From NCBI RefSeq assembly GCF_003172875.1, contig NZ_QGKM01000023.1, positions 62,001-126,000 of the forward strand: 64,000 nucleotides of DNA, given 5' to 3'. Every line of letters begins with the position of its first letter. The stretch's first letter is position 1. This DNA comes from Leucothrix pacifica. Lineage in GTDB: Bacteria > Pseudomonadota > Gammaproteobacteria > Thiotrichales > Thiotrichaceae. Below the pieces are notes generated by a model. It saw only the letters and a list, made by a program, of their open reading frames with translations, made no database searches and had not been told where the DNA came from. Shown here in pieces: positions 1-64,000 of this stretch. Position numbers and translations under genes: made by a program.

Positions 1-1107
1 ACAGCAGGTCTTGATCTGCTCATCGTCTACGACCCCGCCAATATGAACTGGCTAACTGGTTACGACGCATGGTCCTTCTATACCCACCAATGCGTCGTCA
101 TCGGTAGCGACGATACACTGTTTTGGTATGGTCGTGGCATTGACCGCGTCGGCGCCGGATTAACCACTGACCTGCCTGACACCGACATCATTGCCTACCC
201 TGACCACTACGTGCAATCCCCCGATATTCACCCCATGGAATATCTCGCTGACATCCTCAAACAGAAACAACTTCACACTAAGCAAATCGGTATTGAGAAA
301 GACAATTACTACTTCTCAGCGCGCGCTGCAGAGTCTTTATATAACACCTTACCCGATGCGACTTTCAGCGATGCAACCGCACTGGTGAATTGGCAACGTG
401 CGGTTAAATCGTCTCAGGAGCTGTCGTACATGCGCACTGCCGGCAGCATTATTGGCAAGGTTTATGAGCATATTCTGGATGTGGTCACGCCTGACATGCG
501 CAAGAATGAATTAGCCGCTGAAATCTCTCACGCAGCCATTACCGGTACGCCGGATGCCTACGGAGATTACACCTCAATCGTGCCGTTAATTGGTTTGCGC
601 GAGGAAGCCGCTACCAGCCATATGACCTGGGATAATGAAGTGCTGGGTCATGATTCCGGTATGTTTATCGAGATCGCCGCGGCACATGCACGTTACCACT
701 GCCCCTGCTCGCGCACGTTGTATTTGGGCACACCGACACCGCAATACCGCGACGTAGAAAAAGTCATTAATGAATGCATCGAAGTCTCTTTGGAAAAATT
801 CAAGCCCGGTGTGACCTGCGGTGAAGTGGCCAGTACGTTTTTCAACACCTTAAAAAAACACGGCTATGAAAAAGAGAATCGCTGCGGTTATCCCATCGGT
901 CTCTCCTACCCACCGGATTGGGGTGAGCGGACGATGTCACTTCGCACCAGCGATACCACGGTTCTGGAAGAGAATATGACGCTGCACTTTATGCCTGCGC
1001 TATGGCTGGAAGGCTGGGGATTTGAAACGACCGAAAGTATTGTCGTCACCGAATCAGGTGGGGAATGTTTATCGCATGTGCCGCGAGAGTTATTGGTTAA
1101 AGATTAA
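1..1107 (+). CDS. doeA: Ectoine hydrolase DoeA (M24 family), 5' end outside window
   Basis: This enzyme opens the ectoine ring to N-acetyl-diaminobutyrate, the first step of ectoine use as carbon and nitrogen source in the cytoplasm. The reading frame is open from base 1 and the codons before the first in-window ATG (43) read as family sequence (DPANMNWLTGYDAWSFY), so the true start lies upstream and roughly 25-30 residues are missing. The creatinase-like N-domain is followed by a pita-bread M24 domain with the family signatures YPDHYVQSPDIHPM and GYPIGLSYPPDWGERTMSL. doeB begins 9 bases after the stop, as in other doeAB operons. Other M24 creatinase/prolidase-like enzymes are the alternative, but the neighbour makes DoeA likely. 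Confidence 0.85.
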   Translation, partial: TAGLDLLIVYDPANMNWLTGYDAWSFYTHQCVVIGSDDTLFWYGRGIDRVGAGLTTDLPDTDIIAYPDHYVQSPDIHPMEYLADILKQKQLHTKQIGIEKDNYYFSARAAESLYNTLPDATFSDATALVNWQRAVKSSQELSYMRTAGSIIGKVYEHILDVVTPDMRKNELAAEISHAAITGTPDAYGDYTSIVPLIGLREEAATSHMTWDNEVLGHDSGMFIEIAAAHARYHCPCSRTLYLGTPTPQYRDVEKVINECIEVSLEKFKPGVTCGEVASTFFNTLKKHGYEKENRCGYPIGLSYPPDWGERTMSLRTSDTTVLEENMTLHFMPALWLEGWGFETTESIVVTESGGECLSHVPRELLVKD

Positions 1108-1116
1108 GGAGCAGTT

Positions 1117-2113
1117 ATGAGCACTAACCCCATCTCAGCAACCATTGATTTTGATAAAGATGGTATTCAACACGGCTTTTTACGCCTGCCACACTCCACT
1201 AATGAATCGGCGTGGGGCTCGATTATGATTCCCATTACCCAATTTAAAAATGGCGACGGCCCGACAGCTTTGCTCAGTGGTGCGAATCATGGTGATGAGT
1301 ATGAGGGACCGATTGCACTGTATAGCTTTGCTGCGCGTGAGCGATTCGATGATCTTCAGGGGCGGGTAATTATTGTGCCAGCTATGAACTACCCAGCCTT
1401 TTGTGCCGGCACACGCGTCTCTCCGATTGATGGTTTGAATATGAATCGAATTTATCCCGGTCAAGCTAAAGGCACGGTGACGCCGGTGATTGCAGACTAC
1501 TTTTCTCAGACCTTACTACCGATGGCAGACTATGTGTTGGATATTCATTCCGGTGGTAAAACATTGGACTTTGTGCCGTTTGCTGCCTGCCATGTGCTGG
1601 AGGATAAAGCTAAGAAAGCCCGATGCATCGCAGCTATGAGAGCCTTTGGCGCACCTTATGAATTGAAAATGGTGGAGATCGATACAGCGGGTTTGTATGA
1701 CACGCAGGTGGAATCAATGGGCAAAGTATTCGTCACCACCGAGCTGGGGGGGTGGCGGTACAAGCTCACCGGAGACCATCGCTATTGCTAAGCGCGGGGT
1801 GAATAATTTTCTGATTCATGCGGGCATTTTACAGGGGGCACTGACACCCTCACCAACTGACGCGATCGGAATCGATATGACAGGCGATGACTGCTTTGTC
1901 TTCTCACAGCATAAGGGTGTATTAGAGCCATTAGTGAATTTAGGCGATCAGGTGAAGAAAGGACAACTGCTGGCACGGATTCATGAAATTGAACGCACCG
2001 CAGCACCAAGTCATGACTACCTAGCGCCGCGGGATGGCATGATAATTTCCCGACATTTTCCATCACGCATTCGAATGGGTGATTGTATTAATGTGCTGGC
2101 AGAGACAGTGTAA
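1117..2113 (+). pseudogene. doeB: N-acetyl-diaminobutyrate deacetylase DoeB, frameshifted
   Basis: DoeB removes the acetyl group from the DoeA product to give diaminobutyrate. The family is the zinc-dependent succinylglutamate desuccinylase/aspartoacylase group; the metal motif NHGDEYEG and the second ligand segment DIHSGGK are intact in the first part. The frame breaks at a run of seven G at 1746-1752. Reading six G joins ELGG to GGTSSPETIAIAKRGVNNF and continues to the stop at 2111-2113, which gives about 331 residues, the usual family length. As written, the first frame ends at 1791 and loses the C-terminal third. A one-base homopolymer error in the sequence is as likely as a true mutation. 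Confidence 0.8.
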
Positions 2114-2127
2114 GTTTGTGACGACTA

Positions 2128-3090
2128 TTACGTCGCAATATTCTCAGGTCGCCCTTCGGCAAAGGCGATGACATTGTCAAAAGCAATCCGGAAATACAAC
2201 TCATAACCGCCCTGCTCAACATAACCCAGATGAGGTGATGCCAATACATTGGGTAGGCTGATTAAAGGCTCCTTGTCCGGCCCTGCCGGTTCGTTTTCAT
2301 ACACATCGACCGCCGCAAAACCAGGTCTGCCAGCCTGCAAAGCGCTGTATAAAGCACCGGACTCAATTAATTCGGCGCGGCTGGTATTGACCAATAAGGC
2401 ATCTGTCTTCATTAGCGCCAGATCATCAGCTGTGACACAGCCTCGGGTAGCATCATTGAGTCGTAAGTGCAGCGACATCACATCGGATTGGGCAAAGAAA
2501 TCTTGTTTACTGGCCGCCACCTGAAACCCATCTGCCAATGCTTTTTCACGCGATGGTTCACGGCCCCACACCAATATTTCCATGCCAAATGCTTTACCGT
2601 ACTTTGCGATGCGTTGACCAATTTTTCCATAGCCCCAAATACCCAGCCTCAAACCATTCAGTGCACGGCCCAAACCTAATGTGCCGGACTGTTGCCATTG
2701 ACCTTGTTTAAAGTTTTCAGCATAAGGAACGATGTGGCGACTGCTGGCCATAATCAGCGCCCATGTTAATTCGGATGGTGCAACCGGCGAACCACGTCCT
2801 TCTGCAATCAAAACGCCGTGTTTGCTACACGTTGCCAGATCAATATGATTACTGATTTTTCCGGTTTGGCTGATCAGTTTCAAATCCGGCAGTTGCGCCA
2901 GCAATTCATCATCAATAATAGTGCGCTCACGAATGAGCACCAATGCTTCAAAGCCCTGTAGTCGCTCTACCAGCTCTGCCTTGGAGGCCGGTGGCGTTGT
3001 AAACACCGTCACGTCATGATCTGCCAATTGCTTAAAGCAGTCTAATGTCCGGACCACATCCTGATAATCATCCAATACCGCAATTTTCAT
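2128..3090 (-). CDS. D-2-hydroxyacid dehydrogenase family protein
   Basis: This is an NAD-dependent oxidoreductase of 320 residues that would interconvert a D-2-hydroxyacid and the 2-oxoacid. The Rossmann motif GIWGYGKIGQRIA is near residues 145-160. The catalytic arginine lies in NTSRAELIE and the catalytic histidine in SPHLGYVE. I chose the ATG at 3090 because AGGAG lies just before it; an upstream ATG at 3108 has no such site. The gene points the same way as the PrpF and TTT genes upstream and away from doeAB, with which it converges. The substrate cannot be told from sequence; a link to the tricarboxylate cluster is inference. Confidence 0.85.
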   Translation of the reverse strand: MKIAVLDDYQDVVRTLDCFKQLADHDVTVFTTPPASKAELVERLQGFEALVLIRERTIIDDELLAQLPDLKLISQTGKISNHIDLATCSKHGVLIAEGRGSPVAPSELTWALIMASSRHIVPYAENFKQGQWQQSGTLGLGRALNGLRLGIWGYGKIGQRIAKYGKAFGMEILVWGREPSREKALADGFQVAASKQDFFAQSDVMSLHLRLNDATRGCVTADDLALMKTDALLVNTSRAELIESGALYSALQAGRPGFAAVDVYENEPAGPDKEPLISLPNVLASPHLGYVEQGGYELYFRIAFDNVIAFAEGRPENIAT

Positions 3091-3166
3091 ACTGTCTCCT
3101 GAACTCATCTAAGGGTTTGTATCCGACTGTACCTTTCTAAATATTAACCGTTATAGGCTCAAGCGA

Positions 3167-4264
3167 CTACACCCAGACAGACGATGGAATCATAATATCG
3201 CCACGCATTAATAAGCGTGCCGTTCTGACGATGCCAGCGCTGACCAACTCAAACTGTCCACCCTCGATCTTATAATCCACCAATACATCCATCTGTCCCA
3301 TCGGATGTTCAATCACGATATGACCAGGGTTTTCAGGATTTAATCTCTCCAGACCAGCGGCAATCGTTCCGGGTGCCAGCACACAACTGGCAATACAAAT
3401 ACCACCGGTGACCGCCATCGATGGATGACAACTCCACGGCATAAAGTAACGAGCCGCAATGGTGCCTTCGGCATTAGGTGCTGACAACAAAGCCATTTTT
3501 GGTACGACTTTTTCCGTCACATCGCCTAAGCCCATGCGCTCACCCGCCTCGATGCGCATGACTTCCATCCGGTCTGTTACCTCGGTCATCTTATCAATAT
3601 CAGCAGCTGCTTCATGACCGCTTAACCCTAAATCCTGAGCACGCACCATCATCATTGGCACTGCGGCATCAATCAACGTGACATCGATATTATCAATCTG
3701 CTCCTGTGCCTTATCGGTAGGAAATAATGCACCGGTTTTAGAGCCAACCACCCCCATAAACTTCAGCAGAATCGGTGCGGCGGTTCCGGGCACACCATCA
3801 ATACGTGCATCACCGTCATACTGCACGCTAGGGATGGGCGCACCCGGTGTTTGCACAATCGCTTCAACCAAGGCACCGGTATTCACAGAACGTATTTTCA
3901 CCGCGGTGGTAGCAGCTTTCGGTTTGACTAAGCCCATGGTAATTGCAGCAGGCCCTACACCTGCCAACATATTGCCGCAGGTGGGTGAGAAATCGACACG
4001 TTGCTCCAGCACATTCACCTGAGCAAAGAAGTAATCGACATCAGCCCATTCATGATCCGAGGGAGAAATCATCACAACTTTAGTAGTGACTGCAGCCCCG
4101 CCACCGATACCGTCGATATTCAAGGCATGACCTGAGCCAACAGCGGCAATCAACACCTCCGCCAAACGATCCAGATCATCCGGTAAATGATTACGGTTAA
4201 AAAACGGCCCTTTAGACGTGCCGCCACGCATAAAAATACAAGGAATTGCAATTTGTTCAGCCAT
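3167..4264 (-). CDS. PrpF-family isomerase (4-oxalomesaconate tautomerase-like)
   Basis: This 365-residue protein belongs to the PrpF/GalD family, DapF-fold enzymes that shift double bonds or isomerise unsaturated tricarboxylates (methylaconitate, oxalomesaconate). The family N-terminus CIFMRGGTSKGPFF is present, with a cysteine in SPTCGNMLAGVGP near residue 100. The start at 4264 follows AGAGGGA at good spacing and lies two bases after the tctAB stop, so the two are co-transcribed. Pairing with a TTT importer suggests that the imported tricarboxylate is its substrate or gives rise to it. Which isomer it handles cannot be seen. Confidence 0.82.
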   Translation of the reverse strand: MAEQIAIPCIFMRGGTSKGPFFNRNHLPDDLDRLAEVLIAAVGSGHALNIDGIGGGAAVTTKVVMISPSDHEWADVDYFFAQVNVLEQRVDFSPTCGNMLAGVGPAAITMGLVKPKAATTAVKIRSVNTGALVEAIVQTPGAPIPSVQYDGDARIDGVPGTAAPILLKFMGVVGSKTGALFPTDKAQEQIDNIDVTLIDAAVPMMMVRAQDLGLSGHEAAADIDKMTEVTDRMEVMRIEAGERMGLGDVTEKVVPKMALLSAPNAEGTIAARYFMPWSCHPSMAVTGGICIASCVLAPGTIAAGLERLNPENPGHIVIEHPMGQMDVLVDYKIEGGQFELVSAGIVRTARLLMRGDIMIPSSVWV

Positions 4265-4266
4265 GC

Positions 4267-6285
4267 TTAAATCCCTCTTAATGGCCAAGGAAGCTCAACC
4301 AATTCCTGCAGTAACCCCGGTGGGAAGTCACGATTCAACATATAAGCCACAAAGATCAGGAAGCCGACACCACACACCGTCAGGATTGCAGTACGCATCC
4401 AGCTGGCACCTGCTTGTAATCTCAGGAAGCCAATAAAGAACAAAGTAATTGCAATGGCAAAGCCGAATAAAGCCGTCAGAACCAACAGCCCCAGGAACCA
4501 GGACAACATTTTCCATAAGCCATGTGGTGCATCCGCTTCTTCACCACCGACCTCAACATCGTAGAAAATACCACTCGTCGCATCTGCCCGGTTCATTTTT
4601 ATCAGCAGCAAGGCCATAGCAAACAAGGCAATACCAGCAATAGTCGCAGGGAAGACTTTATCGATCATCACATCCACCATTAGCGCATCAATAAATGACG
4701 CCAACAGGAAGCAGGTAATGAATAAGGCAAACCATACCGCTGGCTTTTTGTTCCACTTAAATGTGGTTTCGGGTGGGCGAATTGCTTTAGACTGACGCGC
4801 ACCCAGCCAGACTGAGACCACGGTAATCACCGCTAACGTGATAACGATCGGCGAGAAGATATAATCAAAACCAACCTCTGATGCCTGTCTGAATTTAGAG
4901 CCTGCAATCTGATAAGCCTGATAGGTATAGACCTCTGCCTGACTTGCCAATACGAAGCCGATCAGGAAGGCGGGACGTGGCCAGTCAAAACGGCGCATAA
5001 ATATACCGAGTAAACCGATACCCACCAACGCCACCAGATCCCATAATGTCTGTCGCGACTGGAACGCGGCGAAGGTGATCATCATAAATAAAAATGGCAC
5101 TAACAAGGGGAATCGAATGGTCGTCAGTCTGGCGATACCGCCTGACATAAACAAACACAAACCGGCACCAAAGACGTTAGCCAATGCTAGTGACCAAACC
5201 ACAGTATAGGTAATCGGCAAGTCATTAGTAACCATTTGCGGGCCAGCGTCGTAACCCAATAAAATCATGCCACCAATGAATACCGCCATCGAACCGGAAC
5301 CCGGAATACCAAACAATAAAGTCGGGACTAATCCACCCCCCTCTTTTGCATTGTTAGAACTTTCAGGGCCGACAACACCACGGATGTCACCTTTACCAAA
5401 CTGAGATTTATCTTTAGCCGTTTGCATGGTGTGACCGTAAGCGATCCAGTCTACTACCGAGCCACCCAGACCGGGGATCACCCCCACAATAACGCCGATG
5501 GTTGAACAGCGGATGGATAACCACCGGTTACGCCACCAATCCTTCATTCCATCGATCCAGCCCGCTCCCAGCTTTGCATCTTTTGAAATTGCGCGATCCT
5601 GACGCAATAAGGAAATAATTTCGGGTATTGCGAAGATACCCAGACCGATAATGACTAACTGAAACCCATCCATCAGGTACCAGTTTCCAAAATCCAAACG
5701 TGACGAACCTTGAGCCGGTGCCTCTCCGATAGTGCCAACCAGTACACCGACACAGGTCGCAATAATACCTTTAAGTAAGCTGCTACCAGCGAGTACACCC
5801 ACCATTGAGAAGCCTAACAAGGTCAACATCAGTAATTCAGGTAAACCGAACGCCAACACAATCGGGCGCGCGATGATCACAAAGAAGGTAAGCACTACGG
5901 CACCGAATAGCCCACCAAACAGCGATGAAGTGAAAGCCGCAGCCAATGCGCGGGCTGCCTGACCTTTCTTGGCCAGCGGGAAACCATCCAGAACCGTCGC
6001 TTGTGAAGCTGACGAACCCGGTATCCCCATCAACACGGATGCAAAGGTGTCAGACGTTGGAATTACCGCAACCAGACCTACCATCATGGCCAGCCCCGAT
6101 ACAGGCTCCATTCCGTAGATGAATGGCAATACCAGACTTAATCCGGCAATGCCCCCCAATCCGGGAAATACACCGACCGATAAGCCCAGTAAAACACCAA
6201 CGATTAACCAACCGATTTGTTCGAAGGTGAATATGAGCGCGAAGGCCTCTAGCAGTGCCGGAAGCGCTGTTCCAAAAATATCCAT
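4267..6285 (-). CDS. Fused TctA-TctB permease of a tripartite tricarboxylate transporter
   Basis: This is the membrane part of a secondary importer that takes substrate from a periplasmic TctC protein. Residues 1 to about 500 are TctA: many membrane segments, the FPGLGG motif near residue 40, and the repeat PGLGGSVVDWIAYGH near residue 280. The last roughly 150 residues hold four more hydrophobic segments and look like the small TctB subunit, normally a separate gene. AGGT lies before the start. The gene follows tctC on the same strand with about 80 bases between, and prpF follows two bases after its stop. Confidence 0.9.
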   Translation of the reverse strand: MDIFGTALPALLEAFALIFTFEQIGWLIVGVLLGLSVGVFPGLGGIAGLSLVLPFIYGMEPVSGLAMMVGLVAVIPTSDTFASVLMGIPGSSASQATVLDGFPLAKKGQAARALAAAFTSSLFGGLFGAVVLTFFVIIARPIVLAFGLPELLMLTLLGFSMVGVLAGSSLLKGIIATCVGVLVGTIGEAPAQGSSRLDFGNWYLMDGFQLVIIGLGIFAIPEIISLLRQDRAISKDAKLGAGWIDGMKDWWRNRWLSIRCSTIGVIVGVIPGLGGSVVDWIAYGHTMQTAKDKSQFGKGDIRGVVGPESSNNAKEGGGLVPTLLFGIPGSGSMAVFIGGMILLGYDAGPQMVTNDLPITYTVVWSLALANVFGAGLCLFMSGGIARLTTIRFPLLVPFLFMMITFAAFQSRQTLWDLVALVGIGLLGIFMRRFDWPRPAFLIGFVLASQAEVYTYQAYQIAGSKFRQASEVGFDYIFSPIVITLAVITVVSVWLGARQSKAIRPPETTFKWNKKPAVWFALFITCFLLASFIDALMVDVMIDKVFPATIAGIALFAMALLLIKMNRADATSGIFYDVEVGGEEADAPHGLWKMLSWFLGLLVLTALFGFAIAITLFFIGFLRLQAGASWMRTAILTVCGVGFLIFVAYMLNRDFPPGLLQELVELPWPLRGI

Positions 6286-6364
6286 GTGTTATTACCTGAA
6301 GAACAGAGAATAGAGTGCAGCGACCATGAAAGCCGCTGCGGGGTCTTACTAACGGAGGAACGTT

Positions 6365-7459
6365 TTACAGGTTGACACCGTAACGGTCTTTCAACCACTT
6401 TTTGATCCATGCCTTTGTATTAGGTGCAACTTCTGTACCCAGCTTCTTGAATGCATCCGCCTTAGCCCCGGTTGCCTGCTCGTAGACACCTAAGCGCTTT
6501 TTCGCTTTTTCCGGGAAGTCAGGCTGCGAGGTCACGGCCTTAAATGCATTTGAATAAGTATCAATGATTTCTTGATCAGTACCCTTCGGTAAGAACACCA
6601 TCTTTTGTGCCGGGAAGCCCGCTACAAAGAATGCTTTCCATGCATCCCACGCTTCACCAGAAGGCGCTTCACCTTTGACTTGCGTATAGACTTCTTTAAA
6701 CGTTGGGATGTCCGGGAAGGTTGGATCACGCACAATCTCACCATTGGCATCCAAGGCACCCCAGGTCATGATCGGAACGGCTTTGCCTTCTTTAACCAGA
6801 GGCATGACTTTTGATAAGAATGCACCGGAAGTCTGGTAGTCGATATTGGCTTCGCCACGCTCAAACATTAAACGACCGTCACCGCGACCTTTAATACCGA
6901 ATACCGGATCTACCTTCAGACCTAGCATTGTCCAAGCTAATAATGGAATTAAGTCCAGACGTGTTGCACCCTGTGAACCGAATACAAAGTTAGTATCCAT
7001 GATTGATTTTGGATCTTGCTTCCATTTTGCCGCCAGATCAGCTGGTAAATAAGCAACACCGCCGGTTGCAGACGCCAGAACCACGTTCCAGTCTGCATAG
7101 TCAAACTTCACACGCTTGTCGCCAAGCAGGTATGGGAATTGAGTAGAACCTGATGTACCTAAGATCGTCAGGCCATCATTTTTTGCACGAGATGCGAACC
7201 AGTTAGCCCCTTTGGTCGAACCCGCACCCGGCATATTCTTTACAACAACGTTTGGTTTTCCTGGCAGCTGCTCAGACAACAACGGCGCGTAGAAACGTGC
7301 CCATTTGTCAGAACCACCACCTTCTGAGAACGGAATTACCCAGTCCACGGTTTTACCCGCCATATTAACTTCCGCCATGGCGACAGAAGCGCTACCGAGT
7401 GCCATTGCACTCACTATTGCCTTTAGCAGGGTACGGCGAACAAAGTTTGGCTTTTGCAT
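6365..7459 (-). CDS. TctC-type periplasmic substrate-binding protein
   Basis: This is a Bug/TctC family receptor of 364 residues that binds a carboxylate in the periplasm and delivers it to the TctAB permease. A signal peptide is clear: basic RRTLLK, a hydrophobic stretch, then cleavage near SVAMAEV. The mature part has the family opening VDWVIPFSEGGGSDKWAR and VVKNMPGAGSTKGANWF. The start at 7459 is set by GGAGGAAATCAA directly upstream. It is divergent from the tctD regulator gene, with about 124 bases between, where regulator sites are expected. Confidence 0.9.
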   Translation of the reverse strand: MQKPNFVRRTLLKAIVSAMALGSASVAMAEVNMAGKTVDWVIPFSEGGGSDKWARFYAPLLSEQLPGKPNVVVKNMPGAGSTKGANWFASRAKNDGLTILGTSGSTQFPYLLGDKRVKFDYADWNVVLASATGGVAYLPADLAAKWKQDPKSIMDTNFVFGSQGATRLDLIPLLAWTMLGLKVDPVFGIKGRGDGRLMFERGEANIDYQTSGAFLSKVMPLVKEGKAVPIMTWGALDANGEIVRDPTFPDIPTFKEVYTQVKGEAPSGEAWDAWKAFFVAGFPAQKMVFLPKGTDQEIIDTYSNAFKAVTSQPDFPEKAKKRLGVYEQATGAKADAFKKLGTEVAPNTKAWIKKWLKDRYGVNL

Positions 7460-7583
7460 TTGATTTCCTCCAAGGAATGTAAACTTCTTTCTTGTTGAGC
7501 CATCAATCAAGTATTTGATTATCTGACTCATTGCATCCATGATACTGATTGAAGCTGTCAAAAAACTGTTGGGATCAATCAAT

Positions 7584-8267
7584 GTGAGAATTGTATTAGT
7601 AGAAGATAATGTGATGCTGTCGTCCGGCGTGCGCAAAGCATTGGAAGATGAAGGTCACTCCGTTGAGACATTCACAAACGGTGAAATCGCTGATCGTTAT
7701 CTTGCTTCCGAAGGGGCTGATCTGGCGATAATCGATATTAATTTACCGGGTAAAGATGGTATTAGCATTACTGAGGCGATTCGCAACCGGCATCAAGCCT
7801 TTCCCGTCATTATGCTCACCGCCTGTGGCGACACTCAGGACCGTGTTAATGGCTTGGATGCCGGTGCAGATGACTACTTAGTTAAACCGTTTGCAATGGC
7901 GGAATTAGAAGCAAGAGTCCGGGCACTTTCACGGCGCCGGGGAGATATTGCACACCAGGAAGAAAGTCTTGGATTACTGAATTTTCAACGCACTGCCAGA
8001 CGTCTGTTTAATACAGAAACTAAACAAGAGATCGACCTATCGCGTCGCGAACTGGTGCTGTTTGAAACACTACTCGACCGACAGGGACAGTTTGTATCTA
8101 AATCATTTCTGGCAGACACTTTGTACGGCGTTGGAGCTGATGTGGAAATGAATGCCATTGAGCTACAAGTTTCCAGACTCAGACGCCATTTAAAAGGTAC
8201 TCAAGCCGCTATTCGCACTGCGCGTGGAATCGGCTATATGCTGGATGAAGAGAAACACTCATTGTGA
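7584..8267 (+). CDS. Response regulator, OmpR/PhoB family, TctD-like
   Basis: A 227-residue two-component regulator. The receiver domain begins VRIVLVEDN; the phosphoacceptor is Asp51 in AIIDINLPG and the conserved lysine is in YLVKPF. A C-terminal winged helix runs from about residue 130 (LSRRELVLFETLL; IELQVSRLRRHLKG; IRTARGIGYML). The start is taken as GTG at 7584, because an upstream ATG at 7539 adds non-family residues; the ribosome site is weak. It overlaps the kinase gene by four bases (GTGA). Its place divergent from tctC points to control of the transporter in response to its substrate. Confidence 0.85.
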   Translation: MRIVLVEDNVMLSSGVRKALEDEGHSVETFTNGEIADRYLASEGADLAIIDINLPGKDGISITEAIRNRHQAFPVIMLTACGDTQDRVNGLDAGADDYLVKPFAMAELEARVRALSRRRGDIAHQEESLGLLNFQRTARRLFNTETKQEIDLSRRELVLFETLLDRQGQFVSKSFLADTLYGVGADVEMNAIELQVSRLRRHLKGTQAAIRTARGIGYMLDEEKHSL

Positions 8268-9649
8268 AACAAGTGACTTCATCATTACGTTCAAGGCTGC
8301 TCAAGGTTATTATCATTCCACTTGTGGTATTGGCTATCTTCTTATCAGCAGGACGTTATTATGAAGCACAGGAAACCGCAGAAACCATTTACGATAAAGC
8401 CCTTCTGTCCATTGCTCATGTGATCATCCGGGATGTCGTTTTAACCGAGGGTGACTTACTGGCAGAAAATTTATTGGAAACGCTGACTGAGGCACTCGGC
8501 GATCAGTTTTATTATCATGTTTCTGGTGAAAACGCCGGCATTGTAGCAGGCTACAGTAATCCTCCTTCGATGCCAGGTGAAGTAACCGCCCACAAAACCA
8601 AACCGCTATTTTATGACCAGACTTATCGTGATGAGCCCGTGCGAGTGGTGGTGTTTCGCGAGTTTATTTCCGCTACGCCGTTTGAGGGCTGGGTGAAGGT
8701 GACGGTCTGGCAATCCACCTTACAACGAGACAAACTGAAGCTACGTCTTGCCGGTCGTGCACTAGGTATTTTATCGTTACTCACTATCGCCGCTGCATTG
8801 GTTATCTGGTTCGGTATTAAGTACGGCTTAAAGCCTCTTGAAGACCTTGAAGAAGCAATTAACATTCGCTCTCCCGATGACATCAGTAATATACAACGGG
8901 CGGTCCCCACCGAAGTATCTAGTCTGGTCACTGCCATGAATAGGCTGTTCAGTAAACTACGTGATTCTTTTGCGGAGAAAGATGCCTTTATTGCCAATGC
9001 TGCGCATCAATTAAGAAACCCCATTGCAGGATTAATGAGTCAGGCAGAGGCGGCTGAAAAAACCCGTGACCCCGAAGAATTACATCGCCGCGTGACTGAT
9101 GTGGCTAAAGCAGCCAGACACACTACCCGGCTCACCCAGCAGCTATTATCGATGCAGCGAGCCAGTAACCCTAACGCACCAAGTGCATTGGTTGATTTTG
9201 ATGTTTCCAAAACACTCAGCAAAATAATGATTCAATTCGTGCAAAAAGCTTATGCGGAAGGTGTGAGCTGCTCACTTGAAGGGGCTGAGCATGCTGCCAT
9301 GATCAAAGGTAGTGAAGTGCTAATTGGAGAGGTCATTGAAAATTTACTGGATAATGCACTGAAGTACGGGAGCAACAGTGGAGATGAGATTCAGGTCAGA
9401 ATGACTCGACGGGAAAACCAGATCATAATAAAAATAAAAGACTCTGGTGAAGGCATCCCTGAGAACCTTAAACCAGTGTTGTTTGAGCGCTTTACCCGTG
9501 GAGTCGATGACAGCAGCAATGGCTGCGGCTTAGGTCTGGCGATCGCTAAATCAATTACCGAACACCATCAAGGTCAGTTGGATATCATCTCAGATGAAAC
9601 CGGAACCTGTGCAACGCTAATCTTGCCCGGCATCAACCCGCTCATATAA
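8264..9649 (+). CDS. Sensor histidine kinase, TctE-like
   Basis: This membrane kinase of 461 residues is the partner of the regulator just upstream (GTG start, four-base overlap). Membrane segments lie near residues 14-32 and 167-188 and flank a periplasmic sensor domain (TctE N-terminal type). They are followed by a HAMP-like linker, the H-box AAHQLRNPIAGL, the N-box NLLDNALKYG, and ATP-lid motifs DSGEGIP and GCGLGLAIAKS. The sensed signal is probably a tricarboxylate, from the gene context only. Its last 33 bases overlap the end of the convergent mscS gene. Confidence 0.87.
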   Translation: MKQVTSSLRSRLLKVIIIPLVVLAIFLSAGRYYEAQETAETIYDKALLSIAHVIIRDVVLTEGDLLAENLLETLTEALGDQFYYHVSGENAGIVAGYSNPPSMPGEVTAHKTKPLFYDQTYRDEPVRVVVFREFISATPFEGWVKVTVWQSTLQRDKLKLRLAGRALGILSLLTIAAALVIWFGIKYGLKPLEDLEEAINIRSPDDISNIQRAVPTEVSSLVTAMNRLFSKLRDSFAEKDAFIANAAHQLRNPIAGLMSQAEAAEKTRDPEELHRRVTDVAKAARHTTRLTQQLLSMQRASNPNAPSALVDFDVSKTLSKIMIQFVQKAYAEGVSCSLEGAEHAAMIKGSEVLIGEVIENLLDNALKYGSNSGDEIQVRMTRRENQIIIKIKDSGEGIPENLKPVLFERFTRGVDDSSNGCGLGLAIAKSITEHHQGQLDIISDETGTCATLILPGINPLI

Positions 9650-10696
9650 ATCCGGCGTTGCCAAACTTATCCCTGCTTTTAAGGACTGGTTTAACACTTT
9701 CTCGGTGAATAACTGCTTAGTTTTGATGACCGATTTCATGTCCTTGGTGTAGTAATACACGCGCCACTCCACCGCATAATCACCTGTGTCGCCCACCCGG
9801 ATTTCCAGCTCATGCCCAGATTCTATTGGGATGGATTCATCATTTGATGCTGCTGTATAAGCCTCCTGAAACATGGCTTTAACCGCTTCAGGCGATACAT
9901 CGTAGCCAATTTTGAACAGCAGACCTTGTCGAAATCCACGAACAGAGGCAAATTTAGATAAGTTATAAATGGAGGATTCACGCAACTTGGCGTTTTTGAT
10001 CAAGACACGACTATTGTTCACCATGTCTAACAATTCTGTATGAAACAAACGCGTCCGGTATACCCTTGCAGTGAAATTATCACCATCAATCTGTATCACA
10101 TCACCCTCTTCCACTAAGTTGCTGTTTAAAATAATCAGCCCACTGATGATATCCGGTGCCCAAGAGCCTTGTGTAAGCGCTAGCACTACGCCTATTACCC
10201 CGATAAAGCCACTAGCCTCCAGCAGGCTCTCAAAGCCTAACAACTGGACAATTCCTATCAAGGCAAACACAAAAATAAAGGCGCCAACCAGCAAGCTTAA
10301 AAAGCGACTGTTGTAGCTTTCACTAATTACTTTCTCACCAGCGATTTCGCGGGTGTTTCCGTATTGCCTACGGATAAAGAACTGCAGGATCTGTGTTGCC
10401 CAGTAACCGGAAAACGCGATCATAATGACGCCAATGAGCTTTTTGGTAACGCCGCTTTCAAGACTGTTAAAGATAAATTGATTGAGCAACAGCACAACAA
10501 TAATCAGGAGACCACTTGCTCTGAATATTTTTAATTTAGTTTGATTGCTGCTCAGCTTCAGGTCTAAATGAAATATTTTCTCGAAAATAGTCCGTGATAA
10601 CAGAATGAGCAAAGCACAGCTCAGCCACAGTATTAGTTCTATAACAGACGTCGTACTCCAGACTTTGCTGAGGTATGACCCGATTTCAGAAATCAC
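9617..10696 (-). CDS. Mechanosensitive ion channel, MscS family
   Basis: A 359-residue small-conductance channel that opens on membrane stretch and releases solutes during osmotic downshock. Hydrophobic segments lie near residues 16-35, 57-77, 86-106 and 131-153. They are followed by the pore-lining segment ASGFIGVIGVVLALTQG and the MscS beta domain (GDVIQIDGDNFTARVYRTRLFHTE). The start is GTG with AGGATC before it. The glycine/alanine pore helix differs in detail from E. coli MscS, so conductance cannot be inferred. It lies next to the left end of the mobile element. Confidence 0.85.
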   Translation of the reverse strand: MISEIGSYLSKVWSTTSVIELILWLSCALLILLSRTIFEKIFHLDLKLSSNQTKLKIFRASGLLIIVVLLLNQFIFNSLESGVTKKLIGVIMIAFSGYWATQILQFFIRRQYGNTREIAGEKVISESYNSRFLSLLVGAFIFVFALIGIVQLLGFESLLEASGFIGVIGVVLALTQGSWAPDIISGLIILNSNLVEEGDVIQIDGDNFTARVYRTRLFHTELLDMVNNSRVLIKNAKLRESSIYNLSKFASVRGFRQGLLFKIGYDVSPEAVKAMFQEAYTAASNDESIPIESGHELEIRVGDTGDYAVEWRVYYYTKDMKSVIKTKQLFTEKVLNQSLKAGISLATPDLYERVDAGQD

Positions 10697-10827
10697 ATGC
10701 GATCCTTTCTTTTCTGGCTTCGATTAATTCAGGCGAAGGTATTTGCCAGTTACGTCGATAATACGCACTGCGAGGCGAGCTTACAAAGGAATTGGAAATT
10801 GGATGGTAAAGCGGGGAGGAATATCAA

Positions 10828-10849
10828 TGGTGCCAGGGCCTGAATCGAA
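10828..10849 (+). repeat. Left attachment site (att), degenerate copy of tRNA-Leu 3' end
   Basis: TGGTGCC-AGGGCC-T-GAATCGAA matches the tRNA-Leu end at 21434-21456 (TGGTGCCCAGGGCC-G-GAATCGAA) in 21 of 23 aligned columns. In tRNA-targeting insertion the original chromosomal 3' end is moved to the far side of the element, and this copy fits that role. Confidence 0.8.
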
Positions 10850-10901
10850 GTAAGTCAATTAACCTATTAAATACAGCAACTTAGAAAATCACTAAAAATA
10901 A

Positions 10902-10921
10902 ATACCAACAATTGTACCAAC
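10902..10921 (+). repeat. Integrase arm-type sites, left (two TACCAAC)
   Basis: ATACCAAC at 10902-10909 and TACCAAC at 10915-10921 repeat the motif found four times beside the integrase gene. Short repeats near both att sites are the usual layout of integrase arm-binding sites. Confidence 0.6.
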
Positions 10922-10967
10922 AAATTAAAACGCCTCACTGTATTTTGCTTAGTTTGTAATCAATATA

Positions 10968-11027
10968 CTGAAGAAGATCACGCTGGCATCGTCACACACC
11001 AGTGCTGAAGAAGATCACGCTGGTATC
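10968..11027 (+). repeat. Direct repeat pair, 23 bases, 37-base period
   Basis: CTGAAGAAGATCACGCTGG followed by (C/T)ATC occurs at 10968-10990 and 11005-11027 with one difference. It lies inside the left end and may be a protein-binding site pair. Confidence 0.7.
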
Positions 11028-11130
11028 AGTCACCCTCTAAATAGGTTCTAAGACTATTTTTATAAAGCCTCTAAAAACTACAAAACCAACCCTATTTAGA
11101 CTTGATACAGGTATTTTATAAACCTCTAAT

Positions 11131-11144
11131 TAGGGTATACCCTA
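11131..11144. repeat. Perfect 14-base palindrome
   Basis: TAGGGTATACCCTA equals its own reverse complement. It sits in a cluster with CTAAATAGG (11037-11045), its reverse complement (11091-11099), and CCTATTTATAG (11141-11151). It could be an operator or part of an origin. Confidence 0.6.
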
Positions 11145-11185
11145 TTTATAGAACATATTCCCGACACCAAGAAAATGATACACAC

Positions 11186-11211
11186 AAAAAAGCCGGAATA
11201 ATTATCCGGCT
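11186..11211 (-). terminator. Intrinsic terminator of the eight-gene element operon
   Basis: On the minus strand AGCCGGA, a seven-base loop and TCCGGCT are followed by TTTTTTGTG. It lies 25 bases past the stop of the last operon gene. Confidence 0.85.
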
Positions 11212-11236
11212 CTCGTTCTGCGACTGGTTACGCTTG

Positions 11237-12679
11237 TCAGGGTGAATTGATCCAAGTACCCGTTTGATTCTCTTTCACTGAGTAGACTATCTGACAATCG
11301 GTGCAGCCTACTTGCCCGTTCCATGCTTTTAGGTTGGATTCTGAGACGCTCGTTTTTTTGCCACACTCAGGACAAGCCGATCTATACATTAGCTCCCCTT
11401 CTCCGGTCTGGTCGGTTGGTAATACGAATTCAGGATTGACGATATATTTAGCCACAACCTGACCACCTTTTCCGAAGTCTGGATTATCCAAAATAACCCG
11501 CTCATCTTTCAGTCTTTCCAGTATCTCACCTGCTTTCTGTTGACGTTCTGCATCAGTTACAAAACTAACATTCATCTTCACCAGCTTACTTTTTATAGGT
11601 CGCTGTGTTGGCTTAATTTCACCGATTAACACTCCGTCCCTGATTTGCTCATAATGCGTTTCTGAATAGTCGATTTTACCGCCCTTCTCAGTATCAACAT
11701 TTGGTGTACGTACACCAGCATCATTTTCACTATTTGAAACCGCCCCCGCCATTGAATCAACTGGTGCGGGGCGGTTTTCAATGTCACCACTTGAACCCTT
11801 GTTAGAATTCACGCTTTCAGCTTGTCGGGGAAGTGCTTTAGCCGGGACTTTTTCACGCTGTAAAAACCCGTTAAATCGATTAGCTAAGGGTGAAAGTTCA
11901 TGGTTTGCCGCTTGGAAATTTGAACCGTCTGAATTCCAGTCATGAGCCTTTTTCGCCTTCAAACTAAACGCTGGCATAGCCACAAGGGGATTGATATACA
12001 CGGCATGAAACATAGACACGAATAGTGCACCAAAACTGCACGCGATACTGAATAGCATGATTGTGATGTATTGTTCATCGCTGCCGGATTCAAGCATTTG
12101 AACGGGCTTCTTTAACGTGTGACTTGCTTCCTGTTGGGCAATGTCTACCAGTCGGTTTTGATACGCTGCCTTAGCATCAAGGATTGCTATCTGCCTAGAT
12201 TCTGAATTGTGTATCAGGCTTGCTCTGGCGATGGCTGCGTCTCTGGTGATGGCTGCCGATCGTTTCATATTGGCGAATGATGAAGCGCCTACACTGTAAG
12301 ACGCTGTTTGAGTATCCCGTCTATCAGCATCAGCTAATTGACTATTCACACCAGCAAACACCGCCATACAAGCGATGACACAAGCGAATAGGGCCTGTAT
12401 GAATACACCAAACGACAAACCGTCTAATCGATAGCTTGTCACCAGTGATTTGCCCAATGGTATTTCTAACGCTGCAATACCCGTTCCGGCTGCATAAAGC
12501 ATCACTGACCAAATGAATAAACTCTCTGCCGTTGTTAGCTTGGAATCTAAGAAATTGCCCATGTGGTAGCTGTTCACCAGTACCAGTGACACGGCGATTA
12601 ACATCAACAAAGCACCGAACAAACGAGATGCACCTACACTGTGCCCGGCTATAACTTGATTTCTAAATACTGCGCTCAT
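11237..12679 (-). CDS. Element membrane protein with C-terminal zinc ribbon, unknown function
   Basis: I do not recognise this 480-residue family. Hydrophobic segments lie near residues 18-38, 52-74, 86-112 and 202-228. A soluble, alanine-rich, possibly coiled-coil stretch (about 113-200) lies between the third and fourth. The second half is polar, low in complexity around 250-330, and ends in a CPEC-x19-CTDC zinc ribbon (about residues 436-462). It is the last and longest gene of the operon and starts with an ATGA overlap. A membrane-anchored regulator or an entry or exclusion factor would fit the architecture, but nothing in the sequence decides this. Confidence 0.75.
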   Translation of the reverse strand: MSAVFRNQVIAGHSVGASRLFGALLMLIAVSLVLVNSYHMGNFLDSKLTTAESLFIWSVMLYAAGTGIAALEIPLGKSLVTSYRLDGLSFGVFIQALFACVIACMAVFAGVNSQLADADRRDTQTASYSVGASSFANMKRSAAITRDAAIARASLIHNSESRQIAILDAKAAYQNRLVDIAQQEASHTLKKPVQMLESGSDEQYITIMLFSIACSFGALFVSMFHAVYINPLVAMPAFSLKAKKAHDWNSDGSNFQAANHELSPLANRFNGFLQREKVPAKALPRQAESVNSNKGSSGDIENRPAPVDSMAGAVSNSENDAGVRTPNVDTEKGGKIDYSETHYEQIRDGVLIGEIKPTQRPIKSKLVKMNVSFVTDAERQQKAGEILERLKDERVILDNPDFGKGGQVVAKYIVNPEFVLPTDQTGEGELMYRSACPECGKKTSVSESNLKAWNGQVGCTDCQIVYSVKENQTGTWINSP

Positions 12680-12885
12680 GATAGTTTTCTCCGAGTAACC
12701 AAATAAAGTTCAACACCGTACTGATTAACGCCCTGATAGTTGAGAAACACTTCCCAACCATAGGCACGCTGTTGGATAACGTATGAATCACGTGATAGTT
12801 CATCTTTGAAAGTCATAGATTCAGTCATTGCTTGCTGCTCCTGTACTGGCATTGGGATAACTAACTGCTCCGCTGTTGCACTCAT
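12676..12885 (-). CDS. Small element protein (69 aa), unknown
   Basis: Unrecognised. It has a short acidic-polar N-terminus and then a basic, aromatic half (YVIQQRAYGWEVFLNYQG, ending LVTRRKLS) that looks like a compact beta domain. It has no signal peptide or membrane segment. It overlaps the genes on both sides by ATGA, which supports real translation. Confidence 0.65.
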   Translation of the reverse strand: MSATAEQLVIPMPVQEQQAMTESMTFKDELSRDSYVIQQRAYGWEVFLNYQGVNQYGVELYLVTRRKLS

Positions 12886-13094
12886 CGGCTCACCTCCATT
12901 CTGTGCAAGTCATTGGTTAAGGTGTTGAAGCAGTCCTCAAGGTCGCTTGCTTCCTGATCCGCTTGAAGCTTCAGCAACTTGATATAAGCCACCATCGGAT
13001 TCCAACCGATAGCGGCCAAACCAGTGAAGGGAATATACGCTTGGTGCTGGCTGCCGTACCGCTCAATAATCACGCCGTTAATTGATAGCTTCAT
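12882..13094 (-). CDS. Small element protein (70 aa), unknown
   Basis: Unrecognised. The N-terminal half reads as beta strands (MKLSINGVIIERYG, AYIPFTGLAAIGW) and the C-terminal half as an amphipathic helix (LLKLQADQEASDLEDCFNTL). Four-base overlaps with both neighbours place it in the operon. Confidence 0.65.
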   Translation of the reverse strand: MKLSINGVIIERYGSQHQAYIPFTGLAAIGWNPMVAYIKLLKLQADQEASDLEDCFNTLTNDLHRMEVSR

Positions 13095-13294
13095 ACTTCC
13101 CCCATTGCTTCGCGTTCCGCTGCTTCATAGGCTTCTGACTCGTAACCCTCAATTTTATTTAGCAAAGTTCTCTCCTCATCTGTTAAGTCACTTTCATTAA
13201 CCAAGTAGTGAGAAATTAACGCCAACTCATTCACGGTCAATTGGCAATTGATAACGGTCATTCCTAATTCATGCTCATCTATTAGCAAGCTCAT
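13091..13294 (-). CDS. Small acidic element protein (67 aa), unknown
   Basis: Unrecognised and strongly acidic, predicted mainly helical from about residue 20 (VNELALISHYL; LTDEERTLLNKIEG). Its ATG overlaps the stop of the Rep_trans gene (ATGA), so its translation is probably coupled to Rep. Small acidic proteins after a replication gene are sometimes DNA mimics or Rep partners, but nothing here shows that. Confidence 0.65.
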   Translation of the reverse strand: MSLLIDEHELGMTVINCQLTVNELALISHYLVNESDLTDEERTLLNKIEGYESEAYEAAEREAMGEV

Positions 13295-14568
13295 GCTGCC
13301 ACCTCCTGAACATCGAAGATAAATTCCTTCAAACCATCCGAACGGGTCAACCAGTCGATAATTTGCTGAAGTTCTAAGCCTTCATCCTGTAGCGTTTTGA
13401 GTAATCGCCCGTAACTATGCTTTGCCCAATACACTTTCTTGGCAATAGATAGGCTTTTTTCTCGCTGAAAGTTGGATAGTTGAACCTGCTGTACACGCTC
13501 CAAGCTTAAAGAGGCGCGGTATTCGTGCATTAATTGACGAACGCCTGAACGATCTAGCGCAAAGTATTCATCGGGCCTTAACATCACGTCTAAAGGTATC
13601 TCGCGGCCTGTACCCTTGCGGCTCATTTCATGCTCAACACGTACCCAAGCGCGGTCCATGCTTTCCGGTTCCGCTTCAGCACCGAGTAGCTCCTTGCCTT
13701 TCTCATAAATCCTGAAGAAGTCCGCTGAACCTTTACGGCTGCCAATGTATGCAGTCAATCCGGCTGGACAATGCTCTATAGGGTCATAGCTTTCAGGGGT
13801 AACACCACCAACCAGCAAGGTTGACCAATCACCCGCAATAGAACTGGTTTGTTTCATATTTGGATTGCGTAGCTTGTCGGACTTGAACAACCCGTTATTG
13901 ATAGCCTCACCGTATAGTGAAGGCACGGTATAACCATGCTCTAGGCAGTATTCGCCATCAAGGTCTAAGGCTATGTCTATGCGACTGAAACGCCATTCAA
14001 ATTCAATGAATAGGGAATAAAGCTCTAACCATAGATCGGGGTATTGAAGCTGCAACCACTTACAACCAACACCCGTTAATTCAATCATGCCGCCTTTGTT
14101 GCGTCCTGCTTCAGCCATGGCAATATGACCAATGGTTAAATTGTCGTTATCTCGCTGTAGCAACAATTTGGCGCTCTGGTCGTAACCGTGTAAGCCTTTC
14201 TCAGTCCATCGGACTATGACATTAGCTTGATCCAGAATACCGCCTTTAGAGTCAACATCGCTCATGGTAGAAATGAAGCTTTCAAGGTCAGTACAGGTGG
14301 CGCGTAGCCAATCGATCTTAGTTACCTGTAACCCGTTTTTAGCCTGTTTTTTGGTAGGTAACCCATAACCCCCCGTATTACAGTACGGGGGATAAGTCGC
14401 GCTTTGCGCTCCTTTAAAATCAACACCTTGCAACATGTCACCGACAACCATGCCGCCCACATTATTAGATTTTAGCGATTGGAGCGCCTCGCGTTCTGCC
14501 TGTAGCTCCTTTGCTTGGTTCCGGTGTTTACGTGCTTTTTCAATGTGTCCCTTTGGTAGGTTCATCAT
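13291..14568 (-). CDS. Rep_trans-type replication initiator or relaxase
   Basis: A 425-residue protein resembling the replication initiation factor family (PF02486 type) that includes pT181-like Rep, CTX phage RstA and Tn916-type MobT. These proteins nick one DNA strand through a tyrosine. Supporting segments are IDWLRATC (about 93), FEWRFSRIDIALDLDG (about 190-205), LTAYIGSRKGSADFFRIYEKG (about 270-290, the family core) and AWVRVEHEMSRKG (about 305-317). It overlaps its neighbours by ATGA at both ends. It may drive rolling-circle replication of the excised circle or start mobilisation; sequence does not separate the two. Confidence 0.72.
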   Translation of the reverse strand: MMNLPKGHIEKARKHRNQAKELQAEREALQSLKSNNVGGMVVGDMLQGVDFKGAQSATYPPYCNTGGYGLPTKKQAKNGLQVTKIDWLRATCTDLESFISTMSDVDSKGGILDQANVIVRWTEKGLHGYDQSAKLLLQRDNDNLTIGHIAMAEAGRNKGGMIELTGVGCKWLQLQYPDLWLELYSLFIEFEWRFSRIDIALDLDGEYCLEHGYTVPSLYGEAINNGLFKSDKLRNPNMKQTSSIAGDWSTLLVGGVTPESYDPIEHCPAGLTAYIGSRKGSADFFRIYEKGKELLGAEAEPESMDRAWVRVEHEMSRKGTGREIPLDVMLRPDEYFALDRSGVRQLMHEYRASLSLERVQQVQLSNFQREKSLSIAKKVYWAKHSYGRLLKTLQDEGLELQQIIDWLTRSDGLKEFIFDVQEVAA

Positions 14569-14729
14569 GCCAACACCTCACGACTTAACCAACGGTTCCC
14601 CAAACAAGCTTGTAAGGCTGGCTTTTGCTTTTCTGGTGTGTTTGTTAGGCGCTTGCTGATTTCGCCTTGTACTAGGCTTACACGCTCCACGAATGGCAGT
14701 ATCTTTGTATTGGGATTAGGCTTACTCAT
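14565..14729 (-). CDS. Small element protein (54 aa), unknown
   Basis: Unrecognised. The start at 14729 is set by GGAGGTGAACGA and by the ATGA overlap with the upstream stop; a longer start at 14753 lacks a site. It is polar with one short helix (VERVSLVQGEISKRL). It directly precedes the Rep gene and overlaps it by four bases, so it may couple Rep translation. Confidence 0.6.
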   Translation of the reverse strand: MSKPNPNTKILPFVERVSLVQGEISKRLTNTPEKQKPALQACLGNRWLSREVLA

Positions 14730-15172
14730 TCGTTCACCTCCGTTACACGCCACAATTCAAGCATTCCCGCCGCAATAACGAATCCCGCGGGTTCGATCAC
14801 ATCCGAACCTATGCACCAGTGAGTATGATTGACCTCAGGAATATTAGAGATAGTGGAAAACACCAAGCGCAGATAAAGCTCATAGGCTTCTGACTGCTTA
14901 AAGTCGGGATGCTCACAGGCTTGATAGTTCCAGCACTTACAGGCTGATAGCACTTGCGGCCATTGCGTTTCAAGTCGGTAAAACGTGAAGGAATAACGTT
15001 CCTCTTCGTCGAATTTCTCACGGTAACGATAGGCTACAGATTTGTGATTTTCCTTCAGCAACACCTCACCAATACGGTTAATCTCTAAGGGTGTGTCCTG
15101 AATGATCTGGTATTGAATAGCCGCTGATACAAGGTAGGAAATATGCTCATCTGGTAGAACGTATGCACTCAT
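14726..15172 (-). CDS. Mobile-element protein of unknown function (148 aa)
   Basis: No known function. It resembles, from memory, a family seen in phages and integrative elements that starts with an MSAYVLP...HI-like segment, has a SVAYRY segment and a cysteine motif of the form CWNYQACEHP (about residues 80-90). No catalytic motif or membrane segment is visible. It overlaps both neighbours by four bases. Confidence 0.65.
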   Translation of the reverse strand: MSAYVLPDEHISYLVSAAIQYQIIQDTPLEINRIGEVLLKENHKSVAYRYREKFDEEERYSFTFYRLETQWPQVLSACKCWNYQACEHPDFKQSEAYELYLRLVFSTISNIPEVNHTHWCIGSDVIEPAGFVIAAGMLELWRVTEVNE

Positions 15173-15513
15173 GATTCACCCCCGAACGTGTCAGTAATGA
15201 ATTCAATGGCTTCCTGAAGGGTAAAGAAGTCTGCTGTTTCTAAGTTCTGGCCTCTCTGCGTCTGCCTGAAGTAAGACACGTCAACAAAACTGCATTCTTT
15301 CGGCTGTAAGTCCTGTTGGCCTTTGTGGTAGCCCGATACTATCCAAGCAATAGGATTATTGGCACGGTAAACGATTAAGCCGGTATCAGTCACAGAAAGC
15401 GTTATTTCACCCTGTAACGTGGTTTTAGCTGGTGCATAGGGAATTGATTCAACTACCGCGCTGAATGCGGGTAGTGGTGCGCCTGTTGGACGCAATAAGG
15501 TTGGTGCGGTCAT
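15169..15513 (-). CDS. First gene of the element operon (114 aa), unknown
   Basis: Unrecognised, soluble, mixed alpha/beta protein (ITLSVTDTGLIVYRANNPIAW; DFFTLQEAIEFITDTFG at the C-terminus). It has a strong site (AGGAGTCATACT) before the ATG and opens the eight-gene operon after a hairpin-rich leader. Its stop overlaps the next start (ATGA). Confidence 0.65.
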   Translation of the reverse strand: MTAPTLLRPTGAPLPAFSAVVESIPYAPAKTTLQGEITLSVTDTGLIVYRANNPIAWIVSGYHKGQQDLQPKECSFVDVSYFRQTQRGQNLETADFFTLQEAIEFITDTFGGES

Positions 15514-15800
15514 AGTATGACTCCTACGGAATTATATAAGTGACACAAAAGGTCAGGAGCTTATAAACGTCCGTAAGAAACGCCGAAAAGGCCTTTCCAC
15601 TTTTTAGCGGTCTTGTATAGCCTAATCACTCCCGACTATACCGCCGATTGTGAATTGTGCAGCTATCTCAAAACCGCCTGAAGCGGTAATATGCCGCTTA
15701 CGTCTTTCTATAAGTCCCGCCTATGTGCGGTTAATGGCTCCGATCTCTCGGGCCTGCTATTAAGATAATGCTTTGGTGTTTATTTGGTCTAATGATAAAA

Positions 15801-15828
15801 ATTCATAGATTGTTTGTTATCTATGAAT
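15801..15828. repeat. Perfect 10-base inverted repeat with 8-base loop
   Basis: ATTCATAGAT, loop TGTTTGTT, ATCTATGAAT. It has no T-run on either side, so it is more likely an operator or DNA hairpin than a terminator. Confidence 0.6.
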
Positions 15829-15867
15829 ATTGGTAATAGATTGAATTAGGTTCCGTTTTTGTCAGGC

Positions 15868-15893
15868 AAAAAAAAGCCACTCAAAAGAATGGC
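15868..15893 (-). terminator. Intrinsic terminator after the 19154-16038 gene set
   Basis: On the minus strand GCCATTC, loop TTTT and GAGTGGC (one G-T pair) are followed by eight T. It separates the AlpA/FinO-like gene set from the Rep operon. Confidence 0.75.
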
Positions 15894-15924
15894 AAAGTGC
15901 TATCAGGGGAGTGATTAGCAAGTA

Positions 15925-16020
15925 TTACTCAGGAACCATTGCACGACCACCAAGCATGGAGTCTAACACTTGGTTGACCGCTGCCAGTATTCCCGCGCTT
16001 GCGGTGTCTCTGTCTGGCAA
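15925..16020 (-). CDS. Possible 31-aa small gene
   Basis: A reading frame with coding-like composition (LPDRDTASAGILAAVNQV.., ending GRAMVPE) lies between the 119-aa gene and the terminator. The only usable start is TTG at 16020, with no well-placed ribosome site, or an unknown start upstream. It could also be a remnant of a longer C-terminus lost by frameshift. Confidence 0.25.
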   Translation of the reverse strand: MPDRDTASAGILAAVNQVLDSMLGGRAMVPE

Positions 16021-16037
16021 TTCCTGATTTATTATTG

Positions 16038-16397
16038 TTAATCAGAACCATACTCGATAAGGGTTAATCGTTCCCAGTCAATTCCAAGTGCATCCAATAC
16101 GCCGCGCTCATCTTCGTGTTCAATACCAATCAAGCTTATCAGCTCCTTATCGTTGATAGGACTAGAAACAATTTCGTGATAATGCTTGTATTGCTCAGGC
16201 TCTAATATTTCTTGCGAACCTTGGTTGTAAACCCCTGCGACTAGATACAGGTATCCGGCAGCATCAGCGCCGCGCTTGATTTTATAAATACACCACCGTT
16301 CCGAAGGTTTAGCCATGTAAAAAACCACTTGAACGGCTTTAATCTTCACCGTAGGTTTGTCATCTGACTTTAGGGTAATTTCTGTGACTTTATCCAT
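16038..16397 (-). CDS. Element protein (119 aa), unknown
   Basis: Unrecognised, soluble and acidic toward the C-terminus. Strand-rich N-terminal half (TVKIKAVQVVFYMAKPSERW) and a helical C-terminal half (GVLDALGIDWERLTLIEYG). It follows the FinO/ProQ-like gene after a 20-base perfect palindrome. No motif suggests a function. Confidence 0.6.
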   Translation of the reverse strand: MDKVTEITLKSDDKPTVKIKAVQVVFYMAKPSERWCIYKIKRGADAAGYLYLVAGVYNQGSQEILEPEQYKHYHEIVSSPINDKELISLIGIEHEDERGVLDALGIDWERLTLIEYGSD

Positions 16398-16437
16398 AAT
16401 CGCTTAGTCTCCAAGAATAAAAAAAACAACACCATAC

Positions 16438-16457
16438 CAACCTGATTAATCAGGTTG
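16438..16457. repeat. Perfect 20-base palindrome
   Basis: CAACCTGATTAATCAGGTTG is its own reverse complement. It lies between the FinO/ProQ-like gene and the 119-aa gene. A T-run begins about 12 bases past it on the minus strand, too far for a standard terminator, so an operator is the likelier role. Confidence 0.65.
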
Positions 16458-16458
16458 A

Positions 16459-17007
16459 TTACTTGCGCCGCTTGCGTGTTTTGGCGCGTTTCTCTGCCGC
16501 TCGTTCTGCCTCAACTCTCACCAGTCGCTTTGCTGCAATACTGGCACGTTCCCAACTCACCAAACCTGTTTGGTTGTCATCAAGATCATAAATAGGTGCA
16601 TCCATGATTGAATTCTTCAGGTAATTGATAGCATTCGTCTGCTTTTTGATTAGCGCCTTTACCACTCGCTTACTTGCTGATAGGTGGCGCGCTCCAATGA
16701 ATTGAAAGACTTGTTTTTCTATGTCATGCGATAGTGGTTGCATTGAACGCCAAGCTTTTGAATGACTTGATAGTGCTTTGTTTAGCTCAGCACCACGTAT
16801 GACAGACGGATTAACACGCTTTTTTTTCTTTGGTGGTGGTTGTGGTTGCTTCTTCTTCGGCTTGTCGAATGTTAATACCCGTTTATTCGTGCGTAGAATC
16901 GCCGCTGGTGCGTTTTCTTCGCTTTCTGGTGTATTGGTGGCTGTGGAGCGTTTGCGCTTGATTATGAGCGTTTTACGTGGTTTATCGTCTGACACTATTT
17001 TCAACAC
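16459..17007 (-). CDS. FinO/ProQ-type RNA-binding protein
   Basis: The C-terminal part (about residues 70-170) fits the ProQ/FinO RNA chaperone domain. The shared pattern is W then PL-x3-I (AWRSMQPLSHDI), an LS helix (LSASKRVVKALI), YL (INYLKNS), then YDLDDNQTGLVS and a closing A-x3-L helix. The N-terminal 60 residues are basic and proline/lysine-rich (KKKQPQPPPKKKKR), as in plasmid FinO proteins. Such proteins stabilise sRNA-mRNA pairs; on plasmids they control transfer or copy number. The start is uncertain: GTG 17007, TTG 17004 or GTG 16995, with AGAGGA just upstream. Confidence 0.65.
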   Translation of the reverse strand: MLKIVSDDKPRKTLIIKRKRSTATNTPESEENAPAAILRTNKRVLTFDKPKKKQPQPPPKKKKRVNPSVIRGAELNKALSSHSKAWRSMQPLSHDIEKQVFQFIGARHLSASKRVVKALIKKQTNAINYLKNSIMDAPIYDLDDNQTGLVSWERASIAAKRLVRVEAERAAEKRAKTRKRRK

Positions 17008-17025
17008 TCCTCTGACTACATAAGG

Positions 17026-17238
17026 TTAATCAGCATTATTACCCGCCTTGACTATTTTTTCCAATTCATCCAAGGCTTCATCTGACAACTTTGTTAAATC
17101 TAGTTTTCCAGCTTCATCCGTAAATTCATAAATTTCCTTTTTTGTAGCATCGGTCAATAAGTTAAAGTCAGCCTGACTATCTTCCTGCTTTGGCTCTAAG
17201 GCTTCAACTCGTTTAATCATGCGTTTTGCTTGCATCAT
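17026..17238 (-). CDS. Small acidic element protein (70 aa), unknown
   Basis: Unrecognised. Helical and acidic, with a possible coiled coil at both ends (AKRMIKRVEALEPK; LSDEALDELEKIVKAG). It lies between the DUF5681 gene and the FinO/ProQ-like gene, with 13 and 18 bases to its neighbours. A second in-frame ATG follows the first, so the start may be 17235. Confidence 0.6.
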   Translation of the reverse strand: MMQAKRMIKRVEALEPKQEDSQADFNLLTDATKKEIYEFTDEAGKLDLTKLSDEALDELEKIVKAGNNAD

Positions 17239-17251
17239 TATTTCTGTCCCT

Positions 17252-17701
17252 TTAATTGGTCTTATTTAATTCTAACGCTTCAATCCTTAGCTCTAAATCT
17301 GCAAGGTCTACCGATTGCCTGAATTTATCGGCCATAGAAACCAACGAATTTAATTCCTCAATACTCAACGCGCCATCACCTAACAAGGTATTCAATGACG
17401 CATAAAACGCCGGAAGGTCAGACAAGCTTTGTAATGGTGGCAAGTCTACCGCTGGAATTGGAGCGTGCTTAATTGGTGGGGCTATCCTGTCGAGACATAA
17501 CCTGATCGCAGTTATATCGCCACCTTTAGCCGCTTCAATCGCTTCCTTTGTGATAGCTTCGGCTTCATCCTTGAACAAACTATAAGCTGCTAGTGTCGTT
17601 TTGTTTCTGCTTCCCCGTGGTCTGCCGTTGGGGTTGCCTGAAACACCTTTTTCAAACCTACTACTCTGTTTTTTTTCTGTATTTTCAGATAAATCATTCA
17701 T
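17252..17701 (-). CDS. DUF5681 domain protein (149 aa)
   Basis: The N-terminal segment SRFEKGVSGNPNGRPRGSRNK is the DUF5681 signature, a basic segment common in phage and mobile-element proteins. The rest is helical. The role is unknown; some relatives sit before phage terminase genes, but no terminase is present here. AAGGA lies 12 bases before the ATG. A long non-coding stretch separates it from the replication-like gene upstream. Confidence 0.72.
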   Translation of the reverse strand: MNDLSENTEKKQSSRFEKGVSGNPNGRPRGSRNKTTLAAYSLFKDEAEAITKEAIEAAKGGDITAIRLCLDRIAPPIKHAPIPAVDLPPLQSLSDLPAFYASLNTLLGDGALSIEELNSLVSMADKFRQSVDLADLELRIEALELNKTN

Positions 17702-18083
17702 TATTTTTTTTAATCCTTTTTCTTATCGTCTAGTGATGTCGGAAAAATCGGGGTTTAAGTTTTTCACTCACGAACCAGCCATTCCTAATATGTTTAAACT
17801 CGGTAGTAGCTCAGGGGGAAACCCCCTGCACCCCCCAGTTTGGCAAAGAGTGAAAATTAGTAGTTCTTTTTCTCCTTCATACTTAACCCCATGAATTAAC
17901 ACACTGTTAAGCGTTGAAGCCTCGCGGGGGCGTGTTTCGCTTCGCTTGCGTATCCCTTCGGGCTACCTAGTTCCGTTCTTTGAATTTAAAAAGCAGTAAC
18001 CTGAAAGTTCTTCTCTATCTATATTAACTACATATATAGGTAAAAAGTTATCGCAAAAAACAAAAAACAAATATAAAAAACAA
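17702..18083. other. Non-coding stretch: GC hairpin and AT-rich tract beside the iterons
   Basis: No gene is seen. A perfect CAGGGGG/CCCCCTG hairpin lies at 17812-17828, followed by a C-run. A GC-rich segment lies at 17920-17975. From about 17990 to 18100 the sequence is very AT-rich and directly adjoins the iteron-like array. This is the usual order of an unwinding region next to iterons in a theta-type plasmid origin, but no clear DnaA box is visible. Confidence 0.5.
17812..17828. repeat. Perfect 7-base GC stem, 3-base loop
   Basis: CAGGGGG AAA CCCCCTG, followed by GCACCCCCCAG. It is too stable and isolated to be chance. A transfer-origin or replication hairpin is possible; no T-run makes a terminator unlikely. 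Confidence 0.55.
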
Positions 18084-18566
18084 TCACTTAATCAGTTTTA
18101 AGGGTGGGACTGTGGTTCCCTTCATCAGGGACTGTGGTTCCCTGTCATGGGGGACTGTGGTTCCCTTCATCAGGGACTGTGGTTCCCTGTCATGGGGGAC
18201 TGTGGTTCCCTTCATCAGGGACTGTGGTTCCCGCCTCTTAAAATTAAGATTGTTCCATTGCTCCCTTATTTGCTTTCCCGAACCTTCGTATCGCATACCG
18301 TAATCAGGATTAATCATAAAAGCACCGTCTGACTTATTGCGGATAACATCAGCGTTTTTTAATGTCTGAAGGATTGTTTTAAATGCGTCGAGTGGTTCCG
18401 CTGCTTTGCTAGTTGTCTTTTTCATAAATTTAATTTTCAGATCAACACTCAGATGAACAAGGTTCATTTCATCCATCCGAGTTCGCATCAGGTCAAAAAT
18501 GGCGCGGGTGTTATTGTTCACACCCAACGCACAAAGCCTGTAATCATTTCGATATGGTGAGGCCAT
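18084..18566 (-). CDS. Replication-initiator-like winged-helix protein with repeated C-terminus
   Basis: Residues 1 to about 115 look like a winged-helix plasmid replication protein: helices (NTRAIFDLMRTRM; AFKTILQTLKNADVI), then a wing and the segment GAFMINPDYGMRYEGSGKQ, which recalls RepL-type proteins. The family call is weak. The last 45 residues are two and a half copies of REPQSLMKGTTVPHD, encoded by a phased array of 15-base units (18106-18232). The start shares one base with the upstream stop (TGATG). If it is the initiator, it carries its own binding sites inside its coding region. Confidence 0.55.
   Translation of the reverse strand: MASPYRNDYRLCALGVNNNTRAIFDLMRTRMDEMNLVHLSVDLKIKFMKKTTSKAAEPLDAFKTILQTLKNADVIRNKSDGAFMINPDYGMRYEGSGKQIREQWNNLNFKRREPQSLMKGTTVPHDREPQSLMKGTTVPHDREPQSLMKGTTVPPLKLIK
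18106..18232 (+). repeat. Six-unit iteron-like array
   Basis: GGGACTGTGGTTCCC occurs six times without a change, starting at 18106, 18128, 18151, 18173, 18196 and 18218. Spacers alternate between TTCATCA and TGTCATGG, so units recur every 22 or 23 bases, about two helical turns. That spacing is typical of plasmid iterons. Each unit has GGGA/TCCC ends. The array lies in the 3' end of a replication-like gene, next to an AT-rich tract. Confidence 0.85.
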
Positions 18567-18886
18567 CAGTCACTACCTAGCATCGCCTTCGCTTTGGTAA
18601 GTGATCCAGTATCAAGGCAGTATTCACCATACCTGCACGGCTTCCCGTCCTGATCCCGTCCTTTGTGCCACGATAGGCTAATAAATAAACCTCGGTTTCG
18701 TAGCTGTCTAATGGTTTCGGCTGGATTATTTCCGGCAACGCCCAATAACTCCCGAACTGTTGTGCTTGCTTTGATTAAACGAATCAGTACACGCTTTTGA
18801 CGAGGGCAAGATATTATATTTATGTTATTCTTTGCCTTAGGACTTGGGGCTGCTTCATTTTTTGGGGTGGCCTTTTTTGTGTTCAT
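18566..18886 (-). CDS. Helix-turn-helix element protein (106 aa)
   Basis: A basic, disordered N-terminus (NTKKATPKNEAAPSPKAKNN) is followed by a winged-helix-like domain (RVLIRLIKASTTVRELLG; AETIRQLRNRGLFISLSW) with a wing rich in charged residues. It is probably a DNA-binding protein. The start at 18886 is chosen because AGGTGG precedes it and it begins one base after the AlpA stop; an earlier ATG at 18919 lies inside the AlpA gene. Regulation of replication or excision would fit. Confidence 0.6.
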   Translation of the reverse strand: MNTKKATPKNEAAPSPKAKNNINIISCPRQKRVLIRLIKASTTVRELLGVAGNNPAETIRQLRNRGLFISLSWHKGRDQDGKPCRYGEYCLDTGSLTKAKAMLGSD

Positions 18887-18887
18887 T

Positions 18888-19154
18888 TTATGCCACCTCC
18901 CCAGCTTTCTTGGTTTCATCTGGGTGTTCTGTACCTACAGGGGGTAACCCTTCCTTACCAAGCTTCCTAACATATGGACACTCCCACCGGCTTGTTCGTG
19001 TAGATAGCTTTAGTGGTTTTTTAATGCGTCCCTGTTTCACATACAACCACCAGCTTGATACTCCAATCCCTAAGAATTTACTCGCTGGTTTAGCACCGGT
19101 TAAGCCGTCATATGCAATTGTATTGGTTTGGTTTGTCATAAAGTTTTTACTCAC
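18888..19154 (-). CDS. AlpA-like regulator or excisionase (88 aa)
   Basis: It resembles AlpA/MerR-type short helix-turn-helix proteins of integrated elements, with FLGIGVSSWWLYVKQGRIKKPLKL as the recognition helix and wing (residues about 28-50). In P4-like elements, AlpA turns on int and excision. It heads a minus-strand gene set (alpA, HTH gene, replication-like gene) with 1-base spacings. The start could also be the second ATG at 19139. Confidence 0.65.
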   Translation of the reverse strand: MSKNFMTNQTNTIAYDGLTGAKPASKFLGIGVSSWWLYVKQGRIKKPLKLSTRTSRWECPYVRKLGKEGLPPVGTEHPDETKKAGEVA

Positions 19155-19192
19155 TATTGAATTAACTTGTCGTTATTAAACAGTAGAGTAGT

Positions 19193-19248
19193 TGGGGTGG
19201 TGCAAGTGGGGTGGTGGGGTCTTTTTGGTGGGGTGGTGGGGTCTTTTT
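19193..19248. repeat. G-rich direct repeat (C-rich on the minus strand)
   Basis: TGGGGTGGTGGGGTCTTTTT occurs at 19207-19226 and 19229-19248 (22-base period), preceded by another GGGGTGGTG at 19194. On the plus strand several G4 runs could form a quadruplex. On the minus strand, the direction of transcription here, the RNA would be C-rich and G-poor like a Rho loading site. It lies just past the stop of the 226-aa gene and before alpA. Confidence 0.65.
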
Positions 19249-19928
19249 TACCCTGAACCTAAAAAATTGCCCTTTTTTGCATATTTCCAAATATCATTAA
19301 AGGTGCTGCGCTCGATTAGAAACAATTCTGGATACTTTTCACCGCACCTCATAAACACTTCTTGTTTTATTTTACTTATTTCTCCTGCATTCATTGGGTC
19401 ACACCCCAATTCTTTCACTACCTCAACTAACGCAGCACATTGCTTGTCGCGCCTTCCTGATACAGGCTCTTTTTTTTGCATTATCCGGCTTAGGTCAATA
19501 ACCAACTTTTCAAGCTCAAACACTATGGATGCTCGTTCCAGCATATTACCTTCGCAGTCTTCACTTTGTATAATCGGTGTAGATAAAGACTCCAAAAACT
19601 CGCAACAATTACCCCCTCTATAGGCTTCCTCTAGTCCTTCACTGTATGGAATAAAAAGTCCATCATTGCAAAATTCTTGTTTTGAAAATGAATAACCATA
19701 AACCGATCCAGTTGAGTGCAACTCTGCTTCTTCATAATCCGGCACCCTGACATATTCACACCAGACACCAATCCTACCGCGCTCTAGTGATCCGTTTTTA
19801 GTCGTTACAAACTTAACGGAACCAAAAACAGGCATTAAAAAACATTCTTTACCCATGTTTAGCCTGAAGGCTTCAGTCATGCTTAGGCTGTGGCTTGCGG
19901 CATATTCACTTAATTTTTGAACGTTCAT
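19248..19928 (-). CDS. Element protein (226 aa), unknown
   Basis: Unrecognised, soluble and cysteine-containing. The C-terminal 60 residues are helical and read like a domain of their own (CAALVEVVKELGCDP; STFNDIWKYAKKG). AGAGGTG precedes the ATG. It lies between integrase and alpA, the place where islands often carry a regulator or cargo gene. No motif supports a function. Confidence 0.65.
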   Translation of the reverse strand: MNVQKLSEYAASHSLSMTEAFRLNMGKECFLMPVFGSVKFVTTKNGSLERGRIGVWCEYVRVPDYEEAELHSTGSVYGYSFSKQEFCNDGLFIPYSEGLEEAYRGGNCCEFLESLSTPIIQSEDCEGNMLERASIVFELEKLVIDLSRIMQKKEPVSGRRDKQCAALVEVVKELGCDPMNAGEISKIKQEVFMRCGEKYPELFLIERSTFNDIWKYAKKGNFLGSG

Positions 19929-19964
19929 CTATAGCACCTCTCATGCTCAGCCTTTCAATAAAAG

Positions 19965-20017
19965 CCACACCAGACAGTGAAAGGAATCTGCTTTTCGCCC
20001 CGTCGGGCTAGGTGTGG
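19965..20017 (-). terminator. Hairpin with T-run after the integrase gene
   Basis: On the minus strand CCACACC (20017-20011) pairs with GGTGTGG (19971-19965) across a long loop that contains a second small stem (GCCC/GGGC at 19997-20008), and CTTTTATT follows. It could end integrase transcription. Confidence 0.4.
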
Positions 20018-20029
20018 TGGTTTGCTCTG

Positions 20030-21256
20030 TTACGCCTGATTGCGCTTGATAGGTATTACATCAGCACCAGAACGCAATGAATCCAAGTAATCAGCATAGC
20101 TTTGCATCATCTTCACTCGTTCATCCCAATATTGAGCGCGATTATATGCCGCTCTCACCTTGTCGCCTTGCTGGTGGGCAAGTTGCGCCTCGATAGCATC
20201 AGGGTTCCAACCCTGCTCATTCAGTAGACTTGACGCCATGCCTCGGAATCCATGACTTACCATTTGGTCACGTGAAAAACCAAGCCGCCTTAATGCTGCA
20301 TTGAATGTATTTTCAGAAAGTGGTCGATCTTTGGAGCGTAGCCCATGAAACACATACTTAGCATCACGTGTATGCTCTACCATGCTTTCCAATATCGATA
20401 TTGCCTGCTTTGACAATGGGACTTTGTGCTCGCGTCTACTTTTCATCTTACCCGCCGGAATAATCCAGACTGCCAAGTCTATGTCTATCTCAGTCCATTC
20501 CATGTGACGAAGTTCACCCGGTCTACACATCAGATAAGGCAATAGGTTGATAGCTTGCTTGGTGGTGTAGTCGCCTTGATACTCTGCCAAGGCACGAAGA
20601 AGCGCCCCAACCTCTAAAGGCTTGGTGATCGTTGGGTAATGCTTTTCTCTAATTGGTGGTAATGCGCCGCGAAGGTCTGCCGCTGCATCACGCTTGCATT
20701 TACCAGTAGCTACGCCATACCGGAATACACGGCCTGCCGCCTGTTTTACTTCATGGGCTAAATAGATGGAGCCACGCTCCACCACGATATTACATGCCGC
20801 TAATACTTCCGGTGGTTCTATCTCGCTGATAGGCTTTTCACCGATAACAGGAAATAGATCACGCTCCAAATATTTCCACACCTTCGCTCTGTGGTTCGCT
20901 GTCCACCCTTCCGAGAATTTAGCAAACCATTCAGAAGCGATATTTTCAAAGCTGTCTTGGTGCTTTGCTTTCTCTGCCTGCTTTTCGGCTTGCCTTTCTT
21001 GACTAGGGTCAACACCACGCGCCAATAGTTCACGCGCTTCATTATGCCGATCTCTGGCAAGGCTTAATCCGATCTCAGGGTATACGCCTAAAGATAGTGT
21101 TTTCTGCTTTTTGTCGAATCTGTAGTTATACCGCCAATATTTTCCGGTTGTGGATACCTGAAGAAATAAACCACCACCATCAGATAGCTTGCTTACTTTG
21201 CCGTCTGGTTTGGTTTTGGCTGCTTTTATCTGTCTATCTGATAGCTTGCGCTGCAT
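20030..21256 (-). CDS. P4-type tyrosine integrase
   Basis: A 408-residue site-specific recombinase for integration into tRNA-Leu. The N-terminal DUF4102 domain starts KLSDRQIKAAKTKPDGK; a SAM-like core-binding domain follows at about 90-180. The catalytic domain has the first arginine in LMCRPGELRHMEW, H-x2-R in SHGFRGMASSLLNEQGW, and the tyrosine in the AAYNRAQYWDERVKMMQ region. The start at 21256 has GAGGGG upstream; an earlier ATG in the same frame lies in the arm-site region. It lies about 180 bases from the tRNA end, the usual place. Confidence 0.93.
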   Translation of the reverse strand: MQRKLSDRQIKAAKTKPDGKVSKLSDGGGLFLQVSTTGKYWRYNYRFDKKQKTLSLGVYPEIGLSLARDRHNEARELLARGVDPSQERQAEKQAEKAKHQDSFENIASEWFAKFSEGWTANHRAKVWKYLERDLFPVIGEKPISEIEPPEVLAACNIVVERGSIYLAHEVKQAAGRVFRYGVATGKCKRDAAADLRGALPPIREKHYPTITKPLEVGALLRALAEYQGDYTTKQAINLLPYLMCRPGELRHMEWTEIDIDLAVWIIPAGKMKSRREHKVPLSKQAISILESMVEHTRDAKYVFHGLRSKDRPLSENTFNAALRRLGFSRDQMVSHGFRGMASSLLNEQGWNPDAIEAQLAHQQGDKVRAAYNRAQYWDERVKMMQSYADYLDSLRSGADVIPIKRNQA

Positions 21257-21279
21257 TGTTGGCCCCTCAAAAATGATAG

Positions 21280-21344
21280 ATACCAACACAATAAAACACG
21301 ATACCAACATTAATACCAACTTTTGAATTGGATTCTGTTGGTAT
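21280..21344. repeat. Integrase arm-type sites, right (four ATACCAAC)
   Basis: ATACCAAC at 21280-21287, 21301-21308 and 21313-21320 in direct order, and its reverse complement GTTGGTAT at 21337-21344. The array lies between the integrase start and the tRNA att site, so the integrase may also repress its own promoter. Confidence 0.65.
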
Positions 21345-21433
21345 TGCTTAGACTAACTTGGATATAAGAAAGTCTGTAAAGCTAGTAAATACAAGGGTTC
21401 TTAGGCTGTTTTGGATTAACTTAGATAGTGATT

Positions 21434-21520
21434 TGGTGCCCAGGGCCGGAATCGAACCGGCACGGTATTTCTACCGAGGGATTTTAAGTCCCTTGCGTCT
21501 ACCAATTTCGCCACCTGGGC
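21434..21520 (-). tRNA. tRNA-Leu (UAA)
   Basis: An 87-base tRNA with encoded CCA. Acceptor GCCCAGG/CCTGGGC, anticodon loop CTTAAAA (anticodon UAA), long variable arm CTCGGTAGAAATACCG as expected for leucine, and T-loop GGTTCGATTCC. It is last in a four-tRNA minus-strand unit and is the integration target; its sequence is intact. Confidence 0.97.
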
Positions 21521-21547
21521 AGATGACTCGTAAAAACGTCTAATTAA

Positions 21548-21621
21548 TGGAGGCTGGACCCGGATTCGAACCGGGGTAGACGGATTTGCAATCCGCTGCA
21601 TAGCCTCTTTGCTATCCAGCC
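21548..21621 (-). tRNA. tRNA-Cys (GCA)
   Basis: A 74-base tRNA with encoded CCA. Acceptor GGCTGGA/TCCAGCC and anticodon loop TTGCAAA give anticodon GCA. It is third in the Gly-Gly-Cys-Leu unit, the order known from E. coli glyW-cysT-leuZ with an extra Gly copy. Confidence 0.97.
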
Positions 21622-21651
21622 TTAATAAAACGTTTCTACAGAATGAAGATT

Positions 21652-21726
21652 TGGAGCGGGAAACGAGATTCGAACTCGCGACCCCAACCTTGGCAAGGTT
21701 GTGCTCTACCACTGAGCTATTCCCGC
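21652..21726 (-). tRNA. tRNA-Gly (GCC), second copy
   Basis: Acceptor GCGGGAA/TTCCCGC and anticodon loop TTGCCAA give anticodon GCC; CCA is encoded. Its 75 bases are identical to the copy at 21807-21881. Confidence 0.97.
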
Positions 21727-21806
21727 AACAATTAAAGCGTGGTAATTTTTGCATTATGCCTTCGCAAAGTGTGGTAAACCTTTGGAATCATAACACCTTT
21801 CATCTC

Positions 21807-21881
21807 TGGAGCGGGAAACGAGATTCGAACTCGCGACCCCAACCTTGGCAAGGTTGTGCTCTACCACTGAGCTATTCCCGC
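21807..21881 (-). tRNA. tRNA-Gly (GCC), first copy
   Basis: First gene of the tRNA unit, 75 bases with encoded CCA, anticodon GCC. It lies a few bases past the predicted start of transcription of the promoter at 21895-21923. Confidence 0.97.
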
Positions 21882-21894
21882 GTCGAGGTGGCGT

Positions 21895-21923
21895 ATATTA
21901 CGAATGTGAATGTTATCTGTCAA
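21895..21923 (-). promoter_or_regulatory. Sigma-70 promoter of the tRNA unit
   Basis: TTGACA (21923-21918), a 17-base spacer and TAATAT (21900-21895), followed by a GC-rich stretch before the first tRNA. This is close to consensus and fits a strong stable-RNA promoter. Confidence 0.85.
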
Positions 21924-22274
21924 CCTGTCTCATTACTTTTTTTTAAAAACCTTTCACAGCCCCGAAAATTAACATATTTGAACTTTATATCGGCGAGGTT
22001 GCCTTATGCTGCGTGGGACGTAGTACGAATTTTTTACCCCCGACTAACAACGACATCTCGTACTCATTTCACAACGTATAGGTAAACTAACAAAAACCGT
22101 TAAGCTCAGTAACTAATTCGTTCATCTTATATAACGATCTGTTCATGTTGCATAAGTATTAATGTATTACCCTGCTGCGACATTTAACAAACAACGGCGC
22201 ATGCAAAGCTATAGGTATTGGCTTAGTTTTTTACGTAATTCATTAATTTTATTGATAACAATACACAGTATTGC

Positions 22275-22302
22275 TTTACCTGAGACGAAAATACGCTATA
22301 AT
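22275..22302 (+). promoter_or_regulatory. Likely dksA promoter with GC-rich discriminator
   Basis: A consensus TATAAT lies at 22297-22302 with a weak -35 (TTTACC region) upstream. The bases after the -10 are CGCCGCGC, the kind of discriminator that makes promoters sensitive to ppGpp and DksA. The leader to the ATG would be about 85 bases. Confidence 0.55.
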
Positions 22303-22394
22303 CGCCGCGCTTTTAAGACTAGTAATAGGTTTAGAGCACCGGGGAACAATAACGCTATATAAATAACCCTTCATATACCTAGATGGATTTAGCT

Positions 22395-22838
22395 ATGACA
22401 GCACAAATTACACGCAAATCTGCCCTTCCTGTTGATGGTGTTGAGCCATATGTTTCAGCTCCGGATGAGGAGTACATGAATCAAGCACAACTGGATCACT
22501 TCCGTAATATCCTTGTTAAATGGCGTGAGTCATTACAAGTGGAAGTCGATCGCACTGTTGATCACATGCAAGAAGATGCCAGCAACTTCTCTGATCCAGC
22601 TGATCGTGCAACTCAAGAAGAAGAATTTACACTTGAGCTACGTGCTCGTGACCGCGAACGTAAGTTGATTCGTAAAATCGAAAAGACAATTGTTCGTGTT
22701 GATGCTGATGACTACGGTTTCTGCGATGCATGTGGCATTGAGATCGGTTTGCAGCGTCTGGAAGTACGCCCTACTGCTGAACTTTGTATTGATTGCAAAT
22801 CAACGCAGGAAATCAAAGAACGCCAACTAGCGAACTAA
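22395..22838 (+). CDS. dksA: RNA polymerase-binding transcription factor DksA
   Basis: DksA binds in the secondary channel of RNA polymerase and works with ppGpp in the stringent response. The family core GVEPY, the coiled coil with DPADRATQEEEFTLELRARDRER (tip aspartates) and the zinc finger CDAC-x17-CIDC are all present. The start at 22395 has GGA seven bases upstream; ATG 22383 would add four residues without a site. The stop is only 11 bases from the convergent pgeF end. Confidence 0.95.
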   Translation: MTAQITRKSALPVDGVEPYVSAPDEEYMNQAQLDHFRNILVKWRESLQVEVDRTVDHMQEDASNFSDPADRATQEEEFTLELRARDRERKLIRKIEKTIVRVDADDYGFCDACGIEIGLQRLEVRPTAELCIDCKSTQEIKERQLAN

Positions 22839-22849
22839 GATTGTAAGGC

Positions 22850-23602
22850 TTACTCAAGCCAGATTAGTGATGCCATCCTACCGGTTTGTGATTCACGCCG
22901 GTAGGAGAAATACAAGTCCGATTGGGAATAAGTACATTCCCCACCTCCGTAAATACTCCCTACTTCTACACCTGCCTTTTCAAGTCTGATTCGGGCGAGT
23001 TGATAGATGTCTGCTAAATATTTTCCGTTTGTTTTGACACTAAAAGCTGACTCAGACTCTTGATGGCTATCCACAAAAGCCTGCTTCACTTCTGAACCAA
23101 CCTCAAATGCCTGTGGCCCGATTGCAGCGCCTAACCAAACCATGATCTCCTTTGCATCGCAATTCATACTAGCGATCGTAGACTCTAAAACACCTGAGGC
23201 AAGTCCGCGCCACCCAGCATGAGCCCCGGCAACTACGGTATCTTGGCGATTACAAAACAAAACGGGCAAGCAATCCGCGGTCATAATGGCGCACACCTGT
23301 TTTGCTTGATGTGCAACGATGGCATCTGCCTCATCACCATTCGAGGCAGTGGAATGGTCAAGCACGGTAGTACCATGCACTTGCGTCAGCCACACAGGTG
23401 GGTTAGGTAATGCTAATTGGTCAATCAGCAAGCTGCGATTCTTATCGACATGCTGTGGCTTATCCTGAACGTGATCACCCAGATTCATACTGTCAAACGG
23501 TGATTCACTCACGCCACCGGAACGCGTCGTCATTACTGCTTTCACAGCGGATGGTGCCGGCCAGTCAGGATAGAGAAAACCACTCACAAGACGATCACTC
23601 AT
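22850..23602 (-). CDS. pgeF: Peptidoglycan editing factor PgeF (YfiH family)
   Basis: A 250-residue cytoplasmic enzyme that removes wrongly added amino acids from peptidoglycan precursors (formerly called laccase-like). Metal-site motifs are seen in TADCLPVLF and GAHAGWRGLASGV, with the other conserved residues in LGAAIGPQAFEVG. It overlaps the end of rluD by eight bases, the standard rluD-pgeF pair. Confidence 0.92.
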   Translation of the reverse strand: MSDRLVSGFLYPDWPAPSAVKAVMTTRSGGVSESPFDSMNLGDHVQDKPQHVDKNRSLLIDQLALPNPPVWLTQVHGTTVLDHSTASNGDEADAIVAHQAKQVCAIMTADCLPVLFCNRQDTVVAGAHAGWRGLASGVLESTIASMNCDAKEIMVWLGAAIGPQAFEVGSEVKQAFVDSHQESESAFSVKTNGKYLADIYQLARIRLEKAGVEVGSIYGGGECTYSQSDLYFSYRRESQTGRMASLIWLE

Positions 23603-24554
23603 CGCCTGACTCTCCCATCAAAACCGCGAGCAGCTCTTTCATATCATCAGGCATTTCGGCCTCAACACTTAAAGGCTCACCAGTGATTGGATGGTCAAGG
23701 CTTAACCTGGCCGCATGTAATGCTTGTCTTGGAAACTGTCTCAACGCATTACACTTAGCCTCCCCTAAACCACTGGGAATTCTGAGTCGGCCACCATAGG
23801 TCTTATCACCCACTAATGGGTGATGCTTCCAACTAAAATGCACACGAATCTGGTGCGTTCGACCTGTTTCCAGATGCACCCTGAGCAAAGTGTGCTTATC
23901 CATACGTTCTTCGATACGGTAGTGCGTAATCGCATGCTTGCCACCCTCTTCCAGCACCGTCATTTTCTTACGATCCCGAGCATGACGACCAATATTCCCT
24001 TCAATAGTGCCACCAGAAATTAGCTCACCACAGACCAGCGCCTGATATTCCCGGCTGATCTCGCGCTCCTGTAGTGCTTCAACCAAGGCATGATGGGCTT
24101 TTAAATCTTTAGCGACCATCATCAGTCCCGTCGTATCTTTATCAAGGCGATGGACAATACCTGCACGTGGCAACTCATTCTGATGATCATTATGTGCCAA
24201 TAAGGCATTCATCAATGTACCGCTCCAGTTTCCGGCGGCAGGGTGCACCACCAATCCAGCTGGTTTATTCAGAATCAGTAAATAGTCATCCTCATAGCGA
24301 ATATCCAGCGGGATGTTCTCGGGTTGAAAGTCAGAGCGCTGAATTGGCATGGCACGAATGACGATCGCTTCGCCTCCTCTGACTTTTTCTTTTGCCACCA
24401 TGACACGACCATCAATGGTAATATCACCGGCTTTTAGCCACTTCTGTAGTTGACTGCGCGAGTAGTCCGGGCAGAGATCGGCCAAAACCTTGTCAACACG
24501 CTGGTTGAAGCTGGATTCAGGGACAATGAGTTCAATAATTTCCACGTCTGACAT
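23595..24554 (-). CDS. rluD: 23S rRNA pseudouridine synthase RluD
   Basis: It makes pseudouridines in helix 69 of 23S rRNA (E. coli 1911/1915/1917). An S4 RNA-binding domain (RVDKVLADL..YSRSQLQKWLKAGDI) is followed by the catalytic core HRLDKDTTGLMMVA with the active aspartate, and LETGRTHQIRVHF. The length of 319 residues is near that of E. coli RluD. It is divergent from bamD, as in many gammaproteobacteria. Confidence 0.93.
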   Translation of the reverse strand: MSDVEIIELIVPESSFNQRVDKVLADLCPDYSRSQLQKWLKAGDITIDGRVMVAKEKVRGGEAIVIRAMPIQRSDFQPENIPLDIRYEDDYLLILNKPAGLVVHPAAGNWSGTLMNALLAHNDHQNELPRAGIVHRLDKDTTGLMMVAKDLKAHHALVEALQEREISREYQALVCGELISGGTIEGNIGRHARDRKKMTVLEEGGKHAITHYRIEERMDKHTLLRVHLETGRTHQIRVHFSWKHHPLVGDKTYGGRLRIPSGLGEAKCNALRQFPRQALHAARLSLDHPITGEPLSVEAEMPDDMKELLAVLMGESGDE

Positions 24555-24731
24555 TGATGGTCTATAATCACGTTGCTAGATAATGCAGGGATTATACGGC
24601 ATATCATCTCGTTCATGTCGTAATTCAGCGAGCATGCAGTGTATAATTGTTATTAAGGTTGACGGGGAGCTTGCAGTAATGTGTTTAGACAGTGTGTTCC
24701 CACCAATAATCATAAATATGAGTCACAAACT

Positions 24732-25514
24732 ATGAACCGATGGAAACTTTTGGCAGTAGCCTCTCTCGCCATTAGCCTCAGCGCTTGTTCTATGCTGAGT
24801 CAAAACAAGGAAGAAAAAGCAACAGCTGCTGTTGAGTCTAATGTCAGCGCTGAACAATTATTAAAGCAAGGTCGCGCAAGGGCTTCAGAAGGCAACTATG
24901 AAGCGGCTATCAAGCAGTTCGAAACGCTTGAAGCGCGCTATCCACTAGGTAAATATGCTGAGCAGGCTATGTTGGAGTCTGCATATGCTTATTATAAATT
25001 CGACGAGCCTGATACAGCGCTGGATACACTTGACCGTTTTATGCGGATGTACCCGCGCAGTTCACGTGTAGACTATGCGCTATACCTGCGCGGCTTGGTT
25101 AACTTCAATCGCGGCGGCAGCATATTAGACCGTGTATTCCCAAGAAGCTTTTCTGATCTGGACGGCGTGCGTAAGAAAGAAGCATTCCATGACTTCCAGA
25201 AGCTACTAACGCGTCATCCTAACAGTAAGTACGCACCAGATGCCGCCAAACGTGTTGGCTACCTTCGTAACTCTTTGGGTGCCAGCGAAGTGAATATTGC
25301 AAAATATTACATGAGGCGTGGTGCTTATTTGGCTGCCTTCAATCGTGCGGAATACACGATCAAAAATCATCAGGGTACGCCGGCGATTATTGGTGCATTG
25401 CAAGTTAAAATCTGTGCCGCTCGCGCATTGAAGCGTGAAAACTTAGCCAGTGACACGATGCGTGTATTAAAGCTGAACTTCCCTAAGCAAACTAATTTTA
25501 GCTGTAAGTTCTAA
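24732..25514 (+). CDS. bamD: Outer membrane assembly lipoprotein BamD
   Basis: BamD is the essential lipoprotein of the BAM complex that inserts beta-barrel proteins. The start at 24732 gives a proper lipoprotein signal with lipobox LSACS (cysteine near residue 19). TPR-like repeats follow (ASEGNYEAAIKQFETLEARYP; AYAYYKFDEPDTALDTLDRF). An upstream ATG at 24681 would place the signal inside the protein. A terminator follows the stop. Confidence 0.93.
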   Translation: MNRWKLLAVASLAISLSACSMLSQNKEEKATAAVESNVSAEQLLKQGRARASEGNYEAAIKQFETLEARYPLGKYAEQAMLESAYAYYKFDEPDTALDTLDRFMRMYPRSSRVDYALYLRGLVNFNRGGSILDRVFPRSFSDLDGVRKKEAFHDFQKLLTRHPNSKYAPDAAKRVGYLRNSLGASEVNIAKYYMRRGAYLAAFNRAEYTIKNHQGTPAIIGALQVKICAARALKRENLASDTMRVLKLNFPKQTNFSCKF

Positions 25515-25537
25515 GCACTACGGAATTGCGTGATAAC

Positions 25538-25569
25538 AAAAGGCCGCAAGTTAACGCTTGCGGCCTTTT
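25538..25569. terminator. Bidirectional terminator between bamD and radC
   Basis: AAAAGGCCGCAAG and CTTGCGGCCTTTT form a perfect 13-base stem around a six-base loop, with T-runs in both directions. Confidence 0.92.
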
Positions 25570-25574
25570 GGTTT

Positions 25575-26246
25575 TTATATATAACCACGCTCAGCGAAAG
25601 ACACCACTTCATCACCAATAATAAAGTGGTCCAACACCCTCACATCCACCATACCCAATGCATCTTTTAAACGATCAGTAATGCGGTGATCAGCCTGACT
25701 GGGCTCTGCAACACCCGAGGGATGGTTATGCGCAAAGATGGTAGCAGCGGCATTATGATGGATTGCGCGACGTATCACCTCTCGGGGGTGGACACTAGCG
25801 CTATCAATGGTTCCCCGGAACATTTCTTCATACTCAATCACCCGATGCTTGTTGTCCAAAAATAAACAGGCGAACACCTCATAGGGATACCCCCTGAGTC
25901 GATGACACAGATAACTGCGAACTGCATTCACATCAGTCAGTGCATCGCCCCGCTTTATATGCTCTTCCAGATAACGACGGCTCATTTCAACAACGGCTTT
26001 AAGTTGTACGAACTTTGCCTGCCCAAGACCTTTACTTTGACAAAATCGCGACTCGTCGGCGCTTAGTAGCTCACGTAAGCCACCGGCATCACACAGAATA
26101 TCCCGTGCTAAATCAACCGCACTTTTGCCCTTAATACCGGTTCTGAGGAAAATTGCTAACAACTCGGCATCACTCAAAAACTCGGGACCTCGTGCCAATA
26201 GTTTTTCGCGTGGTCTGTCTTCAACTGCCCAGTCTGTAATTGCCAT
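25575..26246 (-). CDS. radC: RadC family JAB-domain protein
   Basis: A 223-residue protein named for DNA repair, though its role is not settled. A helix-hairpin-helix-like N-terminus ([25 protein letters not shown]) precedes an MPN/JAB domain with metal motif [16 protein letters not shown]. The start at 26246 has AGGA upstream and matches the E. coli length. It is divergent from coaBC. Confidence 0.93.
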
Positions 26247-26282
26247 AGAGTTATCCTGAATATTTTTTGTTATCATTTAATT

Positions 26283-27518
26283 ATGAACAAACTATCTTCT
26301 AAAAACATACTTGTAGGGATAAGTGGTGGCATTGCTGCTTATAAATCCGCCGAACTCATCCGTCTGTTTAAAAAAGCGGATGCCAATGTCAGGGTCTGTA
26401 TGACTAACGGTGCACAAGAATTTATTACTCCGCTGACTTTGCAGGCATTGTCGGGAAACCCTGTCCATTCAACGCTGCTAGACCCCGATGCTGAGGCTGG
26501 TATGGGTCATATCGAACTGGCTCGCTGGGCTGATTTATTAGTGATTGCACCAGCGACTGCCGATTTAATGGCCAGGATGCGTGCAGGCATGGCGGATGAT
26601 TTACTGACCACTTTAGTTTTGGCCAGCAATGCACCTGTGCACATTGCACCGGCGATGAATCAGCAGATGTGGGCCCATCCTGCGACGCAAGATAATGTTG
26701 CAGAGTTAGCTAAATACCATCACATTCATGGACCTGCGGCCGGTGAGCAAGCTTGCGGAGATGTAGGTTATGGGCGAATGCTGGAGCCACAAGAGATTGT
26801 GGATGCGGTGGTTGGCACACTCAACCAAACGATAAATACGAGTGACGTGGAGCAACAACTAGCGGGTAAGAGAGTATTAATTACTGCTGGCCCAACCCGT
26901 GAGCCACTCGACCCTGTGCGCTATCTGACTAACCGAAGCTCCGGTAAAATGGGCTATGCAATCGCAGAAGCTGCCGCGGCAATGGGCGCTGAAGTGGTGC
27001 TTGTCTCTGGCCCGACACAACTCTCGGTATCAGACCATATCAAACGGGTGGATATTGAAACGGCTGAGCAGATGTTGTCTGCGGTTACTTCAGAAGTGGA
27101 AAACTGCGATATATTTATCGCGGCAGCGGCTGTTGCTGATTATCGCTTAAAAGAAGTTGCGACAAAAAAGATGAAAAAGCAGGGTTCTGGACTACACTTG
27201 GAGCTAGAGCAAAATCCGGACATCCTGGCAACGACGAGCATTGCCAATCCTGATCTGTTCACCGTGGGCTTTGCCGCAGAAACCAATGACGTCATTGAAT
27301 ACGCCACTGGAAAGCTCAAACGCAAACAACTGAATATGATTGTTGCCAATCAGGTCGGCATTAATAAAGGCTTTGATAAAGACAGCAATCAAGTTGATAT
27401 TTTAACGGCAGATGGTGAACACATCACCCTACCAGAGATGAACAAAAAACAACTCGCATTCGACATACTGGACATTATTTGCCAGACCTATCACAAGGAA
27501 AAACCACACGCTTTATGA
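26283..27518 (+). CDS. coaBC: Bifunctional CoaBC (phosphopantothenoylcysteine synthase/decarboxylase)
   Basis: It carries two steps of coenzyme A synthesis. The N-terminal FMN decarboxylase (CoaC) has the PAMNQQMW motif and [10 protein letters not shown] substrate loop; the C-terminal synthetase (CoaB, from about residue 195) starts at [21 protein letters not shown]. The 411-residue length is normal. It overlaps dut by four bases. Confidence 0.96.
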
Positions 27519-27973
27519 CGCCTACAATTGACTACAAAATACTTGATCCGCGGATTGGTGACTCGATTCCTCTACCGACTTATGCTACTGATGGCTCTGC
27601 AGGTATGGACTTGCGAGCCTGTATTGATGCGGATTTAACCATCGAGCCGGGCCAAACCGAGTTAATCCCGACAGGATTAGCAATACATATTGCAGATCCC
27701 GGCATTGCAGCGACCATTTTGCCTCGCTCTGGCCTAGGTCATAAACACGGCTTGGTGTTGGGCAACTTAGTAGGCCTGATTGACTCTGACTATCAGGGCC
27801 AATTATTTATCTCTTGCTGGAACCGTAGTCAGAAAGCTTATACCGTTGAATCAGGTGACAGGATCGCACAGCTGGTATTTGTGCCAGTATTACAGGTCTC
27901 ATTAAATGCTGTGGACTCTTTTGATGGCAGCGAACGCGGAAGTGGCGGTTTTGGTCACTCAGGCAAACAATAA
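27515..27973 (+). CDS. dut: dUTP diphosphatase Dut
   Basis: It hydrolyses dUTP to dUMP and keeps uracil out of DNA. The five motifs of the trimeric family are seen: [37 protein letters not shown] and a C-terminal [10 protein letters not shown]. The start at 27515 overlaps the coaBC stop (ATGA) and gives 152 residues, the E. coli size. Confidence 0.96.
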
Positions 27974-28050
27974 GCTCAACCGCATTACTAAAACAAATTA
28001 CAAAAATAAACCTAAGATAAAAAAGCCCTGACCCCCGTGGGAGTAACAAG

Positions 28051-29442
28051 ATGACAAGACCTATTCAAGCAGAGATTTTTCGTGCCTATGATATTCGTGG
28101 CAAAGTAAACGAAGAGTTTTTTCCACCAGACGCCTACGCTATCGGTCTGGTGATAGGTCACCGTGTGCTCGCAAGTGGTCGCACAACAATACTACTAGGG
28201 CGGGACGGTCGTTTAAGTAGTCCGGAAATAAAAAAACATCTACAGTCAGGCCTGTTAGCGTCTGGCTGTGATGTCATTGATCTGGGACTCACCCCAACAC
28301 CTGTCGCTTACTTTGCAATAAGCCACTTACAAGTGGTTGATGCCGTTATCGTCACCGCGAGTCATAACCCCGGTCATTACAACGGTATTAAAATGGTGAT
28401 TAATAACGCACCATTATCCAAGGAAGAAATTCAAGACATCTACAGTTCCATCCACGAACAACAATTTGGTGTTGCAGAGCAAGTCGGTGAACTCTCTCAG
28501 TTTGACACCATTCTGGAGGATTACACTGCAGCCGTGGTGGGCAATGTAACTCTGAAAAAGTCAATGAAGATTGCAATTGATTGTGGCAATGGTGTGACCT
28601 CATTACTGGCTGAGACCTTATTTAAACAATTGGGTTGTGACGTAACACCACTGTTTTGTGAACTCGACGGGCACTTCCCTAACCATTCACCTGATCCGAC
28701 AGAGCCAAAAAATTTAATCGCTCTGCAAGAATTAGTGATTCGTGAAAAGCTGGATCTTGGTATTGCCTTTGATGGCGACGGCGACCGGGTCATTGCCGTC
28801 GATGGCAATGGTAAAATACTCTGGCCTGACCGGATTATGATTCTGCTGGCACAACAAATCCTTCAGCAACAACCTAAAGCTGTTGTGGTGTGTGATGTAA
28901 AGTGCAGCTACCTACTCAGTAAAGCCGTACAAGATGCTGGTGGGCAGATCTCATTATGTCCAACAGGTCATTCACACCTGAAGAAACAGGTACGTGAACT
29001 TGATTCTCCTCTTGGTGGCGAATTCAGTGGTCATATTATCTTAAGAGACCGTTGGTCGAACTTTGACGATGGCTTATATGCAGCCGCCCGTTTGTTAGAA
29101 ACACTCTCTGAGAATGAGAAAAGTTGTACTGAGGTATTTTCCGGACTCCCGGAAAACCACAGTACACCAGAGTATCGGCTAAGTCTTGCCAATGCAGCCG
29201 CAGCACAAACCTTACTTGGCACACTCATTCGTGACGCTGACTTTGAAGATGCTAAACCCTGTTTTATTGATGGTATGCGGGTTGATTACTCTGATGGCTG
29301 GGGACTGATGCGCGCGTCCAATACGAGTGCTGATTTAACATTTCGCTTCGAAGCTGCCACCGCACAACGCCTGGAAGCCATCAAACGGCCATTCCGTCAT
29401 TTATTGAAACAAGCCGGAATAAAAGCTGATTTGCCCTTCTGA
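28051..29442 (+). CDS. Phosphomannomutase/phosphoglucomutase (AlgC-like)
   Basis: A 463-residue phosphohexomutase that makes mannose-1-phosphate or glucose-1-phosphate for surface polysaccharides. The active serine lies in TASHNPGHYNGIKM, the metal loop is AFDGDGDRV, sugar-binding GGEFSGHI, and the phosphate site is near the C-terminus (MRASNTSADLTFRFEA). The dut-algC-argB order is common in gammaproteobacteria, which favours AlgC over other mutases. Confidence 0.9.
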   Translation: MTRPIQAEIFRAYDIRGKVNEEFFPPDAYAIGLVIGHRVLASGRTTILLGRDGRLSSPEIKKHLQSGLLASGCDVIDLGLTPTPVAYFAISHLQVVDAVIVTASHNPGHYNGIKMVINNAPLSKEEIQDIYSSIHEQQFGVAEQVGELSQFDTILEDYTAAVVGNVTLKKSMKIAIDCGNGVTSLLAETLFKQLGCDVTPLFCELDGHFPNHSPDPTEPKNLIALQELVIREKLDLGIAFDGDGDRVIAVDGNGKILWPDRIMILLAQQILQQQPKAVVVCDVKCSYLLSKAVQDAGGQISLCPTGHSHLKKQVRELDSPLGGEFSGHIILRDRWSNFDDGLYAAARLLETLSENEKSCTEVFSGLPENHSTPEYRLSLANAAAAQTLLGTLIRDADFEDAKPCFIDGMRVDYSDGWGLMRASNTSADLTFRFEAATAQRLEAIKRPFRHLLKQAGIKADLPF

Positions 29443-29449
29443 TTGTTCC

Positions 29450-30376
<927 letters not shown>

Positions 30377-30386
30377 AACCATAAGC

Positions 30387-30674
30387 TTAAATGGCCTGTT
30401 CAACAACGTCGTTTGTTGATTCTGGCATTTGCTGAAGTGGAATCACCTCATCAGCAGATGGCGGCAAATGCCATTGGCCATCTCTTAACTCAAATTTACC
30501 GATATCGTCATTCCAGACAAGACGGTAATTATAAAACTGTGGATTTGAGATCCTGTCGGTCTCGTGAGCATTCACGACGTATACATGCTTTGCATTGAGC
30601 ATGTAGTTAGCACCAGCATAAACAATACCCGGCACAGCAATTAAGAATGCCAGATATAACATAATCTTCTTCAT
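30387..30674 (-). CDS. Small exported or anchored protein (95 aa), unknown
   Basis: Unrecognised. The N-terminal helix KKIMLYLAFLIAVPGIVYAG is a signal peptide or membrane anchor with possible cleavage after VYA. The rest is polar (YRLVWNDDIGKFELRDGQWHL). The start at 30674 has AGGAG upstream and overlaps the stop of the methyltransferase gene (ATGA), so the two are translationally coupled. Confidence 0.65.
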   Translation of the reverse strand: MKKIMLYLAFLIAVPGIVYAGANYMLNAKHVYVVNAHETDRISNPQFYNYRLVWNDDIGKFELRDGQWHLPPSADEVIPLQQMPESTNDVVEQAI

Positions 30675-31126
30675 AGCCATCTCCTAACGCGGTGTTTATA
30701 GTCTAAGTACGATTGTCCAAATTTCTTAGTCAACGTTTGTTCTTCCGGGATAATCTGCTGAGTTGTCACCAATACAACAAACAACGGTAATCCCACTACT
30801 ACTGATACGCTGCCAAACCAAATCGAGATGCCGGCAAGCACTAATAACATCCCTAAATACATCGGATTTCGTGTGTACTTGTACAAACCAGTCTCTACAA
30901 TACTTTGCGAATTATCCGGTCGTAAGGGGTTGACGGTAGTTTTTGCCTTCCAAAACAAAGCAACAGCTAACAAGTCAATACATAAGCCCACGCCAATAAG
31001 TACAAATCCCAACTTATTCCAAGGCTCAACAAGCCATTGATAAACCGGAAAATAGTGATGTAGCAACCACATGATGGCAGCAACAGACAATGCGTACACT
31101 GGTGGTGGTATCTTAAGTTTTAACAT
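30671..31126 (-). CDS. ICMT/PEMT-type membrane methyltransferase family protein
   Basis: A 151-residue integral membrane protein of the isoprenylcysteine carboxyl methyltransferase/phospholipid methyltransferase superfamily. It has four or five membrane segments. The cofactor-binding region is seen as GLYKYTRNPMYLGMLLV, then PEEQTLTKKFGQSYLDYKHRVRRWL near the C-terminus. The natural substrate in bacteria is unknown. It is coupled to the small exported protein downstream. Confidence 0.82.
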   Translation of the reverse strand: MLKLKIPPPVYALSVAAIMWLLHHYFPVYQWLVEPWNKLGFVLIGVGLCIDLLAVALFWKAKTTVNPLRPDNSQSIVETGLYKYTRNPMYLGMLLVLAGISIWFGSVSVVVGLPLFVVLVTTQQIIPEEQTLTKKFGQSYLDYKHRVRRWL

Positions 31127-31472
31127 GTCAGCCCTATACTCGTTCTATATGGTCAGACCACGCTTATAAACATTTGTTCACGTGACATACTGGCAGCTAA
31201 ACGCTAGCTAGCCAATCATCATTACAAATATTTACATTGTAAAATCGGCTCACCTGGTGTCAGCAAGCAGATCGTGGAATGCTCGTTATGTGTATTTTCG
31301 TCATTAGATTGTGACAGTTTTGACGGCTACAATAAAAACACCGTCGGTCAGCTTCACGATAAATGAACAATATTAAATATTTCATGGGCTGACCATGGCG
31401 TAGCAATGGTTTAGACTTCGTTTGTAAAATCTACAGTTCCATATCCTCTAACCCATAACTCAAGTTTAATCT
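31127..31472. other. Intergenic region before dsbB
   Basis: No gene is visible in 346 bases. A long-range inverted repeat lies at 31346-31394: GGTCAGC and GCTGACC enclose a second pair AATGAA/TTTCAT. It may form a structured 5' leader. No clear promoter could be picked. Confidence 0.5.
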
Positions 31473-31970
31473 ATGAACGCCCAACCTTCTATACGCTTAC
31501 CCTTTTTCATCGGCTTTATTCTGTGTCTGTTGATGCTTGGATTTGCCTTATTCAGCCAGCATTACTTAGGCCTTGAGCCTTGCCCGCTGTGTATTTTTCA
31601 ACGAGTCGCTGTGATGGCACTCGGTTTGGTCTTTCTGTTGGGCGCACTGCATAACCCGGCGACCAGCTTCGGCCGTCGTGCCTACGGACAGTTAGTCATT
31701 CTTGCTGCACTTTGTGGCGCAGCCATCTCCGGTCGTCACTCTTGGTTGCAGCACTTACCACCGGAAAAAGTCCCTGAGTGCGGACCTGGCCTCTCATACT
31801 GGTTGGATAATTTACCAATCACCTCAGTGTTCAACAAAGTATTTGCAGGCTCTGGCGAGTGTGCTGAAGTTGAATGGTCACTGTTTGGTTTGAGTATGCC
31901 GGAGTGGGTTCTGATTACATTTGTCGTATTTGCGCTTTACGGACTCAAAGTACTCATCAAAGGCCGCTAA
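31473..31970 (+). CDS. dsbB: Disulfide bond formation protein DsbB
   Basis: DsbB is an inner-membrane protein that reoxidises DsbA and passes electrons to quinone. It has four membrane segments, the first cysteine pair in EPCPLCIFQR, and the second pair as Cys in VPECGPGLSYW and GSGECAEVEW. The 165-residue length is normal. dsbA is not in this window. Confidence 0.94.
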   Translation: MNAQPSIRLPFFIGFILCLLMLGFALFSQHYLGLEPCPLCIFQRVAVMALGLVFLLGALHNPATSFGRRAYGQLVILAALCGAAISGRHSWLQHLPPEKVPECGPGLSYWLDNLPITSVFNKVFAGSGECAEVEWSLFGLSMPEWVLITFVVFALYGLKVLIKGR

Positions 31971-32017
31971 CTAGTGATACAATTGCCCCATTCGGTTTGA
32001 CTTAAGAGGAAAATACC

Positions 32018-32365
32018 ATGGATGTCATGGATAGAATTAAAAGTGCAGTAGACGAGAACCCGGTAATCATCTTTATGAAAGGCTCTCCAAAGCTGCCTCA
32101 GTGCGGTTTTTCTAGCCGTACCGCTCAGGCCTTAATGGCGTGTGGTGAAGAGTTTGCTTATGTTGATGTGATCCAAGATCCTGAAATCTTTCAGAATCTT
32201 CCACGTTTTGCTGACTGGCCAACATTCCCGCAGGTTTATGTTGCTGGCGAACTAATTGGCGGCTGCGACATCACTTTGGAAATGTTTGAAAGTGGTGAGC
32301 TACCAAAGATGATTAAAGAAGCGCGTACAGCTGCAGGCTTAGAAATTAACGAGCAAAGCGCATAA
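32018..32365 (+). CDS. grxD: Monothiol glutaredoxin GrxD
   Basis: A Grx4-type protein of 115 residues that carries [2Fe-2S] clusters with glutathione. The monothiol motif is in KLPQCGFSSRTAQAL, with WPTFPQVYVAGELIGGCDI as the glutathione-binding part. AGAGGAAAATACC precedes the ATG at 32018. A terminator follows. Confidence 0.95.
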   Translation: MDVMDRIKSAVDENPVIIFMKGSPKLPQCGFSSRTAQALMACGEEFAYVDVIQDPEIFQNLPRFADWPTFPQVYVAGELIGGCDITLEMFESGELPKMIKEARTAAGLEINEQSA

Positions 32366-32396
32366 TACGCCTGGCTTGATTGGTTCGTGAGTCTCT

Positions 32397-32424
32397 AAAG
32401 CCTCGTTTTTTACGGGGCTTTTTC
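32397..32424 (+). terminator. Intrinsic terminator after grxD
   Basis: AAGCCTCG, a short T-rich loop, then CGGGGCTTTTTC. The stem has one G-T pair and ends in a T-run. Confidence 0.8.
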
Positions 32425-32549
32425 TTGCCTGAAAATAATTTACTGCAAGCAGCGCACTACTGCTAAGTTGCACAAAATCTGCAAATTCTCCTCATCACTC
32501 TACAACATCTGATCCATAAACTACTCCTATTCATTCACAGGAGAGCCTC

Positions 32550-34187
32550 ATGGAAATAATTTTCTCAATATTTGCACTGGTCGTGTTAGCCGCAATCGGC
32601 GTCGGCAGTGTCATGGTGTTACTTTTTTTCGCCCGCAAAATGGGACTGATTTCACCCCAAACGGCTACTCCGGCCAAAACGGAAGCATCGGGTGATTGGC
32701 AAGCAACTGAAACCAGCCCGAGTCAAGGATTTCAGCTACCAAAGCTAAAAGGCATCAGTCAGTCTCTGATTACCCGGTTTGTTTTAGTTGCAATCCTCAG
32801 TCTGCTGATGAACATCCCTCTCAATATGGTTGAGAGTGTGGTGCGCGAACGCGGCCAGCTTTACAACTCTGTTTTAAACAGTATCGCTAGCACCTGGGGT
32901 AAGCAACAACGATTATCCGGCCCTACACTACTCATCCCCTATACCGAGAAATTCGTTACTGAAAACACACTGACGGATAAAGATGGTAACGAGCGCAAAG
33001 TCAATAAAACCAGCTACAAACAACGCACCGCTATCGTGCTGCCTGAGAGTCTGGACATTAACAGTGATCTGAAAGGTCATGAGCGTACGCGTGGTATCTA
33101 CAAGTCACTGGTTTACAGTGCAGACTTATCACTCAAAGGTCATTTTAAACGACCGGATATCGAATCTTTATCCAACTATATTGATGAGATTCACTGGGAG
33201 AAGGCCTGGGTTGCGCTGGGAGTGTCCGACACCAGAGCAATCAACAAAGTGTCAGCCCTGCGCTGGTCGGATCAACGTCTGGATTTTGAACCGGGCACCC
33301 GTGTCACTTCGCTGATTCAACAGGGCTTTCATGCCCCTCTCAGCATAGACAAGACTCAATCACGCTTTGAGTACTCACTGGATCTTAATATAAACGGCAG
33401 CAGTGGATTCTACTTTGAGCCTTTTGCCAAGACGACCGATGTAAAAATCACGTCTGATTGGCCACATCCGAGCTTTCAGGGCAGCGTTTTACCGACAGAA
33501 CGAAGCATTACTGACAATGGCTTTGAGGCACATTGGTCGATTCCGCATTTAGCCAGAAACTTTCCTCAGATGTGGATTGTTGAGACTCAGCAATTTAATG
33601 TGCATGAGTTTAGTGCCGGTGTGAATTTATTCGAGCCAATCTCACTATACTCACAAATTACCCGCACGATTAAATACGGCATTCTGTTTATTGCACTGAC
33701 CTATATTACCTTTGTGATTTTTGAGCTTGGTATTCAGAAGCGCTTGCATATCGTGCAATACGGCGTGATTGGTTTAGCACTAACAATGTTCTACCTGAGC
33801 TTGCTTTCACTGGCAGAGCATATTGATTTTATGCGCGCATATATTGCCGCAGCAGCTCTGATCAGCATTATGATTAGTCTCTATGCCTACTCTGCCGTAC
33901 GTAGTTTATCCAGAGCCGGACTGGTGTTTGTATTACTCAGTGGTTTGTACTTCATTCTGTACTCATTGCTAAAGCTGGAAGATTACGCCTTACTGGTGGG
34001 AACAGGACTATTATTATTAATTCTCGCTGTCGTGATGTATTTCACCCGCCACATTGGTAACGATAAAGACGCCTCTGAGAACCCTGTAACTCCTGAAGTT
34101 GATACCCAAAGCATCGATAGTGACGCGAACAGCAGTGATCATTCACCCAAGGAAAACAGACTGGACACTCCAGACTCTCTCGGTTAA
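32550..34187 (+). CDS. creD: CreD family inner membrane protein with N-terminal extension
   Basis: CreD proteins affect envelope integrity and sensitivity to colicins or beta-lactams; the mechanism is unclear. The family core begins near residue 75 (QSLITRFVLVAILSLLMNIP; GPTLLIPYTEKF), with a large periplasmic domain and about six C-terminal membrane segments from residue 370. The first 28 residues form an extra membrane helix followed by a polar linker, and a 40-residue acidic tail ends the protein, so at 545 residues it is longer than E. coli CreD (about 450). CACAGGAG precedes the ATG. creBC is not nearby. Confidence 0.85.
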   Translation: MEIIFSIFALVVLAAIGVGSVMVLLFFARKMGLISPQTATPAKTEASGDWQATETSPSQGFQLPKLKGISQSLITRFVLVAILSLLMNIPLNMVESVVRERGQLYNSVLNSIASTWGKQQRLSGPTLLIPYTEKFVTENTLTDKDGNERKVNKTSYKQRTAIVLPESLDINSDLKGHERTRGIYKSLVYSADLSLKGHFKRPDIESLSNYIDEIHWEKAWVALGVSDTRAINKVSALRWSDQRLDFEPGTRVTSLIQQGFHAPLSIDKTQSRFEYSLDLNINGSSGFYFEPFAKTTDVKITSDWPHPSFQGSVLPTERSITDNGFEAHWSIPHLARNFPQMWIVETQQFNVHEFSAGVNLFEPISLYSQITRTIKYGILFIALTYITFVIFELGIQKRLHIVQYGVIGLALTMFYLSLLSLAEHIDFMRAYIAAAALISIMISLYAYSAVRSLSRAGLVFVLLSGLYFILYSLLKLEDYALLVGTGLLLLILAVVMYFTRHIGNDKDASENPVTPEVDTQSIDSDANSSDHSPKENRLDTPDSLG

Positions 34188-34190
34188 CCA

Positions 34191-34631
34191 CTAGGCGAAA
34201 GCCATACGCACTCTTACCCGCAGTCGGCGATGGGTATTCGCATCCAAGCTGTCTGCGGGGAGTATCACAACAAAACTCCCCGTAGGTCCTTTGAAGTTCA
34301 GCACTATCAACAACGGACTGACAAAGCTAGTTGGTAGCAAGTCGACTAGGTGCCACTTCTCACCAGCTAACACAGCCCACTGCTTCTCAGCATCTTGATT
34401 GATTTCCAGGACTGACTTGGCTAACGATTGCCAATAGTGCAACTTAAGATAATAAGCAGCGACCAAACCGAGCATACAAACCGGTAAGCAGAGCCAGAAC
34501 CAAGCTAATGGTGTAAAGAAAACCACTGTTGCTGCAATTAATAACAACGGCATCACAATTAATAAGACAACACCTAAACTGCCTTTGATATCCAAACGCA
34601 ATGGTGCAGTAAACGGTGATTCTAAAATCAT
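34191..34631 (-). CDS. YgfX-family membrane protein (CptA-like)
   Basis: A 146-residue protein with two N-terminal membrane segments (about 18-39 and 43-62) and a soluble C-domain. The closing pattern LPADSLDANTHRRLRVRVRM and the W-H-L region match YgfX/CptA proteins, usually encoded with SdhE (YgfY/CptB). Proposed roles are a toxin acting on FtsZ/MreB or a membrane partner of SdhE. No sdhE gene lies beside it here; it follows selU. Confidence 0.7.
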   Translation of the reverse strand: MILESPFTAPLRLDIKGSLGVVLLIVMPLLLIAATVVFFTPLAWFWLCLPVCMLGLVAAYYLKLHYWQSLAKSVLEINQDAEKQWAVLAGEKWHLVDLLPTSFVSPLLIVLNFKGPTGSFVVILPADSLDANTHRRLRVRVRMAFA

Positions 34632-34646
34632 GGTGAAGCGTGTGAG

Positions 34647-35759
34647 CTAGCTTTTGTAATCAACAACAGTTTGTAAATGATGCAGAACTTCTTCACGCGA
34701 GCCGTTAAACACAATGCGTTCGCTTTTCTTTGACATTTGATAATCGTACATCGGATCGTAATAATCCAGTAGCAACTCACCAAACACATTCGCAAAAGCG
34801 GCATAGCCCTGATTATCCGATAGTTGCGCCACTGCGCTTTTCATTGATTTCTGCATACGGGCATAGCGCTCACCACCCAGACGTTTTTGTAGTTTTGCCA
34901 GACTTCCGAGTAAATGTTCTTCAAGCTTGCCTAAGCCCTCAGCATCACCAAACTGATCGCAGTAGTCCTGATGAATATCGCAGGCATATTCCTGCACCGT
35001 GATATCAATTCTATCCTGATCCGATACCACCAGATTCACCACCGGTGACTGTGACATCTTCTCATGCATGACGGGCGGGACATGCAGCGAACCGACATTT
35101 CGGCTTTCATCTTCAATCACGATAGTGGTGAAACCTGCTGCTTCAGCTTTGAGCAAAGCCACCGCGACGTTGTTTTCGAAATTGATCTGAGTGGGCTGAG
35201 GTGTCGTAGTATTACCAAATGCAGAGCCGCGATGATTCGCGATGCCTTCTAAATCGATACTGTTTTCTAGTTTTTTGAGTAAGCGTGTTTTACCCGTACC
35301 ACTGCGCCCACTAAGCACAATGATATTCATCTTCTCGACGATACGTTCAGTGCTATCAATCAGGAAGCGTCGCAGTGCCTTGTATCCACCTTCTACCCGA
35401 GGGTAATCAACGCCACAATCGTCGATAATCCATTGCTGAGTGGTACGCGAACGTAAGCCACCACGAAAACAGTAAAGCACGCCGTTAGGGTGAGTCTGCA
35501 CAAATTCACACCAAGCTTTCAAACGAGCAGTTTTTATCTCACCACTGACCAGTTTGTGCCCCAATACGATTGCAGCATCCTGACCCTGCTCCTTGTAGCA
35601 TGTACCAACGGCAGCACGTTCTTCATCGCTCATCAGCGGCAGACTGTGCGCATTAAAAAAACTGCCTTGCGTAAATTCTACTGGCGCACGTAAGTCAATC
35701 ATCGGGATCTCATCGAGAAACAAACGTGCAAAATCGGTTTCAGTCAGGGTATTTGGCAT
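34647..35759 (-). CDS. mnmH: tRNA 2-selenouridine synthase SelU/MnmH
   Basis: It exchanges sulfur for selenium on the wobble 2-thiouridine of Lys, Glu and Gln tRNAs, using selenophosphate and a geranyl intermediate. The rhodanese domain has the cysteine in VLYCFRGGLRSRTTQQW; the P-loop domain has LSGRSGTGKTRLL. The 370-residue length is normal. It is divergent from mnmA, which makes the thiouridine it acts on. Confidence 0.92.
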   Translation of the reverse strand: MPNTLTETDFARLFLDEIPMIDLRAPVEFTQGSFFNAHSLPLMSDEERAAVGTCYKEQGQDAAIVLGHKLVSGEIKTARLKAWCEFVQTHPNGVLYCFRGGLRSRTTQQWIIDDCGVDYPRVEGGYKALRRFLIDSTERIVEKMNIIVLSGRSGTGKTRLLKKLENSIDLEGIANHRGSAFGNTTTPQPTQINFENNVAVALLKAEAAGFTTIVIEDESRNVGSLHVPPVMHEKMSQSPVVNLVVSDQDRIDITVQEYACDIHQDYCDQFGDAEGLGKLEEHLLGSLAKLQKRLGGERYARMQKSMKSAVAQLSDNQGYAAFANVFGELLLDYYDPMYDYQMSKKSERIVFNGSREEVLHHLQTVVDYKS

Positions 35760-35889
35760 GTTTTATATCGCTCTGTGACAGTCATCAGATAGTTTAAGAT
35801 CACCCATGTAGACTCACATGAAGCAAAAAAGATCGCATTATACATCATGCCATTGACGGATTGATGTATTTTGCAAATGGTTGCGGTAG

Positions 35890-37032
<1,143 letters not shown>

Positions 37033-37073
37033 TATTGCACTCTTTTTAACGTTTAATCAGGCACTGACTAACA

Positions 37074-37715
37074 TTGGAACATTCAACTCGAAACCGGACT
37101 ATCGCCCTAGCGGCCCTTTTTCAATGCATCGATGGCGTCATTCAACTTGCCAATAACGGTACGTGTGACGAAGACCTGTTGAAATCCTGCATTAACAGTA
37201 TCTTGATTGATGATGCAATTAGCGCTGAAGCGCTTTACGGCGGTTTAGATCAGTTGAAACCAGGTTTATCATCGATGATGTACCAGCTGGGTAGTGGCCA
37301 AACTGACCCAAATGGTCGCGGCAAACAGCTTGATGCAACACAGTACTCAATCAATGTTCTGGCATTGGAAAAGAAGCTATCCCGCAATCCGGAAGTGTTT
37401 AGAAAGCTTATGGATGGAATTGCTGAAGCGCAAAAGCAACTGGAATTCTACCCTGACCCTACCCACACAAACATGATCGCGCGATTGGCAGACCTATATA
37501 CCAATACCATCAGTACACTCGGTCCTCGCATTATGATCAAAGGCGACCAGAATTATCTGACGAATACCGAGAATGCAGCCAAGATGCGTACTCTGTTACT
37601 GGCAGGTATTCGTGCAGCGTTGTTGTGGAATCAGGCTGGTGGTAGTCGTTGGAAGCTGTTATTTGAGCGTGGCAAAATGCAGCGCGAAGCAGATAATTTA
37701 CTGAAGCGTATATAA
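37074..37715 (+). CDS. hflD: High frequency lysogenization protein HflD homolog
   Basis: A helical 213-residue protein known in E. coli to bind lambda CII; its general role is unclear. Family features include ALAALFQCIDGVIQLA, SSMMYQLGSG and ALLWNQAGGSRWKLLF. The start is TTG at 37074 with only a weak site, since no ATG lies in the conserved N-terminal part. It follows mnmA by 41 bases. Confidence 0.93.
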   Translation: MEHSTRNRTIALAALFQCIDGVIQLANNGTCDEDLLKSCINSILIDDAISAEALYGGLDQLKPGLSSMMYQLGSGQTDPNGRGKQLDATQYSINVLALEKKLSRNPEVFRKLMDGIAEAQKQLEFYPDPTHTNMIARLADLYTNTISTLGPRIMIKGDQNYLTNTENAAKMRTLLLAGIRAALLWNQAGGSRWKLLFERGKMQREADNLLKRI

Positions 37716-37742
37716 GCTATTTCACCTCTGAATCGATCTTAA

Positions 37743-37769
37743 AGTCTGGTGCTAACGAGGCATCAGACT
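37743..37769 (+). other. Hairpin after hflD
   Basis: AGTCTGGTGC and GCATCAGACT form a 10-base stem with one G-T pair and a seven-base loop. No T-run follows, so it may protect a 3' end or act as a weak terminator. Confidence 0.45.
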
Positions 37770-37970
37770 TCGCAACTGCAAAATTCATCGTTCTAGTCAC
37801 AAACGTTCTCTTTACAACTCATTTCACGGCAAAACATTAAAGTGGTTAGTAAGTCGTTGAGGGATGTCTGGTAACAAAGATTACATAACTCCTACAATTT
37901 CCCAACAGACTTAAGATAAGCTAATTTCTATCATGACTTCTTCAGACTATAAATAGAAGAGAGGTCACTG

Positions 37971-38591
37971 ATGTTATCCCCCACACGAATTAACTCCGCT
38001 TCAACTCATAAATCCATCTTAAGCTTAGCCTTGCTTCTCGCCATCATATTTTTAATAAACGGCTGTGCAACGCTCAACAAAAATGATTGCCGTGAAGGTA
38101 ATTGGGCTGGGATTGGTTTTAACGATGCGGTTGCAGGCTTGAGGAGTGATATTCAACTCAACAGCCACATTAAAGCGTGCTCACGTTACAAAATAGGTCA
38201 TGATCAAATAGCCTATGACAACGGTTATAATCGCGGCTTACAACAGTTTTGCACACAAAGCAGCGGCATGCGATACGGCTCGGATAACAACAAGTACTAC
38301 AATATCTGCCCTGCCCATTTGAAAAGTGACTTCTTAATTGGTTATGTTTCAGGGCTAACTTTATCAATAAATCATCTTCAAAATGAGATAGAGGACTTAC
38401 GGCACGAGAGGCGCAAAAAAGACAGAAAGTTGTCAACGCTAGGAAAAGAAAACCGCAAAGACAAAAAGAGTCACAAAGAGATTAAAAAGCTAAAAGATAG
38501 CATCGAGAATATCGAGGACAACCTCACATCGAAACGTTCAACGCAAAATGATTTACGTGCCTGGTACTCGCTATGGTCACGCCAGATTTAA
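37971..38591 (+). CDS. DUF2799 lipoprotein
   Basis: A 206-residue lipoprotein with lipobox INGCAT (cysteine near residue 32). The DUF2799 pattern is clear: DCREGNWAGIGFNDAVAG, CSRYKI, AYDNGYNRGLQQFC and NICPAHL. It ends in a charged coiled coil (about 125-190). The function is unknown. AGAGGTCACTG precedes the ATG. Confidence 0.82.
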   Translation: MLSPTRINSASTHKSILSLALLLAIIFLINGCATLNKNDCREGNWAGIGFNDAVAGLRSDIQLNSHIKACSRYKIGHDQIAYDNGYNRGLQQFCTQSSGMRYGSDNNKYYNICPAHLKSDFLIGYVSGLTLSINHLQNEIEDLRHERRKKDRKLSTLGKENRKDKKSHKEIKKLKDSIENIEDNLTSKRSTQNDLRAWYSLWSRQI

Positions 38592-38713
38592 TCAGGCTAA
38601 TCGTGTGGCTCCGTGATTAAGATACTCATGCGCTATTGAATCAGTGTTGAAGATAGCCTGTATTTCACCAGCAACAGCTTAATCGACGGCTCAAATGAGT
38701 TGGGTGCGTAAAC

Positions 38714-39754
38714 TTATGCCGCACTCAACTCATCAGACCCCGCCAGTAGCAAACTTAAGTCCAACAAAGCAACCCACACTCTGCCGTCACCTTTGTTGTC
38801 AACCTGACTTAAGCCTTTGATTAAGCGATCAACCTCGACCGCTTTTTCAGTAATTCGAATCCAGTCAGCGCTTTGCAAACGGCGAAGCGCGGGCTGCAAC
38901 AATTTTTGCCGTGGCTTGGGAATTTTACTCATCGCCTGTTGTTCACCACCGCCATTTCTCAATACATGACTGGCTTCGGATAACTGCGTGACTAAGTCAT
39001 TCACTACCCACAACACTAATGGCGTCGCAGTGCCTTCCTGACGTAAATGATAAAGAATATGCTGCACGCGTCGGCTATCTGCTGAGGTAATCGCGGTAGA
39101 CAAATCAAACACACTGAAGCGTGCACTATCACTCACTGATGCTAAGACTTGCTCTTCGCTGATTTCAGATTCACCAAATAGCAATTTAAGTTTGTCGATT
39201 TCCTGAGCAGCAGCCAGCAGATTACCTTCTACACGTTCAGTCAGTAAACGAACTGCTTCTTGTGTGGGCTGCATGCCATTTTGACGTAATCGTTTAGCCA
39301 CCCAACCTAAGGTTTGAGCCAGTGATAAGTCCCAGAACTGCACCATCACACCCGCATTGGACAACGCTTTAACCCAGGCACTGTTTTTTTGCCGACCATC
39401 CATGCGCTGACAAGTAATCAAGAGAATTTTATCTTCAGGAAGACGTTTGACGTATTCGACTAAGGCTTTGCTGCCTTTTGCACCAGGGGATTGTTTTTCT
39501 AATCTCAGATCCAGCACTTTACGCTGACTAAATAACGACATTTCATCAGCGGACTGACCCAGTGATGACCATTCAAAACCAGTTTCGACGCGTAAAATTT
39601 CGCGCTCGGTATAGCCCTGCTTTCGGGCAATTCGCCTGATTGCGTCCGCAGCTTCCATCATTTGTAATGGTTCATCGCCACTTAACAGATATACCGGGCT
39701 CAGAGGTTTATCTGACCCTAGCAAGCGCATCAACTGGTCTGCCTGAACATTCAT
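38714..39754 (-). CDS. holA: DNA polymerase III delta subunit HolA
   Basis: The delta subunit opens the beta clamp within the clamp loader. Family segments are PVYLLSGDEPLQMMEAAD at the N-terminus, ILLITCQRMDGRQKNSAWVKAL in the middle, and LAAAQEIDKLKLLFG. The length of 346 residues is normal. It starts right after the rnfH stop. lptE, which often precedes it, is not present. Confidence 0.92.
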   Translation of the reverse strand: MNVQADQLMRLLGSDKPLSPVYLLSGDEPLQMMEAADAIRRIARKQGYTEREILRVETGFEWSSLGQSADEMSLFSQRKVLDLRLEKQSPGAKGSKALVEYVKRLPEDKILLITCQRMDGRQKNSAWVKALSNAGVMVQFWDLSLAQTLGWVAKRLRQNGMQPTQEAVRLLTERVEGNLLAAAQEIDKLKLLFGESEISEEQVLASVSDSARFSVFDLSTAITSADSRRVQHILYHLRQEGTATPLVLWVVNDLVTQLSEASHVLRNGGGEQQAMSKIPKPRQKLLQPALRRLQSADWIRITEKAVEVDRLIKGLSQVDNKGDGRVWVALLDLSLLLAGSDELSAA

Positions 39755-40096
39755 TTAACTTGCGCCGCCCTTTTTCATTTTTTTACCGGCCTCAGCACGT
39801 TGCTTGCGCACCTCTTTAGGATCAGCCAGCAATGGCCGATACAATTCAATACGGTCTTTTTCCCGCAGCACCTGCGTTCGCGGTGCCACTTTGCCAAACA
39901 AACCTGTTTTTAGGGTACTCAAATCTAATTCCGGGTAATGTTCCTGAATGCCCGACAGGCTGATGGCCTGCTCCACCGTTGTCCCTTGTGGCACCATAAA
40001 GCTGAGCAAGGTTTGGTGCTCCGGAAGGGCGTAAACTAATTCTACCCCGATCTCAGGTGTGACTGATGTAGTGGTGTTGTTATCAAGCGTTTCCAT
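39755..40096 (-). CDS. rnfH: RnfH family ubiquitin-like protein
   Basis: A 113-residue beta-grasp protein of unknown role. The family pattern is present: VELVYALPEHQTLLSFMVPQGTTVEQAI, GLFGKVAPRTQVLREKDRIELYRPL. The start at 40096 has AGGTGG upstream. It overlaps the ratA gene by 14 bases; ratA-rnfH is a conserved pair. Confidence 0.9.
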   Translation of the reverse strand: METLDNNTTTSVTPEIGVELVYALPEHQTLLSFMVPQGTTVEQAISLSGIQEHYPELDLSTLKTGLFGKVAPRTQVLREKDRIELYRPLLADPKEVRKQRAEAGKKMKKGGAS

Positions 40097-40520
40097 AGAC
40101 CACCTTTGCACGTTCTACGAAGGAATCCACGAAGGTATTGGCAACCTGATTAAACACCGGACCAATCGCCATACCGACGATACGATTAGAAAATTCAAAC
40201 TCTAAATCAAAGGTGACTTTGCAGGCATTCTCAGAAAGTGCATCAAATCGCCAGAAACCCTGTAGTTTTTTAAACGGGCCATCCAATAAAGTTAATTCAA
40301 TTAAATTCGGTTTGTGTAAGGTATTTTGCGTGGTAAATACCTTATTTATAGCGCCTTTTTGTATCGTGACAGACGCCTGAACATGCGACTCATCACGTTT
40401 ATGTTCCTCTGCACCGCCACACCAGGGTAGAAACTGAGGGTAAGCAGATATATCATCGACCAGTTGGAACATTTGCTCTGCACTGTAAGCAACCAATGCA
40501 CTGCGGTTAATGCTGGGCAT
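40083..40520 (-). CDS. ratA: RatA family protein (START/COQ10 domain)
   Basis: A 145-residue START-like protein. In E. coli RatA was reported to block 70S assembly; related COQ10 proteins bind ubiquinone. Signatures are VAYSAEQMFQLVDDISAYPQFLPWCGG and FDLEFEFSNRIVGMAIGPVF. The start at 40520 follows AGGAAA. It is divergent from smpB, as in many gammaproteobacteria. Confidence 0.92.
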   Translation of the reverse strand: MPSINRSALVAYSAEQMFQLVDDISAYPQFLPWCGGAEEHKRDESHVQASVTIQKGAINKVFTTQNTLHKPNLIELTLLDGPFKKLQGFWRFDALSENACKVTFDLEFEFSNRIVGMAIGPVFNQVANTFVDSFVERAKVVYGNA

Positions 40521-40608
40521 ATAAAAACTTTTCCTGAATAATGTACTGCTGAAAATTATCAACGAATTGCGGTATCGAATAACACCAAGCTAAGGGTATA
40601 ATACACGG

Positions 40609-41088
40609 ATGGCTAAGAAGCAAAAGAAAAAAGGGCATGGTGGTTTAACAATCGCGTTGAACAAAGTTGCACGTCATGAATACTTCATTGAAGACACTTA
40701 TGAAGCTGGCCTTGTGATGGAAGGTTGGGAGGTTAAGAGTCTCCGCGAAGGCAAGGTGCAGCTTAAAGAAAGCTATGTCTTTATGAAGAATGGCGAGGCC
40801 TGGCTCAACAACGCACACATTTCACCACTCAGTACCGTATCCACCCATATTACAGCGAACCCACTTCGCGCACGTAAGTTATTACTGCACGTTGAAGAAC
40901 TGATTCGCCTGGGGGCAGCGGTCGAACGCAAGGGCTATACCATTGTCCCACTAGCTTTATATTGGAAAAATAATCGGGTGAAACTCGAAATTGGCTTAGG
41001 TAAAGGTAAACAGCTGCATGACAAACGCGCTACCGCTAAAGAGAAAGATTGGAATCGCGACAAACAGCGCATGCTGAAAAACACCTAA
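40609..41088 (+). CDS. smpB: SsrA-binding protein SmpB
   Basis: It carries tmRNA to stalled ribosomes for trans-translation. Conserved parts are [39 protein letters not shown] and the basic tail [20 protein letters not shown]. The length of 159 residues is normal. No ssrA gene was found next to it in this window. Confidence 0.97.
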
Positions 41089-41116
41089 AGTATTAACCCC
41101 AGATAACACACTATAT

Positions 41117-44100
41117 ATGACTGATCATACTGCCGAAGAACTAGACTTGTCTGCGTTTCAACAATTGCCCAAGCTTGAGCAGTCGTTATTGCACCTACTG
41201 TCAGTTATATACGCACCGACAGCGGCAACCCCGCTGGCAATTTGTGCGCGCAAGGTTGATATCAAAAACCCTGCGGGTGATGAAAGCTTTAATTTGCATA
41301 GCCTCAAACCTGTTCTGCAAGGTTTGATGGACAAGGGTTGGATTACCAGTGGTATCAATCGCTTTGCCTGCTGTGCACAGCTGCGTGAGCAGATAACACT
41401 GGACGCTATCAATGCAGGCGTATTCGAAGAATATTCCAAACAGATTCTGGAAGCTTTTGAGCCTCGTCAGGTTGATGGCATGGTGACCTGGCAAGACTTG
41501 GAGCACGGCATCTCATATGCGCGTATTCATCTGTATCGGGGTGACCGCAGTAAACTACGTCAGACACTGCTCAGTGTTTACCAACAATTCTCTCAAACCG
41601 AGACGCCACTGGATGCCAAGGGGTTCTACGAACCAATCTTTGGCACACCGCCCGATCCCCAAATTATGGGGGCATTATCGCCTGAAATTCTTGGCGATGC
41701 GTTTAAGGATCTTGCCCACTCTGGCATGCAGAAATTGCAGGACTTGCAACCATTGTGGGAGTTACTCCAAAAGAACAAATCTGAGAACCCGACTGATAGT
41801 GTTGATGATCAAATTCTGGAAACCCGCACGCTATATTGCCTGCTCACGGGGCAACTGAGTGCTTTAAACACTGATTACCGTGGCCCGGACATCAGCCCTG
41901 CCCGTAAGCTTTTCAACAGCATTCAGCAACTGGTACACGAAGGAAGTAATGCGGCTGTTTCCTCTCTGACCGTGGATGACATCGAAGCGATCGTAAACCT
42001 TGATCATGAGCTAACTGTTTTGCCACTGTTGGCGATGACAAACAGTGAAGAGTACGCTCAACTGCAGCTGGCGCGCACCTTATTAGTCAAACAGCAACAT
42101 TCCTCAGTCCATATCTTACTGCAGCAATATCTCGACTCGCTGGGCAGTGGCGTATTTAGCATGAAAGCACCTAATGAAGAGCAGGAGCAAGGACAACTGG
42201 ATCTGTTATTGCTTTGCTTGCTGAGCCACTGGTTAGGACAGACAATTGACGAAGGGTCACTCAAAGACCTGCAGAAGCGTCACGCGCTATCAGTGGATGC
42301 GAACTACCATTGGTTAGCGGCTGAATACGCACAGGCATTAGCACTACTTGGTCCTCCGGAAGCACGTGATGACTATGCTGCGATGGCAAAACAAGTGCAT
42401 GAACAACTCGGTACATCAACCTTGTTTGATTTAGTTCAGCCCAAAGCAAAGTGGGAACGCGCGTTAGATGCTCTAAATATGCTGGCGGATCATCAGATTC
42501 AATCGGTTCGTCATAGCGAAGAACGGTTGATTTGGCTGCTGGATAAAGATTCTCATGACAACTACAGCCTGTCACCAAAGATACAAAAGCGTAAAGCAAC
42601 CGGTGGTTGGTCAAAAGGACGCACGCTTTCGTTGAGTCGCCTAAAGCTGGAGTACACCGAACTCAGCCACCTCAGCGATAAAGATATCGAACTGTGCAAT
42701 CTGATACAGCATCGCCCTGACTTTGATGCACACACCGGCGCGGCAACCAGTTATATCGATATGAATACTGCGTGGCCAGTATTGGTAAACCACCCTGCTC
42801 TATACTGGGATCAATCACGATTTACTCCGCTTGAAGTCGTACAAAGCGAATTCGAATTATTGGTTAATGAGGAAGGCGACAAGCTGCGTATCAGTTTTTA
42901 CCCGCCTGTATTTACCAGCAAGGCTCATGATCAGTATGTATTACAAAAAGAAACCCCGACTCGTCTGTGCATCTACCGCAAGAATGAGCAAGTCATGCGC
43001 TTGCACGATATCCTGTCACAAGGACTATTGATTCCCCGGGAAGCCGAGGCACAGCTGCGTGAAACGCTTAGTTCTCTGGCACCGATGATCAGCATTCAGT
43101 CTGATTTGGAAGGTGTGGTGGATGCCGAACCGGTTGAAGCAGACTCACGCATACACGCAAACCTTCTGCCATATGGAGAAGGCCTGAGAGCGACCTTACG
43201 GGTAAAACCATTCGGTAACTTTGGTCCGCTATATCCACCGGGACAAGGCCGCAAAAAGCTCGTTACTGAACACTACGGTGAAAAATACCAAACAGAACGT
43301 GATCTGGCACTTGAAACGGAACGTCAGGCTTCAATCACTGAGGGCAGCTTAGTACTGACTCATGATGAAGAAGACTATGACGATGAATATCTGATTGATG
43401 ATCCTCAGGACTGTTTAGAGCTATTAGAGCAACTGCGCGAGTTGGGCGATGAAGTTGTGATTGCATGGCCTGAAGGGGAAGCGCTGCGCGTTGAGTCACG
43501 TATTGATGGCAGCAGCATGCGACTTAACATCAACAAGTCAGATGACTGGTTTCAGCTGGATGGCAGCTTGGTAATTAACGATGATCTCGTGCTAACGCTG
43601 CAGCAGATTCTCGACTTATCTAAAGCCAGCAATGGACGATTTATTGAGCTAGGTGATGGCGAGTATGTTGCACTAACTAAGCAACTGCAAAAGAAACTGA
43701 ACGCACTGCATAGCTTGTCAGAAACGCATGATGGCCAGATCCGCATTAGTAGTTTGGCAGCTTTGGCGCTTGATGAGTTAACTGAAGACATCGGTGAGCG
43801 CATCGTTGATGATGCCTGGATCGCGCATCTGGCCAAGTTGGAATCACTAAAAGATTTTACACCAGCCATTCCAGACACGCTGGATACAGAACTTCGCGAC
43901 TATCAGGAGCAAGGTTATCAGTGGTTATGTCGTCTCGCTGAATGGGGCGTCGGCGCATGTTTGGCTGATGACATGGGTTTGGGTAAAACCATTCAAACCT
44001 TAGCACTAATACTCAATCGTACTGAACAAGGGCCAAGTTTGGTGGTAGCTCCTACTTCAGTGTGTAATAACTGGATGTCGGAGACTGAAAAATTTGCTCC

Positions 44101-45262
44101 CAGCCTAAACCCGATTTTCTATCGCGGTAAAGACCGTAGCGGCATACTTGAAAATGCAGGCCCGCAAGATCTTGTTATCAGTAGTTATGGCTTGCTACAA
44201 CAAGATGCTGAGCAATTCATCAGTAAACAGTGGACTACGATCGTCTTGGATGAGGCGCAGGCGATTAAGAATGTGGGTGCCAAGCGTACCCGTACAGCAC
44301 ACCAACTCAAATCTGATTTCCGCTTGGTAACCACCGGTACGCCTATTGAAAATCACTTGGGTGAGCTGTGGAGTTTGTTCCGCTTCCTTAATCCGGGTTT
44401 GTTACATACTCAGGATCAGTTTATGAAGCGCTTTATGCTGCCGATTGAGCGCGATAAAAACAGTGGCGCACGTGAGGCACTGAAATCGTTGATTCAGCCA
44501 TTCATGCTACGACGGACTAAGTCACAGGTATTGAATGAGCTACCGCCGCGGACTGAAATCACACTTGAAGTTCCACTCAGCGAAGGCGAACGTGCCTTGT
44601 ATGAAGCGGTTCGTCTGCAAGCGATCGAAGGGCTTGAGCCGGGTGAGAAAGAAGGTGGCGGCGATCATTTGAAGGTATTGGCGGCGATTACACGCCTTCG
44701 TATGGCCAGTTGTAATCCTCGCTTGGTCATGCCGGAAACAACCCTGCCGAGTAGTAAGCTTGAGCAGTTCGCGACATTGCTGGATGAGTTGTTAGAGAAC
44801 AATCACAAGGCATTGGTGTTTAGCCAATTCGTAAAGCACCTGAGCTTGATCCGTGAGCATTTGGATCACGCTGGCATCAGTTATCAATATCTTGATGGCA
44901 GTACCAGCATGGCCCAGCGTAAAGAACGTGTGGATGCATTTCAGGCCGGTGAAGGTGATGTCTTCCTGATCAGCCTGAAGGCTGGTGGTTCCGGACTCAA
45001 TCTGACAGAAGCTGACTATGTAGTACATATGGACCCATGGTGGAACCCTGCGGTAGAAGACCAGGCTTCTGACCGTGCGCATCGTATAGGCCAGACCCGT
45101 CCTGTGACAATTTATCGTTTAGTCGCTGAGAACACTATCGAGCAGAAAATCATTAAGTTACACCAGCAGAAACGTGATTTAGCCGATAGTCTATTGGATG
45201 GTAGTGACATCAGCGGTAGCTTGAATGCTAAGGAAATGTTGGCGCTGATTCGGGATATCTAA
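41117..45262 (+). CDS. SNF2-family DEAD/DEAH helicase (1381 aa)
   Basis: A very large protein. Residues 1 to about 900 are a helical, repeat-like region and a partly acidic linker without a family I recognise. The SWI2/SNF2 ATPase occupies about 915-1381: Walker A DDMGLGKTIQT, DEAH-type box LDEAQAIKN, TGTPIENHLGELWSLFRFLNPG, and helicase C motifs SLKAGGSGLNLTEADYV and QASDRAHRIGQTRPVTIYRL. It likely moves on DNA or remodels protein-DNA complexes. It follows smpB by 28 bases; the partner is unknown. Confidence 0.88.
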   Translation: MTDHTAEELDLSAFQQLPKLEQSLLHLLSVIYAPTAATPLAICARKVDIKNPAGDESFNLHSLKPVLQGLMDKGWITSGINRFACCAQLREQITLDAINAGVFEEYSKQILEAFEPRQVDGMVTWQDLEHGISYARIHLYRGDRSKLRQTLLSVYQQFSQTETPLDAKGFYEPIFGTPPDPQIMGALSPEILGDAFKDLAHSGMQKLQDLQPLWELLQKNKSENPTDSVDDQILETRTLYCLLTGQLSALNTDYRGPDISPARKLFNSIQQLVHEGSNAAVSSLTVDDIEAIVNLDHELTVLPLLAMTNSEEYAQLQLARTLLVKQQHSSVHILLQQYLDSLGSGVFSMKAPNEEQEQGQLDLLLLCLLSHWLGQTIDEGSLKDLQKRHALSVDANYHWLAAEYAQALALLGPPEARDDYAAMAKQVHEQLGTSTLFDLVQPKAKWERALDALNMLADHQIQSVRHSEERLIWLLDKDSHDNYSLSPKIQKRKATGGWSKGRTLSLSRLKLEYTELSHLSDKDIELCNLIQHRPDFDAHTGAATSYIDMNTAWPVLVNHPALYWDQSRFTPLEVVQSEFELLVNEEGDKLRISFYPPVFTSKAHDQYVLQKETPTRLCIYRKNEQVMRLHDILSQGLLIPREAEAQLRETLSSLAPMISIQSDLEGVVDAEPVEADSRIHANLLPYGEGLRATLRVKPFGNFGPLYPPGQGRKKLVTEHYGEKYQTERDLALETERQASITEGSLVLTHDEEDYDDEYLIDDPQDCLELLEQLRELGDEVVIAWPEGEALRVESRIDGSSMRLNINKSDDWFQLDGSLVINDDLVLTLQQILDLSKASNGRFIELGDGEYVALTKQLQKKLNALHSLSETHDGQIRISSLAALALDELTEDIGERIVDDAWIAHLAKLESLKDFTPAIPDTLDTELRDYQEQGYQWLCRLAEWGVGACLADDMGLGKTIQTLALILNRTEQGPSLVVAPTSVCNNWMSETEKFAPSLNPIFYRGKDRSGILENAGPQDLVISSYGLLQQDAEQFISKQWTTIVLDEAQAIKNVGAKRTRTAHQLKSDFRLVTTGTPIENHLGELWSLFRFLNPGLLHTQDQFMKRFMLPIERDKNSGAREALKSLIQPFMLRRTKSQVLNELPPRTEITLEVPLSEGERALYEAVRLQAIEGLEPGEKEGGGDHLKVLAAITRLRMASCNPRLVMPETTLPSSKLEQFATLLDELLENNHKALVFSQFVKHLSLIREHLDHAGISYQYLDGSTSMAQRKERVDAFQAGEGDVFLISLKAGGSGLNLTEADYVVHMDPWWNPAVEDQASDRAHRIGQTRPVTIYRLVAENTIEQKIIKLHQQKRDLADSLLDGSDISGSLNAKEMLALIRDI

Positions 45263-45287
45263 GAATTAATATCATGTCTTGGCTTTT

Positions 45288-45317
45288 AACCAGCATGTGG
45301 CAAATTACTTGCTGGTT
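45288..45317. other. Hairpin between the helicase and folK genes
   Basis: AACCAGCA and TGCTGGTT form a perfect 8-base stem with a 14-base loop. It lies between two convergent genes and may act as a weak terminator; T-runs are poor. Confidence 0.4.
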
Positions 45318-45408
45318 GAAGCTACAGCGCTCATGGTGCTCCAGATGTATCGTGACTAAACTCACTGCTGTACTAGCCCATATCATCTGACACAAGCGCT
45401 AATCAACA

Positions 45409-45897
45409 TTACAGACAAGGCAACTCAGCTAACCAAATTTTATTTCGGTCGAGCTCAGATGCCTCAGCAATTTCACCAATGGTTTGCTTCAGCTCAGGAT
45501 GCACCACATCAGCAGCAATTTCAGCCAACGGGTAAAGCACAAAGGGATACTTTACTATCTCAGCTCTGGGAACATCCTTATCCGGCTTTAACACCTCATC
45601 GCCAAATAACAGAATATCCACATCCAATGTTCGCGAGGCAAACTTAAAGCCGTCACGCGTACGTTTCTGCTTCGCCTCTAAGGCTTTGAGGTAAGCCAGT
45701 AGCTCTGCATATTCCATATCGGTGTTAAAAACTGCCGACATATTGATGAAATCATCACCCTCAAAACCCTCCGAGGCCGACTCATAAGGCTTGGAGAATT
45801 TCACATCAGGAAAGTCCAGGCGAAGCTGCTCTACACACGCACAAATATTTTGTACCCGATCGATATTACTGCCTATATCAACAAAGACCTGCGTCAT
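45409..45897 (-). CDS. folK: 2-amino-4-hydroxy-6-hydroxymethyldihydropteridine diphosphokinase FolK
   Basis: It activates the pterin for dihydropteroate synthesis in the folate pathway. Family motifs are VFVDIGSNI at the start and TRDGFKFASRTLDVDILLFGD. The start at 45897 follows the folB stop by a few bases with GAGAATGA upstream. At 162 residues it is of normal size. Confidence 0.92.
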   Translation of the reverse strand: MTQVFVDIGSNIDRVQNICACVEQLRLDFPDVKFSKPYESASEGFEGDDFINMSAVFNTDMEYAELLAYLKALEAKQKRTRDGFKFASRTLDVDILLFGDEVLKPDKDVPRAEIVKYPFVLYPLAEIAADVVHPELKQTIGEIAEASELDRNKIWLAELPCL

Positions 45898-45904
45898 TTC
45901 ATTC

Positions 45905-46258
45905 TCACTTTGCGCTACGCTCAATGATGACACCGACTTCCTGAGACCCACTTACCGCTACAGGCTTGCCGAGACTCACTTTCACCCAAGGCAATTTCAT
46001 TTCTTTAATCAATAACTCGGCGACTCTTTCAGCCAGTGTTTCAACGAGCTGAAACTCACTTTTCTGTACATAGGCTGCAACTAGTTTGGCAGACTCTTTG
46101 TAATTAAGTGTGTATTGGATATCGTCTGTCTCAGCAGCAGGTCGGTTATCCCAGCCCATTTCAAGATCAATTTTGATCTGTTGGCGAATCTTACGTTCCC
46201 AGTCATAAATGCCAATACAGGCATCCACTCTGAGGTCACGAATATAAACGATATCCAT
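45905..46258 (-). CDS. folB: Dihydroneopterin aldolase FolB
   Basis: It makes 6-hydroxymethyl-dihydropterin, the substrate of FolK downstream. The 117-residue protein has IRDLRVDACIGIYDWERK at the start and ETLAERVAELLIKEMKLPWVKV near the C-terminus with the catalytic lysine and the KP motif. It precedes folK with a few bases between. Confidence 0.95.
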   Translation of the reverse strand: MDIVYIRDLRVDACIGIYDWERKIRQQIKIDLEMGWDNRPAAETDDIQYTLNYKESAKLVAAYVQKSEFQLVETLAERVAELLIKEMKLPWVKVSLGKPVAVSGSQEVGVIIERSAK

Positions 46259-46266
46259 GGTAGCTC

Positions 46267-48489
46267 CTATGATTGCACTTCTAGTCGGGACACATTTTGA
46301 TAGCCCTTGGGTAACAACTTACCGCGACGGCCACGCTCACCTAAATGCTCTTTGAGGGCTTCGCCTTGCAATACCTTATACTTCTTACCCGCATGAACCA
46401 CCAGCTTGGCATCTTCAGGCAAGGCAACAACAGACACCACAGACTCTTCACCTGACTTCAGTTTCGCCGGTGGAATACTAATGAGTTTATTCCCCTTACC
46501 GCGAGCTAACTGAGGCACTTCGGATGCTTTCACTAATAATAGATATCCCGCTGAAGTCACCGCAGCGATGTAATCATCATCAACTGATGCAACCGCTTGA
46601 GGGGTAAGTAGCTTTGCACCCTTGGCTAATGAAACCGATGCTTTACCGGTTTTGGTACGGCTTTGTAAATCACTGAACTGACAAACAAAACCATAACCCA
46701 GAGAACTCACCATGAGGAAATATTGCTTATCCAGCCCCATCAATGCGTGCTCAAACACAGCATTAGCAGGCGCAGTGAAATAACCACTTAACGGATCACC
46801 TTGCCCTCTGGCCGATGGCAAGGTATGCGCCGCCAGTGAATAACTTCGTCCGGTGCTGTCCATCAGAATGACTTGCTGATTAGAGCGCCCGTGCGCGGCT
46901 GAACAGAAGCTATCGCCCGTTTTATAATTCAAACTTTCAGGGTCAATATCATGACCTTTGGCAGCACGAATCCAACCCATTTTAGACAGCACAACAGTAA
47001 CTGGCTCACTCGGCAGCAACGCTGTTTGATCCAACTGTTGGGCCGCTTCACGCTGTATCAGTGGTGAACGACGATCGTCACCATAAGTCTCAGCATCCTC
47101 ACGTAACTCATCACGAATCAGATTGGATAATAACTCTGGTGAATTCAGCAAGCTCTCAAGATAATCACGTTCATCTTCCAACTCGTCCTGCTCAGCACGA
47201 AGCGTAAACTCTTCCAGCTTCGCAAGATTACGCAAGCGTAAATTTAAGATCGCTTCGGCCTGAATGTCACTAATCCCAAAACGCGCAATCATCACAGGCT
47301 TTGGCTCATCCTCGTTACGGATGATTTCAATCACCTCATCAATATTGAGATAGGCAACCAATAAACCTTCTAAGATATGTAAGCGATCTAACACTTTAGC
47401 CAGACGCCATTCCAAACGACGCGTCACGGTTTGGCGACGGAACTCCAACCATTCAACCAGCGTTTCACGCAGATTACGTACTCTCGGTCGCCCGTCAATC
47501 CCAATCATATTCATATTGACGCGATAGCTACGCTCAAGGTCAGTACTGGCAAACAAGTGCAGCATGAGCTGAGCGAGATCAACACGATTTGAACGTGGCG
47601 TAATGACTAAGCGCGTGGGATTCTCATGATCCGATTCATCCCGTAAATCTGACACCATCGGCAGCTTTTTAGCACGCATTTGTGTGGCGATTTGTTCCAA
47701 CACTTTACTTCCGGAAGTTTGATAAGGCAGATCCGTGATAACAATATCGGTACCTTCTTTATTCCAGCAGGCACGCATACGAACACTACCGCCACCTTTT
47801 TCATACATGCTACGCAGATCGTCAGCTGGCGTGATAATTTCAGCCGCAGTCGGATAGTCAGGGCCTTTGATGTGTTCCAATAATTCATCCGTCTCCGCGT
47901 CAGGCTTGTCCAGCAGCAGCAGGCAAGCGTTCACCACTTCGCGCAGATTGTGCGGAGGAATATCTGTTGCCATTCCCACAGCGATTCCAGAGCCACCATT
48001 CAGCAACACATTTGGTAAACGCGCAGGCAATAATGCCGGCTCACTCAAAGTACCGTCGAAGTTCGGATTCCAGTCTACCGTACCCTGTCCTAATTCCTGC
48101 AACAGTACCTTGGCATAGACGGTCAAACGCGACTCGGTATAACGCATCGCAGCGAAGGATTTTGGGTCGTCCGAGGAACCCCAGTTACCCTGCCCGTCTA
48201 CCAATGGATAGCGATAAGAAAACGGCTGAGCCATTAGCACCATTGCCTCATAACAGGCACTGTCACCATGTGGGTGGAATTTACCCAGTACATCACCGAC
48301 AGTACGTGCCGATTTCTTATGCTTGGATGCAGCCGATAAACCCAACTCTGACATCGCATAGACAATACGACGCTGTACGGGTTTTAAGCCGTCACCGATG
48401 TGTGGTAATGCACGATCTAAAATAACGTACATGGAATAATCCAAATACGCTTTTTCGGTGTAATCCTGTAACGGTAGTGTTTCACTCAT
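46267..48489 (-). CDS. parC: DNA topoisomerase IV subunit A ParC
   Basis: It cuts and rejoins DNA with ParE to unlink sister chromosomes. The 740-residue protein has the catalytic tyrosine in [11 protein letters not shown] (about residue 117), the [19 protein letters not shown] segment of the quinolone region with serine at the usual place, and a ParC-type C-terminal beta-pinwheel. parE is not in this window. Confidence 0.96.
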
Positions 48490-48525
48490 AATCTATTTCA
48501 ATCGGTCTGGTTATTATTTTACTGC

Positions 48526-49257
48526 TCAGCTTGCGGCGGCAAATTGCTTAAGATGAGGCAAGTCTGATGATATCAGTTGTTGTTTAAATTGATGATTTAA
48601 TTCGAGGTATTCGGCATCACTAATGTCACCGCAGGTCTTTTGATATTTCAGGTATATACGGTAAATATTCGCTACATCAATTTCACATGCCTGACGAAGC
48701 GCCTGTATATTACCACCCAGGTATTCCTCTAACACGTCCAGCGCGCTCAGTCCCTTCCCACTGGCTAATCCTAACAGCTGCACCAACTCATCAAATGACG
48801 CTTCGGCACCTGGTGAGAAGCCTGACAAGACATCGGATAAATTCAGCGTCTCCATACTCTCGGCTTCAAATGAGTCTTTATTCCAAAACGCAGGGCATGC
48901 AATACCGTATTTTAAAAAGCGATAACCAATCACTGGTAAATCAAACTCAGCTCCTGTCCAACAAATCACCTCATCAGCTGACGCCAATTGTGTCGCCAGC
49001 TCCGTCAATAAGTCAGATTCACTGCTCTTAGCATCTCCGATTATTTGAGAACTCACTTTCTCGCCATCGATCGTCAGTAGTGCAATAGCGGCTATCTTGT
49101 GTTGATTTAGCGGTAAAAACTCAGTGCCGTTTTTTTGGTGTTGCAAGTGCATCATGGCCTTATACACACCATCATCTGGCAACTCACCTAACTGATAAAT
49201 TGCGCGGCCCGCATTAGTACACGGCACGGTGCATAGCTTGAGGATGACAGTACTCAT
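48526..49257 (-). CDS. 3'-5' exonuclease-like protein related to PolB exonuclease
   Basis: A 243-residue RNase H-fold protein of the predicted PolB-like exonuclease group (PF10108 type). The motif region VICWTGAEFDLPVIGYR holds the second acidic motif, and EIDVANIYRIYLKYQ the third. The first motif is hard to place. It overlaps cysM by four bases. The role is unknown. Confidence 0.75.
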   Translation of the reverse strand: MSTVILKLCTVPCTNAGRAIYQLGELPDDGVYKAMMHLQHQKNGTEFLPLNQHKIAAIALLTIDGEKVSSQIIGDAKSSESDLLTELATQLASADEVICWTGAEFDLPVIGYRFLKYGIACPAFWNKDSFEAESMETLNLSDVLSGFSPGAEASFDELVQLLGLASGKGLSALDVLEEYLGGNIQALRQACEIDVANIYRIYLKYQKTCGDISDAEYLELNHQFKQQLISSDLPHLKQFAAAS

Positions 49258-50147
49258 GAAGGAAAAACTCCGGTCGAGATATAACGATCACCGCGATCGC
49301 AAACAATACTGATAATGGTCGCATTCTCTACCTGCTGAGAGAGTTTCAGGGCAGCTGCTGCAGCGCCACCTGAAGAAACACCACAGAAGATACCCTCCTC
49401 AACGGCCAATCGACGCATCATGATTTCAGCCTCTTCCTGAGTCACATCCAGCAATTGATCAACGCGGGTAGAATCAAAAATTTCAGGTAAATAATCCTTA
49501 TTCCAGCGACGAATTCCGGGAATAGAATCTTTATCACCAGCAGGTTGCACACCAACAATTTGAACATCCGGATTTTGTTCTTTTAGATAGCGTGATGTAC
49601 CCATGATCGTGCCCGTGGTGCCCATTGCACTCACAAAGTGTGTCACTTCACCATTGGTATCTCGCCAGATCTCAGGGCCGGTCGAATGATAATGAGCATC
49701 TGGGTTATCCTGGTTGGCAAACTGATTTAATACTAAGCCCTCACCGTTTGATTGCATGGTCAAAGCCAAATCACGTGCTCCTTCAATCCCTTCAGAAGCA
49801 GATACTGAGATAATCTCTGCTCCATAAGCCTTCATGGAGGCACGGCGCTCCTCACTCATACTCTCAGACATAATGAGCTTCATTTTGTAACCACGAATGG
49901 CTGCGACCATGGCCAACGCTATCCCTGTATTGCCACTGGTCGCCTCAATTAAACTATCACCCGGTTTTATCGATCCTCTGGCCTCAGCCTGACGAATCAT
50001 GTTCAATGCAGCGCGATCTTTAACAGAACCACCGGGGTTGTTTCCTTCCAGCTTCACCAGCATGGTATTGCTGCTATTGCCGGCAATTCGCTGTAAACGC
50101 ACTAATGGTGTATTGCCCACTAATGTTTCTATTGTTTGATATGCCAC
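49254..50147 (-). CDS. cysM: Cysteine synthase B CysM
   Basis: A PLP enzyme that makes cysteine, or S-sulfocysteine from thiosulfate. The PLP lysine is in NNPGGSVKDRAALNMI, the substrate loop in EATSGNTGIALAM and the phosphate loop in SAMGTTGTIMGTSRYL. The 297-residue length and the KLEGNNPGGSVKDR sequence favour CysM over CysK. Confidence 0.92.
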   Translation of the reverse strand: MAYQTIETLVGNTPLVRLQRIAGNSSNTMLVKLEGNNPGGSVKDRAALNMIRQAEARGSIKPGDSLIEATSGNTGIALAMVAAIRGYKMKLIMSESMSEERRASMKAYGAEIISVSASEGIEGARDLALTMQSNGEGLVLNQFANQDNPDAHYHSTGPEIWRDTNGEVTHFVSAMGTTGTIMGTSRYLKEQNPDVQIVGVQPAGDKDSIPGIRRWNKDYLPEIFDSTRVDQLLDVTQEEAEIMMRRLAVEEGIFCGVSSGGAAAAALKLSQQVENATIISIVCDRGDRYISTGVFPS

Positions 50148-50151
50148 TTAT

Positions 50152-50529
50152 CTAACCCTCCAGAACCACATTTGCTACTGCATAATCCTGCTCATCAGAC
50201 AGGGATATAAATAGATTTTTCACACCCAGTTGCTCAGCCTTCTCCAGCGTTGTGCCGTGCAGTTTTAAGTGAGGTTTGCCCAACTCATCCAGCCGGGTCT
50301 CAATTTCATCAAAATTAACGCCTTTAGCAATACCGGTGCCGAGTGCTTTGGCCAACGCTTCTTTAGCCGCATAACGCTTGGCAAAATAGGCCAAAGGCTG
50401 GCTGTGCTCGCTATAGATGGCCAATTCATTAGGATGCAAAATACGCTCGACAAATCGTTGCTGGTGGCGCTCCAGTACCTTTTCTATGCGTGATACTTTA
50501 ACGATATCAACACCAATTCCAACAATCAT
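50152..50529 (-). CDS. acpS: Holo-[acyl-carrier-protein] synthase AcpS
   Basis: It attaches phosphopantetheine to acyl carrier protein. Family motifs are GVDIVKVSRIEKVL and FAKRYAAKEALAKALGTGI. The 125-residue length is normal. pdxJ, which often lies between recO and acpS, is missing here. Confidence 0.95.
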   Translation of the reverse strand: MIVGIGVDIVKVSRIEKVLERHQQRFVERILHPNELAIYSEHSQPLAYFAKRYAAKEALAKALGTGIAKGVNFDEIETRLDELGKPHLKLHGTTLEKAEQLGVKNLFISLSDEQDYAVANVVLEG

Positions 50530-50616
50530 CTGATAACGCCTATAGATACAAAGCAGCGATTATCGCTTGTTTTTGTAATGAATGCCAAAGCCTGTGATAT
50601 CAACAGGAATAGTTAT

Positions 50617-51309
50617 CTAGAATGAGAGCAATTTACGGCTATTAAATGGCTTACTCACCAGCTGTAGCCAAAACTTATCAAGAAATTGTCGTTGCTGCTG
50701 CAAGTCACTCATCGTCATTTCAGCCGGCTCACGCATCGCAATCAACAAATCGCTACTCACCAGAACCCCGGCAGGCTGAGGTTGATTTGCATCATATGGC
50801 AAAACACCGGAACCAGCGCTGTAGAGATAACGCTGCCCTGCAATAAGCTCACTGCCATTATGATCATCATTCCAAAGATTCAGTGTGTGCCCTAAACCGT
50901 CCATCAACGCTAACTCAAAGCGCATGGCAACTAACATCGGCTCGTCAGATTCAACCAACAACTGCAGCGCATCCTGATAGTAGCGATACATTGCATCTAA
51001 TGAGGTGTTTTGAGGGATAAGCCTGAGAATCAATTCATTCAGATACAGTCCATATAGCAGGTTTGCCACAGGAATACGGTGCCTGAACCGTTCATCTGTC
51101 TGCGACAGGCGCAGCATTTCCCCACGACCTTGCAATTCAACCTGAAGTATCCGAAATGGCTGCAAATGACCTTTTTGTACTTTGCCACGAAGTTTGGCCG
51201 GACGCGCCATACAGGTTATGCGACCGGCTTGTTTGGAGAACAGATCCACAATCACATTAGCATCAGAGTATGGCCGAGTGCGTAGAATGTAACCCAGAGA
51301 GTGTTGCAT
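50617..51309 (-). CDS. recO: DNA repair protein RecO
   Basis: It loads RecA on gapped DNA with RecF and RecR. The 230-residue protein opens with an OB fold (GYILRTRPYSDANVIVDLFS) and a helical domain follows (LANLLYGLYLNELILRL-like). It starts on the era stop (TAATG), the standard era-recO coupling. Confidence 0.93.
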   Translation of the reverse strand: MQHSLGYILRTRPYSDANVIVDLFSKQAGRITCMARPAKLRGKVQKGHLQPFRILQVELQGRGEMLRLSQTDERFRHRIPVANLLYGLYLNELILRLIPQNTSLDAMYRYYQDALQLLVESDEPMLVAMRFELALMDGLGHTLNLWNDDHNGSELIAGQRYLYSAGSGVLPYDANQPQPAGVLVSSDLLIAMREPAEMTMSDLQQQRQFLDKFWLQLVSKPFNSRKLLSF

Positions 51310-52202
51310 TAGCGGTTAGACATGATCCCAAGATCTTGTAGGTGGCGCGGATTATTCTGCCAGTCTTCTTCGAGCTTGACCCATTGCTTAAGGACAACCT
51401 TCTTATCAACAAACTCTTCAATTGATTTACGGGCATCCGTACCAATACGTTTGAGTGTCTCACCTTTTTTACCGATGATAATGCCCTTCTGGCTTTCTCT
51501 GGCTACCCAAATGACCGCGTCAATTTCGACATGTCGGTCTGTTTCTTCATAACGCTCGATATTTACAGCAGTGAAGTAAGGCAGCTCCTGATGAAGATTT
51601 AACACCAGCTGCTCACGAATCAATTCTGCACAAATAAACCGCACGGACTGATCCGTGATGGAGTCTTCATCATAGGCCCACTCATCTTCAGGAGACGCTT
51701 CAACCAACACTTCCAGTAAGCGGTCTGTATTGATCCCCTTATCAGCAGAACCCGGAATGATTTCTTTAAAATCATACTTGGCTGCCATTTTTTCCAGATA
51801 TGAAAATAAACGATTTTTTTCTTGAATGCGGTCAACTTTATTCACCAGCAGAAACACCGGCGCTTTAACGTGTTTCAGTCGCTTCAATACCAACTCATCT
51901 TCGTCTGTCCACTTCATCGCCTCAACAATCATGACGATGGCATCAACGGACTCCAATGCCGCGACTGCTTCACTGTTCAGTGTCATATTTAACAGGTTCT
52001 TCCCCTGCTGATGAATACCCGGTGTATCCGTAAAGATCAGTTGGTAATTGTCTTCCGTCACGATACCGCGGATATTGGTACGCGTCGTCTGAGGCTTGTT
52101 CGCGATCGCTGAGATCTTATAGCCAACCAATAAATTCAGCAGTGTTGATTTACCCACATTCGGGCGACCAATAATGGAGACGTATCCACATCGTTTATTC
52201 AT
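51309..52202 (-). CDS. era: GTPase Era
   Basis: Era binds the 3' end of 16S rRNA during 30S assembly. G motifs are GRPNVGKSTLLN, DTPG, and NKVD; a C-terminal KH domain follows (about 200-297, GIIIGKKGETLKRIG). Its ATG shares the A of the rnc stop (TAATG). Confidence 0.97.
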   Translation of the reverse strand: MNKRCGYVSIIGRPNVGKSTLLNLLVGYKISAIANKPQTTRTNIRGIVTEDNYQLIFTDTPGIHQQGKNLLNMTLNSEAVAALESVDAIVMIVEAMKWTDEDELVLKRLKHVKAPVFLLVNKVDRIQEKNRLFSYLEKMAAKYDFKEIIPGSADKGINTDRLLEVLVEASPEDEWAYDEDSITDQSVRFICAELIREQLVLNLHQELPYFTAVNIERYEETDRHVEIDAVIWVARESQKGIIIGKKGETLKRIGTDARKSIEEFVDKKVVLKQWVKLEEDWQNNPRHLQDLGIMSNR

Positions 52203-52870
52203 TATTTAATTACCTGTTGGTAGGCTTTTGCAGCGGACTGCTGCTCAGCTTTGCGGCGACTGGTTGATACGCCTTGTGTGATGATGTTCAGACTATCGAT
52301 CCGACACTCTGTGGTAAAGGTTTGGCGATGTGCGTCGCCTGTAGCGGAAATAAGTGAGTACTTTGGTAAGTCATGGCCGCGTGACTGCAGATACTCCTGC
52401 AAACGGCTTTTGGGATCTTTAAGCTCATCTTCTTCAGGCAACTCTTTAAGGCGTTGCTCAAACAAACTCAGAATAAACTGCTTAGCAGCCTCCATGCCTC
52501 GCTCAAGAAATACTGCAGCGATTAAGGCCTCAAGTGCATCAGCCAGAATAGAAGCACGTCTGAACCCACCACTTTTTAATTCGCCTGAGCCGAGTTTCAG
52601 CAAATCACCTAACTCAAGCTCCAAACTGATTTCAGCGAGGACGGACTCGTTAACTAATGACGCACGTAAACGGCTAAGATAACCTTCAGGCGCAGAAGGT
52701 AAACCATCAAACAGTGCCTCGGTAATGACAACACCTAAGATACTATCGCCGAGGAACTCCATGCGTTCGTTGTTATGCTTGCCGCTAACGCTACGATGCG
52801 TCATCGCCAGAACAAAATGTTGGTTCTGTAAAAAGTCGCTACCCAACAGTGTTTTAAGTTTCTTACTCAA
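52202..52870 (-). CDS. rnc: Ribonuclease III Rnc
   Basis: It cuts double-stranded RNA in rRNA and mRNA processing. The catalytic signature is NERMEFLGDSILG, with the second acidic site in DALEALIAAVFLE; a double-stranded RNA-binding domain closes the 222-residue protein. It is first in the rnc-era-recO set. Confidence 0.97.
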   Translation of the reverse strand: MSKKLKTLLGSDFLQNQHFVLAMTHRSVSGKHNNERMEFLGDSILGVVITEALFDGLPSAPEGYLSRLRASLVNESVLAEISLELELGDLLKLGSGELKSGGFRRASILADALEALIAAVFLERGMEAAKQFILSLFEQRLKELPEEDELKDPKSRLQEYLQSRGHDLPKYSLISATGDAHRQTFTTECRIDSLNIITQGVSTSRRKAEQQSAAKAYQQVIK

Positions 52871-52918
52871 TCGCTTATCAATTCCGTTTTGATAACCGAT
52901 TGTATTAACCGGTATCAG

Positions 52919-53344
52919 TTAGTTCTGTTTACCAAGCTCAACTGAATATTGGTAATCCATTAAGAAAGACACATTACCCAGCCAAGACTTTTTCACTTGG
53001 TATTGTACCGCTAATTCTCGCTTATTACTTTTCTTCAGTTTGACGATTTCAAATGGCTGCTTTGTACCGGGCTTACCACTCTTACCGTCATAATATGCAC
53101 GACTTAAACTCTCAAGACTATTCACATTTAAATAGCGCTCAACGCGAGTCAATATTTCACGCTTATTTCTCTTTTCAATGCCCGGCTCAGAAGCAATGCC
53201 GTCCATAAAGCTTTTTACCGAATGATACTCAAGGTAATTCGGGCCGATCTTTAAACCTGCGCTGATAATCAGAATACCAACAGCGATTCCGATCATCCAG
53301 GAAATCAATGTTGCACCCATTTGCTTGTGCTGAGAATTTTTCAT
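52919..53344 (-). CDS. DUF4845 membrane-anchored protein
   Basis: A 141-residue protein with one N-terminal membrane segment (GATLISWMIGIAVGILIISAG). DUF4845 proteins are regularly found between lepB and rnc in gammaproteobacteria; the role is unknown. The pilin-like N-terminus has no prepilin cleavage site that I can see. Confidence 0.85.
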   Translation of the reverse strand: MKNSQHKQMGATLISWMIGIAVGILIISAGLKIGPNYLEYHSVKSFMDGIASEPGIEKRNKREILTRVERYLNVNSLESLSRAYYDGKSGKPGTKQPFEIVKLKKSNKRELAVQYQVKKSWLGNVSFLMDYQYSVELGKQN

Positions 53345-53407
53345 TATTATTGTCTTTGATAAGTGATGAATGAGTAATCTTTCACACTTATTGTCAGCAA
53401 GGTGTCA

Positions 53408-53437
53408 CTGCCTGTCAAACAGATATGACAGGCGGCA
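53408..53437. other. Hairpin between lepB and the DUF4845 gene
   Basis: CTG-CCTGTC and GACAGG-CGG-CAG form an interrupted stem. No T-run follows on the minus strand. It may be an RNA processing site between the two genes. Confidence 0.4.
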
Positions 53438-53451
53438 GCGGGATGCGTGAA

Positions 53452-54243
53452 TTAATCTAATGATGTACCGATACGCGAGAAACTAAAGCCATCACCACCT
53501 GATTGCCAGTTCCAGTGCAGCCAAACGAATGACGCCTTTCCGACCAGATATTTTTCAGGCATGAAGCCCCAGTAACGGCTATCACTACTGTTATCGCGAT
53601 TATCACCCATCATGAAGTAGTGCCCTTCGGGAACCACATATTCACCCGGACGACGCCCCATACCCGGCATCACAATAATTTTATGCTTACGCTCTCCATC
53701 CACAGAAGGTAGCGTTTCTTCAAACTGCGCAACATCCAGTTTTTGCCCCTGACTCGTGGTATAGGGGTAAGCATCTAAGCCTTTTTCATCGATTAACTTA
53801 CCGTTAATCGTCAGGCGCTTATCTGAAGTCCACTCGATACGGTCTCCAGGCAATCCTACAAGGCGCTTAATAAAGTTAATCTTAGGATCCACAGGGTACT
53901 TAAATACCACCACATCACCACGCTTTGGCTCGCCCGTCTCAATAATCTTCTTATTGATTACCGGCAAGCGGATACCATAAGCATATTTTTTGACGATAAT
54001 GAAATCACCAATTTCGAGGGTTGGGATCATTGAGCCTGATGGTATACGGAACGGCTCAATCACGAATGAACGCAGCAAAACAACGACCAACAACACAGGA
54101 AAGAAAGAGCGCGCATAATCAACCAACATCGGCTCGTTAGCAGCCTTCTTTTTCCCCATAACAAAGCGGTAAATCAATAATATGACACCACAGATCAGCG
54201 TTGCCAGAACTAACCAAAATTCCAGCCCGTAAAAAACTTCCAT
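53452..54243 (-). CDS. lepB: Signal peptidase I LepB
   Basis: It removes signal peptides at the outer face of the inner membrane. Two N-terminal membrane segments precede the catalytic serine in RIPSGSMIPTLEIGD; the lysine is in NFIKRLVGLPGDRI; the GDNRDNSSDSRYWG box is intact. It is 263 residues long and starts just after the lepA stop. Confidence 0.96.
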   Translation of the reverse strand: MEVFYGLEFWLVLATLICGVILLIYRFVMGKKKAANEPMLVDYARSFFPVLLVVVLLRSFVIEPFRIPSGSMIPTLEIGDFIIVKKYAYGIRLPVINKKIIETGEPKRGDVVVFKYPVDPKINFIKRLVGLPGDRIEWTSDKRLTINGKLIDEKGLDAYPYTTSQGQKLDVAQFEETLPSVDGERKHKIIVMPGMGRRPGEYVVPEGHYFMMGDNRDNSSDSRYWGFMPEKYLVGKASFVWLHWNWQSGGDGFSFSRIGTSLD

Positions 54244-54244
54244 A

Positions 54245-56050
54245 TTAATTATCGCCTACTTTGAGAACAGCCAAGAATGCTTCCTGAGGAATTTCAACAC
54301 TACCGATTTGCTTCATGCGCTTTTTACCCTTTTTCTGCTTCTCAAGCAGCTTGCGTTTACGCGACACATCACCACCATAACACTTGGCGATTACGTTTTT
54401 ACGCAGGGCTTTAACGTTGGTTCGGGCAATGATATTGGTACCGATCGATGCCTGAATCGCCACATCAAACATCTGACGTGGAATAATTTCTTTCATCTTC
54501 TCGGCCAGATCACGGCCACGAGTTTGCGCGAATTCTTTATGTACTATGATCGCCAAAGCATCCACACGATCACCGTTGATAAGGATATCGACACGAACCA
54601 AATGTGCAGCCTGAAAGTGACTCAGCTCATAATCAAATGATGCATAGCCACGACTCACTGATTTTAAGCGGTCGAAGAAGTCCAGAACCACTTCACTCAG
54701 AGGCAACTCATACGTCATAGTGACCTGTGAGCCCATGTATTGCATATTCTTTTGAACGCCGCGCTTTTCGACACATAAGGTAATTACATTACCTAAATAA
54801 TCTTGTGGCACTAAGATATTTGCTTTAATGATGGGCTCGCGGATTTCTGCGATTTTATTCACCGGTGGCAGCTGTGATGGATTATGAATTTTAATCACTT
54901 CACCATCGGTCTTTTCCACCTCGTAGATTACCGTTGGCGCTGTGGTGATCAGATCAAGGTCATATTCACGTTCCAGACGCTCCTGAATGATCTCCATGTG
55001 CAACATGCCAAGGAAGCCACAACGGAAGCCGAAGCCCAGTGCCTGTGATGTCTCCGGCTCAAAGCTCAATGACGCATCATTCAAATTAAGCTTACTTAGC
55101 GCATCACGCAGACTTTCATAGTCATCTGAGCTGACCGGGAAGATACCCGCAAATACCCGTGGCTGAACTTCCTGGAAACCTTCTAATGGCTCTTGGGCAG
55201 GCTTGCTGGCATCGGTAAACGTATCACCTACTTTGGCAGCATCAATATCTTTAATACCGGCAATGATGAAGCCTACCTCACCCGCTTGCAGTGAGTCATG
55301 ATCATTCATCTTTGGAGTGAAGATACCAACACGATCAACCTGAAAATCCATATTCGTGTGCATTGCACGAATCTTTTGACGCTTAGCCACACGCCCCTGC
55401 ATCACACGAACCAATGAGACTACGCCTAAATAGTTATCGAACCAAGAGTCAATAATCAGCGCTTTCAATGGTTTATCCAAATCACCCTGTGGTGGTGGAA
55501 CACGCTCAACTAGCTGCTCCAGTACTTCCTGAATGCCGATACCCGTTTTAGCACTACAGTGCACTGCATCGGTTGCATCGATCCCTATGATGTCTTCGAT
55601 TTCCTGAGAGACACGATCGACATCCGCAGCCGGCAAATCGATTTTATTGAGAACGGGAACCACTTCCAGGTCTAAATTAATCGCGGTGTAGCAGTTAGCA
55701 ACACTTTGCGCCTCAACACCTTGTGAAGCATCCACAACCAACAGCGCGCCTTCACAGGCAGATAGCGAGCGAGACACTTCATAAGAGAAATCGACATGCC
55801 CCGGCGTATCGATAAAGTTTAAATGATAAGTCTCACCATTTAAGGCCTTGTAGTCCAACGAGACACTTTGTGCCTTGATGGTGATACCTCGTTCACGCTC
55901 AAGATCCATTGAGTCCAATACCTGAGCTTCCATTTCACGGTCGCTTAGGCCTCCGCAGAACTGAATAAAGCGGTCAGACAAAGTGGACTTGCCGTGATCA
56001 ATATGGGCAATGATAGAAAAGTTTCTTATATTTTGATTAGCTTGAGGCAT
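54245..56050 (-). CDS. lepA: Elongation factor 4 LepA
   Basis: A ribosomal GTPase of 601 residues that affects initiation and back-translocation. G motifs are [20 protein letters not shown] and NKIDLP; the LepA-specific C-terminal domain ends in [17 protein letters not shown]. It overlaps the glutaredoxin gene by 14 bases. Confidence 0.97.
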
Positions 56051-56291
56051 TGGTAAACGATAGTCTTAGTTGTTCTTCATCAAAAAAGTGATAAAAGATC
56101 ACTTCGTCACGGTATTTTACCACCGGCACGTCAACGTCGTAACGACGCTTTAATTCGGGATCTTCATCGATATCCACCCATTCCAGTTCATAATTGAACT
56201 CAGACTGGAATTGGCGCAGATGTACGGCCACTTCATCACAGAGATGACAGCCTCGGCGATAATACACTATGAGAGTGTTTTCGTATGCCAC
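56037..56291 (-). CDS. Glutaredoxin family protein (84 aa)
   Basis: A small thioredoxin-fold protein with active site [14 protein letters not shown] and the cis-proline segment VDVPVVKY. It starts with GTG sharing a base with the degQ stop (tagTG), so it is translationally coupled. Its substrate is unknown; the place between degQ and lepA is conserved in this group. Confidence 0.85.
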
Positions 56292-57721
56292 TATTTTTCA
56301 GTATCCGCATCAGGTTTGAATGCTAAGAAGCGCGCAGCACCATCACGAATCACCAGAATTGCCAGTGTTTTATCGGATGCAATTTGTTTACTCAATTTCT
56401 GGAAAGTCGATACGTCTTCCACCAGCTTACCATCAAACTGAGTAATGATATCACCACGCTGCACATCAGCTGCCATCGCAGAATCACCTAGTACACGCTG
56501 CACTAAGATACCGCCTTTATCCACACCTACGGCATCACGAATATCATCATCGATATCCTCTACTGCCATTCCTAAAACAATATCAGATGTAGGCTCAGGC
56601 TCTGCCTCTCTCTCTTCAGGCTCTTCATCATCAATCTGATTCTCCAGCTCACCAAGCTGTAGACTGACCAGTAAATTAGACCCGTTGCGCTTGACTAAAA
56701 TATCGACCTTTTCATCCAGCCTTGCAGAGCCTACATGAAACGGAAGTGTCGCAGAGCTTTCAACGGTCTTACCTGCAAACTCAAGAATCACATCACCCGC
56801 TTTCAAAATTCCGTCCGCAGGCCCGCCCGGCATGACCTGAGCGACCAGTGCGCCAGTGGCATGATCTAATCCAAACGTTGGTGCCAGCTGACGCGACACC
56901 TCCTGAATATAAACGCCCAACCACCCGCGGCGCACCTCACCAGTCGTTTTTAACTGCTCAATCACATTGCGGGCTACATCAACGGGAATAGAGAAGGAAA
57001 GCCCCATAAAGCCACCCGTGCGGCTATAAATCTGAGAATTAATACCGACTACTTCGCCTTCAAGATTAAACAGCGGTCCACCTGAATTGCCAGGGTTGAT
57101 AGCGACATCCGTTTGAATAAAAGGCACATAGCCTTCAGACGGTAAATTGCGATCTTTCGCTGACACAATACCGGCTGTCACGCTGTGATCAAAACCAAAG
57201 GGGGAACCAATAGCAATTACCCACTCACCGACTTCCAGCTTGTCCGAGCTACCAAATGTGACCGCGGGTAAGTCCTCGCCTTCGATTTTCAGCAGGGCCA
57301 GATCGCTTCGCTTATCAGAACCAATGACTTCAGCATCCAGCTCACGACGATCATTCAAATTCACTTTAATCTGATCGGCACCGTCAACCACATGGTGATT
57401 GGTCACCACATAACCATCAGCTGACACAATAAAACCCGAACCCAGAGAGTCGTTTCCATCCTCGTCATCATCCTGACCATAGTCGAAGAAACGTCTTAGA
57501 AACTCATCCAAGGCCTCATTACCTGTGCCTTCTTCAGGAATTTCAATCCCCGGCGGTAATTTAGAACGATTAGGAAGTTGGCGCTCAGTGCTGATATTCA
57601 CAACAGACGCACTTTGTTTTTTTACCAGTGCGGTAAAATCAGGAAATTCCTTTGCGCAGACAAAGGAAACAGGGATAAGCAATAGCGCTAAAGTAGTGAG
57701 GGAAAAGGCCCGCATACGCAT
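56291..57721 (-). CDS. Do-like periplasmic serine protease (DegQ/MucD)
   Basis: A 476-residue HtrA protease that degrades or refolds damaged envelope proteins. A signal peptide ends near SFVCAK. The triad is His in TNHHVVDGA, Asp in KRSDLALLKI and Ser in NPGNSGGPL; two PDZ domains follow (about 260-350 and 380-470). The start at 57721 has GGAG upstream. As mucD in Pseudomonas, it belongs to the rpoE-rseABC operon. Confidence 0.93.
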   Translation of the reverse strand: MRMRAFSLTTLALLLIPVSFVCAKEFPDFTALVKKQSASVVNISTERQLPNRSKLPPGIEIPEEGTGNEALDEFLRRFFDYGQDDDEDGNDSLGSGFIVSADGYVVTNHHVVDGADQIKVNLNDRRELDAEVIGSDKRSDLALLKIEGEDLPAVTFGSSDKLEVGEWVIAIGSPFGFDHSVTAGIVSAKDRNLPSEGYVPFIQTDVAINPGNSGGPLFNLEGEVVGINSQIYSRTGGFMGLSFSIPVDVARNVIEQLKTTGEVRRGWLGVYIQEVSRQLAPTFGLDHATGALVAQVMPGGPADGILKAGDVILEFAGKTVESSATLPFHVGSARLDEKVDILVKRNGSNLLVSLQLGELENQIDDEEPEEREAEPEPTSDIVLGMAVEDIDDDIRDAVGVDKGGILVQRVLGDSAMAADVQRGDIITQFDGKLVEDVSTFQKLSKQIASDKTLAILVIRDGAARFLAFKPDADTEK

Positions 57722-57806
57722 TATAATAATTCTCCGGCAAGCGTGATCAGGCATCAATCAGCACAAACCGATTGTCTATACTGTGACGCTTGAAGCGATG
57801 AGATTA

Positions 57807-58292
57807 TTATAGCCTAAGTAATTTACTCGCTGGATTAAATTCAACGACTTTTTGTTCATCTTTAGACTTACCGAGCATGACAGGCTCAAGCTTGCCACAG
57901 ACAGTCAGATTCGCTGCGGTTCGATTAGCTGCCAGAAAGCCAAACGCCAATCCGGTTAAGCCAAGCGCGATGCTTGCGGCTTCGTTGAAAAAAAGCTTAC
58001 CCAAAAGAGCAAATAGCAACAAGCAAAGGATCGGTAACAGATAAGCCAATACGGAGCTGAGTAACAGATTCACTGAGTGAATACCGACGATAACATGATC
58101 ACCGGTCGAAGCATTATCCAGATTATCAATGCGAATGGTGCGCTGAGATTTGCGCTTAAGAATGCTGTTGAGAAAGGATGTTGAACATGAAGACTCTGAA
58201 GGACAGCCACTGCACGAGCCTGATTGCATAGGAGACACCCAAGCGTACTGAGCATTGCTGCTTACAACTATGGCCTTCTCTTCTATCATCAT
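57807..58292 (-). CDS. rseC: SoxR-reducing system / RseC family protein
   Basis: A 161-residue inner membrane protein. A cysteine-rich N-terminal part (SGSCSGCPSESSCSTSFL) may bind an Fe-S cluster, followed by two membrane segments (about 84-104 and 108-130). In E. coli RseC helps reduce SoxR with RsxABCDGE. It is the fourth gene of the sigma-E set. The start at 58292 or 58289 is not decided. Confidence 0.9.
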   Translation of the reverse strand: MMIEEKAIVVSSNAQYAWVSPMQSGSCSGCPSESSCSTSFLNSILKRKSQRTIRIDNLDNASTGDHVIVGIHSVNLLLSSVLAYLLPILCLLLFALLGKLFFNEAASIALGLTGLAFGFLAANRTAANLTVCGKLEPVMLGKSKDEQKVVEFNPASKLLRL

Positions 58293-58331
58293 GACTTGCG
58301 CACCCCCATGCACTTCAATATTTACTAGAGC

Positions 58332-59228
58332 TTATTCACCAAGATATTTGAGATTTTGAAAAACACTCTGCATGGTTGCTCTGGGAACTTCCCCTACCAG
58401 AGTAATTCTGTGGTTATTTTTTTGAGACGTCAACACATTCAGGGCTCCAGAGTTGATCGCACTGGTAACTTTCGGCTGAACGGTAGTGTTTGATGAAATA
58501 AACACCGATATTGAACTTAAACCATCTGTCAAAATGAAATGATCTGTGTTTTCACCTTTCTGAACTTCAGCATTTTGAGACGCTGGTACCTGACCAAAAT
58601 AAAAACCTTTTGGTAATTCAGTCACTTCCCAGTTGGCACTTGGTGACCCACCAGGCAAAATTGTCTCAGGCGGAACATTCGCTACAGCTGCAGTTTGCTC
58701 AACAGAAGCCTTATTATTTGAAGCGTGTATTTCCACTTGTGTGAAGGTGAATCGTTCGACTGCTTTGTGTTTGTTATTAATCAACGAATAAGAGAGAGGC
58801 AGGCCCGTTTCTTTATCAATACAGTACTTTTGCAGGTAACGCATTTTATCTTTAGGTCTGGCAATGACCACCTGACAGTCTCGCATAGCGACTTTTTTGG
58901 TGCCACCCACATCAAGAGAGTAAACCTTCTTCATGCTTTCGATCGACTGTGGAACCTTCGCCAGACTGAAACTACTTCGCTCCTTAGACACTGCATTTTC
59001 ACTACCATTCAGGCTAGTGATAACTTCTTTTTCAACACCACCTTCTACAATGTGTGACACCTTCAGCGTATTAACATCTTCACCTTTTATATGAACTAAA
59101 GTGCCGGTGTAATCCATTCGGTGCAAAGCATCATTCATCTTCATCAGAAGATTAGCACCAACCTCTGACGCAGTAGACTGCGCCGATAGGCTCACTAAGA
59201 CGACTCCTACCCACAAACGACCATTCAT
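58332..59228 (-). CDS. rseB: Sigma-E regulatory protein RseB/MucB
   Basis: A periplasmic protein of 298 residues that shields RseA from DegS and senses mislocalised lipoproteins or LPS. A signal peptide is present (VGVVLVSLSAQSTASE). The N-domain has MNDALHRMDYTGTLVHI and a C-domain from about 195. The start at 59228 lies one base after the rseA stop. Confidence 0.92.
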   Translation of the reverse strand: MNGRLWVGVVLVSLSAQSTASEVGANLLMKMNDALHRMDYTGTLVHIKGEDVNTLKVSHIVEGGVEKEVITSLNGSENAVSKERSSFSLAKVPQSIESMKKVYSLDVGGTKKVAMRDCQVVIARPKDKMRYLQKYCIDKETGLPLSYSLINNKHKAVERFTFTQVEIHASNNKASVEQTAAVANVPPETILPGGSPSANWEVTELPKGFYFGQVPASQNAEVQKGENTDHFILTDGLSSISVFISSNTTVQPKVTSAINSGALNVLTSQKNNHRITLVGEVPRATMQSVFQNLKYLGE

Positions 59229-59229
59229 A

Positions 59230-59874
59230 TTAAAAATCCGTCGAGTAACTAACCGCACGCACACTAGGCATCAACGTTGTTGAGCTAGCGTACTGCAAGT
59301 GGTGCGCCACGTACTTATTAATAATTCCACGGGTCTCAGCGTCAGGTAAACCATAGTGAGTATCGTCAGCTGCGGCCTGATAAGCCGGCTTGGCACTCAT
59401 CGACGCTGTCATGATTGCTGTATTAACAGCGACTGGGGGTGCTGTATTTGCCGGAGCGGTTGCAACCATTTCCGGGGACGCATTATTCGCTCCTGAGAAA
59501 TAATTTTGTATACTAATCGCGGCTACTGCGGCGACCGATGCCGCTACGGCATAACCTACTGCTTGCTTTGGAAAGATTCTACGCTTCGCGACATTCGCAG
59601 GAATGACCGTAGCGCTCTCATCGGGGATCTGTTGTTCAGGGATCTCCTCATCAGCAATGGCGTCCTGGATTCCTTTCAGAAATGATCCACCCGCTAAAAC
59701 CTGCTTTTCTTGTGACTGGTTTCTGACTGCCTCACCAATTAAAGCAAAGCTTGCAAACTTTTCACGCATCAACTCATCACCTTCAAGCTGATCGCACATA
59801 CGCTGTTCTTCAAATGATCCCGCTTCCCCATCCAGGAAAGCTGACAAGTATTCTTCTTTTGTTACATGACTCAT
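59230..59874 (-). CDS. rseA: Anti-sigma-E factor RseA/MucA
   Basis: A single-pass inner-membrane anti-sigma factor of 214 residues. The N-terminal cytoplasmic domain (LSAFLDGEAGSFEEQRMCDQL) binds RpoE. One membrane segment lies near 106-123 (AVGYAVAASVAAVAAISI). The periplasmic part is a poorly conserved, alanine- and proline-rich region whose end is the expected DegS site. It lies between rpoE and rseB. Confidence 0.93.
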   Translation of the reverse strand: MSHVTKEEYLSAFLDGEAGSFEEQRMCDQLEGDELMREKFASFALIGEAVRNQSQEKQVLAGGSFLKGIQDAIADEEIPEQQIPDESATVIPANVAKRRIFPKQAVGYAVAASVAAVAAISIQNYFSGANNASPEMVATAPANTAPPVAVNTAIMTASMSAKPAYQAAADDTHYGLPDAETRGIINKYVAHHLQYASSTTLMPSVRAVSYSTDF

Positions 59875-59909
59875 AGATCAACCCATTTTCGCCCTTGAAA
59901 CTAACGCCT

Positions 59910-60482
59910 CTACAACAAAGGCCTCAGCTCTTTCTCGATTGCTTCACGCGCCCGGAATATTCGCGAACGAACTGTTCCGATTGGACACTCCATCGCCTCA
60001 GCAATCTCTTCATAACTCATCGCCTCAAGCTCTCGCAGCGTAATCGCCACTCTCAAGTCTTCCGGTAATGCCTTTATCGCATCCATTACGGTGACGTGAA
60101 TCTCGTCTTTAAGCATCTCATGCTCTGGTGTTGCGAACTCACGTAGCGCATCAGCACTTCCGTATTGCTCTGCTTCCTGCGCATCAATGTCGCTGTCTGG
60201 CATGCGCCGGTTTCTGGATACCAGATGATTCTTCGCGGTATTTATCGCAATGCGATATAGCCAGGTATAGAACGCACTATCACCACGAAAGTTCCCTAGG
60301 CCACGATAAGCTTTGATAAACGCTTCCTGCGCAACATCCATCGACATATGAGGATCATGCACATAGCGGTTCACCAAGTTGATGACCTTTTGCTGGTATT
60401 TAAGAACCAAAACATCAAACGCAGACTTATCACCAGACTGTACTCGTTTGACCAGTTCTAAATCAGTTTGGTTCCCGCCCAT
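59910..60482 (-). CDS. rpoE: RNA polymerase sigma factor RpoE (sigma-E/AlgU)
   Basis: An ECF sigma factor of 190 residues that controls the envelope stress response. Region 2 has DVAQEAFIKAYRGLGNFRGDSAFYTWLYRIA, and region 4 has MSYEEIAEAMECPIGTVRSRIFRAREAI. It is first of the rpoE-rseA-rseB-rseC-degQ set. A candidate self-recognised promoter lies about 100 bases upstream. Confidence 0.96.
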   Translation of the reverse strand: MGGNQTDLELVKRVQSGDKSAFDVLVLKYQQKVINLVNRYVHDPHMSMDVAQEAFIKAYRGLGNFRGDSAFYTWLYRIAINTAKNHLVSRNRRMPDSDIDAQEAEQYGSADALREFATPEHEMLKDEIHVTVMDAIKALPEDLRVAITLRELEAMSYEEIAEAMECPIGTVRSRIFRAREAIEKELRPLL

Positions 60483-60581
60483 CGGGGCTACACTCCTTAG
60501 GTTAATAGTGACTATCAGCTCTAGCTGCAGAGGATAGTATCATTGTTAACTCGAAAAGTGTAAACCATGGTATCTACACCT

Positions 60582-60609
60582 TAAGAGAACAGAAAATCGC
60601 TATAGTTCC
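60582..60609 (-). promoter_or_regulatory. Candidate sigma-E promoter of rpoE
   Basis: On the minus strand GGAACTA (60609-60603), 15 bases, then CTCTTA (60587-60582) fit the sigma-E consensus GGAACTT-N15-GTCTAA with three changes. This is the expected place for autoregulation. Confidence 0.5.
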
Positions 60610-60705
60610 GCCAGCTAAAAAATAACTGATTAACGGTTCTACCTGCTGCGGACACAGGAAAGCGGCCTAACATACACTATTAGGCCAGAAAATTGAACGC
60701 TACAA

Positions 60706-61800
60706 TTAATGAACAGAACACTGCCAGACAAGAACCTTACGGCCAGTTTTCACTGCAAGTCGTGAAATACCACGATTCAAGCGAAGCAATTCATGCAGTG
60801 ATACCCCTGTTGAACGCGCAATCGTCGACAGTGGCACAGACTTTGTTACGGTGTAATGACGGCGCCAGAGCTTCGTGCGCTTAATGAGATCTGTAGTTCG
60901 TCGTATGGTCCTTGAAGTGGTATCGCGGCACACTTTTTGAGCAACCACCCTTGGCTTAGGAGCCTGGTAGGTTCGACTAACACGCACTGCCTTTCCCGGC
61001 TTGCGCTTCCACTTGTAATCAGGCTTTATGAAATAGCCACGTTTCTTTTGGGTTGAGCTACGAGCTAAGACAGCTTGTTTGACCGTTGCATCACGCGACA
61101 GAACCGGTGCAGCCTCCGGCGTACCTTTCAGACGGCTGTAGACCCCCATCACTCGCTTTACATATTCCTGAGTTTCACGATAAGGCGGTATGCCACCATA
61201 ACGATCAACAGCGCCCTCGCCTGCATTGTAAGCAGCAATAGCATACCTCATGTTTCCGGAGAATCGTTTCATCAGGAACCTAAGATAGCGAGTCCCCCCT
61301 TGAATGTTTTGTGCAGGCTTGTAGGCATCACGAACTCCAAAGCGTTTAGCTGTGGCCGGTATCAACTGCATCAATCCCTGCGCGCCCTTGTGAGATCTGG
61401 CCGTCTGTCTGAAACAGCTTTCGGCAGTAATCACAGAAATAATGAGCGCTTCATCCACAGCGTAGCGGCGACTGTTGGCACTAATGTAAGGCTGAAAGCT
61501 CTGTGCAGTCTTGCGGATTGCAGACGCTGAGGACTGATAGCAAGCTCGCTTGAGTCGCGACGACCTGACCGTTTTCTTTTTTACCGCTGTTTTTACAACC
61601 GCAGGCTGACTACTCGCCTTATTACTCACACTGGCAATAACAGTGGGTTGATTGAATTCCTTCAATCTGTTTTCCAATGAAAGCTCATCAGCGTTTACAG
61701 TAGTCACTAACCCTGTAAGCATCATGAATGATGCGAAACCAGCTTTAGCCCGAATTAAACCCCGTTGTGACGAATCCAATCTAATGTTCAAAGTATCCAT
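60706..61800 (-). CDS. Lytic transglycosylase with LysM domain
   Basis: A 364-residue periplasmic muramidase that cleaves glycan strands. After a signal-type hydrophobic segment (about 20-36) comes an SLT domain with the catalytic glutamate in ITAESCFRQTARS, then GAQGLMQLIPATAKRFGV and YAIAAYNAGEGAVDRYGG. A LysM-like domain closes the protein (YTVTKSVPLSTIARSTG). It is basic and lysine/arginine-rich between 250 and 320. It lies upstream of rpoE on the same strand. Confidence 0.88.
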   Translation of the reverse strand: MDTLNIRLDSSQRGLIRAKAGFASFMMLTGLVTTVNADELSLENRLKEFNQPTVIASVSNKASSQPAVVKTAVKKKTVRSSRLKRACYQSSASAIRKTAQSFQPYISANSRRYAVDEALIISVITAESCFRQTARSHKGAQGLMQLIPATAKRFGVRDAYKPAQNIQGGTRYLRFLMKRFSGNMRYAIAAYNAGEGAVDRYGGIPPYRETQEYVKRVMGVYSRLKGTPEAAPVLSRDATVKQAVLARSSTQKKRGYFIKPDYKWKRKPGKAVRVSRTYQAPKPRVVAQKVCRDTTSRTIRRTTDLIKRTKLWRRHYTVTKSVPLSTIARSTGVSLHELLRLNRGISRLAVKTGRKVLVWQCSVH

Positions 61801-61973
61801 ACTCTTTCTGCAGCATCCTAACTTCTAAAAGCCGGCCTTCTAGCCTCAATGCCAATTATCGCCGGAGTATACCCCAGCAATTCTGCATTCATTATTACAA
61901 ATTAGTATACTAAAGCCATTTCTTCATTAGACCGATAATACACTTTAACCTAAATTATATATATATTTCACAC

Positions 61974-61996
61974 ATATGATTACAAATTAATCATAT
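61974..61996. repeat. Inverted repeat in the region before the transglycosylase gene
   Basis: ATATGATT and AATCATAT pair around a seven-base loop in a very AT-rich region. A separate 10-base palindrome TAGTATACTA lies at 61903-61912. One may be an operator for the minus-strand gene starting at 61800. Confidence 0.45.
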
Positions 61997-62052
61997 TGAT
62001 GATTTTATTAAATCTTTTGTTAAGCAGCTTATCACCATAAGGAGAATAATAA

Positions 62053-62865
62053 TTAGGGACTTAATTCACTTAACTGTGCTAATTCCTCTTCCGTAAACCC
62101 TGCCTGCAGCCGCCCTTCAGTATAAAAAGGTCCCCGCAAGCCGCCACCCATATACGTTTTTAACAGCTCGCGAAACGTAGCCTCCGGCTCAAGATCCTGC
62201 TTTTCGCAACAATACTTAAACCAGTGAGAACCAATCGCCACATGCCCAATTTCTTCTGCCAAAATGATATGTAGAATAGCCACCGTATCGGTATCACCGA
62301 CCTGCTCCAGCCGCTTAATCATGCCAGGGGTCACATCCAAACCACGCGCCTCTAACACTCTGGGCACGAGCGCCATACGGATTAACACATCGTGGTCAGT
62401 TTTTACCGCCATCTCCCACAAGCCATTATGCGCAGGCATATCACCGTATTGATGTCCCATATCGCTGAGGCGCTGCCTGAGTAGTGAAAAGTGCTTCGCC
62501 TCTTCAGCAGCCACCAGCAACCAGTTCCGATAAAACTGATCCGGCATTTCACGGAAACGATAAATCGCATCCAGTGCCAGATTAATCGCATTAAATTCAA
62601 TATGACAGACCGCATGCACCAACACCGCCCTACCTTCGGGCGTTGTCAACTTGCGCATTTTCACCGACTGTGGGGACACTAATTCAGGTTTTTCAGGGCG
62701 ACCGGGAACCTCAACACGGACAATGTCAGTATCACTTTCCCTGCATAAGGCACCACCGCTCTCGTACTCCTGAAATAAAGCGCGAACCTGACTGACTTTA
62801 AGATCAATATCTGACTGCATCAAACAATCAAAAGCGGCGTCGTGAATAGACACTGGATTCATCAA
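62053..62865 (-). CDS. DUF455 ferritin-like protein
   Basis: A 270-residue ferritin-like family protein (PF04305) of unknown role. Conserved di-iron-type motifs are visible in CHIEFNAINLALDAIYRF, AAEEAKHFSLLRQRL and LAEEIGHVAIGSHWF. A redox or RNA-modifying role has been guessed for this family; nothing here decides it. GGGTG lies before the ATG. Confidence 0.88.
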   Translation of the reverse strand: MMNPVSIHDAAFDCLMQSDIDLKVSQVRALFQEYESGGALCRESDTDIVRVEVPGRPEKPELVSPQSVKMRKLTTPEGRAVLVHAVCHIEFNAINLALDAIYRFREMPDQFYRNWLLVAAEEAKHFSLLRQRLSDMGHQYGDMPAHNGLWEMAVKTDHDVLIRMALVPRVLEARGLDVTPGMIKRLEQVGDTDTVAILHIILAEEIGHVAIGSHWFKYCCEKQDLEPEATFRELLKTYMGGGLRGPFYTEGRLQAGFTEEELAQLSELSP

Positions 62866-62885
62866 TTACACCCCATAAACAAATA

Positions 62886-62907
62886 AACCCCGCCAATTGG
62901 CAGGGTT
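62886..62907 (-). terminator. Intrinsic terminator after erpA
   Basis: On the minus strand AACCCTGCCA and its partner TGGCGGGGTT form a stem with one T-G pair, and TTATTTGTTT follows. Confidence 0.75.
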
Positions 62908-62942
62908 CATAAAATTCTCACCTAAATGGTATGACTAGATCA

Positions 62943-63302
62943 TTAAACGTTAAATGATGATCCGCAACCACAGGTCGTCGTAGCATTCGGGTTACGAATT
63001 ACAAACTGCGCACCTTCAAGGCCTTCAGTGTAATCGATATCTGCACCAACCAAATACTGGAAGCTCATTGGGTCGATTAGCAAGGTAACACCGTCTTTTT
63101 GTACCGAAGTATCACCATCGTTGATATTCTCATCGAAGGTAAAACCATACTGGAAGCCGGAACAACCACCACCAGATACAAATACGCGAAGCTTCAATGC
63201 TTCGTTATTCTCTTCTTCAATTAGCGTCTTAACTTTAGCAGCTGCTGCATCGGTAAAGTTTAGCGGTGACATATCTTCAACCGGCATTGTTTCAACTGAC
63301 AT
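62943..63302 (-). CDS. erpA: Iron-sulfur cluster insertion protein ErpA
   Basis: An A-type carrier of 119 residues that hands Fe-S clusters to target proteins. Cysteines are in [16 protein letters not shown] and CGCGSSFNV at the C-terminus. The longer acidic-hydrophobic N-terminus before [15 protein letters not shown] fits ErpA rather than IscA. The start at 63302 has AGGAGTTAA upstream. Confidence 0.92.
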
Positions 63303-63368
63303 ATTTAACTCCTGATTCGTCAATACACACAGTATATCGACATTTCCTGCGCCTACCAAAAAAGCAGA

Positions 63369-63821
63369 CTATTTAACGGATACTCTAGCTTCAGCATCTG
63401 ACACATCTGCTGAATCTACGGCTGCCTGTACATGGCTGGCCAATTCATGATGAACCAGCTTACCATTGACGCCTGCACCCACTGCCATTTCCAGCAGATT
63501 ATAGTGCAAATCGCCATTAATTCGTGACTTCTCATAAAGCTCAACTTTGTTATTGGCCAACACATTCCCGTCAATGCGCCCATTCACCATAACATTCGAA
63601 GCCTTCACACTACCCTTTATGTGTCCGGCATCACTCAAAATCAAGGTACTACCCTCGTCATCTGAGATTAAATCCCCTTCAATCGTGCATTCCACATGAA
63701 GGATTCCGGAGAAATAAACGTCCCCTGCAATTTTGAGTTTGCGGTTTAACACCGCATCCACCCTCGGCCGGTTCGTTTGCGTATTCGCAATGACCTGCTT
63801 TTTCTTGTTCTTTTTGAACAT
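63369..63821 (-). CDS. Bactofilin (polymer-forming cytoskeletal protein)
   Basis: A 150-residue protein with the bactofilin beta-helix (GDVYFSGILHVECTIEGDLI; GHIKGSVKASNVMVNGRIDG; INGDLHYNLLEM). Bactofilins form nucleotide-free filaments that place cell-wall enzymes. The N-terminal KKNKKKQ tail could touch the membrane. It sits between argC and erpA, a common order in gammaproteobacteria. Confidence 0.92.
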   Translation of the reverse strand: MFKKNKKKQVIANTQTNRPRVDAVLNRKLKIAGDVYFSGILHVECTIEGDLISDDEGSTLILSDAGHIKGSVKASNVMVNGRIDGNVLANNKVELYEKSRINGDLHYNLLEMAVGAGVNGKLVHHELASHVQAAVDSADVSDAEARVSVK

Positions 63822-63850
63822 AGTTGTGTTTCCTATTGATCCCTTGCATA

Positions 63851-63877
63851 AATACCGACATAGCCCACATCGGTATT
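63851..63877 (-). terminator. Likely terminator after argC
   Basis: On the minus strand AATACCGA and TCGGTATT pair around an 11-base loop, and TATG follows. The stem is perfect but the T-run is short. Confidence 0.5.
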
Positions 63878-63925
63878 TCCATATAATACACCCTTCACCC
63901 AGCAGGGTATATCAAGACGACAAAT

Positions 63926-64000
63926 TATGGGAGCATCGCCGGATGACGTAGCGCTTCATTTTCTTCAAAGCCCAGCATCAGATTCATATTCTGAACCGCT
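63926..64000 (-). CDS. argC: N-acetyl-gamma-glutamyl-phosphate reductase ArgC, C-terminal end only
   Basis: Only the last 24 codons are in the window: AVQNMNLMLGFEENEALRHP then AMLP and stop. This is the conserved ArgC C-terminus (QNMN-LMLG pattern). The rest lies past the right edge. It is the arginine step after ArgB, encoded 33 kb away in this window. Confidence 0.75.

Follow-up and report, generated by a model that had tools for sequence, protein, structure and literature searches.

The window, i.e. the whole stretch of 64,000 nucleotides from Leucothrix pacifica that was analysed, carries an array of repeats within the gene for a 160-aa protein that is predicted to form a winged helix (18084-18566, minus strand). 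This gene belongs to an integrative element of about 10.6 kb, which is inserted at a tRNA-Leu gene and whose likely borders are two attachment (att) repeats. The right att repeat (21434-21456) lies in the 3' end of the tRNA-Leu gene (21434-21520), beside a gene for a tyrosine integrase (20030-21319, minus strand; Pfam domains Arm-DNA-bind_3, Phage_int_M and Phage_integrase), and the left att repeat (10828-10849) is identical to it in 21 of 23 alignment columns, with one gap and one mismatch. The alignment score of the left repeat is 17, compared with 12 for the next-best place in the window. Near the left repeat (10968-11027) there are also two 23-bp direct repeats, 96% identical and with starts 37 bp apart, which are possibly arm or excision sites of the integrase.

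Read along the minus strand, on which all of the genes described here are located, the integrase is followed by a 226-aa gene (19248-19928) lacking any Pfam match, whose stop codon is abutted by a second repeat consisting of 22-bp units (19193-19250), and then by an 88-aa gene (18888-19154), which occupies the position where a related locus (L010) has AlpA (PF05930). The product of this 88-aa gene has no Pfam match and only a weak match to a PHROG excisionase (E 0.055). Next are a 117-aa gene of the HTH_39 winged-helix type (18566-18919), which overlaps by a single base, its last, with the start of the 160-aa gene, and then the latter with its array. After a gap (17702-18083), in which there is no minus-strand ORF of at least 50 aa and part of which is overlapped by a 97-aa TTG ORF on the plus strand, the order continues with a DUF5681 gene (17252-17701, Pfam), a gene for a ProQ/FinO-domain protein (16459-17007, Pfam), small genes, a gene for a Rep_trans/RstA-like replication initiation protein (13291-14568; Pfam, PHROG and homologue matches) and a 480-aa gene (11237-12679), which is 55% identical to a gene of another element from the same genus (L028). 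The ProQ/FinO-domain gene has matches in the related loci L029, L030, L031 and L032. In the best 20 of 72 records, the Rep_trans product shows 22.7-27.5% identity to RstA-type phage replication proteins.

The array consists of six identical 15-bp units (18106-18120, 18128-18142, 18151-18165, 18173-18187, 18196-18210 and 18218-18232; no strand is assigned to it), which are exact copies of GGGACTGTGGTTCCC spaced at 22, 23, 22, 23 and 22 bp. When three mismatches were tolerated, no unit beyond these six was found in the 64-kb window, and none of 100 dinucleotide shuffles contained more than three matches. The exact unit is also seen nowhere else in the 5.0-Mb host genome; one additional site with two mismatches is attributed to background, since a control search with the reversed pattern gave 8 sites at two or fewer mismatches. 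Exact patterns of two adjacent units were absent from genome contigs and viral contigs, a 29-base piece of the array was absent from viral contigs, and blastn of the region 17700-19200 against phages gave no match. Each unit shows a weak dyad with the arms GGGA-N7-TCCC. The best description of the array by TRF is a 45-bp unit present in 2.8 copies with 100% match and, based on this, the alternation of 22 and 23 bp comes from a single dimeric 45-bp block that has been repeated; as 45 is a multiple of 3, every such block is open once one block is open. In the direction of the gene, the array is followed on its 3' side by an A+T-rich tract (18000-18099; 77% A+T, versus 42-46% across the array), which is a candidate unwinding element.

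The array had been described in an earlier note based on the same DNA, and its account of six identical 15-base units at 22 or 23 bp, now borne out by both the exact scan and TRF, of the adjoining A+T-rich tract and of the translation of the repeats (for the minus-strand ORF 18084-18566) is correct. However, its statement that all of the units are on the same face of the helix is overstated, as the distance of 112 bp between the first and the last unit corresponds, by arithmetic at 10.5 bp per turn, to about 10.7 turns, so that neighbouring units are roughly in phase while the array as a whole slowly rotates. The alternating spacer, which was regarded in that note as unusual, has its simple explanation in the repeated dimeric block.

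In two respects the arrangement is of the iteron type, viz. conserved direct repeats stand in tandem about two helical turns apart, and an A+T-rich region adjoins them. No second set of iterons of a different sequence was detected by TRF beyond the A+T tract. The DnaA-box motif TTWTNCACA does not occur in exact form within 10828-21456, which is a weak test limited to exact matches, as about one is expected by chance. DnaA boxes are not needed by all iteron replicons.

The array is located at the 3' end of the 160-aa gene, where it codes for approximately residues 112-154. In the orientation of the gene the unit is GGGAACCACAGTCCC, and its copies start alternately in two frames, giving REPQSL and KGTTVP. 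The reading of one 15-mer in two frames suggests that it is the DNA rather than the peptide that is conserved; more broadly, six identical copies that encode unrelated peptides in two frames point to either a DNA-level constraint or a recent duplication, and the sequence data fit both. In the predicted structure of the 160-aa protein (based on an alignment of 3 sequences; mean pLDDT 67), a winged helix is formed by approximately residues 5-108, whereas the tail encompassing residues 109-160 has pLDDT values below 50. As this tail is predicted to be disordered, the folded part of the protein need not, according to the model, depend upon the portion encoded by the array.

Comparisons of the predicted fold retrieved only generic winged helices, ranging from Fur/PerR and Crp regulators to ORC subunits; Foldseek gave no match at an E value of 0.001 or better, and comparison with the PDB by sequence and fold revealed no specific relative. 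The match of the protein to the Pfam RepL profile (PF05732) is marginal, with a score of 21.2 bits against a cut-off of 20.3, and it covers only positions 80-140 of 164 of the profile. In a scan of the genome the gene scored 20.1 bits, exceeding the cut-off only when neighbours in the frame were included, and it was outscored by a different gene of that genome. RepL matches were present in 55 of 369 genomes, many of them Crp-like by eye, and neither of the two homologues of the 160-aa protein matched RepL at E ≤0.1. A survey of repeats at the ends of ORFs in 30 RepL-survey loci, for which the ORFs were picked by position (often not the matched one, and none in six loci), constitutes evidence neither way. 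At the same threshold (E ≤0.1), the 160-aa protein has no match to the lambdoid O family in Pfam or PHROGs, and RepA_N (PF06970) is not among its Pfam matches; the comparison of structures leaves a shared fold with the latter possible. The designation of the gene as replication-like in the earlier note depends on the marginal RepL match.

Matches to the 160-aa protein were found in 3 of 144 genomes, inclusive of that of the window, and the two other homologues (in the loci L037 and L038) are 26 and 28% identical to it. In both of these loci repeats are present at the same place of the gene, and their sequence is palindromic and different from that in the window. In L037 there are two units spaced by 22 bp, one in the gene and one across the stop codon (the motif was loosened in order to include this locus), and in L038 there are three, spaced by 22 and 24 bp, of which the first is in the gene, the second spans the stop codon and the third follows it. 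Between the two loci, 47 of 52 bases agree in the array and 20 of 22 just after the stop codon. For the core of the gene the agreement at the first, second and third codon positions is 99/114, 101/113 and 83/113, which are bare counts from a small sample, and the core appears to be under constraint (dN/dS about 0.17). Behind the array both loci contain, by eye, DNA resembling insertion sequences. Tandem repeats of other kinds were also seen in these two elements, which are from the same family, with 21.3 copies of CCGTGGGACAT in L038 (14576-14809) and, in L037 (15506-15625), a TGTCCC unit of 22 bp in 5.5 copies.

Among 63 genomes of the family, the Rep_trans gene is present in 8 (its own included) and the HTH_39 gene in 4; a profile of the latter matched 11 of the 369 genomes searched for the class. 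In the same 369 genomes, profile A1 detected only the window's own gene. No match was obtained by tblastn of the 160-aa protein, its L010 homologue and the HTH_39 protein in 72,556 plasmid and 50,697 phage records, or in the related-locus search that employed the 160-aa, L010-homologue, HTH_39 or Rep_trans proteins or small alignments. Twenty larger loci were fetched, ten of which (L028, L029, L031, L034-L038, L079 and L080) could be judged. Two weak Rep_trans matches (G033 and G060) were left out of the set and L081-L087 were dropped, having weak HTH_39 matches (E 8e-5 to 8e-4) and no integrase by eye; L032 and L033 stop before the module, and L030 shows by eye no gene of this kind between its integrase-like and ProQ genes.

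In 7 of the 10 judged loci an array is present in or behind the gene that occupies the position of the 160-aa gene; the repeat motifs in these loci were picked after inspection. Besides L037 and L038, these are L034, L029, L079, L035 and L031, in all five of which this position is taken by another gene, including (by Pfam) a Prim-Pol gene in L031 and genes for AAA_25 ATPases in L029 and L035. The placement of the units varies. In L079 five 9-mers, 11 bp apart, are found in the last third of the gene, where they are read in all three frames. L029 has two units inside the gene, in the same frame, and three more 304-348 bp behind it, round the end of a small ORF. In L035 all five units are behind the gene, starting 1 bp after its stop codon, and in L034 one unit is inside the gene and two are behind it, with irregular spacing of 77 and 66 bp. 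In L031 (11677-11916), twelve copies of ACATACAG in both orientations form an origin-like region 453-685 bp behind the Prim-Pol gene and beyond a small ORF. No array was found in L028, which shares the Rep_trans gene and has a KilAC gene at the array position, or clearly, by eye, in L036, and L080, with short repeats about 540-630 bp behind a 213-aa gene, was counted neither as having nor as lacking an array.

A test that requires no motif, in which repeated 8-mers within 500 bp round the stop codon were compared with 200 shuffles, placed four of the eight sequences above all shuffles, viz. the window (76; maximum in shuffles 8), L029 (40; 5), L035 (11; 3) and L034 (9; 7). The values for L038 (2; 4), L037 (0; 2), L031 (0; 4), whose array falls outside the 500 bp covered, and L028 (0; 4) did not exceed the shuffles, and higher scores were reached elsewhere in the loci L034, L035 and L038. 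L034, likewise from an element of the same family, also contains 4.5 tandem copies of TTGCATTGCAC (6653-6735), preceded by 2.9 copies of CCACGGGACAG, and a Phage_GPA gene (1228-2919) within an element that carries the HTH_39 module, so that the second replication gene may be swapped too. The 171-aa protein of L034 is, like the 160-aa protein, predicted to be a winged helix with a disordered tail (from a single sequence; mean pLDDT 62); hhalign shows no relation between the two.

The second 22-bp array has counterparts as well. Over or at the stop codon of the gene between the integrase and the AlpA position, such arrays are present in the window (19193-19250), L031 (15702-15763) and L035 (8770-8835), and the units look alike in the first two (A-rich plus CCACC-type), whereas their sequence differs in L035. 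By eye, the equivalent genes of L028, L029, L034 and L079 are not followed by such an array. A grouping of the seven proteins encoded between the integrase and the AlpA position into one family was tried and rejected, as their alignment was too poor.

If the array consists of iterons that are bound by the winged-helix product of its own gene, then together with the A+T tract it would form the replication origin of the 10.6-kb element, and this interpretation we hold to be slightly on the probable side. In such a case, the element would first be excised, the winged-helix protein would then bind the six sites and help in opening the adjacent A+T-rich tract, and a replisome of the host or of a helper would be loaded there. 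What is inferred here is that the protein binds the array, that the array acts as an origin, that the A+T tract takes part in this, and that the peptide tail is a by-product of a constraint acting on the DNA. In favour of this interpretation are the exact repeats with a weak dyad inside a gene for a predicted winged helix, the reading of an identical 15-mer in two alternating frames within a tail of very low pLDDT, the A+T tract alongside, and the arrays at the same gene position in L037, L038 and five further loci. The small-sample comparison of L037 with L038 points the same way, with 20 of 22 bases shared just after the stop codon against 83 of 113 at third codon positions of the core, as does the lack of an array in L028, where a KilAC gene takes this position. 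Against it, the RepL match is marginal, the winged-helix fold is common to transcription regulators, the element has another replication gene (Rep_trans), the search for exact DnaA boxes was negative (weak evidence), and there is one set of iterons, in contrast to the E. coli PICIs (phage-inducible chromosomal islands) discussed below. In the relatives the motifs were chosen post hoc, L038, L037, L031 and L028 do not exceed the shuffles in the test without a motif, L036 has no clear array, L034 is irregular and the array of L031 is behind a following small ORF. Moreover, the arrays that abut the 226-aa gene here and its counterpart in L031 indicate that arrays behind genes need not be origins. 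Of the iteron origin proposed in the earlier note, the direct repeats, weak dyad, A+T tract, predicted DNA-binding gene, mobile element and arrays in several relatives stand; the initiator role of the 160-aa protein, whose fold is that of a generic winged helix, is putative.

A serious rival to the iteron origin, if on balance an unlikely one, is that the six sites in this gene end are operators, to which a winged-helix regulator encoded by the same gene would bind in order to control either the downstream DUF5681-ProQ-Rep_trans genes or its own expression. The common occurrence of this fold in regulators would be in accordance with this, as would the location of the array, which comes after the stretch coding for the folded part and before the following genes of that strand, and also the second 22-bp array, which abuts the 226-aa gene upstream of the 88-aa gene; indeed, it is this 22-bp array, together with those of L031 and, differing in sequence, L035, that keeps this explanation alive. 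However, the array is within coding sequence, roughly 400 bp short of the next start codon, no sigma-70-like site was found on the minus strand at 17600-19300 (a weak test, as only 2.6 are expected by chance), and arrays are also present behind a Prim-Pol and two AAA_25 genes. It is improbable that the array is instead a neutral minisatellite, formed by duplication of a 45-bp block in a tolerant gene end and without any site function. The complete identity of the 45-bp blocks, as after a recent duplication, the predicted disorder of the encoded tail and the preservation of the open frame by blocks of this length would all be expected from it, but the 15-mer is already doubled inside the block, with other spacers and in another frame, and related loci carry arrays of different sequence at the equivalent gene position.

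Highly improbable is a function in RNA, in which the GGGA and TCCC arms pair in the mRNA for processing or attenuation: although RNA of the gene strand across the array folds better than all 200 shuffles (z -3.8), arms that are complementary and repeated would give such folding anyway, the copies are predicted to pair with one another in a single long nested stem instead of forming separate hairpins, and no site was detected at the array in a terminator scan. Equally improbable is a centromere-like partition or incompatibility site, with which direct repeats at regular spacing and a small protein that binds DNA would likewise be compatible, but no ParA-type Pfam match exists among the ten element proteins scanned.

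Going beyond the iteron origin at this one locus, it is possible, and we put this forward with considerable doubt, that some of the integrative elements found in this class of bacteria, as a group, swap their replication gene (winged helix, AAA_25 ATPase or Prim-Pol) and keep a matching array in, across or close behind its 3' end, so that the initiator and its sites travel as one cassette and the disordered tail of the winged-helix protein serves mainly to host sites in two or three frames. Confidence in this has been lowered due to the irregular spacing in L034 and the position of the L031 array beyond another ORF. If true, such elements would possess a compact cassette of initiator plus origin with the sites carried in a tolerant protein tail, the origins of uncharacterised integrative elements could be sought by examining the 3' ends of genes for DNA-binding proteins, and the odd repeat tails on such proteins would be accounted for.

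The embedding of iterons in an initiator gene is known in principle from gene O of lambda, and the origins of PICIs are also precedents. The present case differs in the location within a predicted disordered tail and, if it holds, in the conserved position of the array across swapped genes. The likeness to lambdoid gene O consists of inverted-repeat iterons and an A+T-rich tract within the coding sequence of an initiator, whose length grows with the number of iterons; the O protein of Stx phages is 13 residues longer when its gene has two additional iterons (PMC7466680). The link between iteron number and protein sequence, as proposed in the earlier note, is thus already known from this gene. 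However, lambdoid phages have their origin midway along O, whereas here the array is in a predicted disordered C-terminal tail of a protein that does not match the O family in Pfam or PHROGs.

With the PICIs the element shares its small size, integrase and attachment sites, and in these islands the origin, with iterons and an A+T-rich region, directly follows the gene for replication initiation on its 3' side (PMC6092414). According to the same paper, AlpA homologues are present in all E. coli PICIs; the gene in the AlpA position here has a weak PHROG match and no Pfam match. In the E. coli PICIs illustrated there, two iteron sets flank the A+T region, whereas here one set was found, no primase is present among the element proteins scanned with Pfam, and an RstA-like gene is present. 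For the lytic replicon of P1, oriL is postulated to be in the second half of repL, and synonymous changes in an A+T-rich part of repL impair RepL-dependent amplification (PMC9948254). The likeness would be in an origin within the second half of an initiator gene; the difference is that the word "iteron" is absent from the main text of that source. Lastly, although no RepA_N match was obtained here in Pfam and the repeats of PLE are in a non-coding region (PMC7145576), the RepA_N initiators (PLE RepA, pSK41 and pTZ2162) are similar in that their DNA-binding domain binds semi-palindromic direct repeats and in that one of these cases is a chromosomal island of a Gram-negative bacterium (PMC7145576, PMC8263062).
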